Of a stretch of DNA of 64,000 nucleotides, positions 1 to 64,000 are shown one piece after another. The DNA comes from Clostridiaceae bacterium. GTDB lineage: Bacteria; Bacillota; Clostridia; Peptostreptococcales; T1SED10-28. Position 1 is the first letter of the stretch; the number at the start of each line of letters is the position of its first letter. The translations under genes and the position numbers were made by a program. Location of the stretch: contig PWFQ01000075.1 of assembly GCA_003554105.1 (NCBI GenBank), positions 1-64,000 on the forward strand. The letters run 5' to 3'. Under the pieces are notes generated by a model. The model was not told the origin of the DNA. It searched no databases and saw only the letters and a list, made by a program, of their open reading frames with translations.

Positions 1-1195
1 CGATATAATATTTTTCTGGGTTGTAAGAATGGCATTTTCAGGACTAGAGTTTATGAAAGAAATTCCATTCAAGTATGTATTAATTCATGGATTAGTAAGG
101 GACTCCCAGGGAAGAAAAATGAGCAAGTCTTTGGGAAATGGAGTGGATCCATTAGAAGCGATTGATCAATATGGTGCTGATGCATTAAGATTCACATTGA
201 TTACGGGAAATACTCCGGGAAATGATATGAGATTTCACTTGGAGCGATTAGAATCCAGTCGTAATTTTGCGAATAAATTGTGGAATGCCACCCGTTTTGT
301 TTTAATGAACCGGGGTGAAAAACAATTAGTTTATGAAGATGTAGAAAAGAATCTGAATTCCACAGATTTTTGGATTTTATCCAGATTTAATCAAGTTACG
401 AAGGAAGTTACCGACAATATGGAACGATTTGACCTTGGAATTGCACTACAGAAAATATATGATTTCGTGTGGAATGAATATTGTGACTGGTATATTGAAT
501 TTTCCAAAACCCGTTTATACGGAGAAAATCCCGAAGAAAAATTGGCAGCTGAATTCATGTTGAACCATATACTGGAGAATATCCTGAAAATTCTTCATCC
601 CTTTATGCCTTTCATTACTGAAGAGATCTGGCAAAACATGAATGATGACGGCTCAAGTGTAATCGTGGCACAGTGGCCTCAATACAATTCTGAAAATGAC
701 TATCCTCGAGAGGTTGAAGGAGTAAATCTTGCAATGGAGGGGATAAAAAGCTTAAGAAATCTACGGGCGGACATGAATGTTCCCCCATCAAAAAAAGCGA
801 AGCTGATGATTTTTGCAAAGGACTCGGAGAAAAAAGCAATGATCTTTGCTCACATCCAATATTTCAAAGCATTAGCAGGTGTTTCTGAGGTTATTGAAAT
901 CAAACATTCAACCGACGCACCTCAAGATGCAGTTGCAGCTGTTGTTGATCAAATCGAATTTTTTATTCCCCTTGAAGAACTATTGGATATTTCTAAGGAA
1001 ATTGACCGATTAACTACGGAGAGGAAAAAATTACAGTCTGAAGTAAAGAGAGCAGAAGGAAAATTGAGTAATCAGGGATTTCTTGCAAAAGCTCCTGATA
1101 GTTTGATTGAAGAAGAAAAAGAAAAGCTTAATAAGTTCCAAGAGATGCTAAAGACTCTTGAAGAACGTATTGAAGTATTACAAAAGAAGCAGTAA
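1..1195 (+). CDS. valS: Valine--tRNA ligase, C-terminal part (5' end outside window)
   Basis: The enzyme charges tRNA-Val in the cytoplasm. The reading frame is open from the window edge (frame starting at base 2, residues DIIFFWVVRM), so the apparent ATG at 29 is internal. The class I signature KMSKS is at 116-130, followed by the anticodon-binding helical domain and, from about 985 to 1180, the charged coiled-coil arm that contacts tRNA in ValRS. About 397 residues are present, so more than half of a typical 880-residue protein is missing upstream. folC, the usual downstream neighbour in Firmicutes, is absent; a convergent gene follows across a shared hairpin terminator. Confidence 0.96.
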   Translation, partial: DIIFFWVVRMAFSGLEFMKEIPFKYVLIHGLVRDSQGRKMSKSLGNGVDPLEAIDQYGADALRFTLITGNTPGNDMRFHLERLESSRNFANKLWNATRFVLMNRGEKQLVYEDVEKNLNSTDFWILSRFNQVTKEVTDNMERFDLGIALQKIYDFVWNEYCDWYIEFSKTRLYGENPEEKLAAEFMLNHILENILKILHPFMPFITEEIWQNMNDDGSSVIVAQWPQYNSENDYPREVEGVNLAMEGIKSLRNLRADMNVPPSKKAKLMIFAKDSEKKAMIFAHIQYFKALAGVSEVIEIKHSTDAPQDAVAAVVDQIEFFIPLEELLDISKEIDRLTTERKKLQSEVKRAEGKLSNQGFLAKAPDSLIEEEKEKLNKFQEMLKTLEERIEVLQKKQ

Positions 1196-1197
1196 AC

Positions 1198-1222
1198 AAG
1201 TCAGGGATTTACTCCCTGACTT
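1198..1222. terminator. Bidirectional hairpin terminator between valS and the DUF4364 gene
   Basis: AAGTCAGGGA (1198-1207) and TCCCTGACTT (1213-1222) form a perfect 10-bp stem with a five-base loop. The loop contains the stop codon of the minus-strand gene. The plus-strand side runs into a pyrimidine-rich tail. Confidence 0.75.
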
Positions 1223-1760
1223 CTCTTTCACCAGAGTTCAGTAAAGTCTTTTTCAATTGGGTAATTAACGCATGATACCTGCTTTCCCATCTGAGCACTA
1301 AATCTTTTGCATCATCTTCTGAGTTCAGGGTAAAGGATAAATGAGACTCTTCATTTCTTTCATCTTTGTAGTAAAGTGACACCTTCCATTGATGGTCGGA
1401 GATTTTCTCATAAGAGCTTTGAATTTTAATATTATTAAGCAAAGCGTTCCGGTTCCTCTTGTATAGTTCTTCAATTGTATGAATTTGATTTTTAGACAGC
1501 CGGTTTTGAAAATAGTTTAATGTTTGAACTCCCAACGGCTCTATCATTAGTTTTCTGTGTTCTGAGGAGCTTTGAATTTCCCTGATGAATTTGCTTTTCT
1601 TTAGTTGACCGAGCGTTTGTTGAATTGTAAAATAGTCCATCTGATTTCCGGAAATCATAAGATCCGATAGTGGCTGTTGATAAACCGCTCTAGGGGATAG
1701 CTTAAGCAGATAGAGAATTAATAATTTATTTTCTGCTTGATTTTCATTATTATAAAACAT
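1209..1760 (-). CDS. DUF4364 family protein, probable winged-helix regulator
   Basis: This 183-residue protein matches the DUF4364 family of Clostridia. The N-terminus (AENKLLILYLLKLSPRAVYQ) and the following MDYFTIQQTLGQLKKSKFI segment look like a winged-helix DNA-binding fold, which is a family expectation and is not proven here. The second half has alternating charged strands and a final helix. I placed the start at the ATG at 1760, since the GAGGTGA ribosome site (1765-1771) suits it better than the GTG three bases upstream. The gene is convergent with valS and divergent from the iron-sulfur gene at 1854. Its target is unknown. Confidence 0.8.
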   Translation of the reverse strand: MFYNNENQAENKLLILYLLKLSPRAVYQQPLSDLMISGNQMDYFTIQQTLGQLKKSKFIREIQSSSEHRKLMIEPLGVQTLNYFQNRLSKNQIHTIEELYKRNRNALLNNIKIQSSYEKISDHQWKVSLYYKDERNEESHLSFTLNSEDDAKDLVLRWESRYHALITQLKKTLLNSGEREVRE

Positions 1761-1853
1761 CACATCACCTCATTTATTCTATTCCTATACTATCTTAAGA
1801 CATAATGAATTTTTTGAAAAGGATTATTTTAATGACGCAGGGGGCAACGACAG

Positions 1854-2546
1854 ATGAAAATACAGTCTGAAAGAGAAAAAGAACTCATTAAAATGATCTC
1901 AGCAGCGGGCTTCCCCCTTTGGGGTTTCTGCAGCGTGAAGGGTCTTCTTCCTGGAAACCTCAGCGACTTAAACTACGGAATCAGTGTTTCTTTACCAATT
2001 TCGAATAAAATCATGCAAGAAGTTGAAATTAATCAATCACCGACCCACACATATTTTCATCGATACCGAACAATTAATACTTTTATCGATCAAAGACTCC
2101 TGGAATTAACATTGCTTATCGAAGACTGGGGATATGAAACATATGCAGTTCCAGCATCTCAAAGCGTAAATAAAAATGACCAAAAGTATCGCGGAATATT
2201 TCAACATCGTACTGTAGCAACAAGAAGTGGAATAGGATGGATCGGTAAAAATGGAAGCATTGTGACGAAAAAATATGGACCGAGAATCCGTCTGGGATCA
2301 GTTTTGACAAATATGCCTTTAGTAGAAAACAAGCCGATCAGAGAAGGTCTCTGCGGAAAGTGTAGAATATGTGTGAATCTTTGTCCTGCTTCAGCCCTTT
2401 CAGGAGAAAATTGGGATGAAAGGCAGTCCTCAAGAATTTATGATCCTAAAGCCTGCAGTGATCATATGAAGAATCATTATAAAGGGATAGGAAGAGGTTC
2501 TGTTTGCGGGATTTGCATAGCATCTTGTCCTGTTGGCAAACCATAA
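1854..2546 (+). CDS. QueG-like iron-sulfur protein (4Fe-4S double-cluster domain)
   Basis: The C-terminal half carries two ferredoxin-like cysteine sets. One is C167, C170, C173 and C177 (CGKCRICVNLC). The other is C201 with C218, C221 and C225 (CGICIASC). The preceding GIGWIGKNGSIVT and GPRIRLGSVLT segments are typical of epoxyqueuosine reductase QueG, which finishes queuosine in tRNA. At 230 residues it is far shorter than QueG (about 380): the N-terminal cobalamin-binding portion is reduced and the C-terminal HEAT-like part is missing. I therefore call it a QueG-like reductase of uncertain substrate. No other queuosine gene is nearby. Confidence 0.72.
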   Translation: MKIQSEREKELIKMISAAGFPLWGFCSVKGLLPGNLSDLNYGISVSLPISNKIMQEVEINQSPTHTYFHRYRTINTFIDQRLLELTLLIEDWGYETYAVPASQSVNKNDQKYRGIFQHRTVATRSGIGWIGKNGSIVTKKYGPRIRLGSVLTNMPLVENKPIREGLCGKCRICVNLCPASALSGENWDERQSSRIYDPKACSDHMKNHYKGIGRGSVCGICIASCPVGKP

Positions 2547-2577
2547 ACTAATTTTTAACCGAAAGGAAGATACTAAC

Positions 2578-3723
2578 ATGGTAAAAATGAAATCGTTTCT
2601 GGTCATTTTGCTAATTATTCTTTTGTTCACATTAGTTTCATGTCAAGATCAACAAAACGATTCAGTCGAAGAAAACGGAAATCATGACTATGAAAACTCT
2701 GAACAGGAAGATATAATTGAATTTGAAGAAGATGAGGATCCCATAGAAGATCATGAAAGTGATAAGGAGGGAGAGGAAAATGCATCTCAAGAAGATACTA
2801 AAGAAGAAGTTGTAAACCCTGAGGAAGTAAATGCCAATGAATTGGGAGATGTAATGGTTCTAATGTATCACCATATATCAGAACCTGAAGATACATGGGT
2901 TAGAACTCCGGACAATTTCCGTCAGGATTTACAGAACCTCTATGATCTCGATTTCAGACCAGTTAGTCTAGAGGACTATGCTAAAGGGAAAATCAATTTG
3001 GAAGCAGGAATGAAACCTGTTGTATTGACTTTTGACGACGGTCGTCAAAATAACTTTAATATGATTGAAGACCAGACCGGTGAATGGATCATCGACCCTG
3101 ATTCTGCTGTCGGTATCTTAGTCGATTTTCATGAGGAAAATCCTGATTTTCCTTTGGAGGCAACCTTCTTTATAAATGGAGGAACTCCTTTCGGTCAAGA
3201 GGAGTTTGTGCGAGATAAACTTGAATTCATTGTTGCGAACGGAATGGATATTGGAAACCATAGCTATACTCATGCAAATTTTACTGACTTAGATGCAGAG
3301 GAGTTACAAAGAGAATTAGGAAGATTAACAAAAATGGTCAGAGAATATTTGCCTGATTACGATGTGAATACATTAGCTCTTCCATTTGGCTCAAGGCCTG
3401 GCAAAGAAGAGCTTCAAACTTATCTTCATCGGGGGGGGTATGATGATATCATTTACGAGCATATTGCTATTCTTGAGGTGGGTTGGCAACCCTATTTTTC
3501 TCCTTACCATATAAACTTTGACCCATTAAAGATTCAGCGGGTCAGAGCCAGTGAAATGAATGTAGATAATGTGGGGATGTACGACTGGATTAATCATTTT
3601 GAAACCGGTAACAGAAGACCTTTTATCAGTGACGGTTCCAAAAATACAATCAGTTTTCCCAAGGAACACTATGAATATTTCAATGAGTCAATGGAAACGG
3701 ATCGGAAAGCAAATCCATTTTAG
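2578..3723 (+). CDS. Lipoprotein polysaccharide deacetylase (NodB domain)
   Basis: The 381-residue protein starts with a lipoprotein signal peptide: lysines, a long hydrophobic stretch and the lipobox LVSC with C22 as the lipidated residue. A very acidic Glu/Asp-rich linker of about 60 residues follows, then a NodB homology domain. Its motifs are visible: TFDDG, the metal-binding HSYTH and the PFGSRPG strand. The family removes acetyl groups from cell-wall or other surface glycans outside the membrane. I chose the ATG at 2578 because the signal peptide begins there and GAAAGGAAG precedes it; the upstream in-frame ATG at 2533 overlaps the previous gene. The exact glycan cannot be told. Confidence 0.88.
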   Translation: MVKMKSFLVILLIILLFTLVSCQDQQNDSVEENGNHDYENSEQEDIIEFEEDEDPIEDHESDKEGEENASQEDTKEEVVNPEEVNANELGDVMVLMYHHISEPEDTWVRTPDNFRQDLQNLYDLDFRPVSLEDYAKGKINLEAGMKPVVLTFDDGRQNNFNMIEDQTGEWIIDPDSAVGILVDFHEENPDFPLEATFFINGGTPFGQEEFVRDKLEFIVANGMDIGNHSYTHANFTDLDAEELQRELGRLTKMVREYLPDYDVNTLALPFGSRPGKEELQTYLHRGGYDDIIYEHIAILEVGWQPYFSPYHINFDPLKIQRVRASEMNVDNVGMYDWINHFETGNRRPFISDGSKNTISFPKEHYEYFNESMETDRKANPF

Positions 3724-3761
3724 TCAGATGGTTTACAATAATATACTTATGTTACGAATCA

Positions 3762-3788
3762 AAGAAGTCGCCTTAGCGGCGACTTCTT
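3762..3788 (+). promoter_or_regulatory. Perfect 11-bp hairpin just upstream of a small gene's ribosome site
   Basis: AAGAAGTCGCC (3762-3772) pairs with GGCGACTTCTT (3778-3788) around the loop TTAGC. No T-run follows; the Shine-Dalgarno GGAGGTGA begins three bases later (3791). It may end the deacetylase transcript or gate translation of the small ORF at 3805. Confidence 0.6.
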
Positions 3789-3804
3789 CCGGAGGTGACT
3801 TTTA

Positions 3805-3936
3805 GTGGAGCCATATATTGCTGTAGTCTTTATTGCATTGATCATTCTTGTGTCAATTCAGTATTCATTGAACAAAATTATCGTTTTGCTGAAAGAAATT
3901 AAGAATATACTACAATCCCTTAATCGGAGGGGTTAA
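3805..3936 (+). CDS. Small single-pass membrane protein, 43 residues
   Basis: A GTG-started frame encodes one hydrophobic helix (residues 4-18, YIAVVFIALIILVSI) followed by a basic amphipathic tail (NKIIVLLKEIKNILQS). A strong GGAGGTGA ribosome site sits at 3791-3798 with good spacing, which is the main support for its being real. The frame is too short for standard ORF lists. It lies between the deacetylase and hpt and is followed by its own hairpin terminator at 3951. I do not recognise the family. Confidence 0.65.
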   Translation: MEPYIAVVFIALIILVSIQYSLNKIIVLLKEIKNILQSLNRRG

Positions 3937-3950
3937 GAGCTGATGGAAAT

Positions 3951-3984
3951 AGGCAGTCACAATTATTTGACAGCCTGTTTTTTT
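3951..3984 (+). terminator. Terminator after the small membrane ORF
   Basis: AGGC-A-GTCA (3951-3959) pairs with TGAC-A-GCCT (3968-3976), with one A/A mismatch in the stem, and is followed by seven T residues. The right arm contains the -35 box of the next promoter. Confidence 0.7.
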
Positions 3985-3995
3985 CATTATAAAAT
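3967..3995 (+). promoter_or_regulatory. Probable sigma-A promoter of hpt
   Basis: TTGACA (3967-3972) and TAAAAT (3990-3995) are 17 bases apart. The -35 box is embedded in the right arm of the preceding terminator hairpin. Confidence 0.55.
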
Positions 3996-4039
3996 GTTAG
4001 CAATTCTAATTTTTAAACGAAATAAGGAGGAAGGTATAG

Positions 4040-4588
4040 ATGGACATTGAGAGAAAAGAGTGGGAAATTTTATGCTCGGAGCAAGAAATTCAAATGAGAC
4101 TAAAGGAACTTGGAGATCAAATCTCTGAAGACTATAAAGATAAAAAACTCTATGTGATTTCTTTACTTAAGGGAAGTTTTATCTTTACTGCCGATTTAGT
4201 AAGAAAGCTCAGCATCCCTGTTAAGGTGAATTTTATGACGACTTCAAGCTATGGTGATGCAACGGAAAGCAGTGGAAAGGTAAGTATTTTAGCAGATATC
4301 CAAGAAGATTTAATGGAATATGATGTACTTATTACTGACGATATAGCAGATTCCGGTTTAACAATGAAAAAAGTCATGGATCATATTTCTGCTAAGAGTC
4401 CCAACAGTGTAAGATGCTGCGTGTTGTTGGACAAACCCGAAAGAAGAAAAGTTGAACTTTCTCCTGATTATGTAGGATTTACGATTCCTGATAAATTTGT
4501 TGTAGGCTACGGACTGAATTATGGCGATTATTACCGTAATATCCCGTACGTTTTTGCAGTTACAGGAAGGGATCGAAAGAATGATTAG
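4040..4588 (+). CDS. hpt: Hypoxanthine(-guanine) phosphoribosyltransferase
   Basis: This cytoplasmic purine-salvage enzyme joins hypoxanthine or guanine to PRPP to make IMP or GMP. The 182-residue length is normal. Family motifs are the ISLLKGSFIF strand-loop, the SYGD flexible-loop motif and the PRPP-binding segment LITDDIADSGLTM. A consensus AAGGAGG precedes the ATG. The next gene starts inside its last codons (8-base overlap), so the two are probably co-translated. Typical clostridial hpt genes sit beside tilS-ftsH, which is not the case here. Confidence 0.93.
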   Translation: MDIERKEWEILCSEQEIQMRLKELGDQISEDYKDKKLYVISLLKGSFIFTADLVRKLSIPVKVNFMTTSSYGDATESSGKVSILADIQEDLMEYDVLITDDIADSGLTMKKVMDHISAKSPNSVRCCVLLDKPERRKVELSPDYVGFTIPDKFVVGYGLNYGDYYRNIPYVFAVTGRDRKND

Positions 4589-5579
4589 ATTAAAGGTATA
4601 TGATGGAAGCCTTTTGTTCTTTGCTCTAGGGTTACTTTTTGTAGGAATCAGTCTTCTCATCAGTTCGTCAGCGTTACCTTTTGAGTTGCAAATACTGATC
4701 ACTCAGTACCTGATTATTGCATTACCTCCGATTGTCTATTTAAAATGGAAAAATATTAATATAAGAAAAGCCTTAAGAATTCGCAAGTTATCCTTAAGAG
4801 ATGGAGTTTATGTTGTCCTCATAACTTTGTTAATCTATCCGATTGCTGTTTTGTTGAATACATTGGTGATGCTGTTTTTAAGTTTATTTGGGTCACTGAA
4901 TATTCCTCAGGTTCCTACTCCAACGGATCCTCGTCAATATATTCTTTATTTGTTCATCATTGCGATTTCAGCTGGGATTTGTGAGGAAATCTTTTTTCGG
5001 GGCTTTCTCTTAAGAAGTTTTGAAGGAGTAAGTTATAAGTTTGCAATTCTGTTTACAGCAATTCTTTTCGGGATATTTCACTTCAACATCTACAATCTTG
5101 GAGCAACAGTTCTTTTTGGAGTCGTTTTCGGGTACCTGGTTTTAGTAACCGATTCTATATGGGCTGGAATTATTGGGCACATTTTCAACAATGCTTTTGC
5201 AGTAAGTTTAGGGTTCGCTGTGAACCGAATAAATGAGATCGGTCAAGAGTGGATTGAGGACCTTGATGGGTTAGCTGAATCCGGAGGTATTGAAATCATA
5301 AATACAACAGAAATTGTTTTTGCTGTTCTAATCTTCGGTTTTATCTCTTTAGGAACAGGATTTGCTGGTTTATTACTTCTAAAACGATTCAGAAAGCCTG
5401 TAAAATATGAGGAGCGACATGCAATGATCTTTTCATCGGAGCAAAAGACGGATAAAGATGATTCTATCAGGGAGGGCAGTACTTTATTCAAAGATTTATG
5501 GCCAATATATCCTGTTATAGGAATTTTTATTTTCTTTGTCGGCTATCAATTTTATGAGATCATAAAATCTGGTGTATAA
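4581..5579 (+). CDS. CPBP family intramembrane metalloprotease
   Basis: The 332-residue protein has about eight hydrophobic segments. It carries the CPBP (Abi) glutamic/metal protease signature: EEIFFRGFLLRSF in motif 1, then FHFNIYNLG, and a later GHIFNNAFA. Relatives are membrane proteases such as type II CAAX prenyl endopeptidases and proteins of bacteriocin self-immunity; the substrate here is unknown. The last third is an unusual extension with two further membrane helices separated by a charged cytoplasmic loop. The start at 4581 overlaps hpt by 8 bases; an earlier in-frame ATG (4521) lies deep inside hpt and is rejected. Confidence 0.85.
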   Translation: MIRLKVYDGSLLFFALGLLFVGISLLISSSALPFELQILITQYLIIALPPIVYLKWKNINIRKALRIRKLSLRDGVYVVLITLLIYPIAVLLNTLVMLFLSLFGSLNIPQVPTPTDPRQYILYLFIIAISAGICEEIFFRGFLLRSFEGVSYKFAILFTAILFGIFHFNIYNLGATVLFGVVFGYLVLVTDSIWAGIIGHIFNNAFAVSLGFAVNRINEIGQEWIEDLDGLAESGGIEIINTTEIVFAVLIFGFISLGTGFAGLLLLKRFRKPVKYEERHAMIFSSEQKTDKDDSIREGSTLFKDLWPIYPVIGIFIFFVGYQFYEIIKSGV

Positions 5580-5592
5580 GGAGGTCGACGAT

Positions 5593-6354
5593 TTGGAAGG
5601 ATACTCAAATTTAGCGAGTGTGTATGATGAATTGATGGATAATGTGGATTATGACTTATGGTCAGAACGCATTGACCAGTTAATTCGGACTTATTCAGTT
5701 CCATACTCCAAAGATTCGACACATATTCTTGAATTTGCCTGTGGAACCGGAAATTTGTCCTTTCCCTTGAATAAAAGAGGGTACAGAATTACAGGTGTTG
5801 ATCGATCCAATGAAATGTTAATGGTTGCTGAAGAAAAACGAGTTGATTTTGGCAGTGGTATATCCTTTATTCAACATGATATGCTGAGTTTTCCCACAAA
5901 TGTTACTTATGATCACGTTCTTTGTGGTTGTGACGGGGTGAATTATCTGGTTAATCAAAAGGATCTGGAAGGTTTTTTCGAGAAAGTATATAAGCTTATT
6001 TCAGACAAAGGATTATTTATCTTTGATATAAGCAGTCGATATAAGCTTGAAAAGATTCTTGGAAATAACACTTTTGGTGAAGATCGTGATAACATTAGTT
6101 ATCTGTGGGAGAACAGTTTTTTTGAAGAAGAGTCTATTGTAGAAATGGAGTTAACCATTTTTGTTAAATCAGATCAGGATACTTATCGGAAGATGAAAGA
6201 GTACCATGTTCAAAAGGCGCATTCGGTTTCTGAGTTAACTTCATTGTTAAAGAATGCAGGGTTTTCCTGGGTGAAAGTCTATGACGACTTACACGATCGA
6301 CCACCTGTTAAAACCTCTGAAAGAATCCTTTTCCTCGTTGGAAAAAGCCGTTAG
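5593..6354 (+). CDS. Class I SAM-dependent methyltransferase
   Basis: The Rossmann motif ILEFACGTGNLSFPL, then ITGVDRSNEML (acidic residue binding the SAM ribose) and the CDGVNYL segment define a small-molecule-type class I methyltransferase, 253 residues long. Family members of this shape (YqeM/CmoA-like) act on varied substrates, so the target is not predictable. The TTG at 5593 is chosen because a perfect AAGGAGG (5578-5584) lies 8 bases upstream; the GTG at 5572 would place that site inside the gene. It closes the hpt-CPBP gene group. Confidence 0.85.
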   Translation: MEGYSNLASVYDELMDNVDYDLWSERIDQLIRTYSVPYSKDSTHILEFACGTGNLSFPLNKRGYRITGVDRSNEMLMVAEEKRVDFGSGISFIQHDMLSFPTNVTYDHVLCGCDGVNYLVNQKDLEGFFEKVYKLISDKGLFIFDISSRYKLEKILGNNTFGEDRDNISYLWENSFFEEESIVEMELTIFVKSDQDTYRKMKEYHVQKAHSVSELTSLLKNAGFSWVKVYDDLHDRPPVKTSERILFLVGKSR

Positions 6355-6358
6355 TTAG

Positions 6359-6388
6359 TTGACAGACGAAACTCACCTATAGTATAAT
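6359..6388 (+). promoter_or_regulatory. Consensus sigma-A promoter of the cold-shock gene
   Basis: TTGACA (6359-6364) and TATAAT (6383-6388), both perfect, are 18 bases apart, starting a few bases after the methyltransferase stop codon. Confidence 0.85.
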
Positions 6389-6392
6389 CACA

Positions 6393-6415
6393 TTAAATGA
6401 TAGAGTATCATTTAA
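6393..6415 (+). promoter_or_regulatory. AT-rich 5'-UTR hairpin of the cold-shock mRNA
   Basis: TTAAATGATA (6393-6402) and TATCATTTAA (6406-6415) form a perfect 10-bp inverted repeat around GAG, at or just after the expected transcription start. It is only marginally stable because it is nearly all A/T. It could be a temperature-sensitive element or an operator palindrome. Confidence 0.55.
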
Positions 6416-6444
6416 ATAAGTAATGATTTAGGAGGAATTATTCA

Positions 6445-6654
6445 ATGGAAAAAGGTACAGTAAAGTGGTTTAATGCGGAAAAAGGTTATGGATTTATTTC
6501 AAGAGAAGATGGAGACGATGTATTTGTTCATTTTTCAGCAATTGAAATGGATGGGTTCAAAACATTAGAAGAAGGCCAAACCGTTGAATTTGAAATTGTT
6601 GAAGGTGAAAAAGGACCTCAAGCAACAAATGTGACCAAAGCCGTTGAAGAATAG
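6445..6654 (+). CDS. csp: Cold-shock protein (CspA/CspD family)
   Basis: A 69-residue single cold-shock domain. RNP1 (GYGFI) and RNP2 (VFVHFSAI) are intact, as is the GTVKWFN start typical of the family. Such proteins bind single-stranded RNA and DNA and act as RNA chaperones, often at low temperature. The gene is monocistronic: it has a consensus promoter at 6359, a hairpin leader, the ribosome site AGGAGG (6431-6436) and a terminator at 6689. Confidence 0.96.
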
Positions 6655-6688
6655 TTCTTTTAAGGTGCTTGCAAAATTGCCATTAACC

Positions 6689-6719
6689 AAGACAGGTTGG
6701 ATCTCCAATCTGTCTTTTT
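6689..6719 (+). terminator. Terminator of the cold-shock gene
   Basis: AAGACAGGTTGG and CCAATCTGTCTT (6689-6716) pair over 12 bp, including one G-U, around ATCT, and are followed by T residues. Confidence 0.75.
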
Positions 6720-6759
6720 AACTGTGCAGATAGAGATTTGCATGAGAAGGAGGGAAACC

Positions 6760-7641
6760 GTGACAAGTAAATTAATAAGAGGTACTGCTCTTGATGGACA
6801 GATAAGATTTTTCGTTACAAATACCACGAATATGGTAGAAGACGCTAAAACGATCCACCAAACTTCTCCAGTTGCAACAGCAGCATTGGGAAGGTTATTA
6901 ACAGCAACTTCTATTTTAGGAGTAATGCTGAAAGGTGAAAACAATAAAGTAACCGCAAGGATCCATGGGAATGGACCTATAGGAACGATGATTGCAACCA
7001 GTAATGCAACAGGAAATGTGAAAGGGTACGTTGGTAATCCTCTAGTTCTAGTGGATTCGCCTACAAAAGGCAAGTTGAATGTCGGTGGAGCAGTAGGAAC
7101 TGATGGAGAAATCACAATCATTAAAGATCTTGGAATGAAAAACTCATACATCAGTAACTACCCACTTGTCAGTGGAGAAATCGGCGAAGATTTCGCGGCA
7201 TATTTTATGCATTCCGAGCAGACTCCCTCAGCTGTTGGATTAGGAGTGATTATGGACGTTGATTATACAATAAAGAGTGCGGGAGGCTTTATCATTCAGT
7301 TGATGCCTGAAACTGATGAGAATGTTGCATTTATTATAGAAGAGCGTATAAAAGAAATTGGGTCAGTCTCAGAATTATTTGCAAAAAGTAAGAATGAAAA
7401 AGAGGTTTTAGAAGAGTTGTTGGGGCCCTTCGCTCCTGAAATTATGAAAGAATATGAGATTGCATATCATTGTGATTGTCATCGGGAAAGATTTGAAAAA
7501 GCTTTAATAAGCTTAGGGAAAGATGAACTGTCTAAAATTTTAGATGAAGATGGACACGCTGAATTACAATGCCATTTCTGCAATAAAACCTATCAATTTA
7601 ATCAAGAAAATTTAAAATCGCTTATAAGAGAAAGCAAGTAA
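6760..7641 (+). CDS. hslO: Hsp33 redox-regulated chaperone
   Basis: The 293-residue protein matches Hsp33, a cytoplasmic holdase activated by oxidation. The zinc and redox switch near the C-terminus is complete: the CDC motif (HCDCHRERF) and the CHFC motif about 27 residues later. The N-terminal domain shows GTALDGQIRFFV. The GTG at 6760 follows GAAGGAGGG at good spacing and gives the family start (M-TSKLIRGTA); earlier in-frame ATGs at 6697 and 6742 are rejected. An adjacent cold-shock gene is suggestive of stress grouping, but each has its own signals. Confidence 0.95.
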   Translation: MTSKLIRGTALDGQIRFFVTNTTNMVEDAKTIHQTSPVATAALGRLLTATSILGVMLKGENNKVTARIHGNGPIGTMIATSNATGNVKGYVGNPLVLVDSPTKGKLNVGGAVGTDGEITIIKDLGMKNSYISNYPLVSGEIGEDFAAYFMHSEQTPSAVGLGVIMDVDYTIKSAGGFIIQLMPETDENVAFIIEERIKEIGSVSELFAKSKNEKEVLEELLGPFAPEIMKEYEIAYHCDCHRERFEKALISLGKDELSKILDEDGHAELQCHFCNKTYQFNQENLKSLIRESK

Positions 7642-7673
7642 ACTTACTTGAGCTTTGAAATGGGGAAATCGTA

Positions 7674-8279
7674 ATGGTGATCATTTATATTACAGCTGTT
7701 GGAATCATTGGCGGACTCATTGGCTGGATAACCAATAAAATTGCTGTTAAGCTTTTGTTCCGTCCAATCCATCCGGTAAAAATTCCGATTACCGGATGGA
7801 CGATCCATGGACTGATACCTAAACGGAAGAAAGATCTTGCGAGAACAATTGGAGAAAAAATTGAGCAGGATTTCATTTCAATGGAGGATATTCTTGAAGA
7901 AGTTCTGGCCGAACGGGAAAGAGTCAAGTTGATGGATCACATGAAATTCAGATTAGGCAAGATAATAGCCAGTCGCACTCCATCTTTTCTCCCGATAAGA
8001 GTATTTGATAGGATTCAGCTTTATGTGAATGATCTCATCGATCAGGAAGGAGAAGAAATGTTATTTGATGTCATTGAAAACATCAGTAAAGACAGTACTG
8101 AAAGACATCATATTGCAAAACTTGTTGAAGAGCGTATTAACCGTTTTCCAATCTACAAGCTGGAATCAATCATCAAAGATGTTGCATCAAGAGAACTTAA
8201 ACATATAGAAGCACTTGGAGGAATTATAGGATTTTTAATTGGTGTTTTTCAAGGGTTTCTTTTGTTCATTATTCTCTGA
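7674..8279 (+). CDS. DUF445 family membrane protein
   Basis: The protein has 201 residues. The N-terminal helix and GGLIGWITNKIAVKLLFRPIHPV segment are diagnostic of DUF445 (YheB-like). A long soluble, charged helical middle and a C-terminal membrane helix (IGFLIGVFQGFLLFIIL) follow. The family sits in the membrane and its function is not established. It follows hslO by 32 bases and is probably co-transcribed, since no terminator lies between them. Confidence 0.85.
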   Translation: MVIIYITAVGIIGGLIGWITNKIAVKLLFRPIHPVKIPITGWTIHGLIPKRKKDLARTIGEKIEQDFISMEDILEEVLAERERVKLMDHMKFRLGKIIASRTPSFLPIRVFDRIQLYVNDLIDQEGEEMLFDVIENISKDSTERHHIAKLVEERINRFPIYKLESIIKDVASRELKHIEALGGIIGFLIGVFQGFLLFIIL

Positions 8280-8305
8280 CATACTTAAAAACTTGAGATA
8301 AACTA

Positions 8306-8334
8306 TTGACATTTTTAGGGTTACAGAATATAAT
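8306..8334 (+). promoter_or_regulatory. Consensus promoter of thrS
   Basis: TTGACA (8306-8311) and TATAAT (8329-8334), both perfect, are separated by 17 bases. Confidence 0.88.
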
Positions 8335-8340
8335 TTACTA

Positions 8341-8581
8341 TTAATATCATACTTGGTTGATCGACTATGAAGGGGAAGAGTAAGAAAAGGCACTATATCT
8401 CAGAGAAAAAACACCTATGGCTGGAAGTGTTTTATATATCCTTATCTGAAAACTACCCCGGAGTTTCTTTTCCTAAAGAAAAGACGTTAGCTGCGTTATG
8501 GCTTTTAAGTGGATTGTAAAATCTATTTAGGTGGAACCGCGGGAATATCCTCGTCCTATAGCACATAGGCGGGGATTTTTT
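8341..8581 (+). promoter_or_regulatory. T-box leader of thrS with terminator
   Basis: The conserved T-box AGGTGGAACCGCGGG is at 8529-8543, followed by a terminator (CCTCG-T-CC at 8549 pairing with GGCGGGG, loop between) and six T residues ending at 8581. Uncharged tRNA-Thr is expected to pair with the T-box and turn the terminator off. The likely specifier is in AACTACCCCGG (8450-8460): ACT and ACC, in one frame, are both threonine codons, so the amino acid is clear even though the exact triplet is not. This and its promoter fill the 346-base gap before thrS. Confidence 0.93.
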
Positions 8582-8625
8582 GATTGAGAATATCATTACG
8601 CATACCAGAAAATGGAGGGATCAAG

Positions 8626-10545
8626 ATGGAAAAAGTGCAACTAATCTTAAAAGACGGATCGAAAAAAGAAGTTGAAAAGGGAATAACAGTTTATGATTTT
8701 GCAAAGTCAATTAGTGAGGGCTTGGCAAGAAACATTGTTGGCGGAAAGTTGGATGACCAATATTTGGACTTGATGGATCCTATTAATACAGATGGTGAGC
8801 TCACGCTCCTAAAGTTTGATGATGAAGAGGGAAAAGAGTTTTTCTGGCATACAAGCTCCCACATTCTTGCACAAGCGATTAAGAGACTTTATCCTGAAGC
8901 CAAGCTGGCAATCGGACCGGCTATTGACCACGGTTTTTACTATGATATTGATCTTGACCATAAAATTACACCGGAAGATCTGGAAAAACTTGAAAAAGAA
9001 ATGAAAAAAATCGCCAAGGAAAAACATGAAGTGAAGAAGTTTACTCTACCCAAGGAAGAAGCAATAGAATTTGTAAAAGAGCAAGGGGAGGATTACAAGG
9101 TTGAACTTATTGATGGATTGGAAGAGGGTGAAATAATCTCTTTTTATCAGCAGGGAGATTTCATTGACCTTTGCGCAGGTCCTCATTTACCCAATACAGG
9201 GAAAGTCAAAGCGATAAAACTGTTAAGTGTTGCAGGTGCCTACTGGCGTGGTGATGAGAACAATAAAATGCTCCAAAGAATCTATGGAACTTCTTTCGAG
9301 AAAAAGAAAGATCTGGAAGAGTATCTTCAGAGACTGGAGGAAGCCAAAAAGAGAGATCATCGAAAAATCGGTAAGGAAATGGATTTATTCAGTCTTAGGG
9401 AAGAAGGACCGGGATTCCCGTTTTTTCATCCACGGGGCATGGTCATTAAAAATGAACTGGAAAGCTTTTGGAGAGAAGAGCATAGACAAAGAGGATACGA
9501 TGAAATCAAAACCCCAATCATATTAAATGAAAAGCTGTGGAAACAGTCAGGTCATTGGGATCATTATAAGGAAAACATGTATTTCACTCGAATTGATGAT
9601 GCCAACTACTCAGTAAAGCCGATGAATTGTCCCGGATCTGTTCTGATTTATAATCGAAAGATCCATAGTTACCGGGATTTACCCATCCGAATGGGAGAAT
9701 TAGGGGAAGTTCACAGACACGAACTGTCAGGCGCGCTTCATGGATTGATGAGAGTAAGATATTTTACTCAAGATGATGCTCATATTTTCATGTTACCGGA
9801 GCAAATTAAGGATGAGTTAATCGGAGTCATTGAATTGGTGGATTATGTTTACAGTTTATTCGGATTCAAATATCATGTTGAACTATCCACACGACCTGAA
9901 AACTCAATGGGTTCAGATGAAGATTGGGATTTAGCAATAGAATCCTTGAGAGAAGCTCTTGAAGCTAAAGGTTTGGATTACAAAGTGAATGAAGGAGATG
10001 GAGCCTTTTACGGTCCGAAAATTGATTTTCATCTGGAAGATTGCCTTCAAAGAACCTGGCAATGCGGAACGATTCAATTAGACTTTCAAATGCCCCAACG
10101 ATTTGATCTTAGCTATATTGGACAGGACGGTGAAAAGCACAGACCAATTATGATTCATCGAGTGGTCTTCGGAAGCATAGAACGATTCATAGCCATTCTA
10201 ATCGAAGAATTTGCTGGCAAATTACCCACATGGCTGGCTCCCGAACAAGTAAAAATTATACCGATTACTGATCGACAAAAGGACTATGCCCATCAATTAA
10301 GAAATCAATTGTTTAATGAGAAAATTCGCGTAGATGTTGATGATCGCAGCGAAAAGATGGGTTTTAAAATCCGCGAGGCACAGCTTGAGAAAGTTCCCTA
10401 TATGCTGATTGTAGGAGAAAAAGAAGTTGAGGATGGAACTGTTTCTGTGCGATCCAGAGACGAGGGCGAGGTAGGTGTATTGAACTTTGATGAGTTTAAA
10501 CAATCACTTGTTGATGAGATCATAAATAAGAGGAAGAAGCAGTAG
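8626..10545 (+). CDS. thrS: Threonine--tRNA ligase
   Basis: The enzyme charges tRNA-Thr. At 639 residues it is full length. The order is TGS domain (1-60), editing domain with HTSSHILAQA and CAGPH metal ligands, class II core (zinc ligand in KPMNCPGS, motif 2 around RYFTQDDAHIF, motif 3 GSIERFIAILIEE) and C-terminal anticodon-binding domain (about 540-639). The ATG at 8626 is preceded by TGGAGGG; the upstream ATG at 8584 overlaps the end of the leader and is rejected. Control is by the T-box upstream. Confidence 0.97.
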   Translation: MEKVQLILKDGSKKEVEKGITVYDFAKSISEGLARNIVGGKLDDQYLDLMDPINTDGELTLLKFDDEEGKEFFWHTSSHILAQAIKRLYPEAKLAIGPAIDHGFYYDIDLDHKITPEDLEKLEKEMKKIAKEKHEVKKFTLPKEEAIEFVKEQGEDYKVELIDGLEEGEIISFYQQGDFIDLCAGPHLPNTGKVKAIKLLSVAGAYWRGDENNKMLQRIYGTSFEKKKDLEEYLQRLEEAKKRDHRKIGKEMDLFSLREEGPGFPFFHPRGMVIKNELESFWREEHRQRGYDEIKTPIILNEKLWKQSGHWDHYKENMYFTRIDDANYSVKPMNCPGSVLIYNRKIHSYRDLPIRMGELGEVHRHELSGALHGLMRVRYFTQDDAHIFMLPEQIKDELIGVIELVDYVYSLFGFKYHVELSTRPENSMGSDEDWDLAIESLREALEAKGLDYKVNEGDGAFYGPKIDFHLEDCLQRTWQCGTIQLDFQMPQRFDLSYIGQDGEKHRPIMIHRVVFGSIERFIAILIEEFAGKLPTWLAPEQVKIIPITDRQKDYAHQLRNQLFNEKIRVDVDDRSEKMGFKIREAQLEKVPYMLIVGEKEVEDGTVSVRSRDEGEVGVLNFDEFKQSLVDEIINKRKKQ

Positions 10546-10555
10546 AAGAGGATTT

Positions 10556-10596
10556 CAGCAGATCTTCTTGACAAATGGAAGATCTGCTGATATACT
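10556..10596 (+). promoter_or_regulatory. infC operon promoter embedded in a 12-bp inverted repeat
   Basis: TTGACA (10568-10573) and TATACT (10591-10596) are 17 bases apart. The -35 box lies in the 10-base loop of a perfect 12-bp repeat: CAGCAGATCTTC (10556-10567) and GAAGATCTGCTG (10578-10589). The right arm fills the spacer. As RNA, the same repeat would be a strong hairpin at the end of the thrS transcript. Confidence 0.7.
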
Positions 10597-10602
10597 TACT
10601 AA

Positions 10603-10737
10603 GTTGATAGAAAGTAGAGGCTCGCTTCTCACCTTACAACAAATGTTCGTAGGGTAAATAAGAATTGATTTGACAAACCGTATTACGGTGAGTCACAATT
10701 TTTTGAAGCGAATAGTTTTCTACTATTCGTTTTTTTT
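10603..10737 (+). promoter_or_regulatory. Ribosomal protein L20-type leader of infC-rpmI-rplT
   Basis: The transcribed stretch between the promoter and infC contains several short complementary segments: CACCTTAC with GTAGGGT, and ACCGTA with TACGGT. It ends in a terminator, CGAATAGT/ACTATTCG (10709-10716/10722-10729), plus eight T residues. In Firmicutes this position holds the L20-binding attenuator by which excess L20 stops the operon. I assign it from position and the terminator; the L20 site itself was not modelled. Confidence 0.75.
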
Positions 10738-10760
10738 ATTTCACAGGAGGTGCTATAAAA

Positions 10761-11285
10761 ATTAAAGATCAAAAGGGAATGCAGCTAAATGAAGAAATAC
10801 GTGACAAAGAAGTGCGATTGGTTGGGGATGACGGCGAGCAATTAGGAATTATGTCAGGCAGGGAAGCACAAGAAAAGGCGAATGAACAGGGATTGGATCT
10901 TGTAAAGATTTCCCCTAAAGCCAAGCCGCCTGTTTGCAAAATCATGGACTATGGAAAATTCAAGTATGAGCAGGCAAAAAAGGAAAAAGAAGCTAAAAAA
11001 AATCAGAAAGTCATTACTGTTAAAGAAGTTCGACTAAGTCCTAATATTGAGGAACATGATTTAAACATCAAGGCAAATCAAGCTAAAAAGTTTCTCAAAA
11101 ACGAAGATAAGGTAAAAGTAACTCTTCGATTCAGAGGGCGTGAAATGAAGAACACTCATAAAGGCAAGGAAATTATGGATCATTTTAAAGAAATATTAGA
11201 CGAACTTTGCGTAGTTGAAAAACCTGCGAAACTTGAAGGACGACAAATGATCATGATTCTTGCGCCAAAAAAAGAACAAGCCTAG
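10761..11285 (+). CDS. infC: Translation initiation factor IF-3, AUU start
   Basis: IF-3 binds the 30S subunit and checks start-codon pairing. The protein is 174 residues from the ATT at 10761: GGAGG lies at 10746-10750 with 10 bases of spacing, and the family start (K-D-x-x-x-NEEIR) follows directly. The first ATG (10779) would have no ribosome site. An AUU start is a known device by which IF-3 represses its own synthesis. The IF-3 N-domain ([21 protein letters not shown]), the linker and the C-domain (RFRGREM) are all present. Confidence 0.94.
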
Positions 11286-11308
11286 TATAAATTAAGGAGG
11301 ATATTATT

Positions 11309-11503
11309 ATGCCAAAAATGAAAACACATCGAGGAGCTTCCAAAAGATTCAAAAGAACTAAAAGTGGAAAATTAAAGAGATCAAAAGCATACGCTAATCA
11401 TATTCTAGGGAAGAAATCTCCTAAGAGAAAAAGAAACCTTAGAAAAGCCGGACTTGTCTCTAAGGGTGATCAAAGCAGAATTGATCAACTAATCGCAAGG
11501 TAA
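11309..11503 (+). CDS. rpmI: Ribosomal protein bL35
   Basis: The 64-residue basic protein begins [16 protein letters not shown], the bL35 signature, and ends in a short alpha-helical tail. It is part of the 50S subunit. It lies 23 bases after infC with AAGGAGG upstream and is the middle gene of the three-gene operon. Confidence 0.97.
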
Positions 11504-11532
11504 AACACAGAAATCGAAGGAGGATTATTAAC

Positions 11533-11892
11533 ATGGCAAGAGTTAAAAAAGGAGTTAATGCAAAGAAAAAGCACCGTAAAGTATTAAAGCTGGCAAAAGG
11601 ATTTCGGGGAAGCGGAAGTAAACTGTTTAGACCCGCTAATCAATTTGTAATGAAATCATTAAAATATGCATACATTGGACGTAAGCTGCGAAAACGTGAT
11701 TTTAGAAAGCTATGGATTACCAGAATTAATGCAGCTGCAAGAGCAAACGGGTTATCATATTCTCGATTCATGAACGGGCTTAAGCTTGCTGATATTAACA
11801 TAAACCGAAAAATATTAGCTGATCTGGCTGTGAATGATAAAGAAAACTTTGCAAAGCTGGTTGCTGCTGCAAAGGAGAAACTTGAAGCATAG
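11533..11892 (+). CDS. rplT: Ribosomal protein bL20
   Basis: The 119-residue basic protein begins [18 protein letters not shown] and includes the [12 protein letters not shown]-type motif (here [19 protein letters not shown]) of bL20. It binds 23S rRNA during early 50S assembly and is the expected repressor acting on the leader at 10603. The operon ends at the terminator at 11906. Confidence 0.97.
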
Positions 11893-11905
11893 TCACACTG
11901 AATAC

Positions 11906-11934
11906 AAAGAGTCCTAACGGGACTCTTTTCTTTT
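11906..11934 (+). terminator. Terminator of infC-rpmI-rplT
   Basis: AAAGAGTCC (11906-11914) and GGACTCTTT (11920-11928) pair over 9 bp, followed by a T-rich tail. Confidence 0.8.
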
Positions 11935-11959
11935 AGAATTATAAAAGAGGAGGGATCTT

Positions 11960-12772
11960 GTGGAAAAACGGATCAGTAGCTTGGAAAATCAAACTTTAAA
12001 GGACATTTTGAAACTTAAAAACAAAAAATATCGGTATAAAGAAAATACATACCTCATAGAAGGATACCGGTTAGTAATGGATGCACTTAAACATAGGGCA
12101 CCTGTTGCACAAATTTTGGTTTCAGATGTTTTTGATCTTTCAGATTCTGGGAAAGCTTTCAAAAAGGTTTTCAGTTCTTGTGAATCGTTGATCGATTATA
12201 TTATTCTGCCGGAGAAAATTTTTGATAAGTTAGCAGATACAGAAACACCCCAAGGTGTTTTGGCTGCTGTAAGAATTAAAGAATACAATTTCACTAATCT
12301 AATGAAAGAGTTCAAACACAAACCGTTTATCATTACTCTTGATTGCGTACAGGATCCCGGAAATCTTGGCACAATACTTAGAACTGCAGAAGCAGCAGGT
12401 GTTGATTTTGCAATTATAATAAAAGGTACTACTGATCCCTATAGTGAAAAAGCAGTAAGAGCATCAATGGGTGCTACCTTCACTTTGCCTATTGTTCAAT
12501 TAGAAAGCAGTGCTGAGTTACAAAAACTAGAAGAATATCAAGTGACTCATTATGTAAGCTCTTTGCAGAAAGCTTCTTCATACAGCGAGCTGTCATATGA
12601 TGGAGGAACGAATTTAATTATCGGAAATGAGGGGTTCGGGGTTTCAGAAGAAATAAAAAATATTTCTCACCACACAATAAAAATACCGATCTATGGAAAA
12701 ATGGAATCATTAAATGCTTCAGTTGCTGCAGGGATTCTTCTTTATAAAATAGCAGAAAAAAGATTATCTTAA
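11960..12772 (+). CDS. TrmH/SpoU-family RNA 2'-O-ribose methyltransferase
   Basis: The 270-residue protein has an N-terminal substrate-binding domain (KNKKYRYKENTYLIEGYRLV, the SpoU_sub_bind type) and a C-terminal SPOUT trefoil knot. Knot motifs are DCVQDPGNLGTILRTAEAAG, NLIIGNEGFGVSEE and the last SLNASVAAGILLYKI. The family methylates the ribose of rRNA or tRNA with SAM. The gene lies between rplT and pheS, as ysgA does in Bacillus. The GTG start at 11960 follows AGAGGAGGG. The target nucleotide cannot be read from the sequence. Confidence 0.92.
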   Translation: MEKRISSLENQTLKDILKLKNKKYRYKENTYLIEGYRLVMDALKHRAPVAQILVSDVFDLSDSGKAFKKVFSSCESLIDYIILPEKIFDKLADTETPQGVLAAVRIKEYNFTNLMKEFKHKPFIITLDCVQDPGNLGTILRTAEAAGVDFAIIIKGTTDPYSEKAVRASMGATFTLPIVQLESSAELQKLEEYQVTHYVSSLQKASSYSELSYDGGTNLIIGNEGFGVSEEIKNISHHTIKIPIYGKMESLNASVAAGILLYKIAEKRLS

Positions 12773-12794
12773 ACCAGGAAATTCTAATGAAAGA

Positions 12795-12823
12795 TTGTTC
12801 CTAAAACTGATTTGTGATATAAT
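12795..12823 (+). promoter_or_regulatory. Promoter of pheST
   Basis: TTGTTC (12795-12800) and a perfect TATAAT (12818-12823) are separated by 17 bases. Confidence 0.75.
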
Positions 12824-12829
12824 TTTGAA

Positions 12830-13096
12830 TTAATTCCATACTGAACAGTTAATGAAAGAGGTTAGTATGTTTACAACCCTTAAAAAGGATACAGAGAGGT
12901 TTGTCTAGGCTGAGAGCATACCCTGTAAACAGAAATTTCCCTCTGGAGATGCAGAACTGAAATTCCAGTAAGTCCTGCCGGTAACCGCCGTTATGGATAT
13001 GAGAGGCTATTCATTTGATTTTACGTAAATGAAATGCTATTAGGGTGGTAACGCGGAGTCTGCTTCGTCCCTTCAATGAGGGGGCGGAGCTTTTTT
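12830..13096 (+). promoter_or_regulatory. T-box leader of pheST with terminator
   Basis: The T-box AGGGTGGTAACGCGGA is at 13042-13057. The terminator GCTTCGTCCC/GGGGGCGGAGC spans 13062-13090 with six T residues after it. The specifier is probably TTC (Phe) in AGAAATTTCCCTCTGG near 12931-12946, in the position equivalent to the threonine triplet of the thrS leader. This region and the promoter account for the 353-base gap before pheS. Confidence 0.92.
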
Positions 13097-13126
13097 GTTT
13101 TTGATCATAAAAAGGAGGCGAAAAAA

Positions 13127-14149
13127 ATGAAGGAACAGCTAAAAGAAATTAAACAGCGGGGAATGAATGAAATTCAGAAGGCGGATTCCCTTAAAGAGCT
13201 TGAAGATCTAAGAGTTAAGTATTTAGGTAAGAAAGGAGAAGTCACCCGAATTCTAAGGGGAATGGGTAAGTTAAGTAAGGAAGAAAGGCCCATCATTGGT
13301 GAATTAGCTAATGTTGTGCGAGAAGAAATCACGAATGCACTTTCAGAAGCGAAAGAACGACAAGAGGAAATAGCTCTTGAAATACAATTAAAAGACGAAA
13401 TAATCGATATCACTATGCCTGGTGTGAAAAAGGAGGTGGGTGTTTTGCATCCTTTAAATCAAAGCGTCGAGTCCTTGGAGGAGATTTTTATATCTATGGG
13501 ATTTAAAGTGGTGGAAGGTCCTGAAATTGAAACTGTCGAAAATAATTTTGATGCCCTTAATGCACCTAAAAATCACCCTTCCAGAGATTTAAGTGATACT
13601 TTTTATATTACTGAGGACTTGGTACTTCGAACTCAAACTTCACCTGTTCAAATACGAGTGATGAAAAATGCTCAACCTCCCATCAGAGTGATTTCACCCG
13701 GGCGTTGTTTTAGAAATGACACACCGGATGCAACTCATTCACCTATGTTTCATCAGTTGGAAGGTTTAGTGATTGATGAAAATATCACTTTAGGTGATTT
13801 AAAAGGAACACTTGATGTATTTGCTAAACGATTTTTTGGAGATGATACAAAAACTAAATTTCGTCCTCATCATTTTCCCTTTACTGAACCAAGCGCGGAA
13901 ATGGATATTTCCTGCTTCAAATGTGGCGGAATCGGATGCAATATATGTAAGGGCAGTGGTTGGATTGAACTATTAGGAGCAGGAATGGTTCATCCGAATG
14001 TTCTTGAATATTGCGGTATTGACTCCGAGAAGTATAGCGGTTTTGCTTTTGGTATGGGAATTGATCGAATTACTATGGCTAAACATGATATTGATGATAT
14101 CCGTTTGTTTTTTGAGAATGATCGACGTTTTCTAAAGCAATTCAAGTAA
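13127..14149 (+). CDS. pheS: Phenylalanine--tRNA ligase alpha subunit
   Basis: The 340-residue catalytic alpha subunit has an N-terminal coiled coil (1-90) and the class II core: [32 protein letters not shown] (motif 2) and the [10 protein letters not shown] motif 3. The Gram-positive-type cysteine cluster [17 protein letters not shown] is present. The start at 13127 follows AGGAGGCG; an upstream in-frame start at 13076 lies within the terminator and is rejected. It works as an alpha2-beta2 enzyme with pheT, which begins 17 bases later. Confidence 0.97.
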
Positions 14150-14166
14150 ATTAAGGAGGGATAATA

Positions 14167-16551
14167 ATGCTAGCACCAAGAAAATGGTTGGAAAACTATG
14201 TTAAAATATCTATTGATTCAAAAGAACTACGGGATCGAATGACGATGTCAGGATCGAATGTAGAAGAAATTCGGAACTTAAGTGAATCATTTGATCATGT
14301 TGTTATAGGAAAGGTTCTGGAAATAAAGGAACATCAGAATGCTGATAAACTAGTAGTTGCCAAGGTGGATGTAGGCAACAAAATTATACAGATTGTCACA
14401 GGAGCAAAGAATTTTAAGGAAAACGACTACTTGCCTGTGGCATTGGAAGGAGCAACTCTCGCTGGTGGTTTAAAAATAGAAATAGGAGAACTTCGCGGAG
14501 TCAACTCTGAAGGGATGATGTGTTCCCACGATGAATTGGGTATTCCAAAATCCTTGATTCCCGAAAGCCAAAAAGACGGATTATGGATTTTAAAGGAGAC
14601 GTACCCACTTGGAAAGAATTTTAAGGAAATCCTTGATCTTGATGATGATATTTTAGAATTTGAAATTACTCCAAATCGTCCCGACTGTTTAAATATGTTG
14701 GGGATAGCAAGAGAAGTTTCTGCTACAATAAAAGAAAAGCTGGTTTATCCATCGATTAATTACAGGGAAGCTTCAAATGACGCCCATGAAAAAGTAAAAA
14801 TCAGAGTAGAGGATCAAAATGGATGTAAACGATACATTGGAAAAGTGTTGGAAAACGTTACTGTAGAACCATCGCCTGACTGGATGCAAATTCAATTGAT
14901 GAAAGCAGGAATTCGTCCTATTAATAATATTGTCGATGCAACGAATTATGTGATGCTGGAGTACGGACAACCCATTCATGCCTTTGACTTGGACAAAATA
15001 CAAACAAATGAGATTGTTGTTAAAGAAAGTAAGCCTGGAGAATTATTTGAAACATTAGATGGGGTAGAACGGGAACTTGAGGGTGGAGAAACAATGATTA
15101 CTGATGGGGTAAAACCATTAGCGATTGGTGGTGTGATGGGCGGCTTAGATTCCGAGGTAACTCTCGCCACAAAAACGGTTTTAATAGAATCGGCAAATTT
15201 TGAACCTGATCATATTCGATTGACAAGCAAACAGTTAAATCTGCGTACTGAAGCATCAAGTCGATTTGAAAAAGGCGTTGATCCTGAAATTGCAATTACT
15301 GCAGCAAACCGAGTCTGCCAACTCATTCAGCAAATGACAGACTGCAGAGTACTGAAAAACTCTGTTGATATCTATCCGAATCCAGTTATGAAAAGAGAAA
15401 TTTTTGTACGGGATGATCGAATTAATAAAATGCTTGGAACAAACATCCCAAAGATGGAAATGAGTGATATTCTAACCAGTCTGGAAGTTGAAGTACAGAT
15501 ACTCGATGAAGGATTGAATCTAAAACCACCGACCTTTCGCAATGATCTTGTAAAAGAAGTTGATTTTGTCGAAGAGGTTGCAAGAATTTACGGCTATGAT
15601 GTGATTCCTTCAACAATGCCTACTGCTACTGTAACTTTAGGGGGGCTGCTATCATCAAGAAAGATTGAAAATTTGGCAAAAACCTCTTTAACATCTCAAG
15701 GGCTCTATGAGGTTTTAACTTACTCTTTCGTCAGTCCTGGCAGTGTGAATAAATGTAGAATCTATAAAGAAAGTCCGTTGCAAAAGATGATTCAGCTGAA
15801 AAACCCTTTGGGAGACGAAACCAGTGTAATGAGAACAACTTTAATCCCAAGTATGATGGATGTTTTGGATAAAAACAATAAAAAGGGAAGCAGCGATTTT
15901 CGAGCTTTTGAAATCGGTCGAACCTTCCATCATTCCGAAGAAATCTTGCCAAGGGAAACGACTAAATTAGTCATAGGAATGTACGGCGATAAAGATAGCT
16001 ACTACACCTTGAAGGGGATTATAGAAGAACTATTGAATACCTTGAAGATTACCGAGGTTCGATTTAGAAGAGAAGTGCATCATCCGACTTACCATCCGGG
16101 TCGAACTGCAAATCTTTACATGAATAACGAGTATCTGGGAATAGTAGGAGAAATCCATCCAAAAGTAACTGATGCATATGATATAGAAAAGAAATGTTAT
16201 GTTGCCGAGCTTGAATTTACTGAACTGATACAACTTGCCGACTTGGAAAAACATTTCTATCCTCTGCCAAAATATCCCTCTATTGAAAGAGATATTGCTC
16301 TAGTTGTTAATAATAGTGTTGCCGTAGGGGAAATCGAGGAGGTCTTAAAGGATTTTACGGAGGGTATTTTAGAAACTTTTGAGCTATTTGATGTCTATCA
16401 GGGCGATCAAATTGAAGAAGGTTACAAAAGTATCGCATATAACTTAATCTACAGAGATCCGGAAAAAACATTAAAGGAAAAAGAAGTAGCGGCAGTTCAT
16501 GACAAAGTGTTACTACAATTAAAGGAAAAATTTGACGCTCGTTTGAGATAG
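14167..16551 (+). CDS. pheT: Phenylalanine--tRNA ligase beta subunit
   Basis: The 794-residue beta subunit is full length. The order is an N-terminal OB-fold tRNA-binding domain (about 40-150), B3/4 editing domain, B5 domain, the catalytically silent class II core, and a C-terminal ferredoxin-fold anticodon-binding domain (about 700-794, starting FYPLPKYPSIERDIALVV). It is co-transcribed with pheS and has AAGGAGGG upstream of its ATG. Confidence 0.97.
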   Translation: MLAPRKWLENYVKISIDSKELRDRMTMSGSNVEEIRNLSESFDHVVIGKVLEIKEHQNADKLVVAKVDVGNKIIQIVTGAKNFKENDYLPVALEGATLAGGLKIEIGELRGVNSEGMMCSHDELGIPKSLIPESQKDGLWILKETYPLGKNFKEILDLDDDILEFEITPNRPDCLNMLGIAREVSATIKEKLVYPSINYREASNDAHEKVKIRVEDQNGCKRYIGKVLENVTVEPSPDWMQIQLMKAGIRPINNIVDATNYVMLEYGQPIHAFDLDKIQTNEIVVKESKPGELFETLDGVERELEGGETMITDGVKPLAIGGVMGGLDSEVTLATKTVLIESANFEPDHIRLTSKQLNLRTEASSRFEKGVDPEIAITAANRVCQLIQQMTDCRVLKNSVDIYPNPVMKREIFVRDDRINKMLGTNIPKMEMSDILTSLEVEVQILDEGLNLKPPTFRNDLVKEVDFVEEVARIYGYDVIPSTMPTATVTLGGLLSSRKIENLAKTSLTSQGLYEVLTYSFVSPGSVNKCRIYKESPLQKMIQLKNPLGDETSVMRTTLIPSMMDVLDKNNKKGSSDFRAFEIGRTFHHSEEILPRETTKLVIGMYGDKDSYYTLKGIIEELLNTLKITEVRFRREVHHPTYHPGRTANLYMNNEYLGIVGEIHPKVTDAYDIEKKCYVAELEFTELIQLADLEKHFYPLPKYPSIERDIALVVNNSVAVGEIEEVLKDFTEGILETFELFDVYQGDQIEEGYKSIAYNLIYRDPEKTLKEKEVAAVHDKVLLQLKEKFDARLR

Positions 16552-16572
16552 TTGATAATTCTATGATATAAT
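16543..16572 (+). promoter_or_regulatory. Promoter of zapA
   Basis: TTGAGA (16543-16548) and TATAAT (16567-16572) are 18 bases apart. The -35 box overlaps the last codons of pheT. Confidence 0.65.
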
Positions 16573-16618
16573 GTTGAAAAACAGCTCGATATTCTAGTAT
16601 GGAGGGGTGGATATAAAC

Positions 16619-17155
16619 GTGGAGAAAAGAAACAAAGTATTGATCAAAATTAATGGCCAAGAATACCCCATCGTTGGTTCAGAACCTAAGGATTATCTGC
16701 TGAAAGTAGGCAACTATGTAGATGAAAAAATGCAAGTAATTAGAGAAGCAAATGAACGGTTGAGTACTTCGATGATCGCTGTTCTGACAAGCATTAACAT
16801 GGCCGATCAAATCCTTAAATTGGAAGATGAACTGTACCGCTTTCAAAACGATGTCGCAAAACCTCTCAAAGAACTCACTTCCTTAAAAAATGATTTAAAA
16901 TCCTTGAAGGAGGAAAAGAATTCCCTGGAAATGGAAAACTTTAATCTTAAGAAGACCAATGGACAACTTCAGCAGTTTAAGGAGAAGTACGAAACAGAAA
17001 CATTGGATTTAAAAAAGAGACTTGAAGAAAAAGTTGACGAAAGCGAAAAACATGAAGTTGTAATCAATGAGCTTCAAAACAAACTTTTTGAAAATCAAAT
17101 TAAACTTGTTCAAGCAAGAAAACAGCTGGAAAAATATCAAAGTGAATCAAAATAA
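16619..17155 (+). CDS. zapA: Cell division protein ZapA with long coiled-coil tail
   Basis: Residues 1-80 match ZapA, which bundles FtsZ at the division ring (VLIKINGQEYPIVG, then ALTSINMADQ-type helix seen as VLTSINMADQILKLEDEL). The remaining ~95 residues are a Lys/Glu-rich coiled coil, so the 178-residue protein is about twice the length of Bacillus ZapA. This extended form is common in Clostridia. The GTG at 16619 is chosen because GGAGGGG (16601-16607) overlaps the alternative GTG at 16607. It follows pheT, as in Bacillus. Confidence 0.88.
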   Translation: MEKRNKVLIKINGQEYPIVGSEPKDYLLKVGNYVDEKMQVIREANERLSTSMIAVLTSINMADQILKLEDELYRFQNDVAKPLKELTSLKNDLKSLKEEKNSLEMENFNLKKTNGQLQQFKEKYETETLDLKKRLEEKVDESEKHEVVINELQNKLFENQIKLVQARKQLEKYQSESK

Positions 17156-17171
17156 ACGAAAAGAGGCAGCG

Positions 17172-17339
17172 ATGATGACCTATTCCAGAAAGCCCATCAT
17201 TCATGGAGTAATCTTTGGAGTTGTGGCCACACTTCTACTCTATCTCATTAATGGAACCTTCTCTTTTAACGGAATAATTGGCGGTGTTGTTTGGATTATT
17301 ACTGCATTAATTATCCCTGTTCGAGAGAAAAAGTCATAA
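17172..17339 (+). CDS. Small two-helix membrane protein, 55 residues
   Basis: After a short basic N-terminus (MMTYSRK) come two hydrophobic helices (HGVIFGVVATLLLYLI and GIIGGVVWIITALIIPV) with a short loop, then a charged REKKS tail. It begins 16 bases after zapA with a weak AGAGG upstream and ends shortly before yqeG, so it is likely in the same transcript. I do not recognise the family. The composition is typical of small membrane proteins, and no antisense gene competes for the space. Confidence 0.6.
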   Translation: MMTYSRKPIIHGVIFGVVATLLLYLINGTFSFNGIIGGVVWIITALIIPVREKKS

Positions 17340-17366
17340 TGATAAAGCAATGAATGAGGTGACAAT

Positions 17367-17852
17367 TTGAAAATTTTAACACCTGACTTATATTTCCAAA
17401 GCATTGTTGATGTAAAAATTGAATTATTAAAGGAACGCAAGATCAAAGGACTAATCATCGATATTGACAATACACTAGTTGGATGGGATGTAGATTTACC
17501 GACTGAAGAAATCATCCGTTGGCTGGAGAACATCAAGCACCAAGGTTTTAAAATCTGTCTAGTCTCAAACAATAATCGTAAAAGAGTGGAGCTGTTTGCG
17601 AAGGACTTAAATCTTCCATATATTTTTAATGCCAGAAAGCCAATGCGAAAAAACCTTAGAAAAGCTATGAAGATTTTAGAGACCTCAACAGAAGAAACCT
17701 GTATAGTAGGTGATCAAATTTTTACCGATATACTTGGAGGAAATCTTATTGGAGTTACAACAATACTATTAAAGCCTATAAAAAGCAAAGAGTTCTGGTG
17801 GACAGCCTTTGTTAGAAAGATAGAAAAATATTTCATAAAAAAATATCAGTAA
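17367..17852 (+). CDS. yqeG: YqeG family HAD IIIA-type phosphatase
   Basis: The protein has 161 residues. HAD motif I is GLIIDIDNTLVGWD, motif II is in LVSNNN, and motif IV is in GDQIFTDILGGN. The family is close to mitochondrial PTPMT/Gep4-type phosphatidylglycerophosphate phosphatases, so a role in making phosphatidylglycerol is plausible but inferred. The TTG at 17367 follows GAGGTGA. A terminator at 17922 closes this zapA-led group. Confidence 0.88.
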   Translation: MKILTPDLYFQSIVDVKIELLKERKIKGLIIDIDNTLVGWDVDLPTEEIIRWLENIKHQGFKICLVSNNNRKRVELFAKDLNLPYIFNARKPMRKNLRKAMKILETSTEETCIVGDQIFTDILGGNLIGVTTILLKPIKSKEFWWTAFVRKIEKYFIKKYQ

Positions 17853-17921
17853 TGATCCTAATGTAGCTACAAATGTAATACGCTTTTTAATTTACTTAAT
17901 TTTAGCAATTTATTTTTCGAC

Positions 17922-17949
17922 AAAAGACCGTATTTTTGCGGTCTTTTTT
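17922..17949 (+). terminator. Terminator after yqeG
   Basis: AAAAGACCG (17922-17930) and CGGTCTTTT (17939-17947) pair over 9 bp, followed by further T residues. Confidence 0.8.
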
Positions 17950-18068
17950 GTGTTTAAGATTCAAATTCCAACATTCTTTTAGAGAAATTCAACTTAAGGC
18001 AGAATTTGAAAGAAAAAAGGAAAATTTCCAAAGATATCGAATAATAATAAGCATAGGAGGTGGGAAAA

Positions 18069-19301
18069 TTGAAAGAAATCATTCCCCAGATATTTTTAAA
18101 GGAAGACCTGGCAGCTCTGCAAGTAAATAAAATACCTGAAGTAGTGGAAATGGTGAATCATATTCTCGATCAGGGGATAGAGGAAGAAGCAAGCGATATT
18201 CACTTCGAGCCGAAAAAAAAGAATGTAATTGTTCGCTTCAGGAAAGATGGTGACTTATTTACTTATAAAGAAGTGGAACATCGGCTATATATCAAGCTGC
18301 TCTCTCGAATTAAAGTTTTATCCAAAATGAATATTGCAGATTTTCGCAACTGTCAAGATGGAAAAATGGAATATATTTCAGAGAGGAATAATCAAGCATA
18401 TAAAGTTGATGTCAGAATATCTATTATTCCAACAATTTTTGGAGAAAAGATGGTGATGCGTTTATTGGATCAACAAAAAAAATATCTGCAGCTTCATAAA
18501 CTGGGTTTTACTCCCACGCAATTAAAAATGATTAATGATTTCGTGAACTTTCAAAACGGAATGTTGCTTTGTGTCGGTCCAACAGGTTCAGGAAAAACCA
18601 GTACATTATATTCGATACTGCAACAGTTTGATCATCAACAATTAAACATTACCTCTATAGAGGATCCTATTGAATATCAAATTGAAAACATTAACCAATG
18701 TCAAATTAACGAAAAAACAAATGTAAATTTTCATAAAACTATTAAATATGTACTTCGTCAAGACCCCGATGTGATTATGATTGGTGAAATCAGAGATGAG
18801 GAGACCGCAAAACTCGCTGTAAGAGCAACAATTACAGGTCATCGTGTATTGAGCACATTACATACTAAAAATGCGATTAGTACGGTTGTAAGATTAATTG
18901 ATATGGGAGTGCAGCCGTATTACTTGAATTCCGCTTTGAACGGAATTATAGGACAAAGGTTATTGAAGAAAAACTGCCCCTTTTGTTCAATTAAAGTAAT
19001 ACCAACAGAAGAAGAGATGGAGTTATTGGGAGGGGAATGTCCGGGAAATATTATGATCGGTCAAGGATGTAAAGTTTGTAATCAAAAAGGTACAACTACT
19101 CGTGTGCTTGTTGCTGAGGTGTTATTGTTTGATGATCGCGTAAAAGATCTTATACGAAGAAAAACAGACCGTAAAACAATTAGAAAAGAGTTAGGGATCA
19201 TTCATAAGTACAATCTGGTCGAGCAAGGAAAATCTCTTTTATTTAGTGGGATCATTCCTTTCAGCGAGTATCGAAAGTTATTGTTTACTGATGAGTTTTA
19301 G
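18069..19301 (+). CDS. comGA: Type IV pilus / ComGA-like assembly ATPase
   Basis: The 410-residue secretion ATPase powers pilus or pseudopilus assembly at the inner membrane. Seen motifs are SDIHFEP, Walker A GPTGSGKT (170-177), the Asp box, Walker B IMIGEIRDEET and the His box TLHTKNA. A CPFC (303, 306) and CKVC (334, 337) zinc motif is present, as in PilB/GspE. The N-terminus is short: there is no full N1 domain, which resembles ComGA. The TTG at 18069 follows ATAGGAGG; the GTG at 18060 overlaps that site. It is the first gene of seven. Confidence 0.9.
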   Translation: MKEIIPQIFLKEDLAALQVNKIPEVVEMVNHILDQGIEEEASDIHFEPKKKNVIVRFRKDGDLFTYKEVEHRLYIKLLSRIKVLSKMNIADFRNCQDGKMEYISERNNQAYKVDVRISIIPTIFGEKMVMRLLDQQKKYLQLHKLGFTPTQLKMINDFVNFQNGMLLCVGPTGSGKTSTLYSILQQFDHQQLNITSIEDPIEYQIENINQCQINEKTNVNFHKTIKYVLRQDPDVIMIGEIRDEETAKLAVRATITGHRVLSTLHTKNAISTVVRLIDMGVQPYYLNSALNGIIGQRLLKKNCPFCSIKVIPTEEEMELLGGECPGNIMIGQGCKVCNQKGTTTRVLVAEVLLFDDRVKDLIRRKTDRKTIRKELGIIHKYNLVEQGKSLLFSGIIPFSEYRKLLFTDEF

Positions 19302-19312
19302 GAGGAATTTCC

Positions 19313-20386
19313 ATGGGATTTTCGATCGGAACATCAATTATGATGTCTAAGCAAAAGAAGTTGGAAGAGTTGATAAATTTTACAAATCAACTGGAAGTAA
19401 TGGTTTTATCTGGGCTGAGTTTTAGTGAATCGATGGAGATACTTGAAAAAACAATAACCTGCTCAGCTTATCATAACAAGTTGAAGGACATGAATGTTTC
19501 TTTGAAAGAAGGAGCATCGATTAAAAATTGCTTGCACCCACAACTGTTTCCTTCGTTCTATGTGCATACCATTGGTATAGGTGAAGCAAGTGGCAATCTT
19601 GATCATTCTCTTTCGACTTTACGAGAGTTTTATGAGAAAGAACTGAATTGGGTTAAACAACGGAATGCAATCATGGTTTATCCTAAAATTTTACTCGTCT
19701 GCTCACTATTTTTATTAATATTGACCTCTAAATGGATCATACCAAGTTTTGAAAATCAACAAGGGACACAAACAGGCCCTGATCCATGGTACTTTAAAAT
19801 ACCTATGTTTATTAATGATCATTTACTCTGGTTTTTCCTTTTAAGCCTGACGTTAGGATGTATTTCGAAAATTCTTATGAGAAACAATGAAGTTCACAAT
19901 CTCATTCGGAGGGTACTGTGCAAATTGTCGATGATCGTTCCTGTGATCAATAGTTTGTCAATTGCAAAGATGCAGTTAACTTTTTCTGAGAATCTAAAAA
20001 CATTGATACAATGTGGAGCAACAATACCGGAAGCAATTGCATATATAGGGGATGATTCAGATCAGATTTTCTTTGCAAAGTCGTTGCAAGGGGTAGAAGA
20101 TTCCTTGCATCTTGGAGATTCTCTTCATTTAGCAATGGAAAAAAATAAAAAATTATTTTCTCCATTTATGATCCATTTGATTCGCGCAGGGGAAGAGTCT
20201 GGAGATTTGGTTAAAGTACTGGATCGTATGATTTATTATTTGGAGGGAAAGCACATTCAAAGCATGACAAAATTCTACAAAATTCTAGAACCGGTAATCA
20301 TTATAATAATGGCTTCGTACATCGGGTTAATTATGCTGTCAATTCTGCTGCCGATGTTAGACACCTTTGATGCAATTCTTCCCTAG
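19313..20386 (+). CDS. comGB: Type II secretion F / ComGB-like membrane platform protein
   Basis: This polytopic inner-membrane protein, 357 residues, holds two GspF repeats. The repeats are about 20-130 (FTNQLEVMVLSGLSFSESM) and 220-330 (FSENLKTLIQCGATIPEAI), each followed by membrane helices at about 125-145, 165-190 and 330-350. It is the platform on which the ATPase acts during pilin insertion. It begins 11 bases after the ATPase gene with AGGAGG. Confidence 0.92.
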   Translation: MGFSIGTSIMMSKQKKLEELINFTNQLEVMVLSGLSFSESMEILEKTITCSAYHNKLKDMNVSLKEGASIKNCLHPQLFPSFYVHTIGIGEASGNLDHSLSTLREFYEKELNWVKQRNAIMVYPKILLVCSLFLLILTSKWIIPSFENQQGTQTGPDPWYFKIPMFINDHLLWFFLLSLTLGCISKILMRNNEVHNLIRRVLCKLSMIVPVINSLSIAKMQLTFSENLKTLIQCGATIPEAIAYIGDDSDQIFFAKSLQGVEDSLHLGDSLHLAMEKNKKLFSPFMIHLIRAGEESGDLVKVLDRMIYYLEGKHIQSMTKFYKILEPVIIIIMASYIGLIMLSILLPMLDTFDAILP

Positions 20387-20408
20387 AGCCATTAAAAAGA
20401 GGTGAGAG

Positions 20409-20786
20409 ATGATGAATAAAGCAGGATTTACACTAATAGAGCTTTTAACAGTTATTGCAATATTGTCAATCATTATGTCAATTGCTATACCCAGAACATC
20501 AGGTTATATCGAAAGAGGATCATTAACAGTAGATTTAAGCAATGCAAAAATCGTAAGTAATCATATGATTATATTCCATCAAGTAAGAGGCAGATGGCCA
20601 AATTCTGAAAAAGAGTTGTTTGGACATGGTGGCTTGGCTGTTGAGAAACCAAAAGCACAAAGTTCATCCTCAAGATTTATTTTTGGTATAGAAGGTATAG
20701 TGCAGCTGATTTATAAAGATGAAGTTCATTGGTGTTCGAAAGGAACAACAACCATAATAAATCCTGGTAGTGAACTGCCTAAATGA
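20409..20786 (+). CDS. comGC: Major pseudopilin, ComGC-like
   Basis: The 125-residue prepilin has a short leader ending in glycine (KAG|FTLIELL), with Glu at +5 and a hydrophobic helix after it, as cut by a type IV prepilin peptidase. The peptidase gene itself is not in this window. It has the position and size of ComGC, the main subunit of the competence pseudopilus. The C-terminal half is polar, with no obvious cysteine pair. Confidence 0.85.
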   Translation: MMNKAGFTLIELLTVIAILSIIMSIAIPRTSGYIERGSLTVDLSNAKIVSNHMIIFHQVRGRWPNSEKELFGHGGLAVEKPKAQSSSSRFIFGIEGIVQLIYKDEVHWCSKGTTTIINPGSELPK

Positions 20787-20801
20787 GAGGAGATCTGGGG
20801 T

Positions 20802-21248
20802 TTGAAAATTAAAATATCAGAAATCTCAGGAATCACCTTAATCGAACTGCTTGTTGCTTTAGGGATTATGACGTTATTGTTTGCGATTGTTCATCCTCAT
20901 AGTGTTTGGCATAAAGAACAGATTGAAATCAACAACACCACCCATGAGATTTTTGAAAGCATAAAACTAGCAAGACATTTAAGTGTATATGAAGAGAGTT
21001 CCTACTTTGTTCGTATAAGAAACAATCAATTAATTGTGCAGAAAAATTCCTGGGGGAGTCAACCAGTTCAAGAGCTTTCCATTCCGGAACATATAGTTAT
21101 CCGTTTTTTCAATGGAAATTCTGTCACTTTTTCTCGAAATGGAACGACTTCTTATAACCATATTTTGATTGGAAACGAAAAAGCGGATTTATATAAAATC
21201 ACACTCAGCATAGGATCATCCAGAGTTGATTTGGAAAGGATTGATTAG
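20802..21248 (+). CDS. Minor pseudopilin, ComGD/GspH-like
   Basis: The 148-residue prepilin shows the processing site SG|ITLIELL (cleavage after residue 10, Glu at +5). The GspH-like body follows, with IFESIKLARHLSVYE and VTFSRNGTT, a strand pattern common in minor pilins of this type. TTG start at 20802 with GAGGAG upstream. It is in the fourth position of the operon, matching comGD. Confidence 0.82.
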   Translation: MKIKISEISGITLIELLVALGIMTLLFAIVHPHSVWHKEQIEINNTTHEIFESIKLARHLSVYEESSYFVRIRNNQLIVQKNSWGSQPVQELSIPEHIVIRFFNGNSVTFSRNGTTSYNHILIGNEKADLYKITLSIGSSRVDLERID

Positions 21249-21590
21249 ATGGATATGAATTTGAAGTCTAAAGGAGCTACGTTAATCGAAATGATTATAA
21301 GCATCGGTCTGCTAAGTATCGTAACGTTATTATTAACGCACAATCTGTACCAACAAGTTCAGACATATATGCATTTAAATGATCGATATTTCGACATTAT
21401 TGAATTGAAAAATGCAACCGAAGTATATTTAAGAAACCAGGATCATTATCAATCACAAAGAGGCAATCGTATTACTGTTTCAAAGGAAGATTCATTCTAT
21501 GATGGAAGCATCTACATAATCCACTTAGAAAATCGAGAAAGAGATGAGATGATGTCCATTGAAGTATTCTCTTTTCGTCACAAAGAATAA
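21249..21590 (+). CDS. Minor pseudopilin, comGE position
   Basis: A short prepilin of 113 residues with cleavage site KG|ATLIEMI (after residue 9) and Glu at +5. The rest is mostly charged and beta-rich, without recognisable motifs. It starts directly after the previous stop codon, so translation is likely coupled. Confidence 0.78.
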   Translation: MDMNLKSKGATLIEMIISIGLLSIVTLLLTHNLYQQVQTYMHLNDRYFDIIELKNATEVYLRNQDHYQSQRGNRITVSKEDSFYDGSIYIIHLENRERDEMMSIEVFSFRHKE

Positions 21591-22119
21591 TTCAAAAAAT
21601 GAAAACATTGGTGGAATTATTTTAATTGAGCTGATGGTGACTCTTTGTTTGTTCGTTCTCTTATTAGGGTTTTTGCTACGAATATTTCTGTTGACCTATA
21701 CACATTGGTCCAAAGAGTTTGATCATCGAAATACCTTTGAAGAAATGCAATATGCTATACATTACATCGATCGAATGACGAAACGTATGGACCAACAAAC
21801 CTTTCAATACGATAAATGGTCCAGCACCCTAACATGTAAAAATTATTTGGGAGAAACATCATATTTTGATTTTAGTGGGAATCGTCGGGTTGATCGAAAT
21901 ACATATCTTTACTATGACAGAAACAGAGGAGAGCTCATGACCAATAAAAACAAAGAATATAACACATTGATTAAAGGAGTAAAAGAACTGACAGTTGAAT
22001 ATGAAAACACAGGATTGCTATCGCTTCAACTTGAAATGGAGGGTTCAATAGAAGAATATTTCAAAATCACCAGGGTATTTAGAATTAATCCCAAGGGGAA
22101 TGATTATGAACAGGAATAA
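21559..22119 (+). CDS. Minor pseudopilin, ComGF/GspJ-like
   Basis: The 186-residue prepilin has an unusually long leader of 19 residues before the site GG|IILIELMV (Glu at +5). The body includes the YYDRNRGELM segment seen in GspJ-like minor pilins. The TTG at 21559 overlaps the previous gene by 32 bases. No better start exists in this frame before the processing site, but the ribosome site is weak, so the exact start is uncertain. Confidence 0.75.
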   Translation: MKYSLFVTKNNSKNENIGGIILIELMVTLCLFVLLLGFLLRIFLLTYTHWSKEFDHRNTFEEMQYAIHYIDRMTKRMDQQTFQYDKWSSTLTCKNYLGETSYFDFSGNRRVDRNTYLYYDRNRGELMTNKNKEYNTLIKGVKELTVEYENTGLLSLQLEMEGSIEEYFKITRVFRINPKGNDYEQE

Positions 22120-22633
22120 AGGGTACATCCTCATTTCTCTTTTATTATTTTTTTCCGTCATTTCTTTGGTTTTATTTTCTTTTCATCGGTACTTTCTTAT
22201 TGAGAGCTTAAAGGTCCAAGGAAAATACGAGAATACCCGTGCATATTATCTCGCTGAGTCATCTTCTTTGCTGTATTATCATAAAATTCTTCATGAGGTT
22301 AATCAACTTGCTGATGAAAATTTTAGTAATGTATGTTTAAAATGCTTTGATCATAGTTTAATGAATTTCAAACAACAACTCCAGGAGAAGCTTCAGGATG
22401 ACTGCTTTTGGAATAATATCGAAAAACCTTTCTTTAAGACTTATAATAACGGATATGTAATACACGGGGAACTTATTTCCCTCGATGGAAAAATACACTA
22501 CAAAGCATCAGGCGAGTATAGTAATACAGCAATTATCTACTATGTAACATTAACCTATCCGGAAATTGTTTATTTAGAGGATGAAGTCAGCATTATTCTT
22601 CCGAAAATAGCAAGCTATTATCAAGGCTATTAA
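22106..22633 (+). CDS. Minor pseudopilin, ComGG/PilX-like
   Basis: The 175-residue protein begins MNRNKG|YILISLL, a prepilin-like N-terminus in which +5 is Ser and not Glu. Loss of Glu5 is typical of GspK/PilX tip subunits. ARAYYLAESS-like sequence (TRAYYLAESSSLLYY) after the helix is the PilX pattern. I place the start at 22106, since AAGGGG (22093-22098) is too close to the ATG at 22100. It overlaps the previous gene by 14 bases and is the last of the operon. Confidence 0.75.
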   Translation: MNRNKGYILISLLLFFSVISLVLFSFHRYFLIESLKVQGKYENTRAYYLAESSSLLYYHKILHEVNQLADENFSNVCLKCFDHSLMNFKQQLQEKLQDDCFWNNIEKPFFKTYNNGYVIHGELISLDGKIHYKASGEYSNTAIIYYVTLTYPEIVYLEDEVSIILPKIASYYQGY

Positions 22634-22698
22634 ACTGATTTTACGATGACTGTGTTATAATGGTAGTATTCTTTAAATCATACTTTGGAGGTGCTGAA

Positions 22699-23763
22699 AT
22701 GAATAGAATTCAAAAAGTAAAGGAGCTTATCAAAGAGAAAGAGGTGCATGGTATATTAATTTCAAGTCCTGAAAACCGGAGGTATTTTTCCGGATTTACA
22801 GGCAGTGCAGGAAATTTATTAATCACTCCTGATAAAAATCTCTTAGTAACAGATTTTCGCTATATCAGTCAGGGAAAAGAACAGGCAGAGGGATATGAAA
22901 TTATTAAAACAAGCAAAGAATATTCACTTACGAATGTAATAAAGAACGAAAAGTTAGAATCCATTGCTATTGAGGAGGATTATACTACATATGAACAATA
23001 TCTAAAATACACAGAAAAATTACCGGATATAGATATTAAATCACTCGATAAGAACTTGTTGAAGATTCGAAGCATTAAAGAGGAAGATGAAATTAGTAAA
23101 ATAAGAAATGCAGCACAGATTACTGACAAGGCGTATTCCTATATACTGAATGAAATTAAGCCAGGCATTAAAGAGAGGGATGTTGCAAATGCTTTAGAAT
23201 TTTTCATGAAAAATGAAGGAGCGGCAAAAGTAAGTTTTGATATCATTGTTGCATCCGGTGTTCGATCATCCCTTCCGCATGGAATTGCAAGTGAAAAAGT
23301 CATTGAAAAAGGTGATATGATCACCTTGGACTTCGGGTGTGTTTATGAAGGATATTGTTCAGATATGACGAGAAGTTTTGTTCTTGGAAAAGCAACCGAA
23401 AGGCAAAAGGAAATTTACCATGTAGTCCTTAAGGCTCAAATGGAGGCTCTTAATTCTGTGAAAGATGGTATCACAGGAATTGAGCTGGATAATATTGCGA
23501 GAGATATAATTACTGATGCCGGCTACGGAGACTATTTTGGACATGGTCTGGGCCATGGCGTGGGCTTATTAGTGCATGAACTTCCTCATGTGAATCATTT
23601 AGGGCAGGAAAAAATGGAGCCGGGAAATGTCATAACAATCGAGCCGGGTGTCTATATTCCTGAATATGGAGGAGTAAGAATTGAAGACCTGGTCGTTGTA
23701 AGAAAAGATGGATATGAAGTTTTATCCAACTCACCGAAGGATCTCATAGAAATCTCCTGCTAA
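22699..23763 (+). CDS. Xaa-Pro aminopeptidase (M24 family)
   Basis: The protein has 354 residues: a creatinase-type N-terminal domain (about 1-125) and an M24 pita-bread metallopeptidase domain. The metal ligands are in DFGCVYEGYCSDMTR, the GHGLGHGVGLLVHE histidines, EPGVYIPEYGG and the final RIEDL. It removes N-terminal residues before proline, in the cytoplasm. The start at 22699 follows TTGGAGGTG; the earlier in-frame start at 22660 is rejected. Like yqhT in Bacillus it lies just before efp and downstream of comG genes. Confidence 0.93.
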   Translation: MNRIQKVKELIKEKEVHGILISSPENRRYFSGFTGSAGNLLITPDKNLLVTDFRYISQGKEQAEGYEIIKTSKEYSLTNVIKNEKLESIAIEEDYTTYEQYLKYTEKLPDIDIKSLDKNLLKIRSIKEEDEISKIRNAAQITDKAYSYILNEIKPGIKERDVANALEFFMKNEGAAKVSFDIIVASGVRSSLPHGIASEKVIEKGDMITLDFGCVYEGYCSDMTRSFVLGKATERQKEIYHVVLKAQMEALNSVKDGITGIELDNIARDIITDAGYGDYFGHGLGHGVGLLVHELPHVNHLGQEKMEPGNVITIEPGVYIPEYGGVRIEDLVVVRKDGYEVLSNSPKDLIEISC

Positions 23764-23777
23764 ATCCCTATTATTTC

Positions 23778-23806
23778 TTGCACTTAACGAATAAATCACA
23801 TAAAAT
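23778..23806 (+). promoter_or_regulatory. Probable promoter of efp
   Basis: TTGCAC (23778-23783) and TAAAAT (23801-23806) are 17 bases apart. Confidence 0.5.
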
Positions 23807-23839
23807 AGAGATGTAAATGAAATAATGGAGGATGAGTAG

Positions 23840-24397
23840 ATGATATCAGCAGGAGAATTCAGAAAAGGCATGACTTTTGAAATGGATGGACAACCCTATG
23901 TTGTTATGGATTTTCAACATGTTAAACCGGGTAAGGGAGCTGCTTTTGTACGCACTAAGTACAAGAATCTTATATCAGGTGCAACAAAGGAGGGAGCATT
24001 TAATCCCAATGACAAATTTCCCAGAGCTCACATTGAAACAAAAGAAATGCAATACCTATACTCTGATGGGGAATTTTACTATTTTATGGACAATGAAACC
24101 TATGAACAGATTCCTCTTACTTTCACTGATGTAGAGGAAGCAATAACGTTTTTAAAAGAAAACGACAATGCTATGGTGAAATTTTATCAAGGGAAAGTGT
24201 TCCAGGTGGAAGCTCCAAATTTCGTGGAACTGACGGTTACTGAAACTGAACCGGGAGTCAAAGGAGATACAGCTTCAAATGTTACCAAGAGCGCCATTTT
24301 AGAAACCGGAGCGAAAATTCAAGTGCCGTTGTTTATCAATGAAGGTGATCGGGTAAAAGTAGATACAAGATCATCAGATTATATTTCAAGAGTTTAA
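23840..24397 (+). CDS. efp: Elongation factor P
   Basis: EF-P relieves ribosomes stalled at polyproline. The 185-residue protein has the KOW-like N-domain with the tip loop [10 protein letters not shown], whose lysine is the family's modification site, and two OB domains ([19 protein letters not shown]; the C-terminal [16 protein letters not shown]). The ATG follows GGAGGATG. No modification enzyme gene (epmA/ymfI type) is beside it. Confidence 0.97.
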
Positions 24398-24441
24398 ACA
24401 AGATTTTAAAAAAGACTATGAAAATCCAAGGAGGGGTACAA

Positions 24442-24804
24442 ATGGAACATTTATATGAAAAAGTAGCATATCTAAAAGGATTAGCGGATGGTCTGGACAT
24501 CAACAATGAATCAAAAGAAGGTAAAATTTTAATGCAAATTATTGAAACTCTTGAGGACTTTACAGATGCAATTGTTGAACTTGACGAAAACCAATTGGAT
24601 CTAGCCGATTATGTGGAGACAATTGATGAAGACCTTGAAGATGTGGAAGATGAGTTGTTTGAAGATGAGTTGGATTATGTTGAAGTTGAGTGCCCTACCT
24701 GCAAAGAAATTATTTGTGTCGATGATGAACTTCTTTATGACAATGAAGAAATTCATTGCCCGGAATGCAATGAAGAAGTACCCGTGGAAGAGGATAAGGA
24801 ATAG
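24442..24804 (+). CDS. CD1247-type N-terminal domain protein with zinc ribbon
   Basis: The 120-residue protein matches a family of unknown function, named for a Clostridioides protein, found beside efp. The N-terminal helical part (EKVAYLKGLADGLDI) is followed by a very acidic middle and a C-terminal CPTC...CPEC zinc ribbon. The start at 24442 follows AAGGAGGGG. In spore-formers the spoIIIA operon comes next; here a terminator follows at once. Confidence 0.82.
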   Translation: MEHLYEKVAYLKGLADGLDINNESKEGKILMQIIETLEDFTDAIVELDENQLDLADYVETIDEDLEDVEDELFEDELDYVEVECPTCKEIICVDDELLYDNEEIHCPECNEEVPVEEDKE

Positions 24805-24820
24805 TCCGAATTTTGCTGAT

Positions 24821-24857
24821 GAAAGCTCAATGTAAATGTACATTGAGCTTTCTTTTT
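24821..24857 (+). terminator. Terminator after the CD1247-type gene
   Basis: GAAAGCTCAATGTA (24821-24834) and TACATTGAGCTTTC (24839-24852) form a perfect 14-bp stem with loop AATG, then five T residues. Confidence 0.9.
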
Positions 24858-24865
24858 GTTATAAT
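24837..24865 (+). promoter_or_regulatory. Probable promoter of the asp23-nusB operon
   Basis: TGTACA (24837-24842) and TATAAT (24860-24865) are 17 bases apart. The -35 box lies within the right arm of the preceding terminator stem. Confidence 0.5.
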
Positions 24866-24914
24866 TAAACCACAAATTCTGAAAGATCTAAGATGAACAA
24901 TAAGGAGGAATATC

Positions 24915-25217
24915 ATGAAACAAGTTGGAGATTACGGAGATATCATTATTTCCGATGACGTGATTAAAAGGATTATCGAAGAAACCGCAGAAGCAGTTGA
25001 AGGAGTTGCAGAACTTAGCAAGAATGTCAAAATCAGTCAAAAAGATGACCGTTTACAGGTGGATCTTTTTGTAACAATTTATTATGGCACGAAAATACCA
25101 AACCTTTCCTGGGATATTCAACAAAAGGTTAAAGCCGGGGTAGAACAGATCCTGGACATTAAAGTAAGCAAAATTAACATCAATATACACGGAATCCAAT
25201 TTCCGCAAACATCCTAG
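24915..25217 (+). CDS. Asp23/Gls24 family envelope-stress protein
   Basis: The 100-residue protein shows the Asp23 pattern: ISDDVIKRIIEETAEAVEGV at the start and VDLFVTIYYGTKIP in the middle. Family members are cytoplasmic proteins tied to cell-envelope homeostasis. This paralogue (YqhY in Bacillus) sits upstream of nusB and has been linked to fatty-acid synthesis through adjacent accBC, which are missing here. It has AAGGAGG upstream. Confidence 0.9.
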   Translation: MKQVGDYGDIIISDDVIKRIIEETAEAVEGVAELSKNVKISQKDDRLQVDLFVTIYYGTKIPNLSWDIQQKVKAGVEQILDIKVSKININIHGIQFPQTS

Positions 25218-25227
25218 GAGGTCATTC

Positions 25228-25659
25228 ATGAAAAGACGAAAAGCAAGGGAACTCCTTCTTAAAGTGTTTTACGAAATGGAGATAAAAAAGGAGTTTTCAA
25301 TCAGTATCCTAAAAAATAACGATGAATTTCTTATAGATGGAAAGAATCAGGAAGAATATTTATTAACTATTGCAGAACTATTTATTCAACATCGAAATGC
25401 AATCGATACAATGATTGAAAAACAATTAAAGGGTTGGACTTTGGATCGAATAGCAAAGGTGGATTTATCTATTTTGCGAGTCAGTGTTGCAGAAATTCTT
25501 CATTATGATCAAATAGATATTCCGACTTCGATTAATGAAGCAATTGAGATAGCAAAAGATTATAGTGATGACAAAGCTCCAATGTTTATTAACGGAGTCC
25601 TTGATTCTATAAGGAAATGTACTTCCGGGAGTGATCCAGATGGAGATAAAAAGTCTTAA
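25228..25659 (+). CDS. nusB: Transcription antitermination protein NusB
   Basis: The 143-residue all-helical protein binds boxA RNA with NusE and supports rRNA transcription. It begins RRKARELLLKVFYEME, and the C-terminal VDLSILRVSVAEIL and PTSINEAIEIAKDYSDDKAPMFINGVLD segments are diagnostic. It begins 10 bases after the Asp23 gene and overlaps xseA by 20 bases. folD, which separates them in Bacillus, is absent. Confidence 0.96.
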   Translation: MKRRKARELLLKVFYEMEIKKEFSISILKNNDEFLIDGKNQEEYLLTIAELFIQHRNAIDTMIEKQLKGWTLDRIAKVDLSILRVSVAEILHYDQIDIPTSINEAIEIAKDYSDDKAPMFINGVLDSIRKCTSGSDPDGDKKS

Positions 25660-26866
25660 GGTTTCAGAAGTTAACCGCTATATAAAACGCTTGCTTGACA
25701 GTGATCCTATCTTATTTAACCTCAAAGTAAAAGGTGAGCTTTCCAATGTAAAATACCATAATAACGGGCATATATACTTCACTCTGAAAGATGAAAATTC
25801 AGTGTTGCGTTGCGTAATGTTCTATGAAAATGCCATTATAAGCAGCCTGCCTTTGAAAGATGGCATGGAGGTTATAGTAAAGGGCTCTATTTCCGTCTAT
25901 GAACGAGGCGGACAATACCAACTCAATGCGAAAGATATCCAGTTGGATGGTGTTGGAAAACTATACGAAGAGTATTTGGAACGTAAAAATATGCTTGAAA
26001 AAGAAGGGTACTTCGATGAAAAAAGAAAATTAAAACTACCCTATTTTCCTGATACAATAGGGATTGTGACAGCAAAAACCGGAGCTGCCATCGAGGATCT
26101 CCGGACTGTAATTCATCGAAGAAATCCAAAAGTTAAAATCATTTTCTATCCGGCGATTGTACAGGGCCCATACGCACCCTCCTCAATTTCCAAGGGCATT
26201 CGTTATTTCAATGATAATCCTGTGGATTTGATGATTATCGGTCGGGGCGGCGGATCTTTAGAAGAGCTTTGGGCATTCAATGAAATGAAAGTGATTGATG
26301 ACGTTATTAAAAGTAAGATTCCGATCATATCCGCTGTGGGACACGAAAAGGACTATTCAATTACCGATTATGTGTCTGACCTGCGGGCAGGCACTCCTTC
26401 CATCGCAGGAGAAATGGCAGTACCGGTTCTGTCAAATGTGATTCAATCAATTACCGATAAAAAACTTTCACTTTCTTCTATAATAAAGCAAAAACTGAAG
26501 TATGAAATCCAGAAATGTCAATCAATCAGACAGAGCTTGGATTTTTATTCACCACTAAACACTTTAAAACGTAAAAGTGAGCAACTTGATCTCTTCTCTG
26601 AAAGATTAACATCAGCAATTCATAATCAATATAAAGACCATTATCAAAAATTAAAACATTTGAGCGCATTGCTTGAAGCTACTAGTCCAAAAAACATACT
26701 TAAAAGAGGGTATTCTTTTATAACTGACAATGACAGCAATCTTTTATCAAAAAAAGCTTCTTTTCAAAAGGGTGATTCTATTCAAATTCACCTTTATGAT
26801 GGAATCGTGAATGGAAAAGTAACTGAAATCTTGGAGGACGATATACATGAAAGAAACAAGAAATGA
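25640..26866 (+). CDS. xseA: Exodeoxyribonuclease VII large subunit
   Basis: The 408-residue large subunit has an N-terminal OB fold (about 1-100: VSEVNRYIKRLLDSDP) and the catalytic region with GIVTAKTGAAIEDL and IIGRGGGSLEELWAFN, then a long helical tail. With XseB it degrades single-stranded DNA. The ATG at 25640 is preferred (GGGAG 8 bases upstream) over the GTG at 25631. Confidence 0.96.
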   Translation: MEIKSLKVSEVNRYIKRLLDSDPILFNLKVKGELSNVKYHNNGHIYFTLKDENSVLRCVMFYENAIISSLPLKDGMEVIVKGSISVYERGGQYQLNAKDIQLDGVGKLYEEYLERKNMLEKEGYFDEKRKLKLPYFPDTIGIVTAKTGAAIEDLRTVIHRRNPKVKIIFYPAIVQGPYAPSSISKGIRYFNDNPVDLMIIGRGGGSLEELWAFNEMKVIDDVIKSKIPIISAVGHEKDYSITDYVSDLRAGTPSIAGEMAVPVLSNVIQSITDKKLSLSSIIKQKLKYEIQKCQSIRQSLDFYSPLNTLKRKSEQLDLFSERLTSAIHNQYKDHYQKLKHLSALLEATSPKNILKRGYSFITDNDSNLLSKKASFQKGDSIQIHLYDGIVNGKVTEILEDDIHERNKK

Positions 26867-27104
26867 CTTAAGCTATGAAAAGATCATTCAGAGGCTGGAT
26901 GAGATTTTAGAGATGTTAACGAAGAATGAACTTAATCTTGACCAATCGATGGAGCTCTACGAAGAAGGTGCAGGACTTTACAGAAAAGCAAAGGAAATTC
27001 TCAAAGAAAAAGAGGACCGGGCATTTGAAATCGTTCAAGAATTAAATAATGAACCATCTATTACTGAACAAATTACACTTGATGAAATGGAGGAAGATCA
27101 TTGA
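26847..27104 (+). CDS. xseB: Exodeoxyribonuclease VII small subunit
   Basis: The 85-residue helical hairpin protein shows YEKIIQRLDEILEMLTKNEL and LDQSMELYEEG, the XseB signature. Several copies attach to the XseA tail. It overlaps xseA by 20 bases and ispA by 4, so the three are translationally coupled. Confidence 0.95.
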   Translation: MKETRNDLSYEKIIQRLDEILEMLTKNELNLDQSMELYEEGAGLYRKAKEILKEKEDRAFEIVQELNNEPSITEQITLDEMEEDH

Positions 27105-27988
27105 ACTTTAAAGAACAAATAGAAAAATATCAGCAACTTGTGGATCAATCTCTTGATCAATACCTGGAAAAAGAGAATGATGAGAATGATATTCTCTATG
27201 AGTCGATGCGCTATAGTGTTTTTGCAGGCGGAAAGCGACTTCGCCCTATTCTGGTGCTGGCGAGCTACGAGCTTTTTGACCAGGAATTCAAGGAAGCTTT
27301 ACCACTGGCAGCTTCTTTTGAAATGATTCACACTTATTCATTAATACATGATGATTTACCGGCAATGGATAATGATGATTATAGAAGGGGAAAGCTGACA
27401 AATCATAAAGTTTACAGTGAAAGCATTGCGATTTTGGCGGGAGATGGTCTGTTAAACCTTGCTCATGAAATACTTTTAAAAGAGATTATTCATTCAAGTG
27501 ATCCTGTTCGAACAGCGAAAAGCAGTTACATTCTTTCAGAAGCTTCCGGTGTTAAAGGTATGATCGGTGGCCAGGTTGTGGATATTTTATCGGAAGGGAA
27601 AGAAATATCGAAGAATACGCTCAACTATATTCATAAAAACAAAACCGGTGCATTGATAACGGCTGCAATGGTTTCAGGAGCTTTACTAGCAAAAGCTTCC
27701 GAAGATGACTTAATAAACGTTGAGAAGATTGGTGGGAATTTAGGACTCGCTTTTCAAATTAAAGATGATCTTCTTGATATCACAGGTGACGAATCAAAAC
27801 TTGGGAAAAAAACAGGATCCGATGAGAATTGCGATAAATCAACTTATCCGAAGCTTTTTGGAGTAGAAGAATCCCAAAGAAAAGTTGAGGAACTGACAAA
27901 GGAAGCAAAAGAGCTTTTAACGAACTATCTTCCAAAATCTCAATTTTTGTTGGACTTATGTGATTATCTTATAATGAGAGATCACTAA
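27101..27988 (+). CDS. ispA: Polyprenyl (farnesyl/geranyl) diphosphate synthase
   Basis: The 295-residue trans-isoprenyl diphosphate synthase makes FPP from IPP and DMAPP in the cytoplasm. The first Asp-rich motif is HDDLPAMDNDD and the second is IKDDLLD; FAGGKRLRP binds IPP. The TTG start at 27101 overlaps the xseB stop, with GGAGG upstream. In the classical OLE locus, ispA is the gene directly before the RNA; here one further gene intervenes. Confidence 0.95.
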   Translation: MNFKEQIEKYQQLVDQSLDQYLEKENDENDILYESMRYSVFAGGKRLRPILVLASYELFDQEFKEALPLAASFEMIHTYSLIHDDLPAMDNDDYRRGKLTNHKVYSESIAILAGDGLLNLAHEILLKEIIHSSDPVRTAKSSYILSEASGVKGMIGGQVVDILSEGKEISKNTLNYIHKNKTGALITAAMVSGALLAKASEDDLINVEKIGGNLGLAFQIKDDLLDITGDESKLGKKTGSDENCDKSTYPKLFGVEESQRKVEELTKEAKELLTNYLPKSQFLLDLCDYLIMRDH

Positions 27989-28006
27989 GACTGAGGAGGA
28001 AATAAT

Positions 28007-28489
28007 GTGAATTTTATTCAGGGAGTTACACAAAACAGCTATTTGATTGTTGCCTTTTTTTCCTGGTTTATAGCACAATCAATTAAGGTAGTCCATACTT
28101 TGATTAGAGATAGAACCTTTAATTTTTCCAGGTTTATCGGCTCAGGAGGAATGCCAAGTTCCCACTCCTCCTTCGTTATGGGATTAAGCACTACGATTGG
28201 ATTGAATCATGGTTGGAATTCTGCGACTTTTGCAGTATCTATTGTGTTTTCACTTGTGGTTATGTACGATGCTGCAGGAGTGAGAAGAGCAGTCGGTAAA
28301 CAGGCAATCATTGTAAACAAAATGATTGATGATCTTCAGGTACAAAGAAAATCAAAAAAGGAAAAAGGACAAAAAGGAGACCATCATCCAATTACAGAAA
28401 AGCGATTGAAAGAGTTAATCGGGCACACTCCTATTGAGGTTTTTGCGGGAGCCATACTTGGCATAATTGTTGCTAACATAATGGTTTGA
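28007..28489 (+). CDS. Divergent PAP2 family membrane protein (YuiD/DUF212)
   Basis: The 160-residue integral membrane protein has the family core GMPSSHSSFVMGLSTTIG and YDAAGVRRAVGKQA, with three or four hydrophobic helices and a last helix after VFAGAILG. The family is a distant relative of PAP2 lipid phosphatases. A role in polyprenyl or phospholipid phosphate turnover is a guess that fits the isoprenoid neighbours. GTG start with GAGGAGG upstream. Its stop codon overlaps the -35 box of the OLE RNA promoter. Confidence 0.87.
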   Translation: MNFIQGVTQNSYLIVAFFSWFIAQSIKVVHTLIRDRTFNFSRFIGSGGMPSSHSSFVMGLSTTIGLNHGWNSATFAVSIVFSLVVMYDAAGVRRAVGKQAIIVNKMIDDLQVQRKSKKEKGQKGDHHPITEKRLKELIGHTPIEVFAGAILGIIVANIMV

Positions 28490-28514
28490 TATCTGTTGAT
28501 AACTATGTTATACT
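28486..28514 (+). promoter_or_regulatory. Promoter of the OLE RNA
   Basis: TTGATA (28486-28491) and TATACT (28509-28514) are 17 bases apart, each one mismatch from the sigma-A consensus. Initiation about 7 bases on (near 28521) falls just before the first base of the RNA's terminal helix at 28527. The -35 box overlaps the yuiD-like stop codon. Confidence 0.75.
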
Positions 28515-28526
28515 TAGTTATAAAAA

Positions 28527-29086
28527 ACAGTGGCACAGCACTCCAGTCAATAAACCGATCTTTGAAGGCGGGGCTAAAAATCCGTCGAAGGGCACATCGA
28601 TGAAGTTCTTAGTTTTGGCTGCCGACGCCCAGTCGGGGGTCAGTTCTGAGAGTAAGGAGATGGGGGCGATCCACAAGGGCATGTGGGCGTTGACCCTCGC
28701 TTCGCGGAGACCAACTAGTATTTTCAAAGGGTGAAACCTACAGCTTTCCAAGGAAACTGTAGTGTAGCCTGCCTTGAGTGGAATAGGTGGATAGGGAGAT
28801 CAGATTCGATTCTTTAAAGGGCCCTGAGAGTCGGATTATCGCTACCTGAAACCTATACTGCAAAAGAGGCTAAGAGATCTGTTTATTGTTGAGGAAAACT
28901 CCTGGACTGTTCATTAAGAGGTGCATTTAGGATTACAGTACGGACTAAGTGGTAATCCAGTCTTGCCTGTGGTGACAAGGCAAACTTTGATTTAATGGGA
29001 AACCACTGTAATGGCGACATACAGCATCAAAGGGGGAAATCCAACTGGACCTAAGCCGTAAAATTTACTAAGTGCATTGCCACTGT
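28527..29086 (+). ncRNA. OLE RNA (ornate, large, extremophilic), about 560 nt
   Basis: This is a non-coding stretch, GC-rich in its 5' half in an AT-rich genome, lying between ispA-yuiD and a matching oapA gene. That is the known location of OLE RNA in Firmicutes. The ends pair over several consecutive helices: ACAGTGGCA (28527-28535) with TGCCACTGT (29078-29086), GCACT (28538-28542) with AGTGC (29071-29075), and TCCAGT (28542-28547) with ACTGGA (29044-29049). An internal hairpin closes CTACAG/CTGTAG at 28738-28762, and TTGCCT/AGGCAA pairs near 28963-28982. OLE RNA binds the membrane protein OapA and acts at the cell membrane in tolerance to alcohol, cold and magnesium stress. The few ORFs in the region lack ribosome sites. 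A covariance search was not possible, but context, size and paired ends agree. Confidence 0.92.
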
Positions 29087-29114
29087 AAAGCTGATAGAGA
29101 ACCTATCAGCTTTA
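29086..29114 (+). promoter_or_regulatory. 12-bp hairpin between OLE RNA and oapA
   Basis: TAAAGCTGATAG (29086-29097) pairs perfectly with CTATCAGCTTTA (29103-29114) around AGAAC. It directly abuts the terminal helix of the OLE RNA and lies 13 bases before the oapA ribosome site. No clear T-run follows, so it may be a weak terminator or a 3'-end processing or stabilising element. Confidence 0.65.
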
Positions 29115-29138
29115 TATCTATTTACTGGGAGGATTCTA

Positions 29139-29732
29139 TTGAGCGAGAAAAATCATAATAAAAATGAACGTTATTTTAAATATATCTGGACGAAGTATAA
29201 CTTGAAATGGGTAGTTGTGATATCCATATGGACATTCTTTTTAACGATCCTGTTTACTTTGGCATCTGAATCAATATTAAACAACACCCAAATTTTTTTG
29301 TCTTTTTTGATTCTAATTTGCATAATATTTCTCGGGGTTGCAAGTGATATGGTCGGGATTGCAATTACTGCTGCATCAGACAAACCTTTCCATGCAATGG
29401 CTTCTGATAAAGTTCGTGGTGCAAAATATGCTATAAAACTTAAAAAGAATACCGGTGTTGTTTCAAATTTCTGCAACGATGTCGTAGGTGATATCTGTGG
29501 TATTATTAGTGGTGTAGCAGGTGCTAGTATTGTTCTGCAGATCGATTTTATCCATAGAGGAATTTTAACGATTATTTTAACCAGTTTTATCGCTTCTTTG
29601 ACCGTTGGAGGCAAAGCGCTTGGAAAGAATTTAGCAGTATATAAATCCCATGAGATCGTCTTCAGAACTGCTAAAATCTTGACTCGACTTAAAGATGGAC
29701 TGGGAATTGATTTCATAAAAGAAAATAAGTAA
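29139..29732 (+). CDS. oapA: OLE-associated membrane protein OapA
   Basis: The 197-residue protein has four predicted membrane helices: about 24-46, 52-76, 117-138 and 145-165. A conserved-looking basic segment (KVRGAKYAIKLKKNTG) lies in the loop after helix 2, and a D114-x-x-x-D118 motif (NDVVGD) comes before helix 3. OapA is known to dimerise on OLE RNA and hold it at the membrane; a DxxxD motif resembling those of divalent-metal transporters is, as I recall, a family feature. The TTG at 29139 follows GGGAGG. Its position directly after the RNA and before dxs supports the assignment. Confidence 0.9.
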   Translation: MSEKNHNKNERYFKYIWTKYNLKWVVVISIWTFFLTILFTLASESILNNTQIFLSFLILICIIFLGVASDMVGIAITAASDKPFHAMASDKVRGAKYAIKLKKNTGVVSNFCNDVVGDICGIISGVAGASIVLQIDFIHRGILTIILTSFIASLTVGGKALGKNLAVYKSHEIVFRTAKILTRLKDGLGIDFIKENK

Positions 29733-29754
29733 AAAAAGAAAGCGAGTGAAGAAT

Positions 29755-31656
29755 ATGAAGAACATTTTAGATCATATCGAATCACCGGAAGACATAAGAA
29801 AACTGAATGATAATGAAATACAAATCTTAGCCAAGGAACTAAGAGAATTTTTAATTGATAACGTGTCAAAAACCGGAGGTCATCTTGCTTCAAATCTGGG
29901 AGTTGTGGAATTAACTTTAGCTCTGCATCAGGTGTTTAATACCCAAGTGGATAAAATTGTATGGGATGTGGGGCACCAAAGTTATGTGCACAAAATTCTA
30001 ACCGGACGAAAAGACAGATTTAGAACTTTGCGACAGTTTAATGGTTTAAGCGGTTTTCCTAAAAGAAATGAAAGCATACATGATCATTTTGACACAGGGC
30101 ATAGCTCTACATCAATCTCTGCCGCTTTAGGTATAGCTACAGCAAGAGATCTTAAAAATGAAAAATACTCAGTTACTGCAATTATTGGTGATGGCGCACT
30201 AACAGGAGGAATGGCTTTCGAAGCTCTCAACCATGCAGGGCAAAGCAAGACAAACATGAATATTATCCTGAATGATAATGAAATGTCAATTTCGGAAAAT
30301 ACTGGCGGACTATCAAAGTATTTGAGCAAAGTTCGCACAATGCCGGTTTATAGTCGTGTGAAGGGAGATGTTGAAGCTCTAATCAACCACATCCCCGCTC
30401 TTGGAAAAACCATGATTAGAACAGCAGGTAAAGCCAAAGACAGCATCAAGTATTTTTTTGTCCCCGGTGTATTGTTTGAAGAACTTGGAATCACATATAT
30501 AGGACCTGTTGACGGTCATAATTATCATGATACTTTAGAGGCTTTAAAACGGGCTAAAGGAATTTCCGGCCCGGTAATTATTCATCTGATTACTAAAAAA
30601 GGGAAAGGTTACTCTTTTGCAGAAGAAAGACCTGAAAAATTTCACGGTGTCAGTCCCTTTAATAAGGAGACCGGACAACCACTGGAACAATCTAAGAAGT
30701 TCTCTTTTTCAAAAGTTGCAGGGAAGTCTTTGACTGATTTGGCATATGAGAACCATTCAATTACAGCAATTACGGCCGCCATGCCTGATGGAACGGGTAT
30801 GAACGAGTTCAAGGATAAATATCCCGATCGTTTCTTTGATGTTGGAATTGCAGAACAGCATGCCGTCACAATGGCCGCAGGGCAGGCCGCTAACGGTTTG
30901 AACCCGGTTTTTGCTGTCTATTCAACGTTTTTACAACGTGGATTCGACCAAATACTGCACGATGTAGCTTTGCAAAATCTACCGGTAACATTTTTATTAG
31001 ACCGAGCCGGGGTTGTAGGGGCTGATGGTGAAACTCACCAAGGAATTTATGACATATCCTACCTGTCGATGATTCCGAATATGCAAATTTTATCGCCAAT
31101 GAATGGAACCGAGTTGAATGCGATGATCAAATATGCAATTCAAGAACCTGGTCCGGTTGCAATCCGGTATCCAAAAGGAGATGCGCTTGAGTGCGACTTC
31201 AATTCGGAGAAAAATATACAAACAGGAAAAGGTGAAATCATTAATTTTGAAGGCAACGATGTGGTAATCTTTGCTTTTGGACCTCTTGTTAATTCGGGAA
31301 AAAGGGTCTTGGAAAAACTCAAATCGTATGACATCTTTGGAACCCTTGTTAACTTGCGTTTTGCTAAACCCTTGGATCATCAATTAATTTTGGATCTGAC
31401 GGCAAAGGCTGACCAAGTGATAGTAATGGAAGATCATGCATCAATCGGAGGCTTGGGCTCGTTAATCACTCATTTGTTGAATGATCATGATCAATTAAAA
31501 AGAATCACGACCTTCGCTTTGCCCGACGAATTTATCCAACATGGTTCAGTGAGCGAGGTTTATAAAACCTATGAGATTGATGAGTATAGCATTGTACAAA
31601 GGATACTGACACTCAAAGACAAAAAGAGATCTCATCTTCGAAGGATTTCAAAGTAA
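29755..31656 (+). CDS. dxs: 1-deoxy-D-xylulose-5-phosphate synthase
   Basis: The first enzyme of the MEP isoprenoid pathway, joining pyruvate and glyceraldehyde 3-phosphate. At 633 residues it is full length: thiamine diphosphate site GDGALTGGMAFEALN, the DVGHQSYVHKILTGR substrate region, a transketolase pyrimidine domain (FFDVGIAEQHAVTMAAG) and the C-terminal domain. The ATG at 29755 is chosen over the GTG at 29746. With ispA and ispH elsewhere in the window, it shows that this organism uses the MEP route. Confidence 0.97.
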   Translation: MKNILDHIESPEDIRKLNDNEIQILAKELREFLIDNVSKTGGHLASNLGVVELTLALHQVFNTQVDKIVWDVGHQSYVHKILTGRKDRFRTLRQFNGLSGFPKRNESIHDHFDTGHSSTSISAALGIATARDLKNEKYSVTAIIGDGALTGGMAFEALNHAGQSKTNMNIILNDNEMSISENTGGLSKYLSKVRTMPVYSRVKGDVEALINHIPALGKTMIRTAGKAKDSIKYFFVPGVLFEELGITYIGPVDGHNYHDTLEALKRAKGISGPVIIHLITKKGKGYSFAEERPEKFHGVSPFNKETGQPLEQSKKFSFSKVAGKSLTDLAYENHSITAITAAMPDGTGMNEFKDKYPDRFFDVGIAEQHAVTMAAGQAANGLNPVFAVYSTFLQRGFDQILHDVALQNLPVTFLLDRAGVVGADGETHQGIYDISYLSMIPNMQILSPMNGTELNAMIKYAIQEPGPVAIRYPKGDALECDFNSEKNIQTGKGEIINFEGNDVVIFAFGPLVNSGKRVLEKLKSYDIFGTLVNLRFAKPLDHQLILDLTAKADQVIVMEDHASIGGLGSLITHLLNDHDQLKRITTFALPDEFIQHGSVSEVYKTYEIDEYSIVQRILTLKDKKRSHLRRISK

Positions 31657-31666
31657 GGAGATGGCT

Positions 31667-32479
31667 ATGAAAAAAGAACGATTGGATATCGTATTGGTAG
31701 AACGGGGATTCTTTGATAGTCGCGAAAAAGCAAAAAGATCAATCATGGCAGGTCAAGTTCTGGTAGACGGTTATATTGCTGATAAACCGGGAACAAAAAT
31801 ATCATTGGATCATCCCATTGTTATAAAAGGAAATCCTATACCATATGTTAGTCGAGGTGGGCTTAAATTAGAAAAAGCACTTAAGGAATTCAGCATTAAC
31901 TTAACAAATAAAGTTGTAATGGATATTGGATCCTCAACCGGAGGATTCACTGATTGCATGCTGCAAAATGGAGCAAAAAAAGTTTTCGCAGTTGATGTTG
32001 GCTATGGACAGCTAGATTGGAGTTTAAGAGAAAACGATAAAGTTGTGGTTATGGAGCGGACGAACATACGAAACGTGATACCTGAAATGATTGGAGAGGA
32101 AATGGAACTCATAACCGTTGATGTTTCATTCATTTCTCTAAAACTGGTTCTCCCGGTGGTAAAAAAACTTTTGAAGGATCATGGTGAAGTGGTTGTGTTG
32201 ATTAAACCTCAATTTGAGGCAGGGAAAGAATTTATCGGTAAAAACGGTGTGGTTCGAGATAAACAGATCCACAAGAAGGTTTTGGTCAATGTTTTAGAGA
32301 GTTTCCAGCAAATTGGCTTCAAAATTCTTAACCTATCTTTTTCACCGGTGAAGGGACCAAAGGGAAATATCGAATTTTTAGCCCATTTGTCAGAAAGAGA
32401 CAAAACCGATCCTGTTGAAAAAAAACTTCAAGAAATAGAAATACTTGTGGGCATCGCACATGAGACTCTGTTACAATGA
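31667..32479 (+). CDS. tlyA: TlyA family rRNA methyltransferase
   Basis: An N-terminal S4 RNA-binding domain (KERLDIVLVERGFFDSREKAK) is joined to a FtsJ-like Rossmann domain (VVMDIGSSTGGFTDCML, VFAVDVGYGQLDW). The 270-residue protein is the family's usual length. TlyA (YqxC) 2'-O-methylates rRNA cytidines. The ATG at 31667 is favoured because AAGGAG (31655-31660) sits too close to the ATG at 31661. It lies between dxs and argR as in Bacillus. Confidence 0.93.
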   Translation: MKKERLDIVLVERGFFDSREKAKRSIMAGQVLVDGYIADKPGTKISLDHPIVIKGNPIPYVSRGGLKLEKALKEFSINLTNKVVMDIGSSTGGFTDCMLQNGAKKVFAVDVGYGQLDWSLRENDKVVVMERTNIRNVIPEMIGEEMELITVDVSFISLKLVLPVVKKLLKDHGEVVVLIKPQFEAGKEFIGKNGVVRDKQIHKKVLVNVLESFQQIGFKILNLSFSPVKGPKGNIEFLAHLSERDKTDPVEKKLQEIEILVGIAHETLLQ

Positions 32480-32523
32480 TAGTAAATGATTGCATAAGTC
32501 ACAATCTCTAGGGGGCTAAAAAG

Positions 32524-32973
32524 ATGAAGTATACAAGACAAGCAAAAATCCTGGAAATTATCAAAAATAAAGAAATTGAAACCCAGGAAGAACTATCGGA
32601 GGAGTTGCGAAAATTAGGATTGAATGTTACTCAGGCAACTGTATCAAGAGACATTAAAGAACTTCGACTGATAAAAACATTATCGAAATCAGGCCGGTAT
32701 AAGTATGCTACACTGGATAATCAAAGTACGGTATTATCCGATCGATTAATGCGCTTATTTAGAGACTCGATTTTATCAATCGATCATGCAGGAAATATTC
32801 TTGTCCTTAAAACTCTTTCCGGAGCAGGACAGGCTGCTGCTTCAACAATCGATGCAATAAATTATGAGGAAATTGTCGGTACGATTGCAGGAGACGATAC
32901 AATCTTTGTTCTGATCAGAAACGAAGAAGATGTGGAAAATATTAAAGAGAAGTTTAAAACCTTAATGAAGTAA
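32524..32973 (+). CDS. argR: Arginine repressor
   Basis: The 149-residue regulator has an N-terminal winged helix ([12 protein letters not shown]) and a C-terminal hexamerisation and arginine-binding domain ([13 protein letters not shown]). It represses arginine synthesis when arginine is high. No arginine genes lie in the window, so the link to recN is positional, as in many Firmicutes. Confidence 0.95.
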
Positions 32974-33001
32974 AATATCACCGATAAGGGGTTTAAATAA
33001 G

Positions 33002-34693
33002 ATGCTTTTAGAGCTGGAGATTAAAAATTTTGCTTTAATTGATGAGATTCATGTAAATTTCCGTCAAGGCTTGAATATTTTAACCGGTGAAACCGGTGTC
33101 GGCAAATCAATTATCATTAATGGTATTAAATTAACTCTAGGTGAAAGGGCAGATCGTGATTGGATTCGTAAAGGATCAGAAAAGGCATTCGTTCAATCGG
33201 TTTTTCTAAAAACTCCATTAATCAAAAAAAAACTGATGGACCTTGGGTTGAACGGTGATGATGATCATCTCATTCTTTCAAGGGAGCTACATAAAAGTGG
33301 AAGGAGTGTTAGCCGTATTAACGGATCAATTGTCACAAATGCTACAATTAAAGACGTAGCAGACTTGATAATTGACATACATGGACAACATAGTCATCAG
33401 TCATTACTGAATAAAAGCAAACATATTGATTTTCTTGATGATTATATTGGTACTGAAGCCCTTAAAGTCTTGAAGGAGTTTCAGTCTTCCTATTCTCAAT
33501 ATCTACAACTGATTAATGAAAAAGAGAGTTTGAGTATTGATGATCGTGAAAGGGAACGACAAATTGATTTACTCGATTTTCAGATTAAGGAAATCGAAAG
33601 CGCTAACTTTAATATTGGAGAAGAGGAAGAGCTTCTCAAAGAATATCGGATCTTATCTAATAGTGAAGAGCTCTACGAGATGTTAGGTCAAATTCTTGAA
33701 ATTCTGAAACACGAATCGATGACAAACAGTGCAATTGACCAATTAAGCAGTTCTCATGCAATTATGGACAGAATTTCCGGAATCGATACCAAGGTTGATG
33801 GTTTCAAAACACAATTTGAAGATATCCAGTTTCAACTGGAAGACCTGTATCAGGAAATAAGGGATTATCACGATCACATTGAGTATGATGAAGTGCATAT
33901 GACTGCAATCAATGAAAGAATTGCAGAAATAAATCATTTGAAACGTAAATACGGAAACCATATTGAAGATATTCAACAAGAGCTGCTTGTGATGAAAAAG
34001 ACTTATAATCAACTGCTAAACAGCAAAGAAAAAGTGAAAGAATTAAATGATATGATTAAAGTAAAGGAAAAGAAGCTTGAAGACTTAGGGTCTGTTTTAC
34101 ATAAAAAAAGAACAGATGCTGCCAAAGTGTTACAGAATAGAGTTGCAAAAGAATTAAAAGATCTTAATATTCCTCAGGGAGAATTGCTTATATCAATAGA
34201 TCCATTAGCAAAATCAGCAAAGAAAGAACGGATATATAACGAAAAGGGATATGATCATGTAGAGTTTTTAATTAAGACCAATCCCGGAGAAGATCATAAG
34301 CCATTGACAAAAATAGCATCAGGCGGTGAAATTTCACGAGTAATGCTTGCGTTAAAAAGTCTTTTGGCGGATGTTGACAAAATACCCTGCCTGATCTTTG
34401 ACGAAATCGATGCAGGAATTAGTGGAGAAACCGGACATTTAGTGGGAGAAAAGTTGCTGGGTATCAGCAAAAAAAGACAAGTAATCTGTATTACTCACCT
34501 GGCACAAATTGCAGCACGGGGTGATACGCATTTTCTCATATACAAGACTTCAAAAGACGAAAACACCAATACGTATATACGGGAACTTTTAATAGAGGAA
34601 CGGATCCAAGAAATTGGCCGCTTGCTTGGAGGTACGGACTCAGAGATTACCCGAAGACATGCAAGTGAACTGCTTCAGTATACAGTACAGTAA
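33002..34693 (+). CDS. recN: DNA repair protein RecN
   Basis: The 563-residue SMC-like ATPase has Walker A GETGVGKSI near the N-terminus, a long coiled-coil middle (about 160-400), the signature KIASGGEISRVMLALK and Walker B LIFDEIDAGISG. It acts early in double-strand break repair. In sporulating Firmicutes spoIVB follows; here spo0A comes 54 bases later. Confidence 0.96.
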   Translation: MLLELEIKNFALIDEIHVNFRQGLNILTGETGVGKSIIINGIKLTLGERADRDWIRKGSEKAFVQSVFLKTPLIKKKLMDLGLNGDDDHLILSRELHKSGRSVSRINGSIVTNATIKDVADLIIDIHGQHSHQSLLNKSKHIDFLDDYIGTEALKVLKEFQSSYSQYLQLINEKESLSIDDRERERQIDLLDFQIKEIESANFNIGEEEELLKEYRILSNSEELYEMLGQILEILKHESMTNSAIDQLSSSHAIMDRISGIDTKVDGFKTQFEDIQFQLEDLYQEIRDYHDHIEYDEVHMTAINERIAEINHLKRKYGNHIEDIQQELLVMKKTYNQLLNSKEKVKELNDMIKVKEKKLEDLGSVLHKKRTDAAKVLQNRVAKELKDLNIPQGELLISIDPLAKSAKKERIYNEKGYDHVEFLIKTNPGEDHKPLTKIASGGEISRVMLALKSLLADVDKIPCLIFDEIDAGISGETGHLVGEKLLGISKKRQVICITHLAQIAARGDTHFLIYKTSKDENTNTYIRELLIEERIQEIGRLLGGTDSEITRRHASELLQYTVQ

Positions 34694-34746
34694 TCGGTAA
34701 ACAGCAGGATTTTAAGTTGGTTTATAATGAAAAAGGGGGGATTACT

Positions 34747-35535
34747 TTGAATGAAGATAAGATTCGCATGGCATTAGTTGACGATAATGAAGAATTTTGC
34801 AATGTATTAAAAGAGTTTTTAAACAAGCAGGAGGATATAGAAGTTGTCGGGATAGCTCATGATGGTCTTGAAGCTTTGCAGCTGGTCGAAGAAAGTAAAC
34901 CGGATGTTTTAATACTTGACATTATTATGCCACATCTTGATGGTCTGGGTGTACTAGAAGAGTTACATAGGAATAATAGGAAGAGCAGGCCTTATACAAT
35001 AATTTTATCAGCAGTGGGGCAGGACCGCATTACCCAAAAAGCGATTCATTTGGGTGCGGACTATTATATTGTAAAGCCTTTCGATTTGAATTTTTTCCTT
35101 AAGCGGGTGAGGGAGTCTAAAGAAGAATTTACTAATGAAGGATCATTCAGAGATAGGAATGTAAATAATGGAGATAAAGATCTCCTGCAAATTGAAAACC
35201 TGTTGGTAAAAACAATGAATGATGCCGGAATTCCTTCCCACATAAAGGGTTATGCCTATATTAAAGAAGCAATTATAATGGTTGTACGAAACAAAGAGTA
35301 TTTGAATGCTATTACGAAAGAGTTATATCCTGGAATTGCAAGAAAGTTTGATACAACTCCCAGCAGAGTTGAAAGAGCAATAAGACATTCAATCGAAGTG
35401 GCATGGAAAGAGGGAAGTCAAAGTCCTATCAGATCTGTTTTTAATGATTTTCCTCGATTCAAAAACTCAAAGAAAAAACCGACAAATTCAGAATTCATTG
35501 CTGTTCTATCAGACAAAATTCGAATGCAATTATAA
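34747..35535 (+). CDS. spo0A: Spo0A response regulator
   Basis: The 262-residue protein is complete. The receiver domain has the acidic pair (LVDDN), the phosphorylation site in ILDIIMPHLDG and the conserved IVKPFD lysine. The C-terminal DNA-binding domain holds the near-invariant TTPSRVERAIRHSIEVAW helix. Spo0A is the master regulator of sporulation onset and also of stationary-phase physiology. The TTG at 34747 follows AAGGGGGG. No spoIVB precedes it and no other sporulation gene is in the window, so its role here may lie outside spore formation. Confidence 0.95.
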   Translation: MNEDKIRMALVDDNEEFCNVLKEFLNKQEDIEVVGIAHDGLEALQLVEESKPDVLILDIIMPHLDGLGVLEELHRNNRKSRPYTIILSAVGQDRITQKAIHLGADYYIVKPFDLNFFLKRVRESKEEFTNEGSFRDRNVNNGDKDLLQIENLLVKTMNDAGIPSHIKGYAYIKEAIIMVVRNKEYLNAITKELYPGIARKFDTTPSRVERAIRHSIEVAWKEGSQSPIRSVFNDFPRFKNSKKKPTNSEFIAVLSDKIRMQL

Positions 35536-35556
35536 TTTTGCTTATGGAGGTAAATA

Positions 35557-36087
35557 ATGGAACATAATGAACCAACATTTAAATCAGAAAGAATCTATGA
35601 AGGGAAAGTAATTAAAGTAAGAGTTGATACGGTAGAACTGCCTGATAAAAAGTATTCTAAAAGAGAAATTGTCGAACACCCTGGAGCTGTTGGTGTGGTA
35701 GGAATTACTGAAGAGAATAAGGTGATTTTTGTTCGCCAATATCGTAAAGCGCTCGAACAATTTCTTTTAGAAATTCCGGCAGGAAAAATCGAGTTAAAAG
35801 AAAATCCTGAAGATTGCGCACTGCGAGAGCTAAAAGAAGAGACCGGCTATGAATGTGAATCAATTCATTTTTTATCCAAAGCGTACACAAGTCCGGGTTT
35901 TTCCAATGAGGAAATCCATATCTACCATGCGAGGGGACTTAAAAAAGGAGTTGCTACTCCCGATGAAGATGAGTACATTGAGACGATTGAGATTCCACTG
36001 GATATTGCTATAAAAATGATCAACGACGGAGAAATCCAGGACAGTAAATCAATTATCGGAATTTTAATGGCAAAAGAAAACCAATAA
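35557..36087 (+). CDS. nudF: NUDIX hydrolase, ADP-ribose pyrophosphatase type
   Basis: The 176-residue protein has an exact Nudix box (G-x5-E-x7-RELKEETGY) in the order typical of ADP-ribose pyrophosphatase, with the LEIPAGKIE lead-in. It cleaves ADP-ribose and related nucleoside diphosphates. It is the syntenic nudF gene that in Bacillus lies upstream of spoIIM and xerD; here xerD is next, 14 bases on. Confidence 0.92.
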   Translation: MEHNEPTFKSERIYEGKVIKVRVDTVELPDKKYSKREIVEHPGAVGVVGITEENKVIFVRQYRKALEQFLLEIPAGKIELKENPEDCALRELKEETGYECESIHFLSKAYTSPGFSNEEIHIYHARGLKKGVATPDEDEYIETIEIPLDIAIKMINDGEIQDSKSIIGILMAKENQ

Positions 36088-36100
36088 AGGAGTTAACACT

Positions 36101-36982
36101 ATGGAGGAATTACTTGATCAATACCTTGTTTACCTACAAAAACAAAACCGTTCGATAAATACAATTAAGTCCTACGAACGTGATTTGAAGAAATTTTTCC
36201 GCTTTTTGTCCGAAAAAGACATTACTGATATAAGAAAAGTCCATCATACCACAGTTTTGTCCTACATTATCATATTACAGAAGAGAAAATGCTCAAGTTC
36301 TTCTATTTCTAGATATATCGTATCTTTGAGAAAGTTTTTTGATTACTCATTAAAGAACAGAATCCTAAACGAAAATCCGGTTGAAAAGGTTAACAGTCCT
36401 AAAACAGTTAAAAAAACCCCGGAAGTACTTTCATTGGAAGAAGTGAATCAATTGATGCAGCTTCCCGACTTAGATACGAGAAAAGGACCGAGGGACAAAG
36501 CCATGTTGGAGATCCTTTATGCTACAGGAATCCGCGTCAGCGAACTTATCGCACTGGATATCGAGGATGTGGACTTAGAATTTGAGTTTATCCGGTGTTG
36601 TCATGGACAAAAGGATCGTACGATCCCAATTGGGAAATATGCTCTGGAAGCTTTAAAGCATTACATACATAATATACGGATCAGCTTTCTTAATAATTCT
36701 GATGAGCAGGCCTTATTTTTGAATTATACAGGCACAAGAATGTCAAGACAGGGGTTCTGGAAAATAATCAAGAGTTATACAAATATGCTGAACATTGATA
36801 GAAAAATTACCCCTCATACACTGAGACATTCATTTGCGATTCACTTGATCGAAAATGGTGCGGACTTAAAATCGGTTCAGGAGATGTTAGGCCACTCTGC
36901 CATAGCAACAACCCAAATGTATATGGACTTGAAAAAAAATCGGATAAAAGATGTTTATGTGAAAAGCCATCCCCGGGCATAA
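36101..36982 (+). CDS. xerD: Site-specific tyrosine recombinase XerD
   Basis: The 293-residue recombinase resolves chromosome dimers at dif with XerC. The N-terminal core-binding domain (LDQYLVYLQKQNRSINTIKSYERDL) and catalytic residues are present: Arg in ATGIRVSEL, His/Arg in HTLRHSFAIHL, His in LGHSAIATTQ, and the nucleophile in MYMD. Its place upstream of deoB matches ripX/xerD in Bacillus and not a mobile element's integrase. Confidence 0.92.
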   Translation: MEELLDQYLVYLQKQNRSINTIKSYERDLKKFFRFLSEKDITDIRKVHHTTVLSYIIILQKRKCSSSSISRYIVSLRKFFDYSLKNRILNENPVEKVNSPKTVKKTPEVLSLEEVNQLMQLPDLDTRKGPRDKAMLEILYATGIRVSELIALDIEDVDLEFEFIRCCHGQKDRTIPIGKYALEALKHYIHNIRISFLNNSDEQALFLNYTGTRMSRQGFWKIIKSYTNMLNIDRKITPHTLRHSFAIHLIENGADLKSVQEMLGHSAIATTQMYMDLKKNRIKDVYVKSHPRA

Positions 36983-36995
36983 AGGAGTGTTTAAT

Positions 36996-38168
36996 ATGGT
37001 AAAGAGAGTTGTATTATTTATTTTAGACAGCGTTGGAATCGGAGCTTTACCGGATGCTGTTAAGTTTAACAGTGTAGGCGCTAATACACTGGGTAACATC
37101 GTGAAAAGTTACCCGAAAATTCAAATGGATCATTTTCTTAAACTGGGTTTAGGAAACATTGAAGAAGTAAACTACTTCCCTCCCTATAACCATCCAAAAG
37201 GTGCTTATGGACGATCAATGGAGTACTCAAATGGAAAAGATACAACCACAGGGCACTGGGAAATCGCCGGCCTTCATATGGATGAACCATTCCGCACCTT
37301 TCCCGCGGGGTTTCCCAAAGAGATCATCCGTGAGTTTGAAAATCAAATTGGGAAAAAAGTTTTAGCAAATAAGCCAGCCTCCGGCACAGTGATTATTGAA
37401 GAGCTTGGCAAAGAACATATGGAAAGCGGGAGTCCCATCGTTTACACATCAGCAGATAGTGTGTTTCAAATTGCAGCCCATGAAGAAATCATTCCTTTGG
37501 ATGAACTCTATTCAATGTGTGAAATTGCAAGAGAAATTTTAACCGGAGAATTTAGTGTTGCGAGGGTTATCGCAAGACCTTTTATTGGAGAACCGGGAAG
37601 CTTCGAAAGAACCTCAAATCGAAAAGACTACTCATTAGAACCTCCCGAGAAGACTGTTCTTGACTATGCTCTGGAAGCAGGCAATGATGTTATCGGAATT
37701 GGAAAAATCCATGATATTTTCAATGGCAAAGGGATCAGTAAAGAAATCCCTTCTAAATCAAATCTTGAGGGAATCAAAAAAACCATATCCGCATTAGAAA
37801 GTGATTCAAAAGGGATTATATTCACAAATCTTGTGGATTTTGATGCAAAATACGGTCACAGAAGAGATGTAGAGGGTTATAAAAGTGCTTTAGAAGAAGT
37901 AAATCATCATCTTCCCGACTTATTAAAAGCACTAAAGCAGGATGATTTACTCATTATTACCGCTGACCATGGTAATGACCCTTCATATGAAGGGACTGAC
38001 CATACAAGGGAATATATTCCTCTGCTAATCTATGGATCGATGATCATTCCCGGTGTAAACATCGGAACTAGAAACTCCTTTGCAGATATTGGAGCTACAA
38101 TCAGTGAAATGCTTAATATTGACAGGACACCATATGGAAAAAGCTTTGCATCACTTATCTTAAAGTAA
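36996..38168 (+). CDS. deoB: Phosphopentomutase
   Basis: The 390-residue enzyme converts (deoxy)ribose 1-phosphate to the 5-phosphate. Alkaline-phosphatase-fold metal ligands are in LFILDSVGIGALPDA and ITADHGNDP, and the phosphorylated Thr is in GKDTTTGHWE. The ATG at 36996 follows AAAGGAG; the GTG at 36987 is too close to it. Together with the next gene it salvages nucleosides. Confidence 0.96.
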   Translation: MVKRVVLFILDSVGIGALPDAVKFNSVGANTLGNIVKSYPKIQMDHFLKLGLGNIEEVNYFPPYNHPKGAYGRSMEYSNGKDTTTGHWEIAGLHMDEPFRTFPAGFPKEIIREFENQIGKKVLANKPASGTVIIEELGKEHMESGSPIVYTSADSVFQIAAHEEIIPLDELYSMCEIAREILTGEFSVARVIARPFIGEPGSFERTSNRKDYSLEPPEKTVLDYALEAGNDVIGIGKIHDIFNGKGISKEIPSKSNLEGIKKTISALESDSKGIIFTNLVDFDAKYGHRRDVEGYKSALEEVNHHLPDLLKALKQDDLLIITADHGNDPSYEGTDHTREYIPLLIYGSMIIPGVNIGTRNSFADIGATISEMLNIDRTPYGKSFASLILK

Positions 38169-38181
38169 AGGGTGATCAGGA

Positions 38182-39513
38182 ATGGAAATGATCGACATTC
38201 TCTACAAAAAAAGAAATGGAGATACTTTATCAAAGGAAGAAATAGCTTACTTTGTAAAGGGATATAATGACGGAACTATTCCGGATTATCAAATGAGTGC
38301 ATTATTGATGGCGATCTATTTTCAGAAAATGACTTCTGAAGAAACCATCCACCTTACGAATGAAATTATTGCAACCGGCGACATAATTGATCTTTCTATG
38401 ATTGAAGGAATTAAAGTCGACAAGCATAGCACAGGTGGGGTGGGAGACAAAACGACAATTGCTCTCGGGCCCCTGGTCGCTGCAAATGGAGTGCCCACTG
38501 CAAAGTTATCAGGGAGAGGATTGGGACATACCGGTGGTACCATCGACAAACTGGAATCAATTCCCGGCTTTCATGTTGATTTGGAAGTGAATCAATTTGT
38601 CGATCAGGTGAATCAGCTGAAGTTTGCCCTTGGAGGTCAAACCCATGAATTAGCTCCTGCAGATAAAAAATTCTATGCATTGCGTGATGTTACGGCGACG
38701 ATTGATAATGTTTCATTAATCGCCAGCAGTGTCATGAGTAAGAAGATTGCTTCCGGAGCAGATGGAATTGTTTTGGATGTAAAAGCTGGAAGCGGAGCTT
38801 TTATGAAAAGCATTGATGAGGCATTTCAACTTGGAAAGTCCATGGTTGATATTGGATCAGGACTTGGAAAAGAGACTGTCGCCATCATCACGGATATGGA
38901 GCAGCCCTTGGGAAATACTGTGGGAAATGGTATCGAAGTAAGAGAAGCAGTTGACATTCTTCAAGGAAAGGGTCCGGATGATCTACTGACATTATGTAAA
39001 TATCTCGGTGGCTATATGTTGTTTGTCGGGAAAAAAGTGTTATCTCTTGAAGAAGGCATTAACAGGATTCAAAGAGTGATTGATAACGGAACAGCATATA
39101 AGCGTTTTATTGAAGTTGTGGAAGCACAAGGTGGTGACTCTTCCATCTTCAACAATCCTGAAGACCTTTATCAAACTGAACATATCTATGAGTTGAAATC
39201 AAGCAAGGCAGGTTATATTCACCGACTTTCAGGAGAAAAGGTGGGGAAAGCCGCATTATACTTGGGTGCAGGTCGTCTCAATAAAGACACCAGCATTGAT
39301 CATTCGGTGGGAATCGAACTGATAAAAAAAATAGGTGACTATGTAGCGAAAAACGAGACCATTGCAAAAATATATTATAACAATCCTGAAAAATTTCCTG
39401 CTGGAAGGGATACATTGGAAAAAGCATATGAAATCCATGACGAAAGTGTTGAGAGCAGACCGATTATTTATGGCATCGTCACAAAGGATCGAATAGAACG
39501 ATTTTCCTCATAG
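38182..39513 (+). CDS. pdp: Pyrimidine-nucleoside phosphorylase
   Basis: The 443-residue enzyme splits uridine, thymidine or deoxyuridine with phosphate. The signature KLSGRGLGHTGGTIDKLES and phosphate loop KHSTGGVGDKTT are complete, and the C-terminal domain with SGEKVGKAAL is present. It begins 14 bases after deoB. In Bacillus this locus continues with dacF-spoIIA-sigF; here a terminator overlaps the stop codon. Confidence 0.95.
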   Translation: MEMIDILYKKRNGDTLSKEEIAYFVKGYNDGTIPDYQMSALLMAIYFQKMTSEETIHLTNEIIATGDIIDLSMIEGIKVDKHSTGGVGDKTTIALGPLVAANGVPTAKLSGRGLGHTGGTIDKLESIPGFHVDLEVNQFVDQVNQLKFALGGQTHELAPADKKFYALRDVTATIDNVSLIASSVMSKKIASGADGIVLDVKAGSGAFMKSIDEAFQLGKSMVDIGSGLGKETVAIITDMEQPLGNTVGNGIEVREAVDILQGKGPDDLLTLCKYLGGYMLFVGKKVLSLEEGINRIQRVIDNGTAYKRFIEVVEAQGGDSSIFNNPEDLYQTEHIYELKSSKAGYIHRLSGEKVGKAALYLGAGRLNKDTSIDHSVGIELIKKIGDYVAKNETIAKIYYNNPEKFPAGRDTLEKAYEIHDESVESRPIIYGIVTKDRIERFSS

Positions 39514-39537
39514 GGTAGAGAAATCTACCCTATTTTT
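39511..39537 (+). terminator. Terminator overlapping the pdp stop codon
   Basis: TAGGGTAGA (39511-39519) and TCTACCCTA (39524-39532) pair over 9 bp around GAAA, followed by five T residues. The stop codon is the first triplet of the stem. Confidence 0.85.
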
Positions 39538-39572
39538 CAAACATTTGAATTTTATACCAAAGGGGTGAAGCA

Positions 39573-42215
39573 ATGAAACTGATCATCAGTCATGAGAATT
39601 TGGATTTTGACGGCCTGTCAAGCATGGTGGCCTGTAAATTGCTTTTTCCCGATGCAGTGGTTTCCTATTCAGGGAAATTAGGAAGCGAGTTGAAAAGTTT
39701 TATTAATCTCTATAAATATACGTTACAGATTTTTCCCTCAAACGAAATCGATCTTGATAAAGTTCGCTCATTAATCATTGTTGATACAAATACATCGAAT
39801 CGAATCGGAAAATACGAGGAACTGCTTCATCGTTCCATCGATGTTACGATTTATGATCATCATCGTATTACTGAAGAGACCATAGACACACCCTATCGAT
39901 ACATCGAACCTTATGGTGCATGCACAACTTTGCTCCTCAGGGAAATCATTCGCAAGAAAATACAAATCACACCCTTTCAAGCAACTCTTTTCCTTTTGGG
40001 TATATACGCGGACACAAATTGTCTTACATTTAAAAGTACAACATCAGAAGATGCAGAGGTTGTGGCATATTTATTCAGGCAAAACCCTAATCTTGATATT
40101 GTTAACGAGTATCTCTATGAAGTTACCAGCGATGAACAGGATCGTCTGTTAATGACTCATTTAACGAATCTCGAGAGTATGGAAATAAAAAACCACCAGA
40201 TCTATTTTTCGACTTCTGAGGAATCACGATATATCAATGGACTCAGTAATATTGCCAGTAAAATCACTCATATTAAAAATGCAGATGGGTTGTTTCTTAT
40301 ATCCAAAATGGGAGAAAAAATCTACATTATCGGTCGTAGTCTGGAAGACGAAATAAATATTGCTGAAATATTGGAACCTTTAGGGGGCGGAGGACACCGC
40401 CGAGCAGGGTCAGCTTCGATAAAAGAAATTCCTATAGAGGAAGTGAAAGAGAAGTTGATTCAATTATTGAAAAGTAAAATTGCGCCTCAATTAAAGGCAA
40501 GGGACATTATGAGCTATCCCGTGAAAACATTGTTCGAAGATATGACGGTAGAGGAAGCCAATCGTGTAATGCTCCGCTACGGACATACAGGGATGCCTGT
40601 AGTGAAAGATGATGATTTAATTGGAATAATCTCACGTACGGATCTCGATAAAGCCATTATTCATGATCTTTCCCATGCTCCTATCAAAGGTTTTATGCGT
40701 CAAAAAGTCATCACGATCAGTCCTGATGCCAGCATAAGTGAAATCAATGACTTGCTGACTAAACATAACATTGGTCGTGTTCCTGTAATGGAAAATGACC
40801 GAATCATTGGAATTGTGACGAGAACTAATCTGCTCCAAATGATTCATGGCGACAGCATCCCTCGATGGTACAAGTCCAATTATGATCAATCCTATGAGAT
40901 TCTGGATGTTCGGAAGATAATTTCTCGCCTTGATCCGGAGATTAATGCAGTGATTGATCTCGTAGCTAATGCTGATGAAAGCAAGAAAGAAAAAACGTAC
41001 ATTGTTGGAGGCTTTGTACGTGATCTTATATTAAATGTTCCAAATGATGATTTGGATTTTGTGACTGAGGGTGATGCAATACAATTAGCTCATGAAGTAA
41101 ATCGCAAGATTAAGGGAAGATTAATCAAGCATGAGTCGTTTAGAACTGCTTCGATAGTTTTGACAAACGGTCAGCACATCGATTTTGTCTCCGCCAGAAG
41201 AGAGTATTACGAGTATCCTGCTGCATTACCAAAAGTTGAACAATCAACAATCTGGAATGATTTATTTCGAAGAGATTTTACGATTAATTGCATGGCCATT
41301 CAGCTTAGTGGAAATCATCCCTATCAACTAATTGATTATTTCAGTGGTTTGGAAGATTTAAAGAATGGCATAGTTCGTGTTTTATATAATTTAAGTTTTA
41401 TTGAAGATCCTACAAGAATCTTTCGTGGTATACGCTTTGCTTCACGATATGATTTTATTATTGAAGAGGAAACAAAGAAATTCATTGTTCAGGCTGTTCA
41501 GGACGATATGATCAAAAAGTTAAGTTTCGACCGTATCAGGGATGAACTAATTGGAATTCTAAAGGACAAAAACTTAAAAAAAAGTTTACGGCTGATGGAA
41601 GAGCTGAAGATTTTTTCTGCCCTTGGAGGAGGATTGAATTTACAAAGTTCCACAATAGAAAAAATTGAGAATCTTACGGTTTCAATTCAAGAGTTTCACA
41701 TGATTGATTCATCTAAAATCAATAAAATCCACTTGATTGTACGGCAACTTTTTAGTCAAAGTAATCTTAGAAATCTTCATGAGCTCCTTATGTATTACGT
41801 CGGGAATAAAGGCGATCGCGAAGAAATTTTATCTTCCTTGGGAAGAAGAGAAAAAATTTACCGAATATTGAAGGAGGAGAACGTTTCTCCATATACAATT
41901 TATTCCTTATTGGAAGATGTGTCCGATGAAAGCATTATTTTTTATTATAATGATTGCGACAATAACAATGTCAAACATTTTCTCATGTATTACAAATTAA
42001 AACTTGAACGAATCAGGCTGGTAATATCAGGTCAAGACCTTTTAGATATGAAGATCAAACCCGGACCGGTATTTAAACGAATATTAAAGGAGACCTTGAA
42101 GGCAAAAATACAAGGTTTAGTCTATACCAAAGATGATGAAAGATACTATGCAATAAAGCTCTACAAAAACTATGAAGAAATGAAGGGGAATAGAAATTAT
42201 GACGAAGGGATATGA
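39573..42215 (+). CDS. DHH phosphoesterase / CBS pair / tRNA nucleotidyltransferase fusion
   Basis: The 880-residue protein has three parts. Residues 1-310 are a DHH-DHHA1 module (DFDGLSSMVACKLL, VDTNTSNRIG, YDHHRITEE, LGGGGHRRAGSA). About 310-430 are two CBS domains. About 460-880 is a class II poly(A) polymerase/CCA-adding head (YIVGGFVRDLI...NDDLDFV, RRDFTINCMA, EDPTRIFRGIRFASRYDF) and its helical tail. This architecture is known in A-adding or CCA-adding tRNA enzymes of some bacteria. The DHH part may act as a nucleotide phosphoesterase and the CBS pair as an adenylate sensor; that is inference. Confidence 0.9.
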   Translation: MKLIISHENLDFDGLSSMVACKLLFPDAVVSYSGKLGSELKSFINLYKYTLQIFPSNEIDLDKVRSLIIVDTNTSNRIGKYEELLHRSIDVTIYDHHRITEETIDTPYRYIEPYGACTTLLLREIIRKKIQITPFQATLFLLGIYADTNCLTFKSTTSEDAEVVAYLFRQNPNLDIVNEYLYEVTSDEQDRLLMTHLTNLESMEIKNHQIYFSTSEESRYINGLSNIASKITHIKNADGLFLISKMGEKIYIIGRSLEDEINIAEILEPLGGGGHRRAGSASIKEIPIEEVKEKLIQLLKSKIAPQLKARDIMSYPVKTLFEDMTVEEANRVMLRYGHTGMPVVKDDDLIGIISRTDLDKAIIHDLSHAPIKGFMRQKVITISPDASISEINDLLTKHNIGRVPVMENDRIIGIVTRTNLLQMIHGDSIPRWYKSNYDQSYEILDVRKIISRLDPEINAVIDLVANADESKKEKTYIVGGFVRDLILNVPNDDLDFVTEGDAIQLAHEVNRKIKGRLIKHESFRTASIVLTNGQHIDFVSARREYYEYPAALPKVEQSTIWNDLFRRDFTINCMAIQLSGNHPYQLIDYFSGLEDLKNGIVRVLYNLSFIEDPTRIFRGIRFASRYDFIIEEETKKFIVQAVQDDMIKKLSFDRIRDELIGILKDKNLKKSLRLMEELKIFSALGGGLNLQSSTIEKIENLTVSIQEFHMIDSSKINKIHLIVRQLFSQSNLRNLHELLMYYVGNKGDREEILSSLGRREKIYRILKEENVSPYTIYSLLEDVSDESIIFYYNDCDNNNVKHFLMYYKLKLERIRLVISGQDLLDMKIKPGPVFKRILKETLKAKIQGLVYTKDDERYYAIKLYKNYEEMKGNRNYDEGI

Positions 42216-42945
42216 AATTGTCGTAGATGCATATCAAGGTCCAATGGATGTGTTAATGGATCTGATTGATAAAAACAAAGTCGATATTTATGATATACCT
42301 GTAGTTACAATTACAGAACAATTTCTTCTCTATCTTAACCAAATGAAAGAATGTAACCTTGAAGTAACTAGTGAATTCCTGTTACTGGCGGCCACATTAA
42401 TCGAGATCAAAGCAAGAATGTTGCTCCCGAAAACTATAATAGAAGAAGAGGAAGAGGATCCAAGAATCGATTTGGTAGAAAGATTGATGGAATACAGAAG
42501 CTTTAAGCATTTTGCCCTTGAACTCCATAATCGACAACATTGCTTAGAAGATCGATATTTTAAGCCGGGAGAGGATCTCTCTAAATATATTGATGAAGAG
42601 AGCAATGAAGGAAGCTTATATATTATGGCGGAGGATATTATTAAAGTATGGGAAAAAGTTACGAAGGAAAGGAAAATAAAAAAATCATCTTCCTACGATT
42701 TTAATCCAATCGAACGGGATTTAGTCAGTGTTGAAGAGAAGATGGTTGAAATTCAGAAGTTACTGAAACAAAATAGGATGATGAGGCTTGAGGAATTGTT
42801 TGAGTTGTCAGAAAGCAGGCAGCATCTTATTGCAGCTTTTTTGGCAGTTTTGGAAATGGTCAAAAACCGCACAATTACAATCCATGAAAAAGATGGATTA
42901 TTCAACCTCAAAATTCAAACTGCGGAAAATATACTAAGTGCTTAA
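42199..42945 (+). CDS. scpA: Segregation and condensation protein A
   Basis: The 248-residue kleisin joins the two heads of SMC in the condensin complex. The N-terminal YQGPMDVLMDLIDKNKVDIYDIPV is diagnostic, and the C-terminal winged helix (HLIAAFLAVLEMVKNRTI) contacts SMC. It overlaps the preceding fusion gene by 17 bases and is followed by scpB. Confidence 0.95.
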   Translation: MTKGYEIVVDAYQGPMDVLMDLIDKNKVDIYDIPVVTITEQFLLYLNQMKECNLEVTSEFLLLAATLIEIKARMLLPKTIIEEEEEDPRIDLVERLMEYRSFKHFALELHNRQHCLEDRYFKPGEDLSKYIDEESNEGSLYIMAEDIIKVWEKVTKERKIKKSSSYDFNPIERDLVSVEEKMVEIQKLLKQNRMMRLEELFELSESRQHLIAAFLAVLEMVKNRTITIHEKDGLFNLKIQTAENILSA

Positions 42946-42962
42946 CAAAGGAAGGTGAGTGA

Positions 42963-43514
42963 ATGGGTTCTTTGGAATTAAGAGGAAGGATTGAGGCAAT
43001 TCTTTTTGCTTGGGGAGATCCTGTCTCCTTAACAGATCTTTCCAAAGCCACGGGGGAAAATGTCGAAGAAGTTCAAAATGCAATTGCTGAGTTAGATGAA
43101 CACTATCAGAAACCTGAGCATGGTCTGGAAATTATACAGATAAATGAAAGTTACCAAGTAACGACAAAGGATGAAGCACAAAAGTCGATATCCCGTCTGA
43201 TTACACCTGAAAAAAAGAAAAATCTAAGTCGTGCGACACTTGAAACCTTAAGTATTGTTGTTTACAAACAACCGATAACGAAAAATGAAATTGAGCGTAT
43301 CAGAGGTGTCAAATCTGACAAAGCATTATCGAACTTGATTCAGGAAAATTTAATTTTTGAAAAAGACCGGTTGCAAAAAATTGGCCGTCCTATTGTCTAT
43401 GCTACCACAGACTACTTTTTAAAGCGTTTTGGCTTTAAAAGTTTAGAAGAATTGCCAAAACTGTCAATCTATGAAAGCAAAGAGCCCCAAGATAACAATG
43501 GAGTGGAAGAATGA
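42963..43514 (+). CDS. scpB: Segregation and condensation protein B
   Basis: The 183-residue protein has two winged helices (RGRIEAILFAWGDPVSLTDL; LSRATLETLSIVVYKQPITKNEIERIRG) and binds the middle of ScpA. Its stop codon overlaps the rluB start (ATGA). In spore-formers dacB and spmAB fall between these two genes. Confidence 0.95.
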   Translation: MGSLELRGRIEAILFAWGDPVSLTDLSKATGENVEEVQNAIAELDEHYQKPEHGLEIIQINESYQVTTKDEAQKSISRLITPEKKKNLSRATLETLSIVVYKQPITKNEIERIRGVKSDKALSNLIQENLIFEKDRLQKIGRPIVYATTDYFLKRFGFKSLEELPKLSIYESKEPQDNNGVEE

Positions 43515-44263
43515 GATTGCAAAAATATTTAGCACATGCCGGTGTTGCATCACGCAGAAAAAGTGAACGACTAATTGAAGAAGGCCGTGTAAAAATAAAC
43601 GGTGAGATTGTCCGATCATTGGGTACAAAAATTGAAAGAAATACGGACATTATCGAGGTTGACGGTAGAATTGTAGAAATTGAAGAGAATAAAATCTATA
43701 TTAAAATGAACAAACCATCGGAAGTTATTACTTCCGCTAAAGATCAATTCAATCGCAAAACAGTTTTGGATCTTCTTTCGATTGAAGAGCGGGTTTATCC
43801 CATCGGCCGCCTTGATTACCACTCAAGAGGTTTATTGCTTTTAACGAATGATGGAGAATTTGCAAATCTCTTGATGCATCCCAAATATCATGTTCCTAAA
43901 ACCTATCGTGTTTTGATCGCGGGTGTTCCTCCTGAGGGCAAGATAGAGGCTTTCGAAAACGGTCTGATGATTGAGGGAGTAAAAACTCAGAAAGCGAAGA
44001 TGGTGATAAAAAATGTCGATCAGAAATTAAATCAGACACTGGTTGAGATTACACTGTTTGAAGGCAGAAATCGACAGATTAGAAAAATGTGTGATAGAAT
44101 CGATCACCCGGTGATTGATTTAAAAAGAATTGCAATCGGGACAATCAAATTGGGCAATTTAAAAGAAGGTGAATGGAGCCACCTCAGAAAAGATGAAATC
44201 AATTCAATCGTGAATCTTCTTAATAATGGTCCAACTGGACATTCAAACATTGGGGGAGTATAA
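43511..44263 (+). CDS. rluB: Pseudouridine synthase (RluB/RsuA family)
   Basis: The 250-residue enzyme has an N-terminal S4 domain (MRLQKYLAHAGVASRRKSERLIEEGRV, shown in part) and the catalytic GRLDYHSRGLLLLTNDGE with its aspartate. The C-terminal GRNRQIRKMCDRIDHPV is the family's RNA-binding signature. It modifies 23S rRNA, probably near position 2605 (family inference). It overlaps scpB by 4 bases and the next gene by 1. Confidence 0.94.
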   Translation: MRLQKYLAHAGVASRRKSERLIEEGRVKINGEIVRSLGTKIERNTDIIEVDGRIVEIEENKIYIKMNKPSEVITSAKDQFNRKTVLDLLSIEERVYPIGRLDYHSRGLLLLTNDGEFANLLMHPKYHVPKTYRVLIAGVPPEGKIEAFENGLMIEGVKTQKAKMVIKNVDQKLNQTLVEITLFEGRNRQIRKMCDRIDHPVIDLKRIAIGTIKLGNLKEGEWSHLRKDEINSIVNLLNNGPTGHSNIGGV

Positions 44264-44646
44264 TGATATTGATAAAAGAAATTCCGAACAACAAAGAAAA
44301 TATTAAAGTTGGAATCTATGAGAACGATCATTTAGCAGGACTCAGTGAACGGACTATTAAGAACAAATGTCAAGATGATGATCTGCTTACTTCTATCGTT
44401 TTGCTGGAAAACATTTATCTAAGCATTAATCATTTAGTTTATATGGATGGACTTTTGAGAGGAAGTTTAAACATTCTGCGGAAATACGGGTTTCATCATT
44501 GTTTTATTCATGAAACCTTGTGGGATGAAGTAAGTAATTTATTTCAGTCTAAAGATTATAATATTAAACAACTTGGGGGACTTTCATATTATCGAGTTAA
44601 AATTGACGAGTTTTTTAAGAGTCACTGTAAAGGAATGAACAAATAA
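44263..44646 (+). CDS. Unknown protein of 127 residues between rluB and mnmM
   Basis: I do not recognise this gene with certainty. The middle (LGLSER-like loop, LLRGSLNILRKYGFHHCFIHE) and the C-terminal YNIKQLGGLSYYRVKID have the helix-strand rhythm of a shrunken GNAT acetyltransferase, but the acetyl-CoA loop is not evident. The start codon overlaps the rluB stop (TAATG), and mnmM follows two bases after its own stop, so expression is tightly coupled to both RNA-modification genes. Confidence 0.7.
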   Translation: MILIKEIPNNKENIKVGIYENDHLAGLSERTIKNKCQDDDLLTSIVLLENIYLSINHLVYMDGLLRGSLNILRKYGFHHCFIHETLWDEVSNLFQSKDYNIKQLGGLSYYRVKIDEFFKSHCKGMNK

Positions 44647-44647
44647 A

Positions 44648-45226
44648 ATGTGCTCCAGACTTCTTAATACTACCACCGTTGTTCAATCGATCATAAAAAG
44701 TTGCATGAAACCGAATTCCATCGGAATTGATTGTACCATGGGTAATGGATATGATACTGCGTTTCTCGCTGAAAACCTTTTGCCGAAGGGAGTCGTATTT
44801 GCCTTTGATGTTCAAGAGGAGGCCATCGAAAGCACAAAAAATCGATTAATTCTTGAAGGCTACGGTGAGGAACTGGATAAGAGGATTTATCTCATTAAGG
44901 ACGGTCATGAAAACCTAAAACATTATATTGAAAAGCCGGTTGATTGCATAATGTACAATCTCGGTTATTTACCGAAAGGGAATAAAAATATTGCAACGTC
45001 CTGGGCTACTACCATCGATTCTTTAAAACAAGGTTTAGAGCTGTTAAATAAAGGTGGAATTATAAGTATGATTATTTATCATGGCCATTCAGAAGGAATG
45101 AAGGAGAAAGAGGAACTGGAGCTGTTTTTGTCATCTCTGCGACCGAGTAAAGTGAGAATCCTTCGAATCGACTTACCTTATAACAATAAATTTCCACCTG
45201 TTGCTTATTTAATCAATAAAATATAA
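44648..45226 (+). CDS. mnmM: tRNA (mnm5s2U34)-methyltransferase, MnmM/YtqB type
   Basis: The 192-residue Rossmann methyltransferase has GIDCTMGNGYDTAFLAE as SAM motif I, VFAFDVQEEAI after it, and the YNLGYLPKGNK motif characteristic of YtqB. YtqB-type MnmM makes the last methylation of the mnm5s2U wobble base in Gram-positives. The ATG is two bases after the previous stop; there is no strong ribosome site, consistent with coupling. Confidence 0.88.
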   Translation: MCSRLLNTTTVVQSIIKSCMKPNSIGIDCTMGNGYDTAFLAENLLPKGVVFAFDVQEEAIESTKNRLILEGYGEELDKRIYLIKDGHENLKHYIEKPVDCIMYNLGYLPKGNKNIATSWATTIDSLKQGLELLNKGGIISMIIYHGHSEGMKEKEELELFLSSLRPSKVRILRIDLPYNNKFPPVAYLINKI

Positions 45227-45260
45227 TTTAGTAACACTCAACCTATAAGGAGGAGATCAT

Positions 45261-46661
45261 ATGACAAAAAAAGTGAAGTTTACAGAAACCGTACTGCGGG
45301 ACGCCCATCAATCTCTTTTAGCCACAAGAATGAAAACCGAAGACATGCTTCCTATTCTGGAGGCCCTGGATAAGGTTGGTTATCATTCCCTGGAAATGTG
45401 GGGAGGGGCAACCTTTGATGCCAGCCTTCGCTATTTAGAGGAGGATCCATGGGATCGGTTAAGAAAAATTCGAAAAGGAGTAAAGAATACCAAGTTGCAA
45501 ATGCTCCTTCGAGGGCAAAATCTTTTGGGATACCGACATTACTCTGATGATGTGGTACGAGAGTTTGTCAAAAAGGCGATTTACAATGGAATTGATATTG
45601 TAAGAAATTTTGACGCTTTAAACGACACAAGAAATCTTAAAACTGCATTGGAAACAATCAAGAAGGAGGGTGGGCATGCTCAAAGTTGTATATCATATAC
45701 TTTAAGTCCTGTTCACAATGTAAAGTATTTTGTCGATAAGGCAAAAGAGCTGGAGAATATGGGTTCAGACTCGATTTGTATCAAGGATATGTCAGGAATC
45801 TTAACTCCCTATGTTGCCTTCGAGTTGGTTTCAGAAATGAAAAAAGTGATTAAAATCCCGATTCAAATGCATAGTCATTACAGCAGCGGTGTAGCTTCCA
45901 TGACTTATATGAAAGCGGTAGAGGCCGGGGCAGATGTTATTGACACAGCAATTTCTCCTCTTGCCCTTGGAACCAGCCAGCCTCCTACAGAGCCAATGGT
46001 CGCAGCTTTTCAAGATACAGAGTTTGATTCAGGTCTGGATTTAAAACAGCTAAGCGATGTGGCTGACTATTTCAAGCCACTCCGTGACCGATATCTCAAA
46101 GAAGGATTAATTGATCCCAAGGTTTTGGGCGTTGACGCAAACACTTTGATTTATCAAATTCCCGGTGGCATGCTTTCCAATTTGATTTCTCAACTGAAAG
46201 CTCAGAAAAAAGAACATCAGTTGGATGATGTCTTAAAAGAAGTTCCTAAAGTACGGGAAGATCTTGGTTATCCTCCTTTAGTAACACCGATGAGTCAAAT
46301 TGTTGGAACGCAGGCAGTATTTAATGTTCTGACCGGTGAACGATACAAAATGGCACCAAAAGAAGTTCGAGACTATGTAAGCGGTTTATATGGTCAACCT
46401 CCTAAGCCCATGAATCCGGAAGTGATTAAAAAAATAATTGGTGATGGGAAAGTAATTACAACTCGACCGGCAGATCATATAGAACCCCAGTTGGAGAAAT
46501 TCAGAAACGAAATAAAAGAATATATAGAGCAGGATGAAGATGTCTTATCCTATGCACTTTTCCCGCAAGTCGCTTTACCTTTTTTCAAAAAACGATGGGT
46601 TTCTCAATACAAAATTGAAACAAGTCTATATAATGAGGAAGAATTTACCCACCCAGTGTAA
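45261..46661 (+). CDS. oadA: Oxaloacetate decarboxylase alpha / pyruvate carboxylase subunit B-like carboxyltransferase
   Basis: The 466-residue protein is the carboxyltransferase half only: RDAHQSLLATRM, the MLLRGQNLLGYRHY segment, CIKDMSG with its lysine and the metal-binding MHSHYSSG. It stops after a PYC_OADA-type helical region with no Ala/Pro linker and no biotinyl AMKM domain. Family members move carboxyl groups between biotin and pyruvate/oxaloacetate. A separate biotin carrier protein would be needed, and none is nearby. AAGGAGGAG precedes the start; a terminator follows. Confidence 0.87.
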   Translation: MTKKVKFTETVLRDAHQSLLATRMKTEDMLPILEALDKVGYHSLEMWGGATFDASLRYLEEDPWDRLRKIRKGVKNTKLQMLLRGQNLLGYRHYSDDVVREFVKKAIYNGIDIVRNFDALNDTRNLKTALETIKKEGGHAQSCISYTLSPVHNVKYFVDKAKELENMGSDSICIKDMSGILTPYVAFELVSEMKKVIKIPIQMHSHYSSGVASMTYMKAVEAGADVIDTAISPLALGTSQPPTEPMVAAFQDTEFDSGLDLKQLSDVADYFKPLRDRYLKEGLIDPKVLGVDANTLIYQIPGGMLSNLISQLKAQKKEHQLDDVLKEVPKVREDLGYPPLVTPMSQIVGTQAVFNVLTGERYKMAPKEVRDYVSGLYGQPPKPMNPEVIKKIIGDGKVITTRPADHIEPQLEKFRNEIKEYIEQDEDVLSYALFPQVALPFFKKRWVSQYKIETSLYNEEEFTHPV

Positions 46662-46677
46662 TAAAATTTACCATGAG

Positions 46678-46707
46678 AGGACCGATATTATGATTTCGGT
46701 CCTTTTT
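46678..46707 (+). terminator. Terminator after the oadA-like gene
   Basis: AGGACCGA (46678-46685) and TCGGTCCT (46696-46703) pair over 8 bp, followed by T residues. The remaining 240 bases to korD are AT-rich with repeated TTGCA motifs (see findings). Confidence 0.8.
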
Positions 46708-46949
46708 CATTGGTAAACAAAGTATTCTTAAATTGAAGGATTATGATTTTTTATTGCAAAAATATATAGAAAATAGCGTACAAACAAGTCTTTTGCTATT
46801 ATATTTGATGCCAATTGCAAAGATTGAAATTCATCTTGCATAATATTTGATTTTTCTATAAATTATGAAATATAACTTGCATCTGCCCCTGAACTTTGAT
46901 ATTCTTTTATTTAAGAGCGTGGCTCAAACATTTGAAGGGAGTGAATCTC

Positions 46950-47162
46950 TTGTCAAAAAACAAGGATTTGACATTGAAAACAAATACTTCTTGGTGTAAG
47001 GGATGTGGTATTTGTGTAGAATTTTGTCCTGTAAAGATTTTGGAGGTCAAAAGGGAAAAAATTCACGTGACCGATTATGAAAAATGCATTAAATGTGGTC
47101 TGTGTGAATTGCGATGTCCTGATTTTGCAATATTTTTAGAGGAGGATAACAATGGAGAATAA
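46950..47162 (+). CDS. korD: 2-oxoacid:ferredoxin oxidoreductase delta subunit (2x[4Fe-4S])
   Basis: The 70-residue ferredoxin-like subunit carries two clusters: CKGCGICVEFCP and CIKCGLCELRCP. The TTG at 46950 is preferred as AAGGGAG lies 9 bases upstream; the longer frame from 46896 adds an unrelated hydrophobic stretch. It passes electrons from the thiamine-dependent reaction to ferredoxin. It overlaps korA by 11 bases. Confidence 0.9.
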   Translation: MSKNKDLTLKTNTSWCKGCGICVEFCPVKILEVKREKIHVTDYEKCIKCGLCELRCPDFAIFLEEDNNGE

Positions 47163-48288
47163 GAACATTAAGTTAATGCAGGGAAATGAAGCATGTGTTG
47201 AAGGTGCCATTGCAGCAGGAATGAAATTCTTTGCAGGGTATCCTATTACCCCCTCAACTGAAATTGCTGAGATCTCTGCCCAACGGTTACCTCAAGTTGG
47301 AGGAAAATTTATTCAAATGGAAGATGAAATTGCGGGAATGGCTGCAACTATTGGTGGATCACTTGCAGGATTAAAATCAATGACTGCAACAAGCGGACCT
47401 GGGTTTTCATTAAAGCAGGAAAATATAGGCTATGCGATGCTGACAGAGGTACCCTGTGTAGTCGTTGATGTTCAAAGAGGTGGACCAAGTACCGGACTTC
47501 CAACATCTCCTTCTCAAAGTGATGTCATGCAAGCAAAATGGGGAACTCATGGAGATCATCCTGTGATTGCACTAACCCCAAGCTCTGTTCGGGAAACCTT
47601 TGATCTAACGGTTCAAGCCTTTAATTTTGCAGAAAAATACAGAACCCCTGTATTTCTTATGTTAGATGAAGTAATCGGTCATATGCGTGAAAAAATCGAA
47701 ATCCCGGAACCCTCTGAAATTGAGATTTTCAATCGCAAAAGACCCTCTAAAAATGAAAAAAAGACCTTTAAAGCCTTTGATAATTCTGAAGAAGTTCCTA
47801 AAATGGCTGCATTCGGTGAAGGGTTTGCGTTTCATGTTACCGGATTGATGCACGATGAGTTCGGATTTCCATCCAACAGCTCTGAGGTCACTCAAACTTT
47901 AATGGATCGCATCATGGGCAAAATTGATAATAATTTAGATGATCTCCTTTTATATGATGAGTATGATACTGAGGATATGGACTTATTAATTCTTTCTTAC
48001 GGTGGAGCATGTCGCTCAGTATTAAGTGCTCAGAGAGAAGCTAAGAAAAAAGGTTATAAAGTTGGTGTATTTAAAGCAATAACTCTCTGGCCTTTCCCTG
48101 AAAAACGAGTACGGGAACTGAGTGAAAAAGTGAGTAATCTTTTAGTTGTTGAAATGAATTTAGGTCAATACTACTATGAGGTTGACCGCGTCGCTACAGA
48201 TCAATGTAAAGTTTCATTATTAGGGAAAGGGAATGGCGAAACCATTACTCCTGTAGAAGTTCTTAATAAAATCGAGGAGGTTCTGTAA
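47152..48288 (+). CDS. korA: 2-oxoacid:ferredoxin oxidoreductase alpha subunit
   Basis: The 378-residue subunit binds the pyrimidine part of thiamine diphosphate. Segments MKFFAGYPITPSTEIAE, QMEDEIAGMAATIGGSLAG and QRGGPSTGLPTSPSQSD are typical of KorA/VorA. The complex oxidatively decarboxylates 2-oxoglutarate (or a branched 2-oxoacid) to the acyl-CoA, reducing ferredoxin; it can also run reductively. The substrate cannot be settled from sequence alone. Confidence 0.93.
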   Translation: MENKNIKLMQGNEACVEGAIAAGMKFFAGYPITPSTEIAEISAQRLPQVGGKFIQMEDEIAGMAATIGGSLAGLKSMTATSGPGFSLKQENIGYAMLTEVPCVVVDVQRGGPSTGLPTSPSQSDVMQAKWGTHGDHPVIALTPSSVRETFDLTVQAFNFAEKYRTPVFLMLDEVIGHMREKIEIPEPSEIEIFNRKRPSKNEKKTFKAFDNSEEVPKMAAFGEGFAFHVTGLMHDEFGFPSNSSEVTQTLMDRIMGKIDNNLDDLLLYDEYDTEDMDLLILSYGGACRSVLSAQREAKKKGYKVGVFKAITLWPFPEKRVRELSEKVSNLLVVEMNLGQYYYEVDRVATDQCKVSLLGKGNGETITPVEVLNKIEEVL

Positions 48289-49116
48289 ATGGCTGTTGGA
48301 AGTAAATTGATCCAAGATAATTTTCGTATGAGTCGTCTACCCCATATTTGGTGTCCCGGTTGCGGACATGGGGTATTAATGAGAGCCGTTGCACAAGCCA
48401 TCGACAATGCCGGGTATGACAAAGAAAAAGTGTGTGTGATTTCCGGTATTGGTTGTTCTTCACGTGCTCCAGGGTATATGAATTTTAACACTTTACACAC
48501 AACTCATGGTAGAGCTCTTGCATTTGCTACCGGTGTAAAGCTTGCCAATCCGGAATTAAAAGTCATCGTGATTTCGGGAGACGGAGATGCAACTGCCATT
48601 GGAGGAAACCATTTAATTCACGCTGCACGTCGAAATATTGATATTACAACAATTGTGTTTAATAATAATATTTACGGTATGACAGGTGGGCAATACTCTC
48701 CTACAACACCTTGCGGAGATTTGGGAACTACTGCGCCCTATGGAAATTCAGACAATGTTTTTGATATTTGCAAACTTGCTGAAGGAGCAGGAGCAACATA
48801 TGTGGCAAGAGGAACAGTATATCATGCAAAACAGTTGGCTCAAATAATCGAAAATGCATTGTATAACAAAGGATTTTCACTTGTGGACGGTGTCAGTACA
48901 TGTCCTACTTACTATGGACGAAAAAATCGGATCGGAAATGCTGCAGAAATGATGTTGAACTTAAAAGAAACCTCTGTTGATATTAAAGTGGCTTCAAAGC
49001 TTCCGAAAGAGAAAGTTGAAGGAAAAATGATCATCGGTGAGTTTGTGAAAAAAGATCAACCGGAGTTTTGTGCAGAATATCAAAAAATCATTGATAAATT
49101 CAAGAAGGAGGATTAA
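48289..49116 (+). CDS. korB: 2-oxoacid:ferredoxin oxidoreductase beta subunit
   Basis: The 275-residue subunit holds the thiamine diphosphate site: WCPGCGHG near the N-terminus, then GDGDATAIGGNH and the NNNIYGMTGGQ magnesium-binding motif. The cysteines CPGC and C in GIGCSSR can hold the [4Fe-4S] cluster of this subunit. It begins immediately after the korA stop. Confidence 0.94.
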   Translation: MAVGSKLIQDNFRMSRLPHIWCPGCGHGVLMRAVAQAIDNAGYDKEKVCVISGIGCSSRAPGYMNFNTLHTTHGRALAFATGVKLANPELKVIVISGDGDATAIGGNHLIHAARRNIDITTIVFNNNIYGMTGGQYSPTTPCGDLGTTAPYGNSDNVFDICKLAEGAGATYVARGTVYHAKQLAQIIENALYNKGFSLVDGVSTCPTYYGRKNRIGNAAEMMLNLKETSVDIKVASKLPKEKVEGKMIIGEFVKKDQPEFCAEYQKIIDKFKKED

Positions 49117-49117
49117 G

Positions 49118-49660
49118 ATGACGAATCGTACTGAAATACGACTAACAGGATCCGGTGGACAAGGATTGATTCTGGCAGGGATTATCCTTGCAGAGGCAGC
49201 AATCCTTGACGGATTAAATGCCATTCAATCTCAATCCTACGGCCCTGAAGCTAGAGGTGGTGCCAGTAAGGCAGAAGTTATTATCAGCAACGAAGATATA
49301 TTTTATCCAAAGATACTGGATGCTGATGTGCTTTTATGTTTAACGAGACAAGCTTACTGCAAGTATATTACTGATCTTAAAGATGGAGGTCTCTTAATCA
49401 TTGATTCTGATGTCGAGTTTGATACTGACAGATACCCTTACGATGTTATACGTATACCGGTGATGCAGACTGCGGAAGAAGAGGTTGGCAAAGCCATGGT
49501 TGCCAATATTGTGGCATTAGGCGTTATACAGGAAGCCACAAATGTTGTAACAAAAGAGAGTTTGGAAAAGGCGGTTTTAAAACGTGTTCCGCCAGGAACC
49601 CAATCTCTAAATAAACTGGCTTTAGCAGAAGGATATAAATTGGTTGAAAAGCGGAGATAA
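49118..49660 (+). CDS. korC: 2-oxoacid:ferredoxin oxidoreductase gamma subunit
   Basis: The 180-residue protein shows RLTGSGGQGLILAGIILAEAA and SYGPEARGGASKAEV, the gamma-domain signature. The ATG at 49118 follows AAGGAGG; a longer frame from 49070 runs back into korB and is rejected. The four genes korD-A-B-C form a complete enzyme. Confidence 0.94.
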   Translation: MTNRTEIRLTGSGGQGLILAGIILAEAAILDGLNAIQSQSYGPEARGGASKAEVIISNEDIFYPKILDADVLLCLTRQAYCKYITDLKDGGLLIIDSDVEFDTDRYPYDVIRIPVMQTAEEEVGKAMVANIVALGVIQEATNVVTKESLEKAVLKRVPPGTQSLNKLALAEGYKLVEKRR

Positions 49661-49709
49661 ACGTCATATACCATATAGAAAATAAAAAATGATTAGGGTG
49701 GTTAAGAGA

Positions 49710-50576
49710 ATGGTTGATCAAAGCCGAGATTTAATTTCCCAAATTCAAAAAAGCTTTTCCCGACTTAGTAAAGGACAGAAATTAATTGCTGAATTTATCA
49801 TTAACAATTATGATAAGGCAGCATTTATGACAGCCTCCAAATTAGGTCAAACTGTAGGTGTGAGTGAATCCACTGTCGTTCGATTTGCAAACACCTTAGG
49901 TTTTGAGGGCTATCCTCAATTACAAAGAGGTCTACAGGAAATCATAAAAACGAAATTAACCACGGTTCAAAGAGTTGAGATGGGCACTCAATACACAAAC
50001 GAAGGTGATATTATCCGTAAAGTTCTTCGGGCGGATATGGAAAATATCCATAGTACCCTCGACAGTATTGACTACGATGTTTTCCAAAAGGTGATCAATC
50101 AAATATTTCTTGCTGAGAAGATCTATATTGTTGGGCTTCGTAGTTCTACAGCTTTAGCAGAATATTTCGGTTTCTATCTTAATATGATTCTTGATAATGT
50201 TCGAATTGTTGGTTATGGAGTAAGTGATATTTTTGAACAGACTCTGCGTGTAAAGGAGAATGACTTGGTAATTGGTATAAGCTTCCCCCGATACTCCAAT
50301 CGAACGATTGAAGCTTTAAGGTACATGAAGGAACAAAACATTAATATTATAGGAATCACAGATACTGCATTATCGCCATTGAATGAAATTTGTGATTATA
50401 CACTGACAGCAAAAAGCAATATGGCTTCCTTCGTGGATTCATTAGTTGCCCCTTTAAGCTTGATCAACGCAATTATCGTCGCTGTGGGAATGAGAGAAAA
50501 GGATGAAATTACGGAGTACTTTAATAAGTTGGAAGCAATATGGGAACGATACCATATTTATAACAATAAAGAATAA
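49710..50576 (+). CDS. MurR/RpiR family transcriptional regulator
   Basis: The 288-residue regulator has an N-terminal RpiR helix-turn-helix (LSKGQKLIAEFIINNYDKAAFMTASKLGQ, SESTVVRFANTLGF) and a C-terminal SIS sugar-phosphate domain (YIVGLRSSTALAEYFG, VIGISFPRYSN). Such regulators answer phosphorylated sugars. The start at 49710 is preferred over 49689, which has no ribosome site. It follows korC on the same strand and may or may not control that operon. A terminator comes next. Confidence 0.9.
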   Translation: MVDQSRDLISQIQKSFSRLSKGQKLIAEFIINNYDKAAFMTASKLGQTVGVSESTVVRFANTLGFEGYPQLQRGLQEIIKTKLTTVQRVEMGTQYTNEGDIIRKVLRADMENIHSTLDSIDYDVFQKVINQIFLAEKIYIVGLRSSTALAEYFGFYLNMILDNVRIVGYGVSDIFEQTLRVKENDLVIGISFPRYSNRTIEALRYMKEQNINIIGITDTALSPLNEICDYTLTAKSNMASFVDSLVAPLSLINAIIVAVGMREKDEITEYFNKLEAIWERYHIYNNKE

Positions 50577-50601
50577 TAATATAACGACAATATTAGGATT
50601 T

Positions 50602-50641
50602 AAGAGAGCCTGAACTTAACCAGAGGGAATGGCTCTCTTTT
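50602..50641 (+). terminator. Terminator after the RpiR gene
   Basis: AAGAGAGCC (50602-50610) and GGCTCTCTT (50631-50639) pair over 9 bp with a 20-base loop, followed by T residues. Confidence 0.7.
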
Positions 50642-50664
50642 CACGTTCTTTTCCAACAGATATC

Positions 50665-50693
50665 TTGTTCATAGTGCCATAATAATGTATAAT
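50665..50693 (+). promoter_or_regulatory. Promoter of the cmk-ispH-S1 operon
   Basis: TTGTTC (50665-50670) and TATAAT (50688-50693) are 17 bases apart, the same hexamer pair as the pheST promoter. Confidence 0.65.
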
Positions 50694-50742
50694 TGATAAT
50701 GGAATGATTTTGGACACCGAAGGACGTGAGAAGGAGGCTAGA

Positions 50743-51429
50743 ATGAAGAATATCGCAATTGCTATAGATGGGCCTGCAGGGGCCGGGAAAAGTACCGTCG
50801 CAAAAAATATAGCAGAACGGCTTGGCTATCTTTATATAGATACCGGTGCAATGTATCGGGGAGTTACTTTTCTAGTTATAGAGAAGAATCTTTCTTTTGA
50901 TAAAAAGAAGGAAATTATCAAATTATCTGAAACCATTGAATTCGAGTTTTCCAAAGATGGTACTGAAATTTATTTAAACCGACGAAACTGTACGAAAGAG
51001 ATTCGTGATCCTCGGGTAAACGAAAAGGTATCCATCGTTGCTAAAATTCCGGAAGTGCGAAATAATCTGGTCAAAGCTCAGCAAAAGCTTGCTGCTGATC
51101 GCGATGTCGTGATGGATGGGCGGGACATTGGAACCCATGTATTGCCTGATGCAGACTTAAAAATCTTTTTAACTGCATCAGTTGATGAAAGAGCGATTCG
51201 ACGATTTAAAGAGCTTAATGAAAAGCAAAGCAAAGATCAGGTTACATTGAATGAAGTAAGAAAGAATATTATCGAACGGGATCGTTTGGACTCAACACGA
51301 GATGCAGCTCCTTTAGTAAAAGCCAAAGATGCTTTTGAAATCAACACAACCAACCTCACCTCAGAAAATGTCGCTGATAAAATTATCAATTTGCTGAACA
51401 ATCTTAACTGTGGAAATCAAAATCAATAA
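50743..51429 (+). CDS. cmk: Cytidylate kinase
   Basis: The 228-residue kinase phosphorylates CMP and dCMP. It has the P-loop DGPAGAGKSTVAKNIA, the DTGAMYRGVT lid-adjacent motif, GRDIGTHVLPDADLKIFLTA and ERDRLDSTR. The ATG at 50743 follows AAGGAGG; the earlier frame start at 50704 is rejected. The order cmk-ispH-rpsA is typical of Clostridia. Confidence 0.96.
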   Translation: MKNIAIAIDGPAGAGKSTVAKNIAERLGYLYIDTGAMYRGVTFLVIEKNLSFDKKKEIIKLSETIEFEFSKDGTEIYLNRRNCTKEIRDPRVNEKVSIVAKIPEVRNNLVKAQQKLAADRDVVMDGRDIGTHVLPDADLKIFLTASVDERAIRRFKELNEKQSKDQVTLNEVRKNIIERDRLDSTRDAAPLVKAKDAFEINTTNLTSENVADKIINLLNNLNCGNQNQ

Positions 51430-51450
51430 AAGGAGGACATGGCAGAAGTA

Positions 51451-52293
51451 ATGATTATAAAAATTGCAGAAAGCTCAGGCTTTTGCTTTGGCGTCGAAAA
51501 AGCAGTTAGTAAAGCTTTTGAAGCGACAGAAGAAAAAGCAAATAAATCAATTTACTCTCTGGGACCGATCATTCACAATAACCAAGTCATTGATCGATTA
51601 AAAGATTCGGGATTGGATGTTATTGAATCAATCAAGGATATTGACGAAGGAACCGTCATTATTCGTTCTCATGGAGTAGGAAAAAGCGTCTATGAAGAAG
51701 CAAATATAAAACAGATTGATCTGATTGATACTACTTGCCCATTCGTAAAACGAATTCAAAATATTGTAAAAGATTACCACCAAAAAGGATATCAAATTGT
51801 AATTATCGGAAATCCTAAACATCCTGAGGTAAAAGGAATAAACGGTTGGTGCCAAGGACAGGGCATAATAATTCAGGATATTGAAGATATCCCCGAAGAT
51901 CAGACCTTTGAGAATATATGCATTGTGGTACAAACAACAATGCCTTTAAAAAAGTTTCATGAACTGAGTGGAATTCTAGAGAAAATGGGTAAACATGTAA
52001 AGAAGTTTGATACCACATGCTTTGCAACAAAAGAGCGCCAAGAAGCAGCCCTAGACCTTGCCGGTCAAGTCGATGCAATGATTGTTATTGGAGGATTTAA
52101 CAGTTCAAATACACAAAAGCTGGTAAATATCTGCAAAGAACTGCTTCCCGATAGTACTTACCACATCGAAACAGCGGAAGGATTAAGTGGAAAAGACCTA
52201 AGTCATTTTGAAAGAGTTGGTGTTACTGCCGGTGCTTCCACACCTGACTGGGTCATTAAAGACGTCATAAGATATTTAAACAAATTTAAATAA
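51451..52293 (+). CDS. ispH: 4-hydroxy-3-methylbut-2-enyl diphosphate reductase
   Basis: The last enzyme of the MEP pathway, giving IPP and DMAPP. The three cluster cysteines are in SGFCFGVEKAV, IDTTCPFVK and FDTTCFATKERQEAA. Start: the ATG at 51439 is only two bases from AAGGAGG, while the ATG at 51451 matches the family start (MIIKIAESSGFCFGV) but has 14 bases of spacing. I prefer 51451 (280 residues), without certainty. Product feeds ispA in this window. Confidence 0.94.
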   Translation: MIIKIAESSGFCFGVEKAVSKAFEATEEKANKSIYSLGPIIHNNQVIDRLKDSGLDVIESIKDIDEGTVIIRSHGVGKSVYEEANIKQIDLIDTTCPFVKRIQNIVKDYHQKGYQIVIIGNPKHPEVKGINGWCQGQGIIIQDIEDIPEDQTFENICIVVQTTMPLKKFHELSGILEKMGKHVKKFDTTCFATKERQEAALDLAGQVDAMIVIGGFNSSNTQKLVNICKELLPDSTYHIETAEGLSGKDLSHFERVGVTAGASTPDWVIKDVIRYLNKFK

Positions 52294-52321
52294 AAAATTA
52301 GCTAAATAGGAGGGTTTTACG

Positions 52322-53536
52322 TTGAATAATTCTAACGAAAACATGGAGAATTTCATGGAAGAAATTGAAAAATCAATGAATAAGATTTATCCGGGCGATA
52401 TCGTCATGGGGACAGTTATGGACGTAAAGGAAAAAGAAGTGGTTTTAAATCTGGGATACAAATCTGATGGAATAATTCCTAAAGAGGAACTGACAAATGA
52501 TCCTTCTCTTTCCACAAAAGATTTGGTAAATGTGGGAGATGAAATAGAGGTTTATATTATTAAGCTTGATGATGGAGAGGGAAATGTTCTTGTATCAAAG
52601 AAAAAAGTAGATGCACAAAAAGGATGGGAAACCATTGAAAAAGCTCACGAAAATAATGAAATTATAGATGTGGAAGTACAAAGCGAAGTAAAAGGAGGAC
52701 TCATCGCCTATAGCAGCGGAATTCGATGCTTCATACCCGCAAGTCACATATCGGATCGCTATACAAAAGACCTGACAGAATTTGTAGGGAATACCTATCA
52801 AGCTGAAATCATTGATTTTGACAAAAGAAAGAACAAAGTCGTACTTTCCAGAAAAAATCTTCTTTTGCGTGAAAAAAATGCTAAAAAGCAAGAGCTTTTG
52901 GAAGAGCTGGAAGTCGGAAAAGTACTTACCGGTAAAGTCACACAAATAAAAGACTTTGGCGTATTTGTTGACTTAGGTGGGATAGATGGACTCCTTCATA
53001 TTTCTGAAATGTCCTGGGGGAAGATCCAGCATCCTACAGAGTTATACAGTGAGGGAGCCGAGGTTGAAGTAGAAATTATCGGACTGGAAAAAGAAAAGGA
53101 GCGTATTTCTTTAAGTAAAAAATCCTTAACTGTTAATCCTTGGGATTCAATAGAAGAGAATCACAGCAAAGGAGACATTATCACAGGAAAGGTTGTCAAA
53201 CTACTGGACTTTGGAGCATTTGTTGAAATTGAACCGGGAGTGGACGGGTTGGTCCATGTATCTGAAATCAGTACTAAGCATGTGAAAAAACCTTCTGATG
53301 AACTTTCTATGGGGCAGGAGATACAAGCTGAGATCTTAAGCATCGATAAAGAGAACAAAAGAATCAGCTTAAGTATGAAAGCTTTAATGGAAGAGACGAA
53401 AAAAGAAAAGGAAGAAGTAGAGAAAAAAGAAATAAAAGAGCAGGAAGATACTCCTAAGGAATACAGCTTTAATGATGAGCAATTCACTCTGGGAGATATG
53501 TTTAAAGACAAAGAAGATAAAAATGAAGAGTCTTAA
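52322..53536 (+). CDS. rpsA: Ribosomal protein S1 homologue, four S1 domains
   Basis: The 404-residue protein has four S1 RNA-binding repeats, beginning near residues 18 (GDIVMGTVMDV), 105 (IIDVEVQSEVKGGL), 195 (GKVLTGKVTQIKDFGVFVDL) and 280 (GDIITGKVVKLLDFGAFVEI), and an acidic Lys/Glu tail. S1 helps mRNA bind the 30S subunit; in Firmicutes the short form is often non-essential. TTG start at 52322 with AGGAGGG upstream. In several Clostridia this gene is fused to ispH; here they are separate with 28 bases between. Confidence 0.92.
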   Translation: MNNSNENMENFMEEIEKSMNKIYPGDIVMGTVMDVKEKEVVLNLGYKSDGIIPKEELTNDPSLSTKDLVNVGDEIEVYIIKLDDGEGNVLVSKKKVDAQKGWETIEKAHENNEIIDVEVQSEVKGGLIAYSSGIRCFIPASHISDRYTKDLTEFVGNTYQAEIIDFDKRKNKVVLSRKNLLLREKNAKKQELLEELEVGKVLTGKVTQIKDFGVFVDLGGIDGLLHISEMSWGKIQHPTELYSEGAEVEVEIIGLEKEKERISLSKKSLTVNPWDSIEENHSKGDIITGKVVKLLDFGAFVEIEPGVDGLVHVSEISTKHVKKPSDELSMGQEIQAEILSIDKENKRISLSMKALMEETKKEKEEVEKKEIKEQEDTPKEYSFNDEQFTLGDMFKDKEDKNEES

Positions 53537-53553
53537 TAAGGCTCTTTCTTTTT
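53526..53553 (+). terminator. Terminator at the end of the S1 gene
   Basis: AAGAGTC (53526-53532) and GGCTCTT (53540-53546) pair over 7 bp, with one G-U, around the stop codon, followed by a T-rich tail. Confidence 0.65.
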
Positions 53554-53586
53554 AGGATAAATCAGTTCTAGGAAAGGTGGCGGACT

Positions 53587-54633
53587 ATGTACGGAAAAGC
53601 TCTTTTGAAAAAACTAAGTGAATCATCTGGAGTTTCAGGATATGAAGAAGGTTTATTTGAGACAGTTTCAGAATACTTTAAGCCCTTATCTGATGAGATC
53701 AGACAAGATGCGTTAGGAAATATCGTCATTTTTAAGAAAGGTCGAACTTCTAACGGTAAAATCATGTTGGCGGCTCATTTAGACGAAATCGGTTTAATGG
53801 TAAAAAAAATCGATAAGAATGGGTATCTCCATGTAACCGGTATCGGGGGATTTGATCAAAGAGTTCTCCCCTGCCAAGAAGTAGTTGTTCATGGGAGGGA
53901 AAATCATTTCGGAGTAATAGGAATCCTGCCTCCTCATATTACCGGTGGTGATCATAAAAATTCTATCAAGCTTGAGGATCTTAGAATTGACATCGGCTAC
54001 GATTATGACAATGCTTCTGAAAAAGTATCCGTAGGGGATATTGTTACGATTAGACGAGACCTTGTGGAGTTATCCAATGGAAGGCTAGCAGGAAAGGCTT
54101 TAGATGATCGTGCAGGCGTTGTAAGCTTATATGAAGCACTAAGCGACCTTAAAGACGTTCAGCACGATATCGACTGTTATATTGTGCTCACGGTACAGGA
54201 AGAGGTTGGAACCCGTGGAGCGATTACTTCTACTTATGGAATTGAACCTGACTTGGGTATTGCCGTTGATGTCGGATTCGGCAAAACACCTGAATTAAAT
54301 ACCCATGATACGATTGAACTGTCAAAAGGCCCTGCGATATCAGTTGGAGGGAACACTCACCCAAATATTTTCAAGGGATTAAAGGATCTTGCGAAAGAAT
54401 ACAGCATACCATACCAGATTGAAGTCGCACCCGGCGCTACAGGTACTGATGCCTGGGCAATGCAAATTAGCCGTGGAGGAGTCGCTACAGGTTTGCTGTC
54501 GATTCCCCTGCGATATATGCATACTTCAGTTGAAACCATCGACTATCAGGATGTTAAACATACAGGCAGATTGCTCTCCAAACTGGTTACACACTTCAAC
54601 TCTGAAGATTTGGAGGGATTTTTATGCTATTAA
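53587..54633 (+). CDS. M42 family metallopeptidase, copy 1
   Basis: The 348-residue aminopeptidase-like protein has the M42 metal and catalytic motifs: AAHLDEIGLMV, GKALDDRAG, VQEEVGTRGA, an Asp in IAVDVG and the last His in RYMHTSVET. M42 enzymes form large tetrahedral complexes that trim peptides in the cytoplasm. This is the first of three tandem paralogues; it overlaps the second by 10 bases. Confidence 0.92.
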   Translation: MYGKALLKKLSESSGVSGYEEGLFETVSEYFKPLSDEIRQDALGNIVIFKKGRTSNGKIMLAAHLDEIGLMVKKIDKNGYLHVTGIGGFDQRVLPCQEVVVHGRENHFGVIGILPPHITGGDHKNSIKLEDLRIDIGYDYDNASEKVSVGDIVTIRRDLVELSNGRLAGKALDDRAGVVSLYEALSDLKDVQHDIDCYIVLTVQEEVGTRGAITSTYGIEPDLGIAVDVGFGKTPELNTHDTIELSKGPAISVGGNTHPNIFKGLKDLAKEYSIPYQIEVAPGATGTDAWAMQISRGGVATGLLSIPLRYMHTSVETIDYQDVKHTGRLLSKLVTHFNSEDLEGFLCY

Positions 54634-55640
54634 AAGACCTATGTATGACCCATGCTGTTGCAGGCAACGAAAAACCCTTAAGAGACCTTCTGTTATCTTA
54701 TTTCAAAGATGCCGGGATGGAGCCGAAGATTGATCGAATAGGTAATCTCATTGTTTCAAATGATGTGGACTCAGATCTTCATATTGCCATTACAGCACAT
54801 ATGGATGAAGTGGGATTGATGGTTAAGGGAGTTGATGAAAGCGGTCTTATCCGTTTTTTTCCTGTCGGTGGAATGGATCCGAGAATACTGGTGTCCAAAG
54901 TCGTAGAAATTGGCGAGAATCGCATCAAGGGGGTCATCGGCGCAAAACCGATCCATATGCAGAAGGCGCCCGAAAGAGATAAAGCTTTCACAATCGATCA
55001 ACTCTACATTGATATCGGTACGAATAGCAAAAAAGAGACCGAAAATTTGGTATCTCCGGGAGATTACATCAATTTTATTAGTGAATATCGTGAATTTGGG
55101 GATCATAAAGTAAAAGCGAAGGCCTTGGATAATCGTGTAGGTTGTTGGATGACAATGGAGATGCTGAAACTGGAAACAGATGTCAGGATTACAGGCATTT
55201 TCACAGTCCAGGAAGAACTAGGACTCCGTGGATCTGCCGTCGCGGCAAATAACCTTGATGCTGATTTAGTATTAGTTTTAGAAGGGACAACATGCGGAGA
55301 TGCTACGGAAGTAGAGGATCACCTGAAAACAACAGAGTTAGGCAAAGGTCCTGCGATATCAATTATGGACCGGACGTCGATCTATCAGAAATCCCATGTT
55401 AAAGATTTGATTCGTGTTGCAAACCAGCATGAAATCCCATGGCAATATCGCCGCAATTCTTTTGGCGGCAATGATGGAGGCAGGTTCCAATATGCTAAAG
55501 AAGGGACCAGTGTCTTATCTTTAGCAACTCCCTGCAGATATATTCATTCACCGGTTTCTGTAATGGATACGAGAGACTTTAATCATATGAAGGATTTACT
55601 TATCCGCTTTATCGAAGATCGATCAAAAGGAGGCAGATAA
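54624..55640 (+). CDS. M42 family metallopeptidase, copy 2
   Basis: The 338-residue paralogue keeps TAHMDEVGLMVKG, KALDNRVG, VQEELGLRGS and RYIHSPVS. At the position of the metal-binding Asp it has Glu (VLEGTTCGD), as in some glutamyl-aminopeptidase-like members, which hints at a different preference from copy 1. It overlaps copy 1 by 10 bases and copy 3 starts 3 bases after its stop. Confidence 0.9.
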   Translation: MLLKDLCMTHAVAGNEKPLRDLLLSYFKDAGMEPKIDRIGNLIVSNDVDSDLHIAITAHMDEVGLMVKGVDESGLIRFFPVGGMDPRILVSKVVEIGENRIKGVIGAKPIHMQKAPERDKAFTIDQLYIDIGTNSKKETENLVSPGDYINFISEYREFGDHKVKAKALDNRVGCWMTMEMLKLETDVRITGIFTVQEELGLRGSAVAANNLDADLVLVLEGTTCGDATEVEDHLKTTELGKGPAISIMDRTSIYQKSHVKDLIRVANQHEIPWQYRRNSFGGNDGGRFQYAKEGTSVLSLATPCRYIHSPVSVMDTRDFNHMKDLLIRFIEDRSKGGR

Positions 55641-55642
55641 AT

Positions 55643-56644
55643 ATGGAGAAAATTAATGATCAAGTACTAAAAGAACTTTTAATGACTTTCGGGCCTTCCG
55701 GGCATGAAGAAAAAGTACGTCAGTTTATCGAAAATGAAATAAAAGACTATGTTGATGAAATTCAGGTTGATGTGTTAGGAAACCTTATTGCTCGTAAAAA
55801 AGGACCGGGTAAAAAAATAATGTTGGCGGGCCATATGGATCAAATTGGCTTCATGGTAACCTATATTGATAAAAATGGATTTTTGCGTTTTACTAACATC
55901 GGAGGCATTTCTCCAACAATTTCTCTTTCTCAAAGAGTAATTTTTAACAACGGAACAATCGGTGTCATCGGTAGTGAACACCTGGAAAGTGCAAAAGACC
56001 TTAAACTTGATAAAATGTATATCGATATTGGAGCAACCTCCAAGGAGGAAGCTGAAAAACTGGTGGAAATTGGAGATGTCTGCGGGTATCATCACGATGC
56101 GACAATTGATGATTTGAAAGTCATCTCTCCCAGTTTGGACGATCGTATCGGATGCTATATTATGATGGAAACGATCAAGGAGCTTAAAGAAGTGAAAAAC
56201 GATCTCTATTTTGTTTTTACGGTCCAGGAAGAGTTGGGGATTAGGGGTGCAAAGACCTCTGCCTATCGAGTGGAGCCTGAAATCGGGATTGCATATGATG
56301 TAACAATGACAGGGGATACACCCAAGGCGAGAACAATGGCTTTGAAAATGGGCAAAGGACTTGCTATAAAAGCTCGGGACAATTCTTTGATTACTCATCC
56401 TAAACTCAAAGAACACCTTGTTAACGAAGCAAAAAAAGGAAATTTCCCATATCAGATAGAAGTCCTTGAGTTTGGTGGAACAGATTCCGGAGCAATTCAT
56501 CTTTCTAAAGAAGGGGTTCCTTCCGGAGTAATTTCTATTCCAACACGTTATATCCACAGTACTTGTGAAATGGTCAGTACAAAAGATGTCATCGATTCAG
56601 TGAATTATTCTTTGCAGGTTCTAAACTCAGATTTCCCTTTTTAG
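55643..56644 (+). CDS. M42 family metallopeptidase, copy 3
   Basis: The 333-residue paralogue keeps AGHMDQIGFMV (Gln where the others have Glu), SLDDRIG, VQEELGIRGA, an Asp in IAYDVT and RYIHSTCE. The Gln is the main difference at the first motif. A three-gene M42 set in one operon, with different residues near the metal site, suggests a mixed or sequential peptide-trimming machine. The operon ends at the terminator at 56686. Confidence 0.9.
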   Translation: MEKINDQVLKELLMTFGPSGHEEKVRQFIENEIKDYVDEIQVDVLGNLIARKKGPGKKIMLAGHMDQIGFMVTYIDKNGFLRFTNIGGISPTISLSQRVIFNNGTIGVIGSEHLESAKDLKLDKMYIDIGATSKEEAEKLVEIGDVCGYHHDATIDDLKVISPSLDDRIGCYIMMETIKELKEVKNDLYFVFTVQEELGIRGAKTSAYRVEPEIGIAYDVTMTGDTPKARTMALKMGKGLAIKARDNSLITHPKLKEHLVNEAKKGNFPYQIEVLEFGGTDSGAIHLSKEGVPSGVISIPTRYIHSTCEMVSTKDVIDSVNYSLQVLNSDFPF

Positions 56645-56685
56645 AAGACGCTTCACAAATTGAACACCAAATAACCTTTATACGA

Positions 56686-56724
56686 CAAAAGTGCTTAACT
56701 CAGCCATTGAGTTAAGCACTTTTG
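56686..56724. terminator. Bidirectional terminator between convergent genes
   Basis: CAAAAGTGCTTAACTCA (56686-56702) and TGAGTTAAGCACTTTTG (56708-56724) form a perfect 17-bp stem with a five-base loop. A/T tracts inside the stem serve as the U-run on either strand. Confidence 0.9.
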
Positions 56725-56768
56725 TTATGGTTTTTCAACAGGATGCAAATAGGGTAATGAATATCTGT

Positions 56769-57965
56769 TTAAACTGTTTTTCCAGGATATTGCTCCAAAG
56801 CGGTTTTCAGAACTTGCATAGCACGCTTTAAATCATCTTCTTTAAGAACGTAAGCAATTCTCACTTCATCTCGACCAAGGCCCGGAGTTGCATAGAACCC
56901 TTCAGAAGGAGCCATCATAACGGTATCTCCATCCAAATCAAAATCTTTTAATAGCCATATGACAAACTTCTCAGCATCATCAACCGGCAATTTTACGTTC
57001 ATATAGAATGCTCCTGTAGGCTTTTTGCATAAAACACCGGGCATTTCCTGTAAAGCATTAAAAAGGATCATCCGTCGGTTATCATATTCATCATTTACAC
57101 TTTTAAAATACTTCTGCTCAGTCTGGTAAAGGGCTGCTGCGCCGATCTGCTCCAAGGTTGCAACACAAAGTCTGCTTTGTGCAAGTTTCAGCATTTGCGC
57201 TATCAACTCTTTGTTTTTTGTCGCTACAGATCCGATTCTTGCACCACATGCGCTATAACGCTTAGAAACGCTGTCAACAACAATAACCCGGTCCTGGACA
57301 CCCTCTATATTTCCAAAACTGGTAAACTCTAAATCATCGTAAACAAACTCTCGATAAACTTCATCAGCAATGATAAAGAGATTGTATTCCTTCGCTAAAC
57401 TTGCCAACATTTCAACCTCTTCTTTTGTATAAACTACACCGGTAGGGTTACCGGGGTTAGACAGAATAATCGCTTTTGTTTTTGGTTTGATTAATTCTTC
57501 AATCGCTTTCCGGTCAGGAAGATGGAAACCTTCTTCCGGTGTTGTTGTAATAGGAGCGACTTTTACATCAACCGCTGAAGTGAATCCATTATAATTCGTA
57601 TAGAATGGCTCAGGTACAAGCACCTCATCGCCTGCATCACAAACTGCTATCACTGAGAATAAAAGAGCTTCAGAGCCTCCATTGGTAATTAAAATCTCGT
57701 CCTTTTCATAATGCATATCATACTTTTTGTAATACTTAATCATGGCATCGATCAGCTCCGGAATTCCTTCAGAAAAAGTATACGCAATAACTTCTTCATC
57801 AAAATTACGAATGGCCTCCATAAAAGATTTCGGAGTTTCAATATCCGGCTGACCAATGTTCAGATGAAAAACATGTTTTCCTGCTGCCTTTGCCTGTTTC
57901 GCATAAGGCACTAACTTTCGAATTGGTGATTCTTGCATCGCCGTTAATCTTTTTGATAACTGCAC
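56769..57965 (-). CDS. Class I/II pyridoxal-phosphate aminotransferase
   Basis: The 398-residue fold-type I enzyme resembles aspartate/alanine aminotransferases. It has HLNIGQPDIETP, LSNPGNPTG, the Asp and Tyr of IIADEVYREFVYDD, the PLP lysine in DSVSKRYSACG(A)RIG and a C-terminal RIAY arginine for the carboxylate. Substrate is uncertain. Start: GGGAGGG abuts the ATG at 57971 with no spacer, whereas the GTG at 57965 has six bases, so I chose 57965. It is the only long minus-strand gene in the second half of the window. Confidence 0.87.
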   Translation of the reverse strand: MQLSKRLTAMQESPIRKLVPYAKQAKAAGKHVFHLNIGQPDIETPKSFMEAIRNFDEEVIAYTFSEGIPELIDAMIKYYKKYDMHYEKDEILITNGGSEALLFSVIAVCDAGDEVLVPEPFYTNYNGFTSAVDVKVAPITTTPEEGFHLPDRKAIEELIKPKTKAIILSNPGNPTGVVYTKEEVEMLASLAKEYNLFIIADEVYREFVYDDLEFTSFGNIEGVQDRVIVVDSVSKRYSACGARIGSVATKNKELIAQMLKLAQSRLCVATLEQIGAAALYQTEQKYFKSVNDEYDNRRMILFNALQEMPGVLCKKPTGAFYMNVKLPVDDAEKFVIWLLKDFDLDGDTVMMAPSEGFYATPGLGRDEVRIAYVLKEDDLKRAMQVLKTALEQYPGKTV

Positions 57966-58095
57966 AACCATCCCTCCCAAATTGTTATTAATTAAACCTA
58001 TCATGTATATCATATCATGGTTCTGAATAAAATCCTAGAGTGAATCAGTACCTGAGAATTCTGACTATTTAAAGGTTAAAAGGTCCTGGCAATCC

Positions 58096-58124
58096 ATGAT
58101 TTTATAATATATTTATGTTATAAT
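58096..58124 (+). promoter_or_regulatory. Promoter of miaB-mutS-mutL
   Basis: A perfect TATAAT (58119-58124) is preceded 17 bases upstream by a weak -35 (ATGATT, 58096-58101), divergent from the aminotransferase gene. Confidence 0.55.
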
Positions 58125-58165
58125 TGTACAATGAAAATATGACCATCTTGCAAGGAGGAAATCGA

Positions 58166-59596
58166 TTGAAAAGAAGTAACCATAAAGCACCGGTAATGAA
58201 TAATGTCAATGAAAGTATCAATCAAATAAAAGAAAGTAATCGTTTCTTTGAGTTGAAGAGCGGGTTTGGGAAAAAGTATTTAATTGAGACCCACGGTTGT
58301 CAAATGAATGAGCATGACTCTGAAAAATTAGAAGGCTTTCTCTCTCAAATGAATTATGTAAAAACAGATGCCCGGGAAGAAGCAGACTTGATTATATTCA
58401 ATACCTGTTGCGTGAGAGAAAATGCAGAGCTGAAAATTTATGGGAAGCTGGGTGCACTCAAACATTTGAAAAAAAAGAGTAAAGACTTGATCATTGCTTT
58501 ATGCGGGTGTATGATGCAGCAAAAACATGTGGTAGATTATGTACAAACAACCTATCCCCACGTGGATTTGATTTTTGGAACCCACAACTTGCACAATTTT
58601 CCCGCCCTTCTTCAGCGAACTCTCGAAGAAGAAGGTGCAATTATTGATGTTTGGAGTGAAGAGGGAGAAATTATCGAGGGACTAGCTGTCAGTCGAAAAT
58701 TTGGAATTAAATCCTTTGTAAATATCATGTACGGTTGTAATAATTTTTGTACCTATTGTATTGTCCCCTACACACGAGGGCGAGAGCGCAGTCGTGAAGT
58801 AATGGAAGTGGTTAGAGAAGTAGAAGAACTGGTTTCGAATGGAACAAAGGAAGTTATGCTCCTCGGTCAAAATGTAAACTCTTATGGGAAAACATTGGAA
58901 GGGAATGTTGATTTCTCGGATTTACTCATAAAAGTTGCTGAAATCCAAGGAATTCAAAGAATTCGTTTTATGACATCTCATCCGAAGGATTTATCTGAAA
59001 AGTTGATTGAAACAATGGGAAATATCCGGGAAATATGCAACCATATCCATCTGCCCCTTCAAGCAGGAAGCAATAAAGTATTAAAGGAAATGAATCGAGG
59101 ATATACTCAGGAAGAATACTTAAGAATTATCACGAAAATCAAGAATAGAATACCCGAAATTGCCATTACCACTGATATAATCGTCGGATTTCCCGGCGAA
59201 GAAGAAAAGGATTTTGAAAAAACTCTGAAAGTAGCAGAAACTGTGAAGTTTGATTCCGCTTTTACTTTCCTCTATTCTAAACGGGAAGGAACGCCTGCGG
59301 CACGCAGTTCTGAGCATATTGCAGAAGATGTTAAGAAAGTTCGCTTCCAACGTTTGAAGAAATTGATTGATGAAATTGCTTATTATAAGAACCAGCAATT
59401 GTTAAATCAAACAGTTGAAGTGCTGGTAGAGGGATCCAGTAAAAAAAATCCAAATATATACACAGGAAGAACAGAGACAAGTAAAACAGTAAATTTTCCT
59501 GGAGATCCTTCCCTTGAAGGAAAAATCGTAAGAGTAAAGATTCTGGATGCAAAAACCTACTCCTTTGATGGGGAGGTTAAGGAGGTTCTTTCATGA
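58166..59596 (+). CDS. miaB: tRNA-2-methylthio-N6-dimethylallyladenosine synthase
   Basis: The 476-residue radical-SAM methylthiotransferase acts on i6A37 of tRNAs. The N-terminal cluster cysteines are in HGCQMNEHDSE, NTCCVRENAE and LCGCMMQQ; the radical-SAM CNNFCTYC motif follows, then a C-terminal TRAM domain (NQTVEVLVEGSS). The TTG at 58166 has AAGGAGG seven bases upstream; the frame's earlier ATG (58124) overlaps the promoter. It overlaps mutS by four bases. Confidence 0.95.
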   Translation: MKRSNHKAPVMNNVNESINQIKESNRFFELKSGFGKKYLIETHGCQMNEHDSEKLEGFLSQMNYVKTDAREEADLIIFNTCCVRENAELKIYGKLGALKHLKKKSKDLIIALCGCMMQQKHVVDYVQTTYPHVDLIFGTHNLHNFPALLQRTLEEEGAIIDVWSEEGEIIEGLAVSRKFGIKSFVNIMYGCNNFCTYCIVPYTRGRERSREVMEVVREVEELVSNGTKEVMLLGQNVNSYGKTLEGNVDFSDLLIKVAEIQGIQRIRFMTSHPKDLSEKLIETMGNIREICNHIHLPLQAGSNKVLKEMNRGYTQEEYLRIITKIKNRIPEIAITTDIIVGFPGEEEKDFEKTLKVAETVKFDSAFTFLYSKREGTPAARSSEHIAEDVKKVRFQRLKKLIDEIAYYKNQQLLNQTVEVLVEGSSKKNPNIYTGRTETSKTVNFPGDPSLEGKIVRVKILDAKTYSFDGEVKEVLS

Positions 59597-62268
59597 ATAA
59601 ACTCACACCAATGATGCAACAGTATGTAAAGCTTAAAGAAGAATATCCTGATGCTTTGCTTTTTTTTCGTCTTGGGGATTTTTACGAGCTGTTTTTTGAC
59701 GATGCCATTACTGCTGCCAGAGAATTGGAAATCACGCTAACAGCCAGAGACTGCGGACAGGAAGAGAAAGCCGCCATGTGTGGCGTGCCACATCATTCGG
59801 CAACAAGTTATCTTGATCGACTCGTGGAAAAAGGTTATAAGGTTGCAATTTGCGAGCAAATGGAAGATCCATCCCAGGCAAAAGGCATTGTCAAACGTGA
59901 TGTTGTTCGGGTTATCACCCCCGGTACACTGATCGATACAAAGCTGCTAGACGAGAAAAGCAACAATTATTTGCTGAGTATGTATCTTTCTGCTAAAGGA
60001 AGTAGTCTTTCTTATGTAGACATTTCCACAGGGGAGTTCTATACAACTGAATACTTGGGAAACGATGAAAAAACACTCCAGCAGATACTCGATGAGACCC
60101 TAAAGATCCAACCCAAGGAAATCATTTACTATACTGATCCTCAACAAGAATTTGGAAATGGTTTTTCTCTTTTATTAAGAAAAGAAGGATTTTATAGTAA
60201 GGAAATGGAGAGGAAGGATGTTGACTCCGATTTACTTGAGAGAAGAATTAAACAACATTTTCATGTTGATCGTTTAGATACTATGGGATTCAGCCCTAGC
60301 GGACTTGAAGTTCTCTCGGCCGGAATGCTGATTGATTATCTTAAAAAGACTCAAAAACGAAGCTTAAGTCATATTAATGAAATTATGTTTTACTCAACAT
60401 CAGAAAACATGACGTTAGATTACAATACCCGGAGAAATCTTGAGTTAACCGAGACAATTCAGTTAAAGCGAAGGAAGGGAAGCTTGCTATGGGTCATCGA
60501 TAAAACCGCTACAGCAATGGGAGGACGTCTTTTGCGTAAATGGATTGAGGAACCTCTGATTAAAGAAAGCAAAATACGAGAACGCCTCAATACTGTTGAA
60601 TATTTTAAAGAACATTTATTAGAACGGCAAGAAATGGACGACGCTTTAAAGAACATCTACGACCTTGAACGTCTCACATCTAAAATAGGATACGACAATG
60701 CAAATCCCAGAGATTTAATTTCTCTAAAATCCTCTATCAGCCATTTACCAAAAATCAAAGCAATTCTTGAATCAAGCAGAGACCCTTTTTGTCAAAAGCT
60801 CTTGAAGGATTTTGATCTATTAAGTGATGTCTGGAATTTTATTGAGGAAGCAGTTTTAGATGATCCTTCCATTGGGATAAAAGATGGCAATATCATCAAA
60901 GAAACCTATAATGATGAAGTTAAAGAGTTAAGATTACTCTCCACAGAAGGTCACAAATGGATGACAGCACTTGAAGAACAGGAGCGTCAGCATACTGGTA
61001 TAAAATCTTTGAAAGTAAAATATAATAGAGTTTTCGGTTATTTTATCGATATTACCCGTTCAAATCTTCATCTTGTTCCTGAGCATTACATTCGAAAACA
61101 GACACTTGCAAACAGTGAACGTTATGTCACTTCTGAGCTAAAAGAAATGGAATCAAAAATTCTCGGTGCTGAGGAGAAAATCACACAATTAGAATATCAT
61201 TTATTTCTTGAAGTAAGAGAGGTAATAAAAAAAGAAATTTCCAGAATTCAGAAAACAGCCAAAGCCGTAGCAACGATCGATGTTTTAAAAGGATTTGCTC
61301 AGATTGCAGTAGAGAACGACTATATCAAACCCAGGGTTCTCAAATCTTCATCCATTGAAATCAAAGGTGGCCGGCATCCGGTTGTAGAGAGAATGTTCCA
61401 GGAAGAAGACTTTATTCCAAACGATACGCACATCGATCATAATGATAAAGCCATTTCAATTATTACAGGGCCAAATATGGCAGGAAAATCAACATATATG
61501 AGACAAGTTGCATTAATCTCTCTGATGGCTCAAATTGGTTGTTTTGTACCTGCATCAGAAGCAACAATAGGAATCGTTGATCGTATTTTTACCCGTGTGG
61601 GAGCAAGTGATGATCTGTCTCAAGGGAAGAGTACTTTTATGGTGGAAATGACTGAAATGGCTCATATCCTCAACCATGCAACCGATCAAAGTTTATTGAT
61701 TTTAGATGAAATCGGAAGAGGGACAAGCACTTTTGATGGCCTCAGTATTGCGTGGGCGATTCTCGAAGAGATCAGTTGTCATCTAAAGGCAAAGACTTTA
61801 TTTTCCACGCACTATCACGAACTGACCTCCTTGAGTGAAAAATTAGTAAACGTGGAAAATTATCAGATTTCAGTAAAGGAAGAAGGGGAAGATATCATCT
61901 TCCTGCGAAAGGTCATAAAAGGAAGTGCAGATAAAAGTTATGGTATTCAAGTTGCGAGATTGGCGGGATTGCCAAAGAGCATCATTAATAATGCTAACAG
62001 GATCCTGAATGGGTTGGAAGAAAAAAAAGACACAAATAAAATTCAACCGAAGCCCCTGGGACCCCAGCAGAAATCCAAAGATCAGGAACCACGTCAACTG
62101 GATTTTCAAACCTTTTATCAAAAGCAGATTTTAGACGATGTAAAGAAAATCAACCTTATGGAAACAACGCCACTTGATGCAATGAATTATTTGTTTAAAC
62201 TTCAACAGCAGGTCAAAAAAATTGCAGAGGAGAATACTCATGGCAAGAAGAGTAAGAATGCTCGATGA
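59593..62268 (+). CDS. mutS: DNA mismatch repair protein MutS
   Basis: The 891-residue mismatch-recognition ATPase begins TPMMQQYVKLKEEYPDALLFFRLGDFYE, the MutS I domain with the mismatch-reading F-x-E motif (RLGDFYELF). Walker A is GPNMAGKSTYM, Walker B is LLILDEIGRGTST, and the HTH tail is intact. It works with MutL, encoded next. Confidence 0.97.
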   Translation: MNKLTPMMQQYVKLKEEYPDALLFFRLGDFYELFFDDAITAARELEITLTARDCGQEEKAAMCGVPHHSATSYLDRLVEKGYKVAICEQMEDPSQAKGIVKRDVVRVITPGTLIDTKLLDEKSNNYLLSMYLSAKGSSLSYVDISTGEFYTTEYLGNDEKTLQQILDETLKIQPKEIIYYTDPQQEFGNGFSLLLRKEGFYSKEMERKDVDSDLLERRIKQHFHVDRLDTMGFSPSGLEVLSAGMLIDYLKKTQKRSLSHINEIMFYSTSENMTLDYNTRRNLELTETIQLKRRKGSLLWVIDKTATAMGGRLLRKWIEEPLIKESKIRERLNTVEYFKEHLLERQEMDDALKNIYDLERLTSKIGYDNANPRDLISLKSSISHLPKIKAILESSRDPFCQKLLKDFDLLSDVWNFIEEAVLDDPSIGIKDGNIIKETYNDEVKELRLLSTEGHKWMTALEEQERQHTGIKSLKVKYNRVFGYFIDITRSNLHLVPEHYIRKQTLANSERYVTSELKEMESKILGAEEKITQLEYHLFLEVREVIKKEISRIQKTAKAVATIDVLKGFAQIAVENDYIKPRVLKSSSIEIKGGRHPVVERMFQEEDFIPNDTHIDHNDKAISIITGPNMAGKSTYMRQVALISLMAQIGCFVPASEATIGIVDRIFTRVGASDDLSQGKSTFMVEMTEMAHILNHATDQSLLILDEIGRGTSTFDGLSIAWAILEEISCHLKAKTLFSTHYHELTSLSEKLVNVENYQISVKEEGEDIIFLRKVIKGSADKSYGIQVARLAGLPKSIINNANRILNGLEEKKDTNKIQPKPLGPQQKSKDQEPRQLDFQTFYQKQILDDVKKINLMETTPLDAMNYLFKLQQQVKKIAEENTHGKKSKNAR

Positions 62269-64000
62269 AAATACGATTAATCAGATTGCTGCCGGAGAAG
62301 TAATTGAAGGTCCCCATTCTGTAGTGAAAGAGTTAATTGAAAATGCCATGGATGCCCATGCTACAAAAATTCAAGTTGAAATTCGTGATGGGGGTAAATC
62401 TTTCATAAAAATTTCCGATAACGGTTCGGGTATTGATCCTGAAGATATGGACTGGGTTTTTGAAAGACATTGCACATCCAAGATCAAGGAAATCAAAGAT
62501 CTTGATGAATTAAACACACTTGGATTTCGGGGAGAAGCATTGGCAAGTATTGCTTCAGTTTCTGAAGTTGAAATGGTCAGTCGCAAAAAAGACTGTGATA
62601 CAGGAATGAGTATTGCACTATCAGGCGGAGAAGTAGTTCAAAAGAAGGAAGTAAGCGCAAATCAAGGAACAACCCTGATCATAAGAAATCTATTTTTCAA
62701 TACACCTGCACGCAGAAAATTTATGAAAACCAGTAAGGCCGAGACAACGAAAGTTAATGAGGTTATGACACGCTTAGCCATCGCTGAAAGTACAATCGGA
62801 TTCAAGTATGTTAATAATAATAATATTATGTTTACTACATCGGGAAATGGTAATCTCAGTGATGTTCTGTTATCCATCTTTCCAAAGGATTTTTACAAGA
62901 ATATGCTAAAAGTCAAAGGGGGAGGAGAAATCCGAAAAGTTCAAGGATTTATCAGTCAACCCATGTATACAAGAGGAAATCGGAATTTACAAATCTTTTT
63001 TGTTAACCAGCGCTTAGTAAAAAGCTCCTTGATTACAAAAGCTCTGGAGGAAGCGTATGAAAACTCTGTTATGACAAAAAAATTCCCCATATCAATCCTT
63101 CATTTGACAATACCTTCCAGAGAAATTGATGTGAATATTCATCCATCTAAAACTGAAGTGAAGTTTTATAACGAATCAGACGTATACGGTTTCATTTATG
63201 AAACTGTTAAAGAATCACTTGGTCGTAATAACCGGATTTATGAACCGACAAAAAATCATAAAATTCCTTCGGTAAGTGCTTCCGAAGAGCGATTTCAAAA
63301 AGAAAATAACACCAGGGATCATCACAAGAAGGAGGGAAGCATTGCTTCTTCTTTCGATATTCCATCCACTAAACCTTCCAGTGAACGGGAATTGCTGAAA
63401 AGAACAAAAGAATTTGACAAAACTCTTCAATCCAAACTGAATAAACAAATTGAATCCGAGGACAGAGAATCCCTGAACGACACATTAATCACTATTCAAG
63501 AGAAGCAGGAATCCTTCAAGACAGCTAAAAATCATGGTCACGATTCCTTGCCCTACACACTCGATCCACTTCATGGCTTTAAACTCTTCGGTCAAATTTT
63601 TACGTCATATATTCTGTTTCAGGAAAAGGATTTCCTCTTTCTTATCGATCAGCATGCTGCTCATGAGAGAATGTTATATGAGAACTATAAAAGGGCAGTA
63701 AATTACAAAGAAATTGTCCGTCAACGTCTTCTTAAACCGGAGTCGATTCAACTCAGTTATGAGGATTTTTCTCATTTTCAGCTTTACAAGGAACAATTTG
63801 AGGCTGTCGGCTATACAATTGAAGAGTTCGGGAAAAACACAATTCTCATTCGTGAAGTACCCGTAGTCATTGGTATGCCAAAAAACACTTCGTTTATACT
63901 GGAGATTATCGATCGACTGAAATCCCAGGAAAAAGAAAAAGATCTCCAGGAAATCATCATAGAAAAGTCCTGTAAAGCAGCAGTAAAAGCTAATCAAAAG
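62240..64000 (+). CDS. mutL: DNA mismatch repair protein MutL (3' end outside window)
   Basis: The frame from the ATG at 62240 stays open to the window end (587 codons). The GHKL ATPase motifs are seen: IENAMDAHAT, DNGSGI, TLGFRGEALAS. A low-complexity linker runs about residues 335-440. The C-terminal domain holds IDQHAAHERMLYE, the metal-binding endonuclease motif, and ends near SCKAAVKANQK. So this is an endonuclease-type MutL. GAGGAG lies 8 bases upstream; it overlaps mutS by 29 bases. The N-terminal VIEGPHSVVKE has Gly where many have Arg. Confidence 0.96.
   Translation, partial: MARRVRMLDENTINQIAAGEVIEGPHSVVKELIENAMDAHATKIQVEIRDGGKSFIKISDNGSGIDPEDMDWVFERHCTSKIKEIKDLDELNTLGFRGEALASIASVSEVEMVSRKKDCDTGMSIALSGGEVVQKKEVSANQGTTLIIRNLFFNTPARRKFMKTSKAETTKVNEVMTRLAIAESTIGFKYVNNNNIMFTTSGNGNLSDVLLSIFPKDFYKNMLKVKGGGEIRKVQGFISQPMYTRGNRNLQIFFVNQRLVKSSLITKALEEAYENSVMTKKFPISILHLTIPSREIDVNIHPSKTEVKFYNESDVYGFIYETVKESLGRNNRIYEPTKNHKIPSVSASEERFQKENNTRDHHKKEGSIASSFDIPSTKPSSERELLKRTKEFDKTLQSKLNKQIESEDRESLNDTLITIQEKQESFKTAKNHGHDSLPYTLDPLHGFKLFGQIFTSYILFQEKDFLFLIDQHAAHERMLYENYKRAVNYKEIVRQRLLKPESIQLSYEDFSHFQLYKEQFEAVGYTIEEFGKNTILIREVPVVIGMPKNTSFILEIIDRLKSQEKEKDLQEIIIEKSCKAAVKANQK

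Follow-up and report, generated by a model that had tools for sequence, protein, structure and literature searches.

We found that the + strand of the window (the whole 64,000-nucleotide stretch of DNA that was analysed) carries, according to its ORFs and their Pfam matches, ispA, DUF212, OLE, oapA, dxs, tlyA, argR and recN in that order (Table 1). The preliminary description had proposed this order, with ispA(-yuiD) ahead of OLE, OapA behind it and then dxs-tlyA-argR-recN, and it is borne out by the ORF positions and Pfam. Elsewhere in the window there are two T-box leaders (RF00230) on the + strand, at 8358-8561 and 12843-13075 (119.9 and 98.7 bits), and a run of ORFs at 19313-22633, the products of which include a GspF-like protein and several others with N termini like those of pilins; by eye it resembles a cluster of the type IV pilus or type II secretion kind.

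Table 1 Positions in the window of the OLE RNA, its helices and loops, and the genes and predicted signals around it.
Feature	Position	Strand	Evidence
ispA, polyprenyl synthetase	27101..27988	+	Pfam PF00348, E 1.2e-57
DUF212 divergent PAP2 (YuiD-like) gene	28007..28489	+	Pfam PF02681, E 1.4e-51
ole promoter (predicted)	28486..28514	+	Consensus scan, 10/12 matches with TG
OLE RNA (RF01071), full length	28514..29099	+	467.3 bits; covariation
P1 5' side, CAGUGGC	28528..28534	+	91% of cells paired; 5/7 pairs change on both sides
P3/P3.1 5' side	28548..28562	+	12/14 pairs change on both sides; pairs with 28874-28888
P4 hairpin, A-rich loop	28567..28586	+	CUAAAAAUCCG conserved in alignment
L5 loop GCCCA, published dimer contact	28627..28631	+	GCCCAG in 30/30 relatives
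L6 loop GGGCAUG, published dimer contact	28677..28683	+	GGCAUG in 30/30 relatives
L9.3 palindromic loop GGGCCC, published symmetric kissing loop	28819..28824	+	Palindrome in 29/30 relatives
P3/P3.1 3' side	28874..28888	+	Partner of 28548-28562; alignment
P13 loop GGCGAC, region of published OapB site	29013..29018	+	Conserved in alignment
P1 3' side, GCCACUG	29079..29085	+	Partner of 28528-28534
Terminator-like 14-bp hairpin, ole-oapA	29084..29116	+	-18.2 kcal/mol, z -7.2; clade-conserved stem
oapA, 197-residue CNNM-like membrane protein	29139..29732	+	Homologues, weak CNNM match, fold search
dxs	29746..31656	+	Pfam PF13292, E 5.9e-123
tlyA	31661..32479	+	Pfam S4+FtsJ
argR	32524..32973	+	Pfam Arg_repressor
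recN	33002..34693	+	Pfam SMC_N/AAA_23

OLE is a large folded RNA of many anaerobic and extreme-living bacteria. The match of the window to the Rfam model RF01071 (cmscan: E = 5.4e-134) covers model positions 1-616 of 616 and lies far above the gathering score of 50 bits, which is the curated threshold for OLE. This Infernal comparison had been suggested in the preliminary description, which placed OLE at 28527-29086; as that interval lies inside the full-length match, it is correct to within about 13 bases at its ends, and it is close to the likely OLE transcript. The region had also been described as non-coding, and this holds: the ORFs which overlap it are short (82 aa on the + strand and 77 aa on the - strand) and RNA covariation was seen. 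The 82-aa ORF, the one of these which was scanned, had no Pfam match, and a coding role for the short ORF within ole (28486-28734) was rejected, since it belongs to no Pfam family and the covariation seen there is that of an RNA.

The RNA falls into the full-length class of OLE, and into neither variant 1 nor variant 2, with P8, P9 and the P13 GGCGAC loop present and a short P7. It shares with the Rfam full-length class the full match, the covarying helices, the conserved loops, the downstream oapA and the isoprenoid/DNA-repair neighbours. However, its P7 arm is 14 nt long compared to 38 in the model, there is no CCUCC anti-Shine-Dalgarno mimic in P6, and a terminator-like hairpin of its own lies ahead of oapA. 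At the level of sequence, the region is shown to be an ole gene, accompanied by its partner gene oapA, from a species of Clostridia which has Alkaliphilus and Anaerovirgula among its relatives. As a kind the locus is already well known, both in its RNA family and in its genomic setting; for the published OLE family, 2,822 members have been catalogued in Bacillota (PMC11332333).

The single strand at 28522-29120 folds to -212.9 kcal/mol, compared to -170.7 +/- 6.3 kcal/mol for shuffles (z = -6.7), and none of 100 shuffles folded as low. We aligned 30 OLE sequences of the window's order with MAFFT, blind to structure, and counted pairs over the Rfam structure plus P1 and P3 from the window sequence. 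Among these relatives 90.7% of the cells were paired, and sliding the partner by 1-3 columns lowered this to 39-46%. Taking part of the structure from the window sequence favours the percentage of paired cells, but not the count of two-sided changes, which were found at 91 of the 148 pairs. The ends of OLE had been described as pairing in consecutive helices, and these helices are real, P1 and P3/P3.1 being among them, with covariation. The P3/P3.1 helix has been proposed to span the membrane (PMC12265935). Its P3 strands are of near-constant length in the alignment (sd 0.4 and 0.3 nt, with 2.5-5.3 for the P7, P8 and P9 arms). As a test of the proposal this length gave no discrimination: several other helices vary just as little in length (sd 0), and P3 length therefore speaks neither for nor against spanning of the membrane.

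We also compared the sites through which OLE is known to make contacts. The published dimer contacts, namely L4, L5/L6 and the palindromic L9.3, are kept at the sequence level, and the A-rich loop of P4 is dimer contact B1 in cryo-EM structures (PMC12286853). L9.3 is GGCC-based in most of the relatives, GCGC in L023, GATC in L026 and missing in L025. The kissing-loop palindromes reported by Kretsch et al. are GGCC, GAUC and AGCU (PMC12286853); the loop of L023 (genome G018) reads GGCGCC, not GGGCCC, and is thus of a type outside those reported. L9.3 varies yet stays self-complementary, which supports its role as a dimer contact. The OLE of L025 (genome G006, family f2, positions 1501-2043) is 543 nt long and matches the rest of the model, and because its P9.3 arm is missing it is also without the loop which makes the symmetric kissing contact in the published dimer. 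The OapB site lies in the P13 region (PMC9723947). A perfect anti-Shine-Dalgarno mimic, for bS21 binding, has been reported in the OLE of Halalkalibacterium halodurans (PMC12054373); it should be noted that the bS21 site with its P6 mimic is reported for that species and does not define the family. The CCUCC mimic was found in none of the 30 relatives in the P6 3' strand of the alignment, and its absence across the sampled order is a usable side result. On the P6 5' strand of the window there is a Shine-Dalgarno-like AAGGAG followed by AUG (28654-28662).

The gene downstream of OLE, oapA, has a TTG start preceded by GGGAGG, and its product is 42-59% identical to the products of genes which follow ole in relatives. 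It had been called an OapA-like membrane gene, and this is confirmed by its homologues, which almost always follow OLE motifs. We fetched 80 OapA homologues from named genomes; at least 5 of the 7 OLE core motifs were found upstream in 74 of them, five of the other six were cut by contig ends and one (L095) had 4 of the 7 motifs. The nearest named OapA proteins found were from Anaerovirgula multivorans (57%) and an Alkaliphilus MAG (55%), in a set which may exclude entries from the genome of the window itself or from one very close to it. Anaerovirgula and Alkaliphilus are alkaliphilic anaerobes, which fits the known distribution of the OLE family.

Searches of Pfam, NCBIfam and PDB sequences at default threshold gave no match to OapA, and its identity therefore rests on position, homologues and fold. 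Its CNNM match is weak (E = 0.006, 16.7 bits, below the Pfam cut-off of 28.4; best relative 2.4e-7), and the weak CNNM matches in relatives were located on the OapA gene. An AlphaFold model built with 17 homologues had a pLDDT of 82, and its five best PDB matches were all CNNM/CorB/CorC (best E = 0.009, which is weak; probabilities 0.87-1.00). The predicted fold most resembles CNNM/CorB, with MtCorB as the top PDB matches, though weakly by E-value. This agrees with the published view of OapA as related to MpfA/CorB yet a separate protein (PMC11332333). Like the CNNM/CorB/MpfA Mg2+ transporters, OapA has a CNNM profile match and an MtCorB-like fold; unlike them, it lacks both CBS and CorC domains and does not reach the Pfam cut-off.

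The search for the OapB and OapC partners which the preliminary description had proposed found both genes in the same genome. OapB has 92 residues, lies between map and infA and has "OLE-associated protein B" as its best PDB match (7k9b, E = 3.9e-11). A KOW-profile search for OapB matched solely beside the L24 gene and NusG, and OapB was located via its map-infA position. OapC/YbxF has 87 residues, lies between rpoC and rpsL and has YbxF as its best PDB matches (E = 4e-11). A bS21 gene is also present, and an MpfA/CNNM transporter was not found in this 80%-complete genome. By eye, strong CNNM matches mostly numbered no more than one per OLE-positive relative and often at least two per OLE-negative relative, in agreement with the published anticorrelation. 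As in the OLE RNP of H. halodurans, genes for OapA, OapB, OapC and bS21 are all present; in contrast to it, the RNP is known here from its genes and the transcription unit looks separate, not polycistronic.

Regarding that unit, ole has a predicted promoter of its own, the -35 element of which (TTGATA, 28486-28491) overlaps the TGA stop codon of the DUF212 gene and is followed, after a 17-base spacer, by a predicted extended -10 element (TGTTATACT) which ends at 28514. A -10-like hexamer, mostly TGNTATAAT, was found shortly upstream of OLE in most of the 30 relatives.

At the other end of ole we read the hairpin at 29084-29116 as a putative intrinsic terminator, standing between an RNA which would be abundant and a protein which would be less so. 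The U tract on its 3' side is weak and broken (UUUAUAUCUAUUU), and oapA then follows. The stem CUGAURG...CUAUCAG was found at the ole-oapA site in 20 of the 30 relatives; these 20 belong to families f1, f3, f5, f6 and f7, and the f2, f8, f11 and f12 loci all lack it. Nor was it seen in 30 loci from outside the order, and shuffled downstream regions gave 5 matches to the stem pattern in 6000. Of 198 genomes of the order, 22 had the exact extended hairpin (GCTGATAG-N3-12-CTATCAGCTTT); it lies directly 3' of OLE in 20 of these carriers, and the other two, G393 and G471, have no OLE there. The hairpin arms are 95% identical between families, a value which is inflated because the loci were picked by the same stem pattern, and the linkage counts are the sounder evidence. 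This comparison covers the locus of the window and the regions 3' of OLE in L001-L030, L073-L079, L154-L162 and L164; the hairpin is confined to part of a single order and its relatives, with hardly any copies away from the ole-oapA site.

We could not find a discussion of the conserved hairpin in the OLE literature searched, the coverage of which was incomplete; it is the one element of the locus for which this is the case, and a modest observation. We tentatively suggest, as a possibility which is somewhat doubtful, that in the Alkaliphilus/Tissierellales clade the OLE 3' stem-loop exceeds a plain terminator, for example through protein binding or regulated termination which would set the OLE:OapA ratio. 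That a hairpin conserved across the clade may set the ratio of RNA to protein is a usable side result.

The same hairpin bears on an alternative in which OLE and oapA are mainly one polycistronic transcript and 29084-29116 is a processing or stability element. The cluster has been reported as one polycistronic RNA in H. halodurans (PMC12265935), the U tract of the window is broken, and the sequence of the stem is kept, which is not required of a plain terminator. However, the hairpin is strong, at least 7 U follow it in most f6 relatives and ole's own promoter is conserved, and we regard the polycistronic arrangement as unlikely. A role for the region as cis-acting leader of oapA, and not as a free RNA, seems very improbable: although it lies directly upstream of oapA with a terminator-like hairpin before that gene, the homologous RNA of H. 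halodurans acts as a particle which binds several proteins, and mutation of its protein sites leads to stress phenotypes (PMC9723947, PMC12054373). Least credible of all is a degenerate, non-functional OLE, where a score of 467 bits, low within the range of the order (412-558 among full matches), is set against coverage of all 616 model positions, kept loops and pairs, and an intact promoter and oapA.

Of 60 relatives, 33 carry OLE, as do 114 of the 291 genomes which were sampled across the class. Within the family, OLE gave no match in G002 and G004 and a partial one in G003; a real loss was considered and rejected, as contig ends explain these cases: the contig stops about 111 nt (G002) and about 207 nt (G004) from the ole-oapA hairpin, and the OLE match of G003 runs to the contig end. 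Draft genomes were found to break inside or beside OLE at L036 (G003), L068 (G002), L069 (G004) and L071 (G049), and the absence of OLE from metagenome-assembled genomes may therefore be overcounted. It should also be noted that G049 has two full-length OLE genes, C282:988-1585 (L072) and C403:19317-19921 (L071), which could be due to duplication, strain mixture or contamination.

We are highly confident in a reading of the locus as ole and oapA, with ole expressed from its own promoter as mostly hairpin-ended transcripts which form a folded, dimeric OLE RNP at the membrane with a role in stress. OLE would be transcribed from its own promoter and most transcripts in the clade would probably end at the hairpin, which would leave OLE RNA in excess and oapA to be expressed by read-through or from another promoter. 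The RNA would take the full OLE structure, in keeping with the covariation, and may dimerise via L4, L5/L6 and L9.3. From the conserved sites and the genes present, the CNNM-like OapA would hold OLE at the membrane, OapB would bind P13 and OapC the k-turn near P5. We prefer this explanation because of the full model match, the covariation, the adjoining oapA and the presence of OLE upstream of nearly all sampled OapA homologues, and because of the OapB, OapC and bS21 genes, the CNNM/CorB-like OapA fold, the dimer loops, and the promoter and hairpin. Against it are the bS21 SD/ASD mimic, which is not conserved, the weak U tract, the polycistronic RNA of H. halodurans (PMC12265935) and the weak E-value of the OapA fold (0.009).

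OLE is among the largest structured bacterial RNAs, and this locus adds one more full-length member to the family. By analogy with H. halodurans, where such a role has been shown, the OLE particle would be expected to aid the cell under stresses such as high Mg2+, cold and alcohol, and we infer that this organism may likewise use OLE in alcohol, cold or Mg2+ stress.
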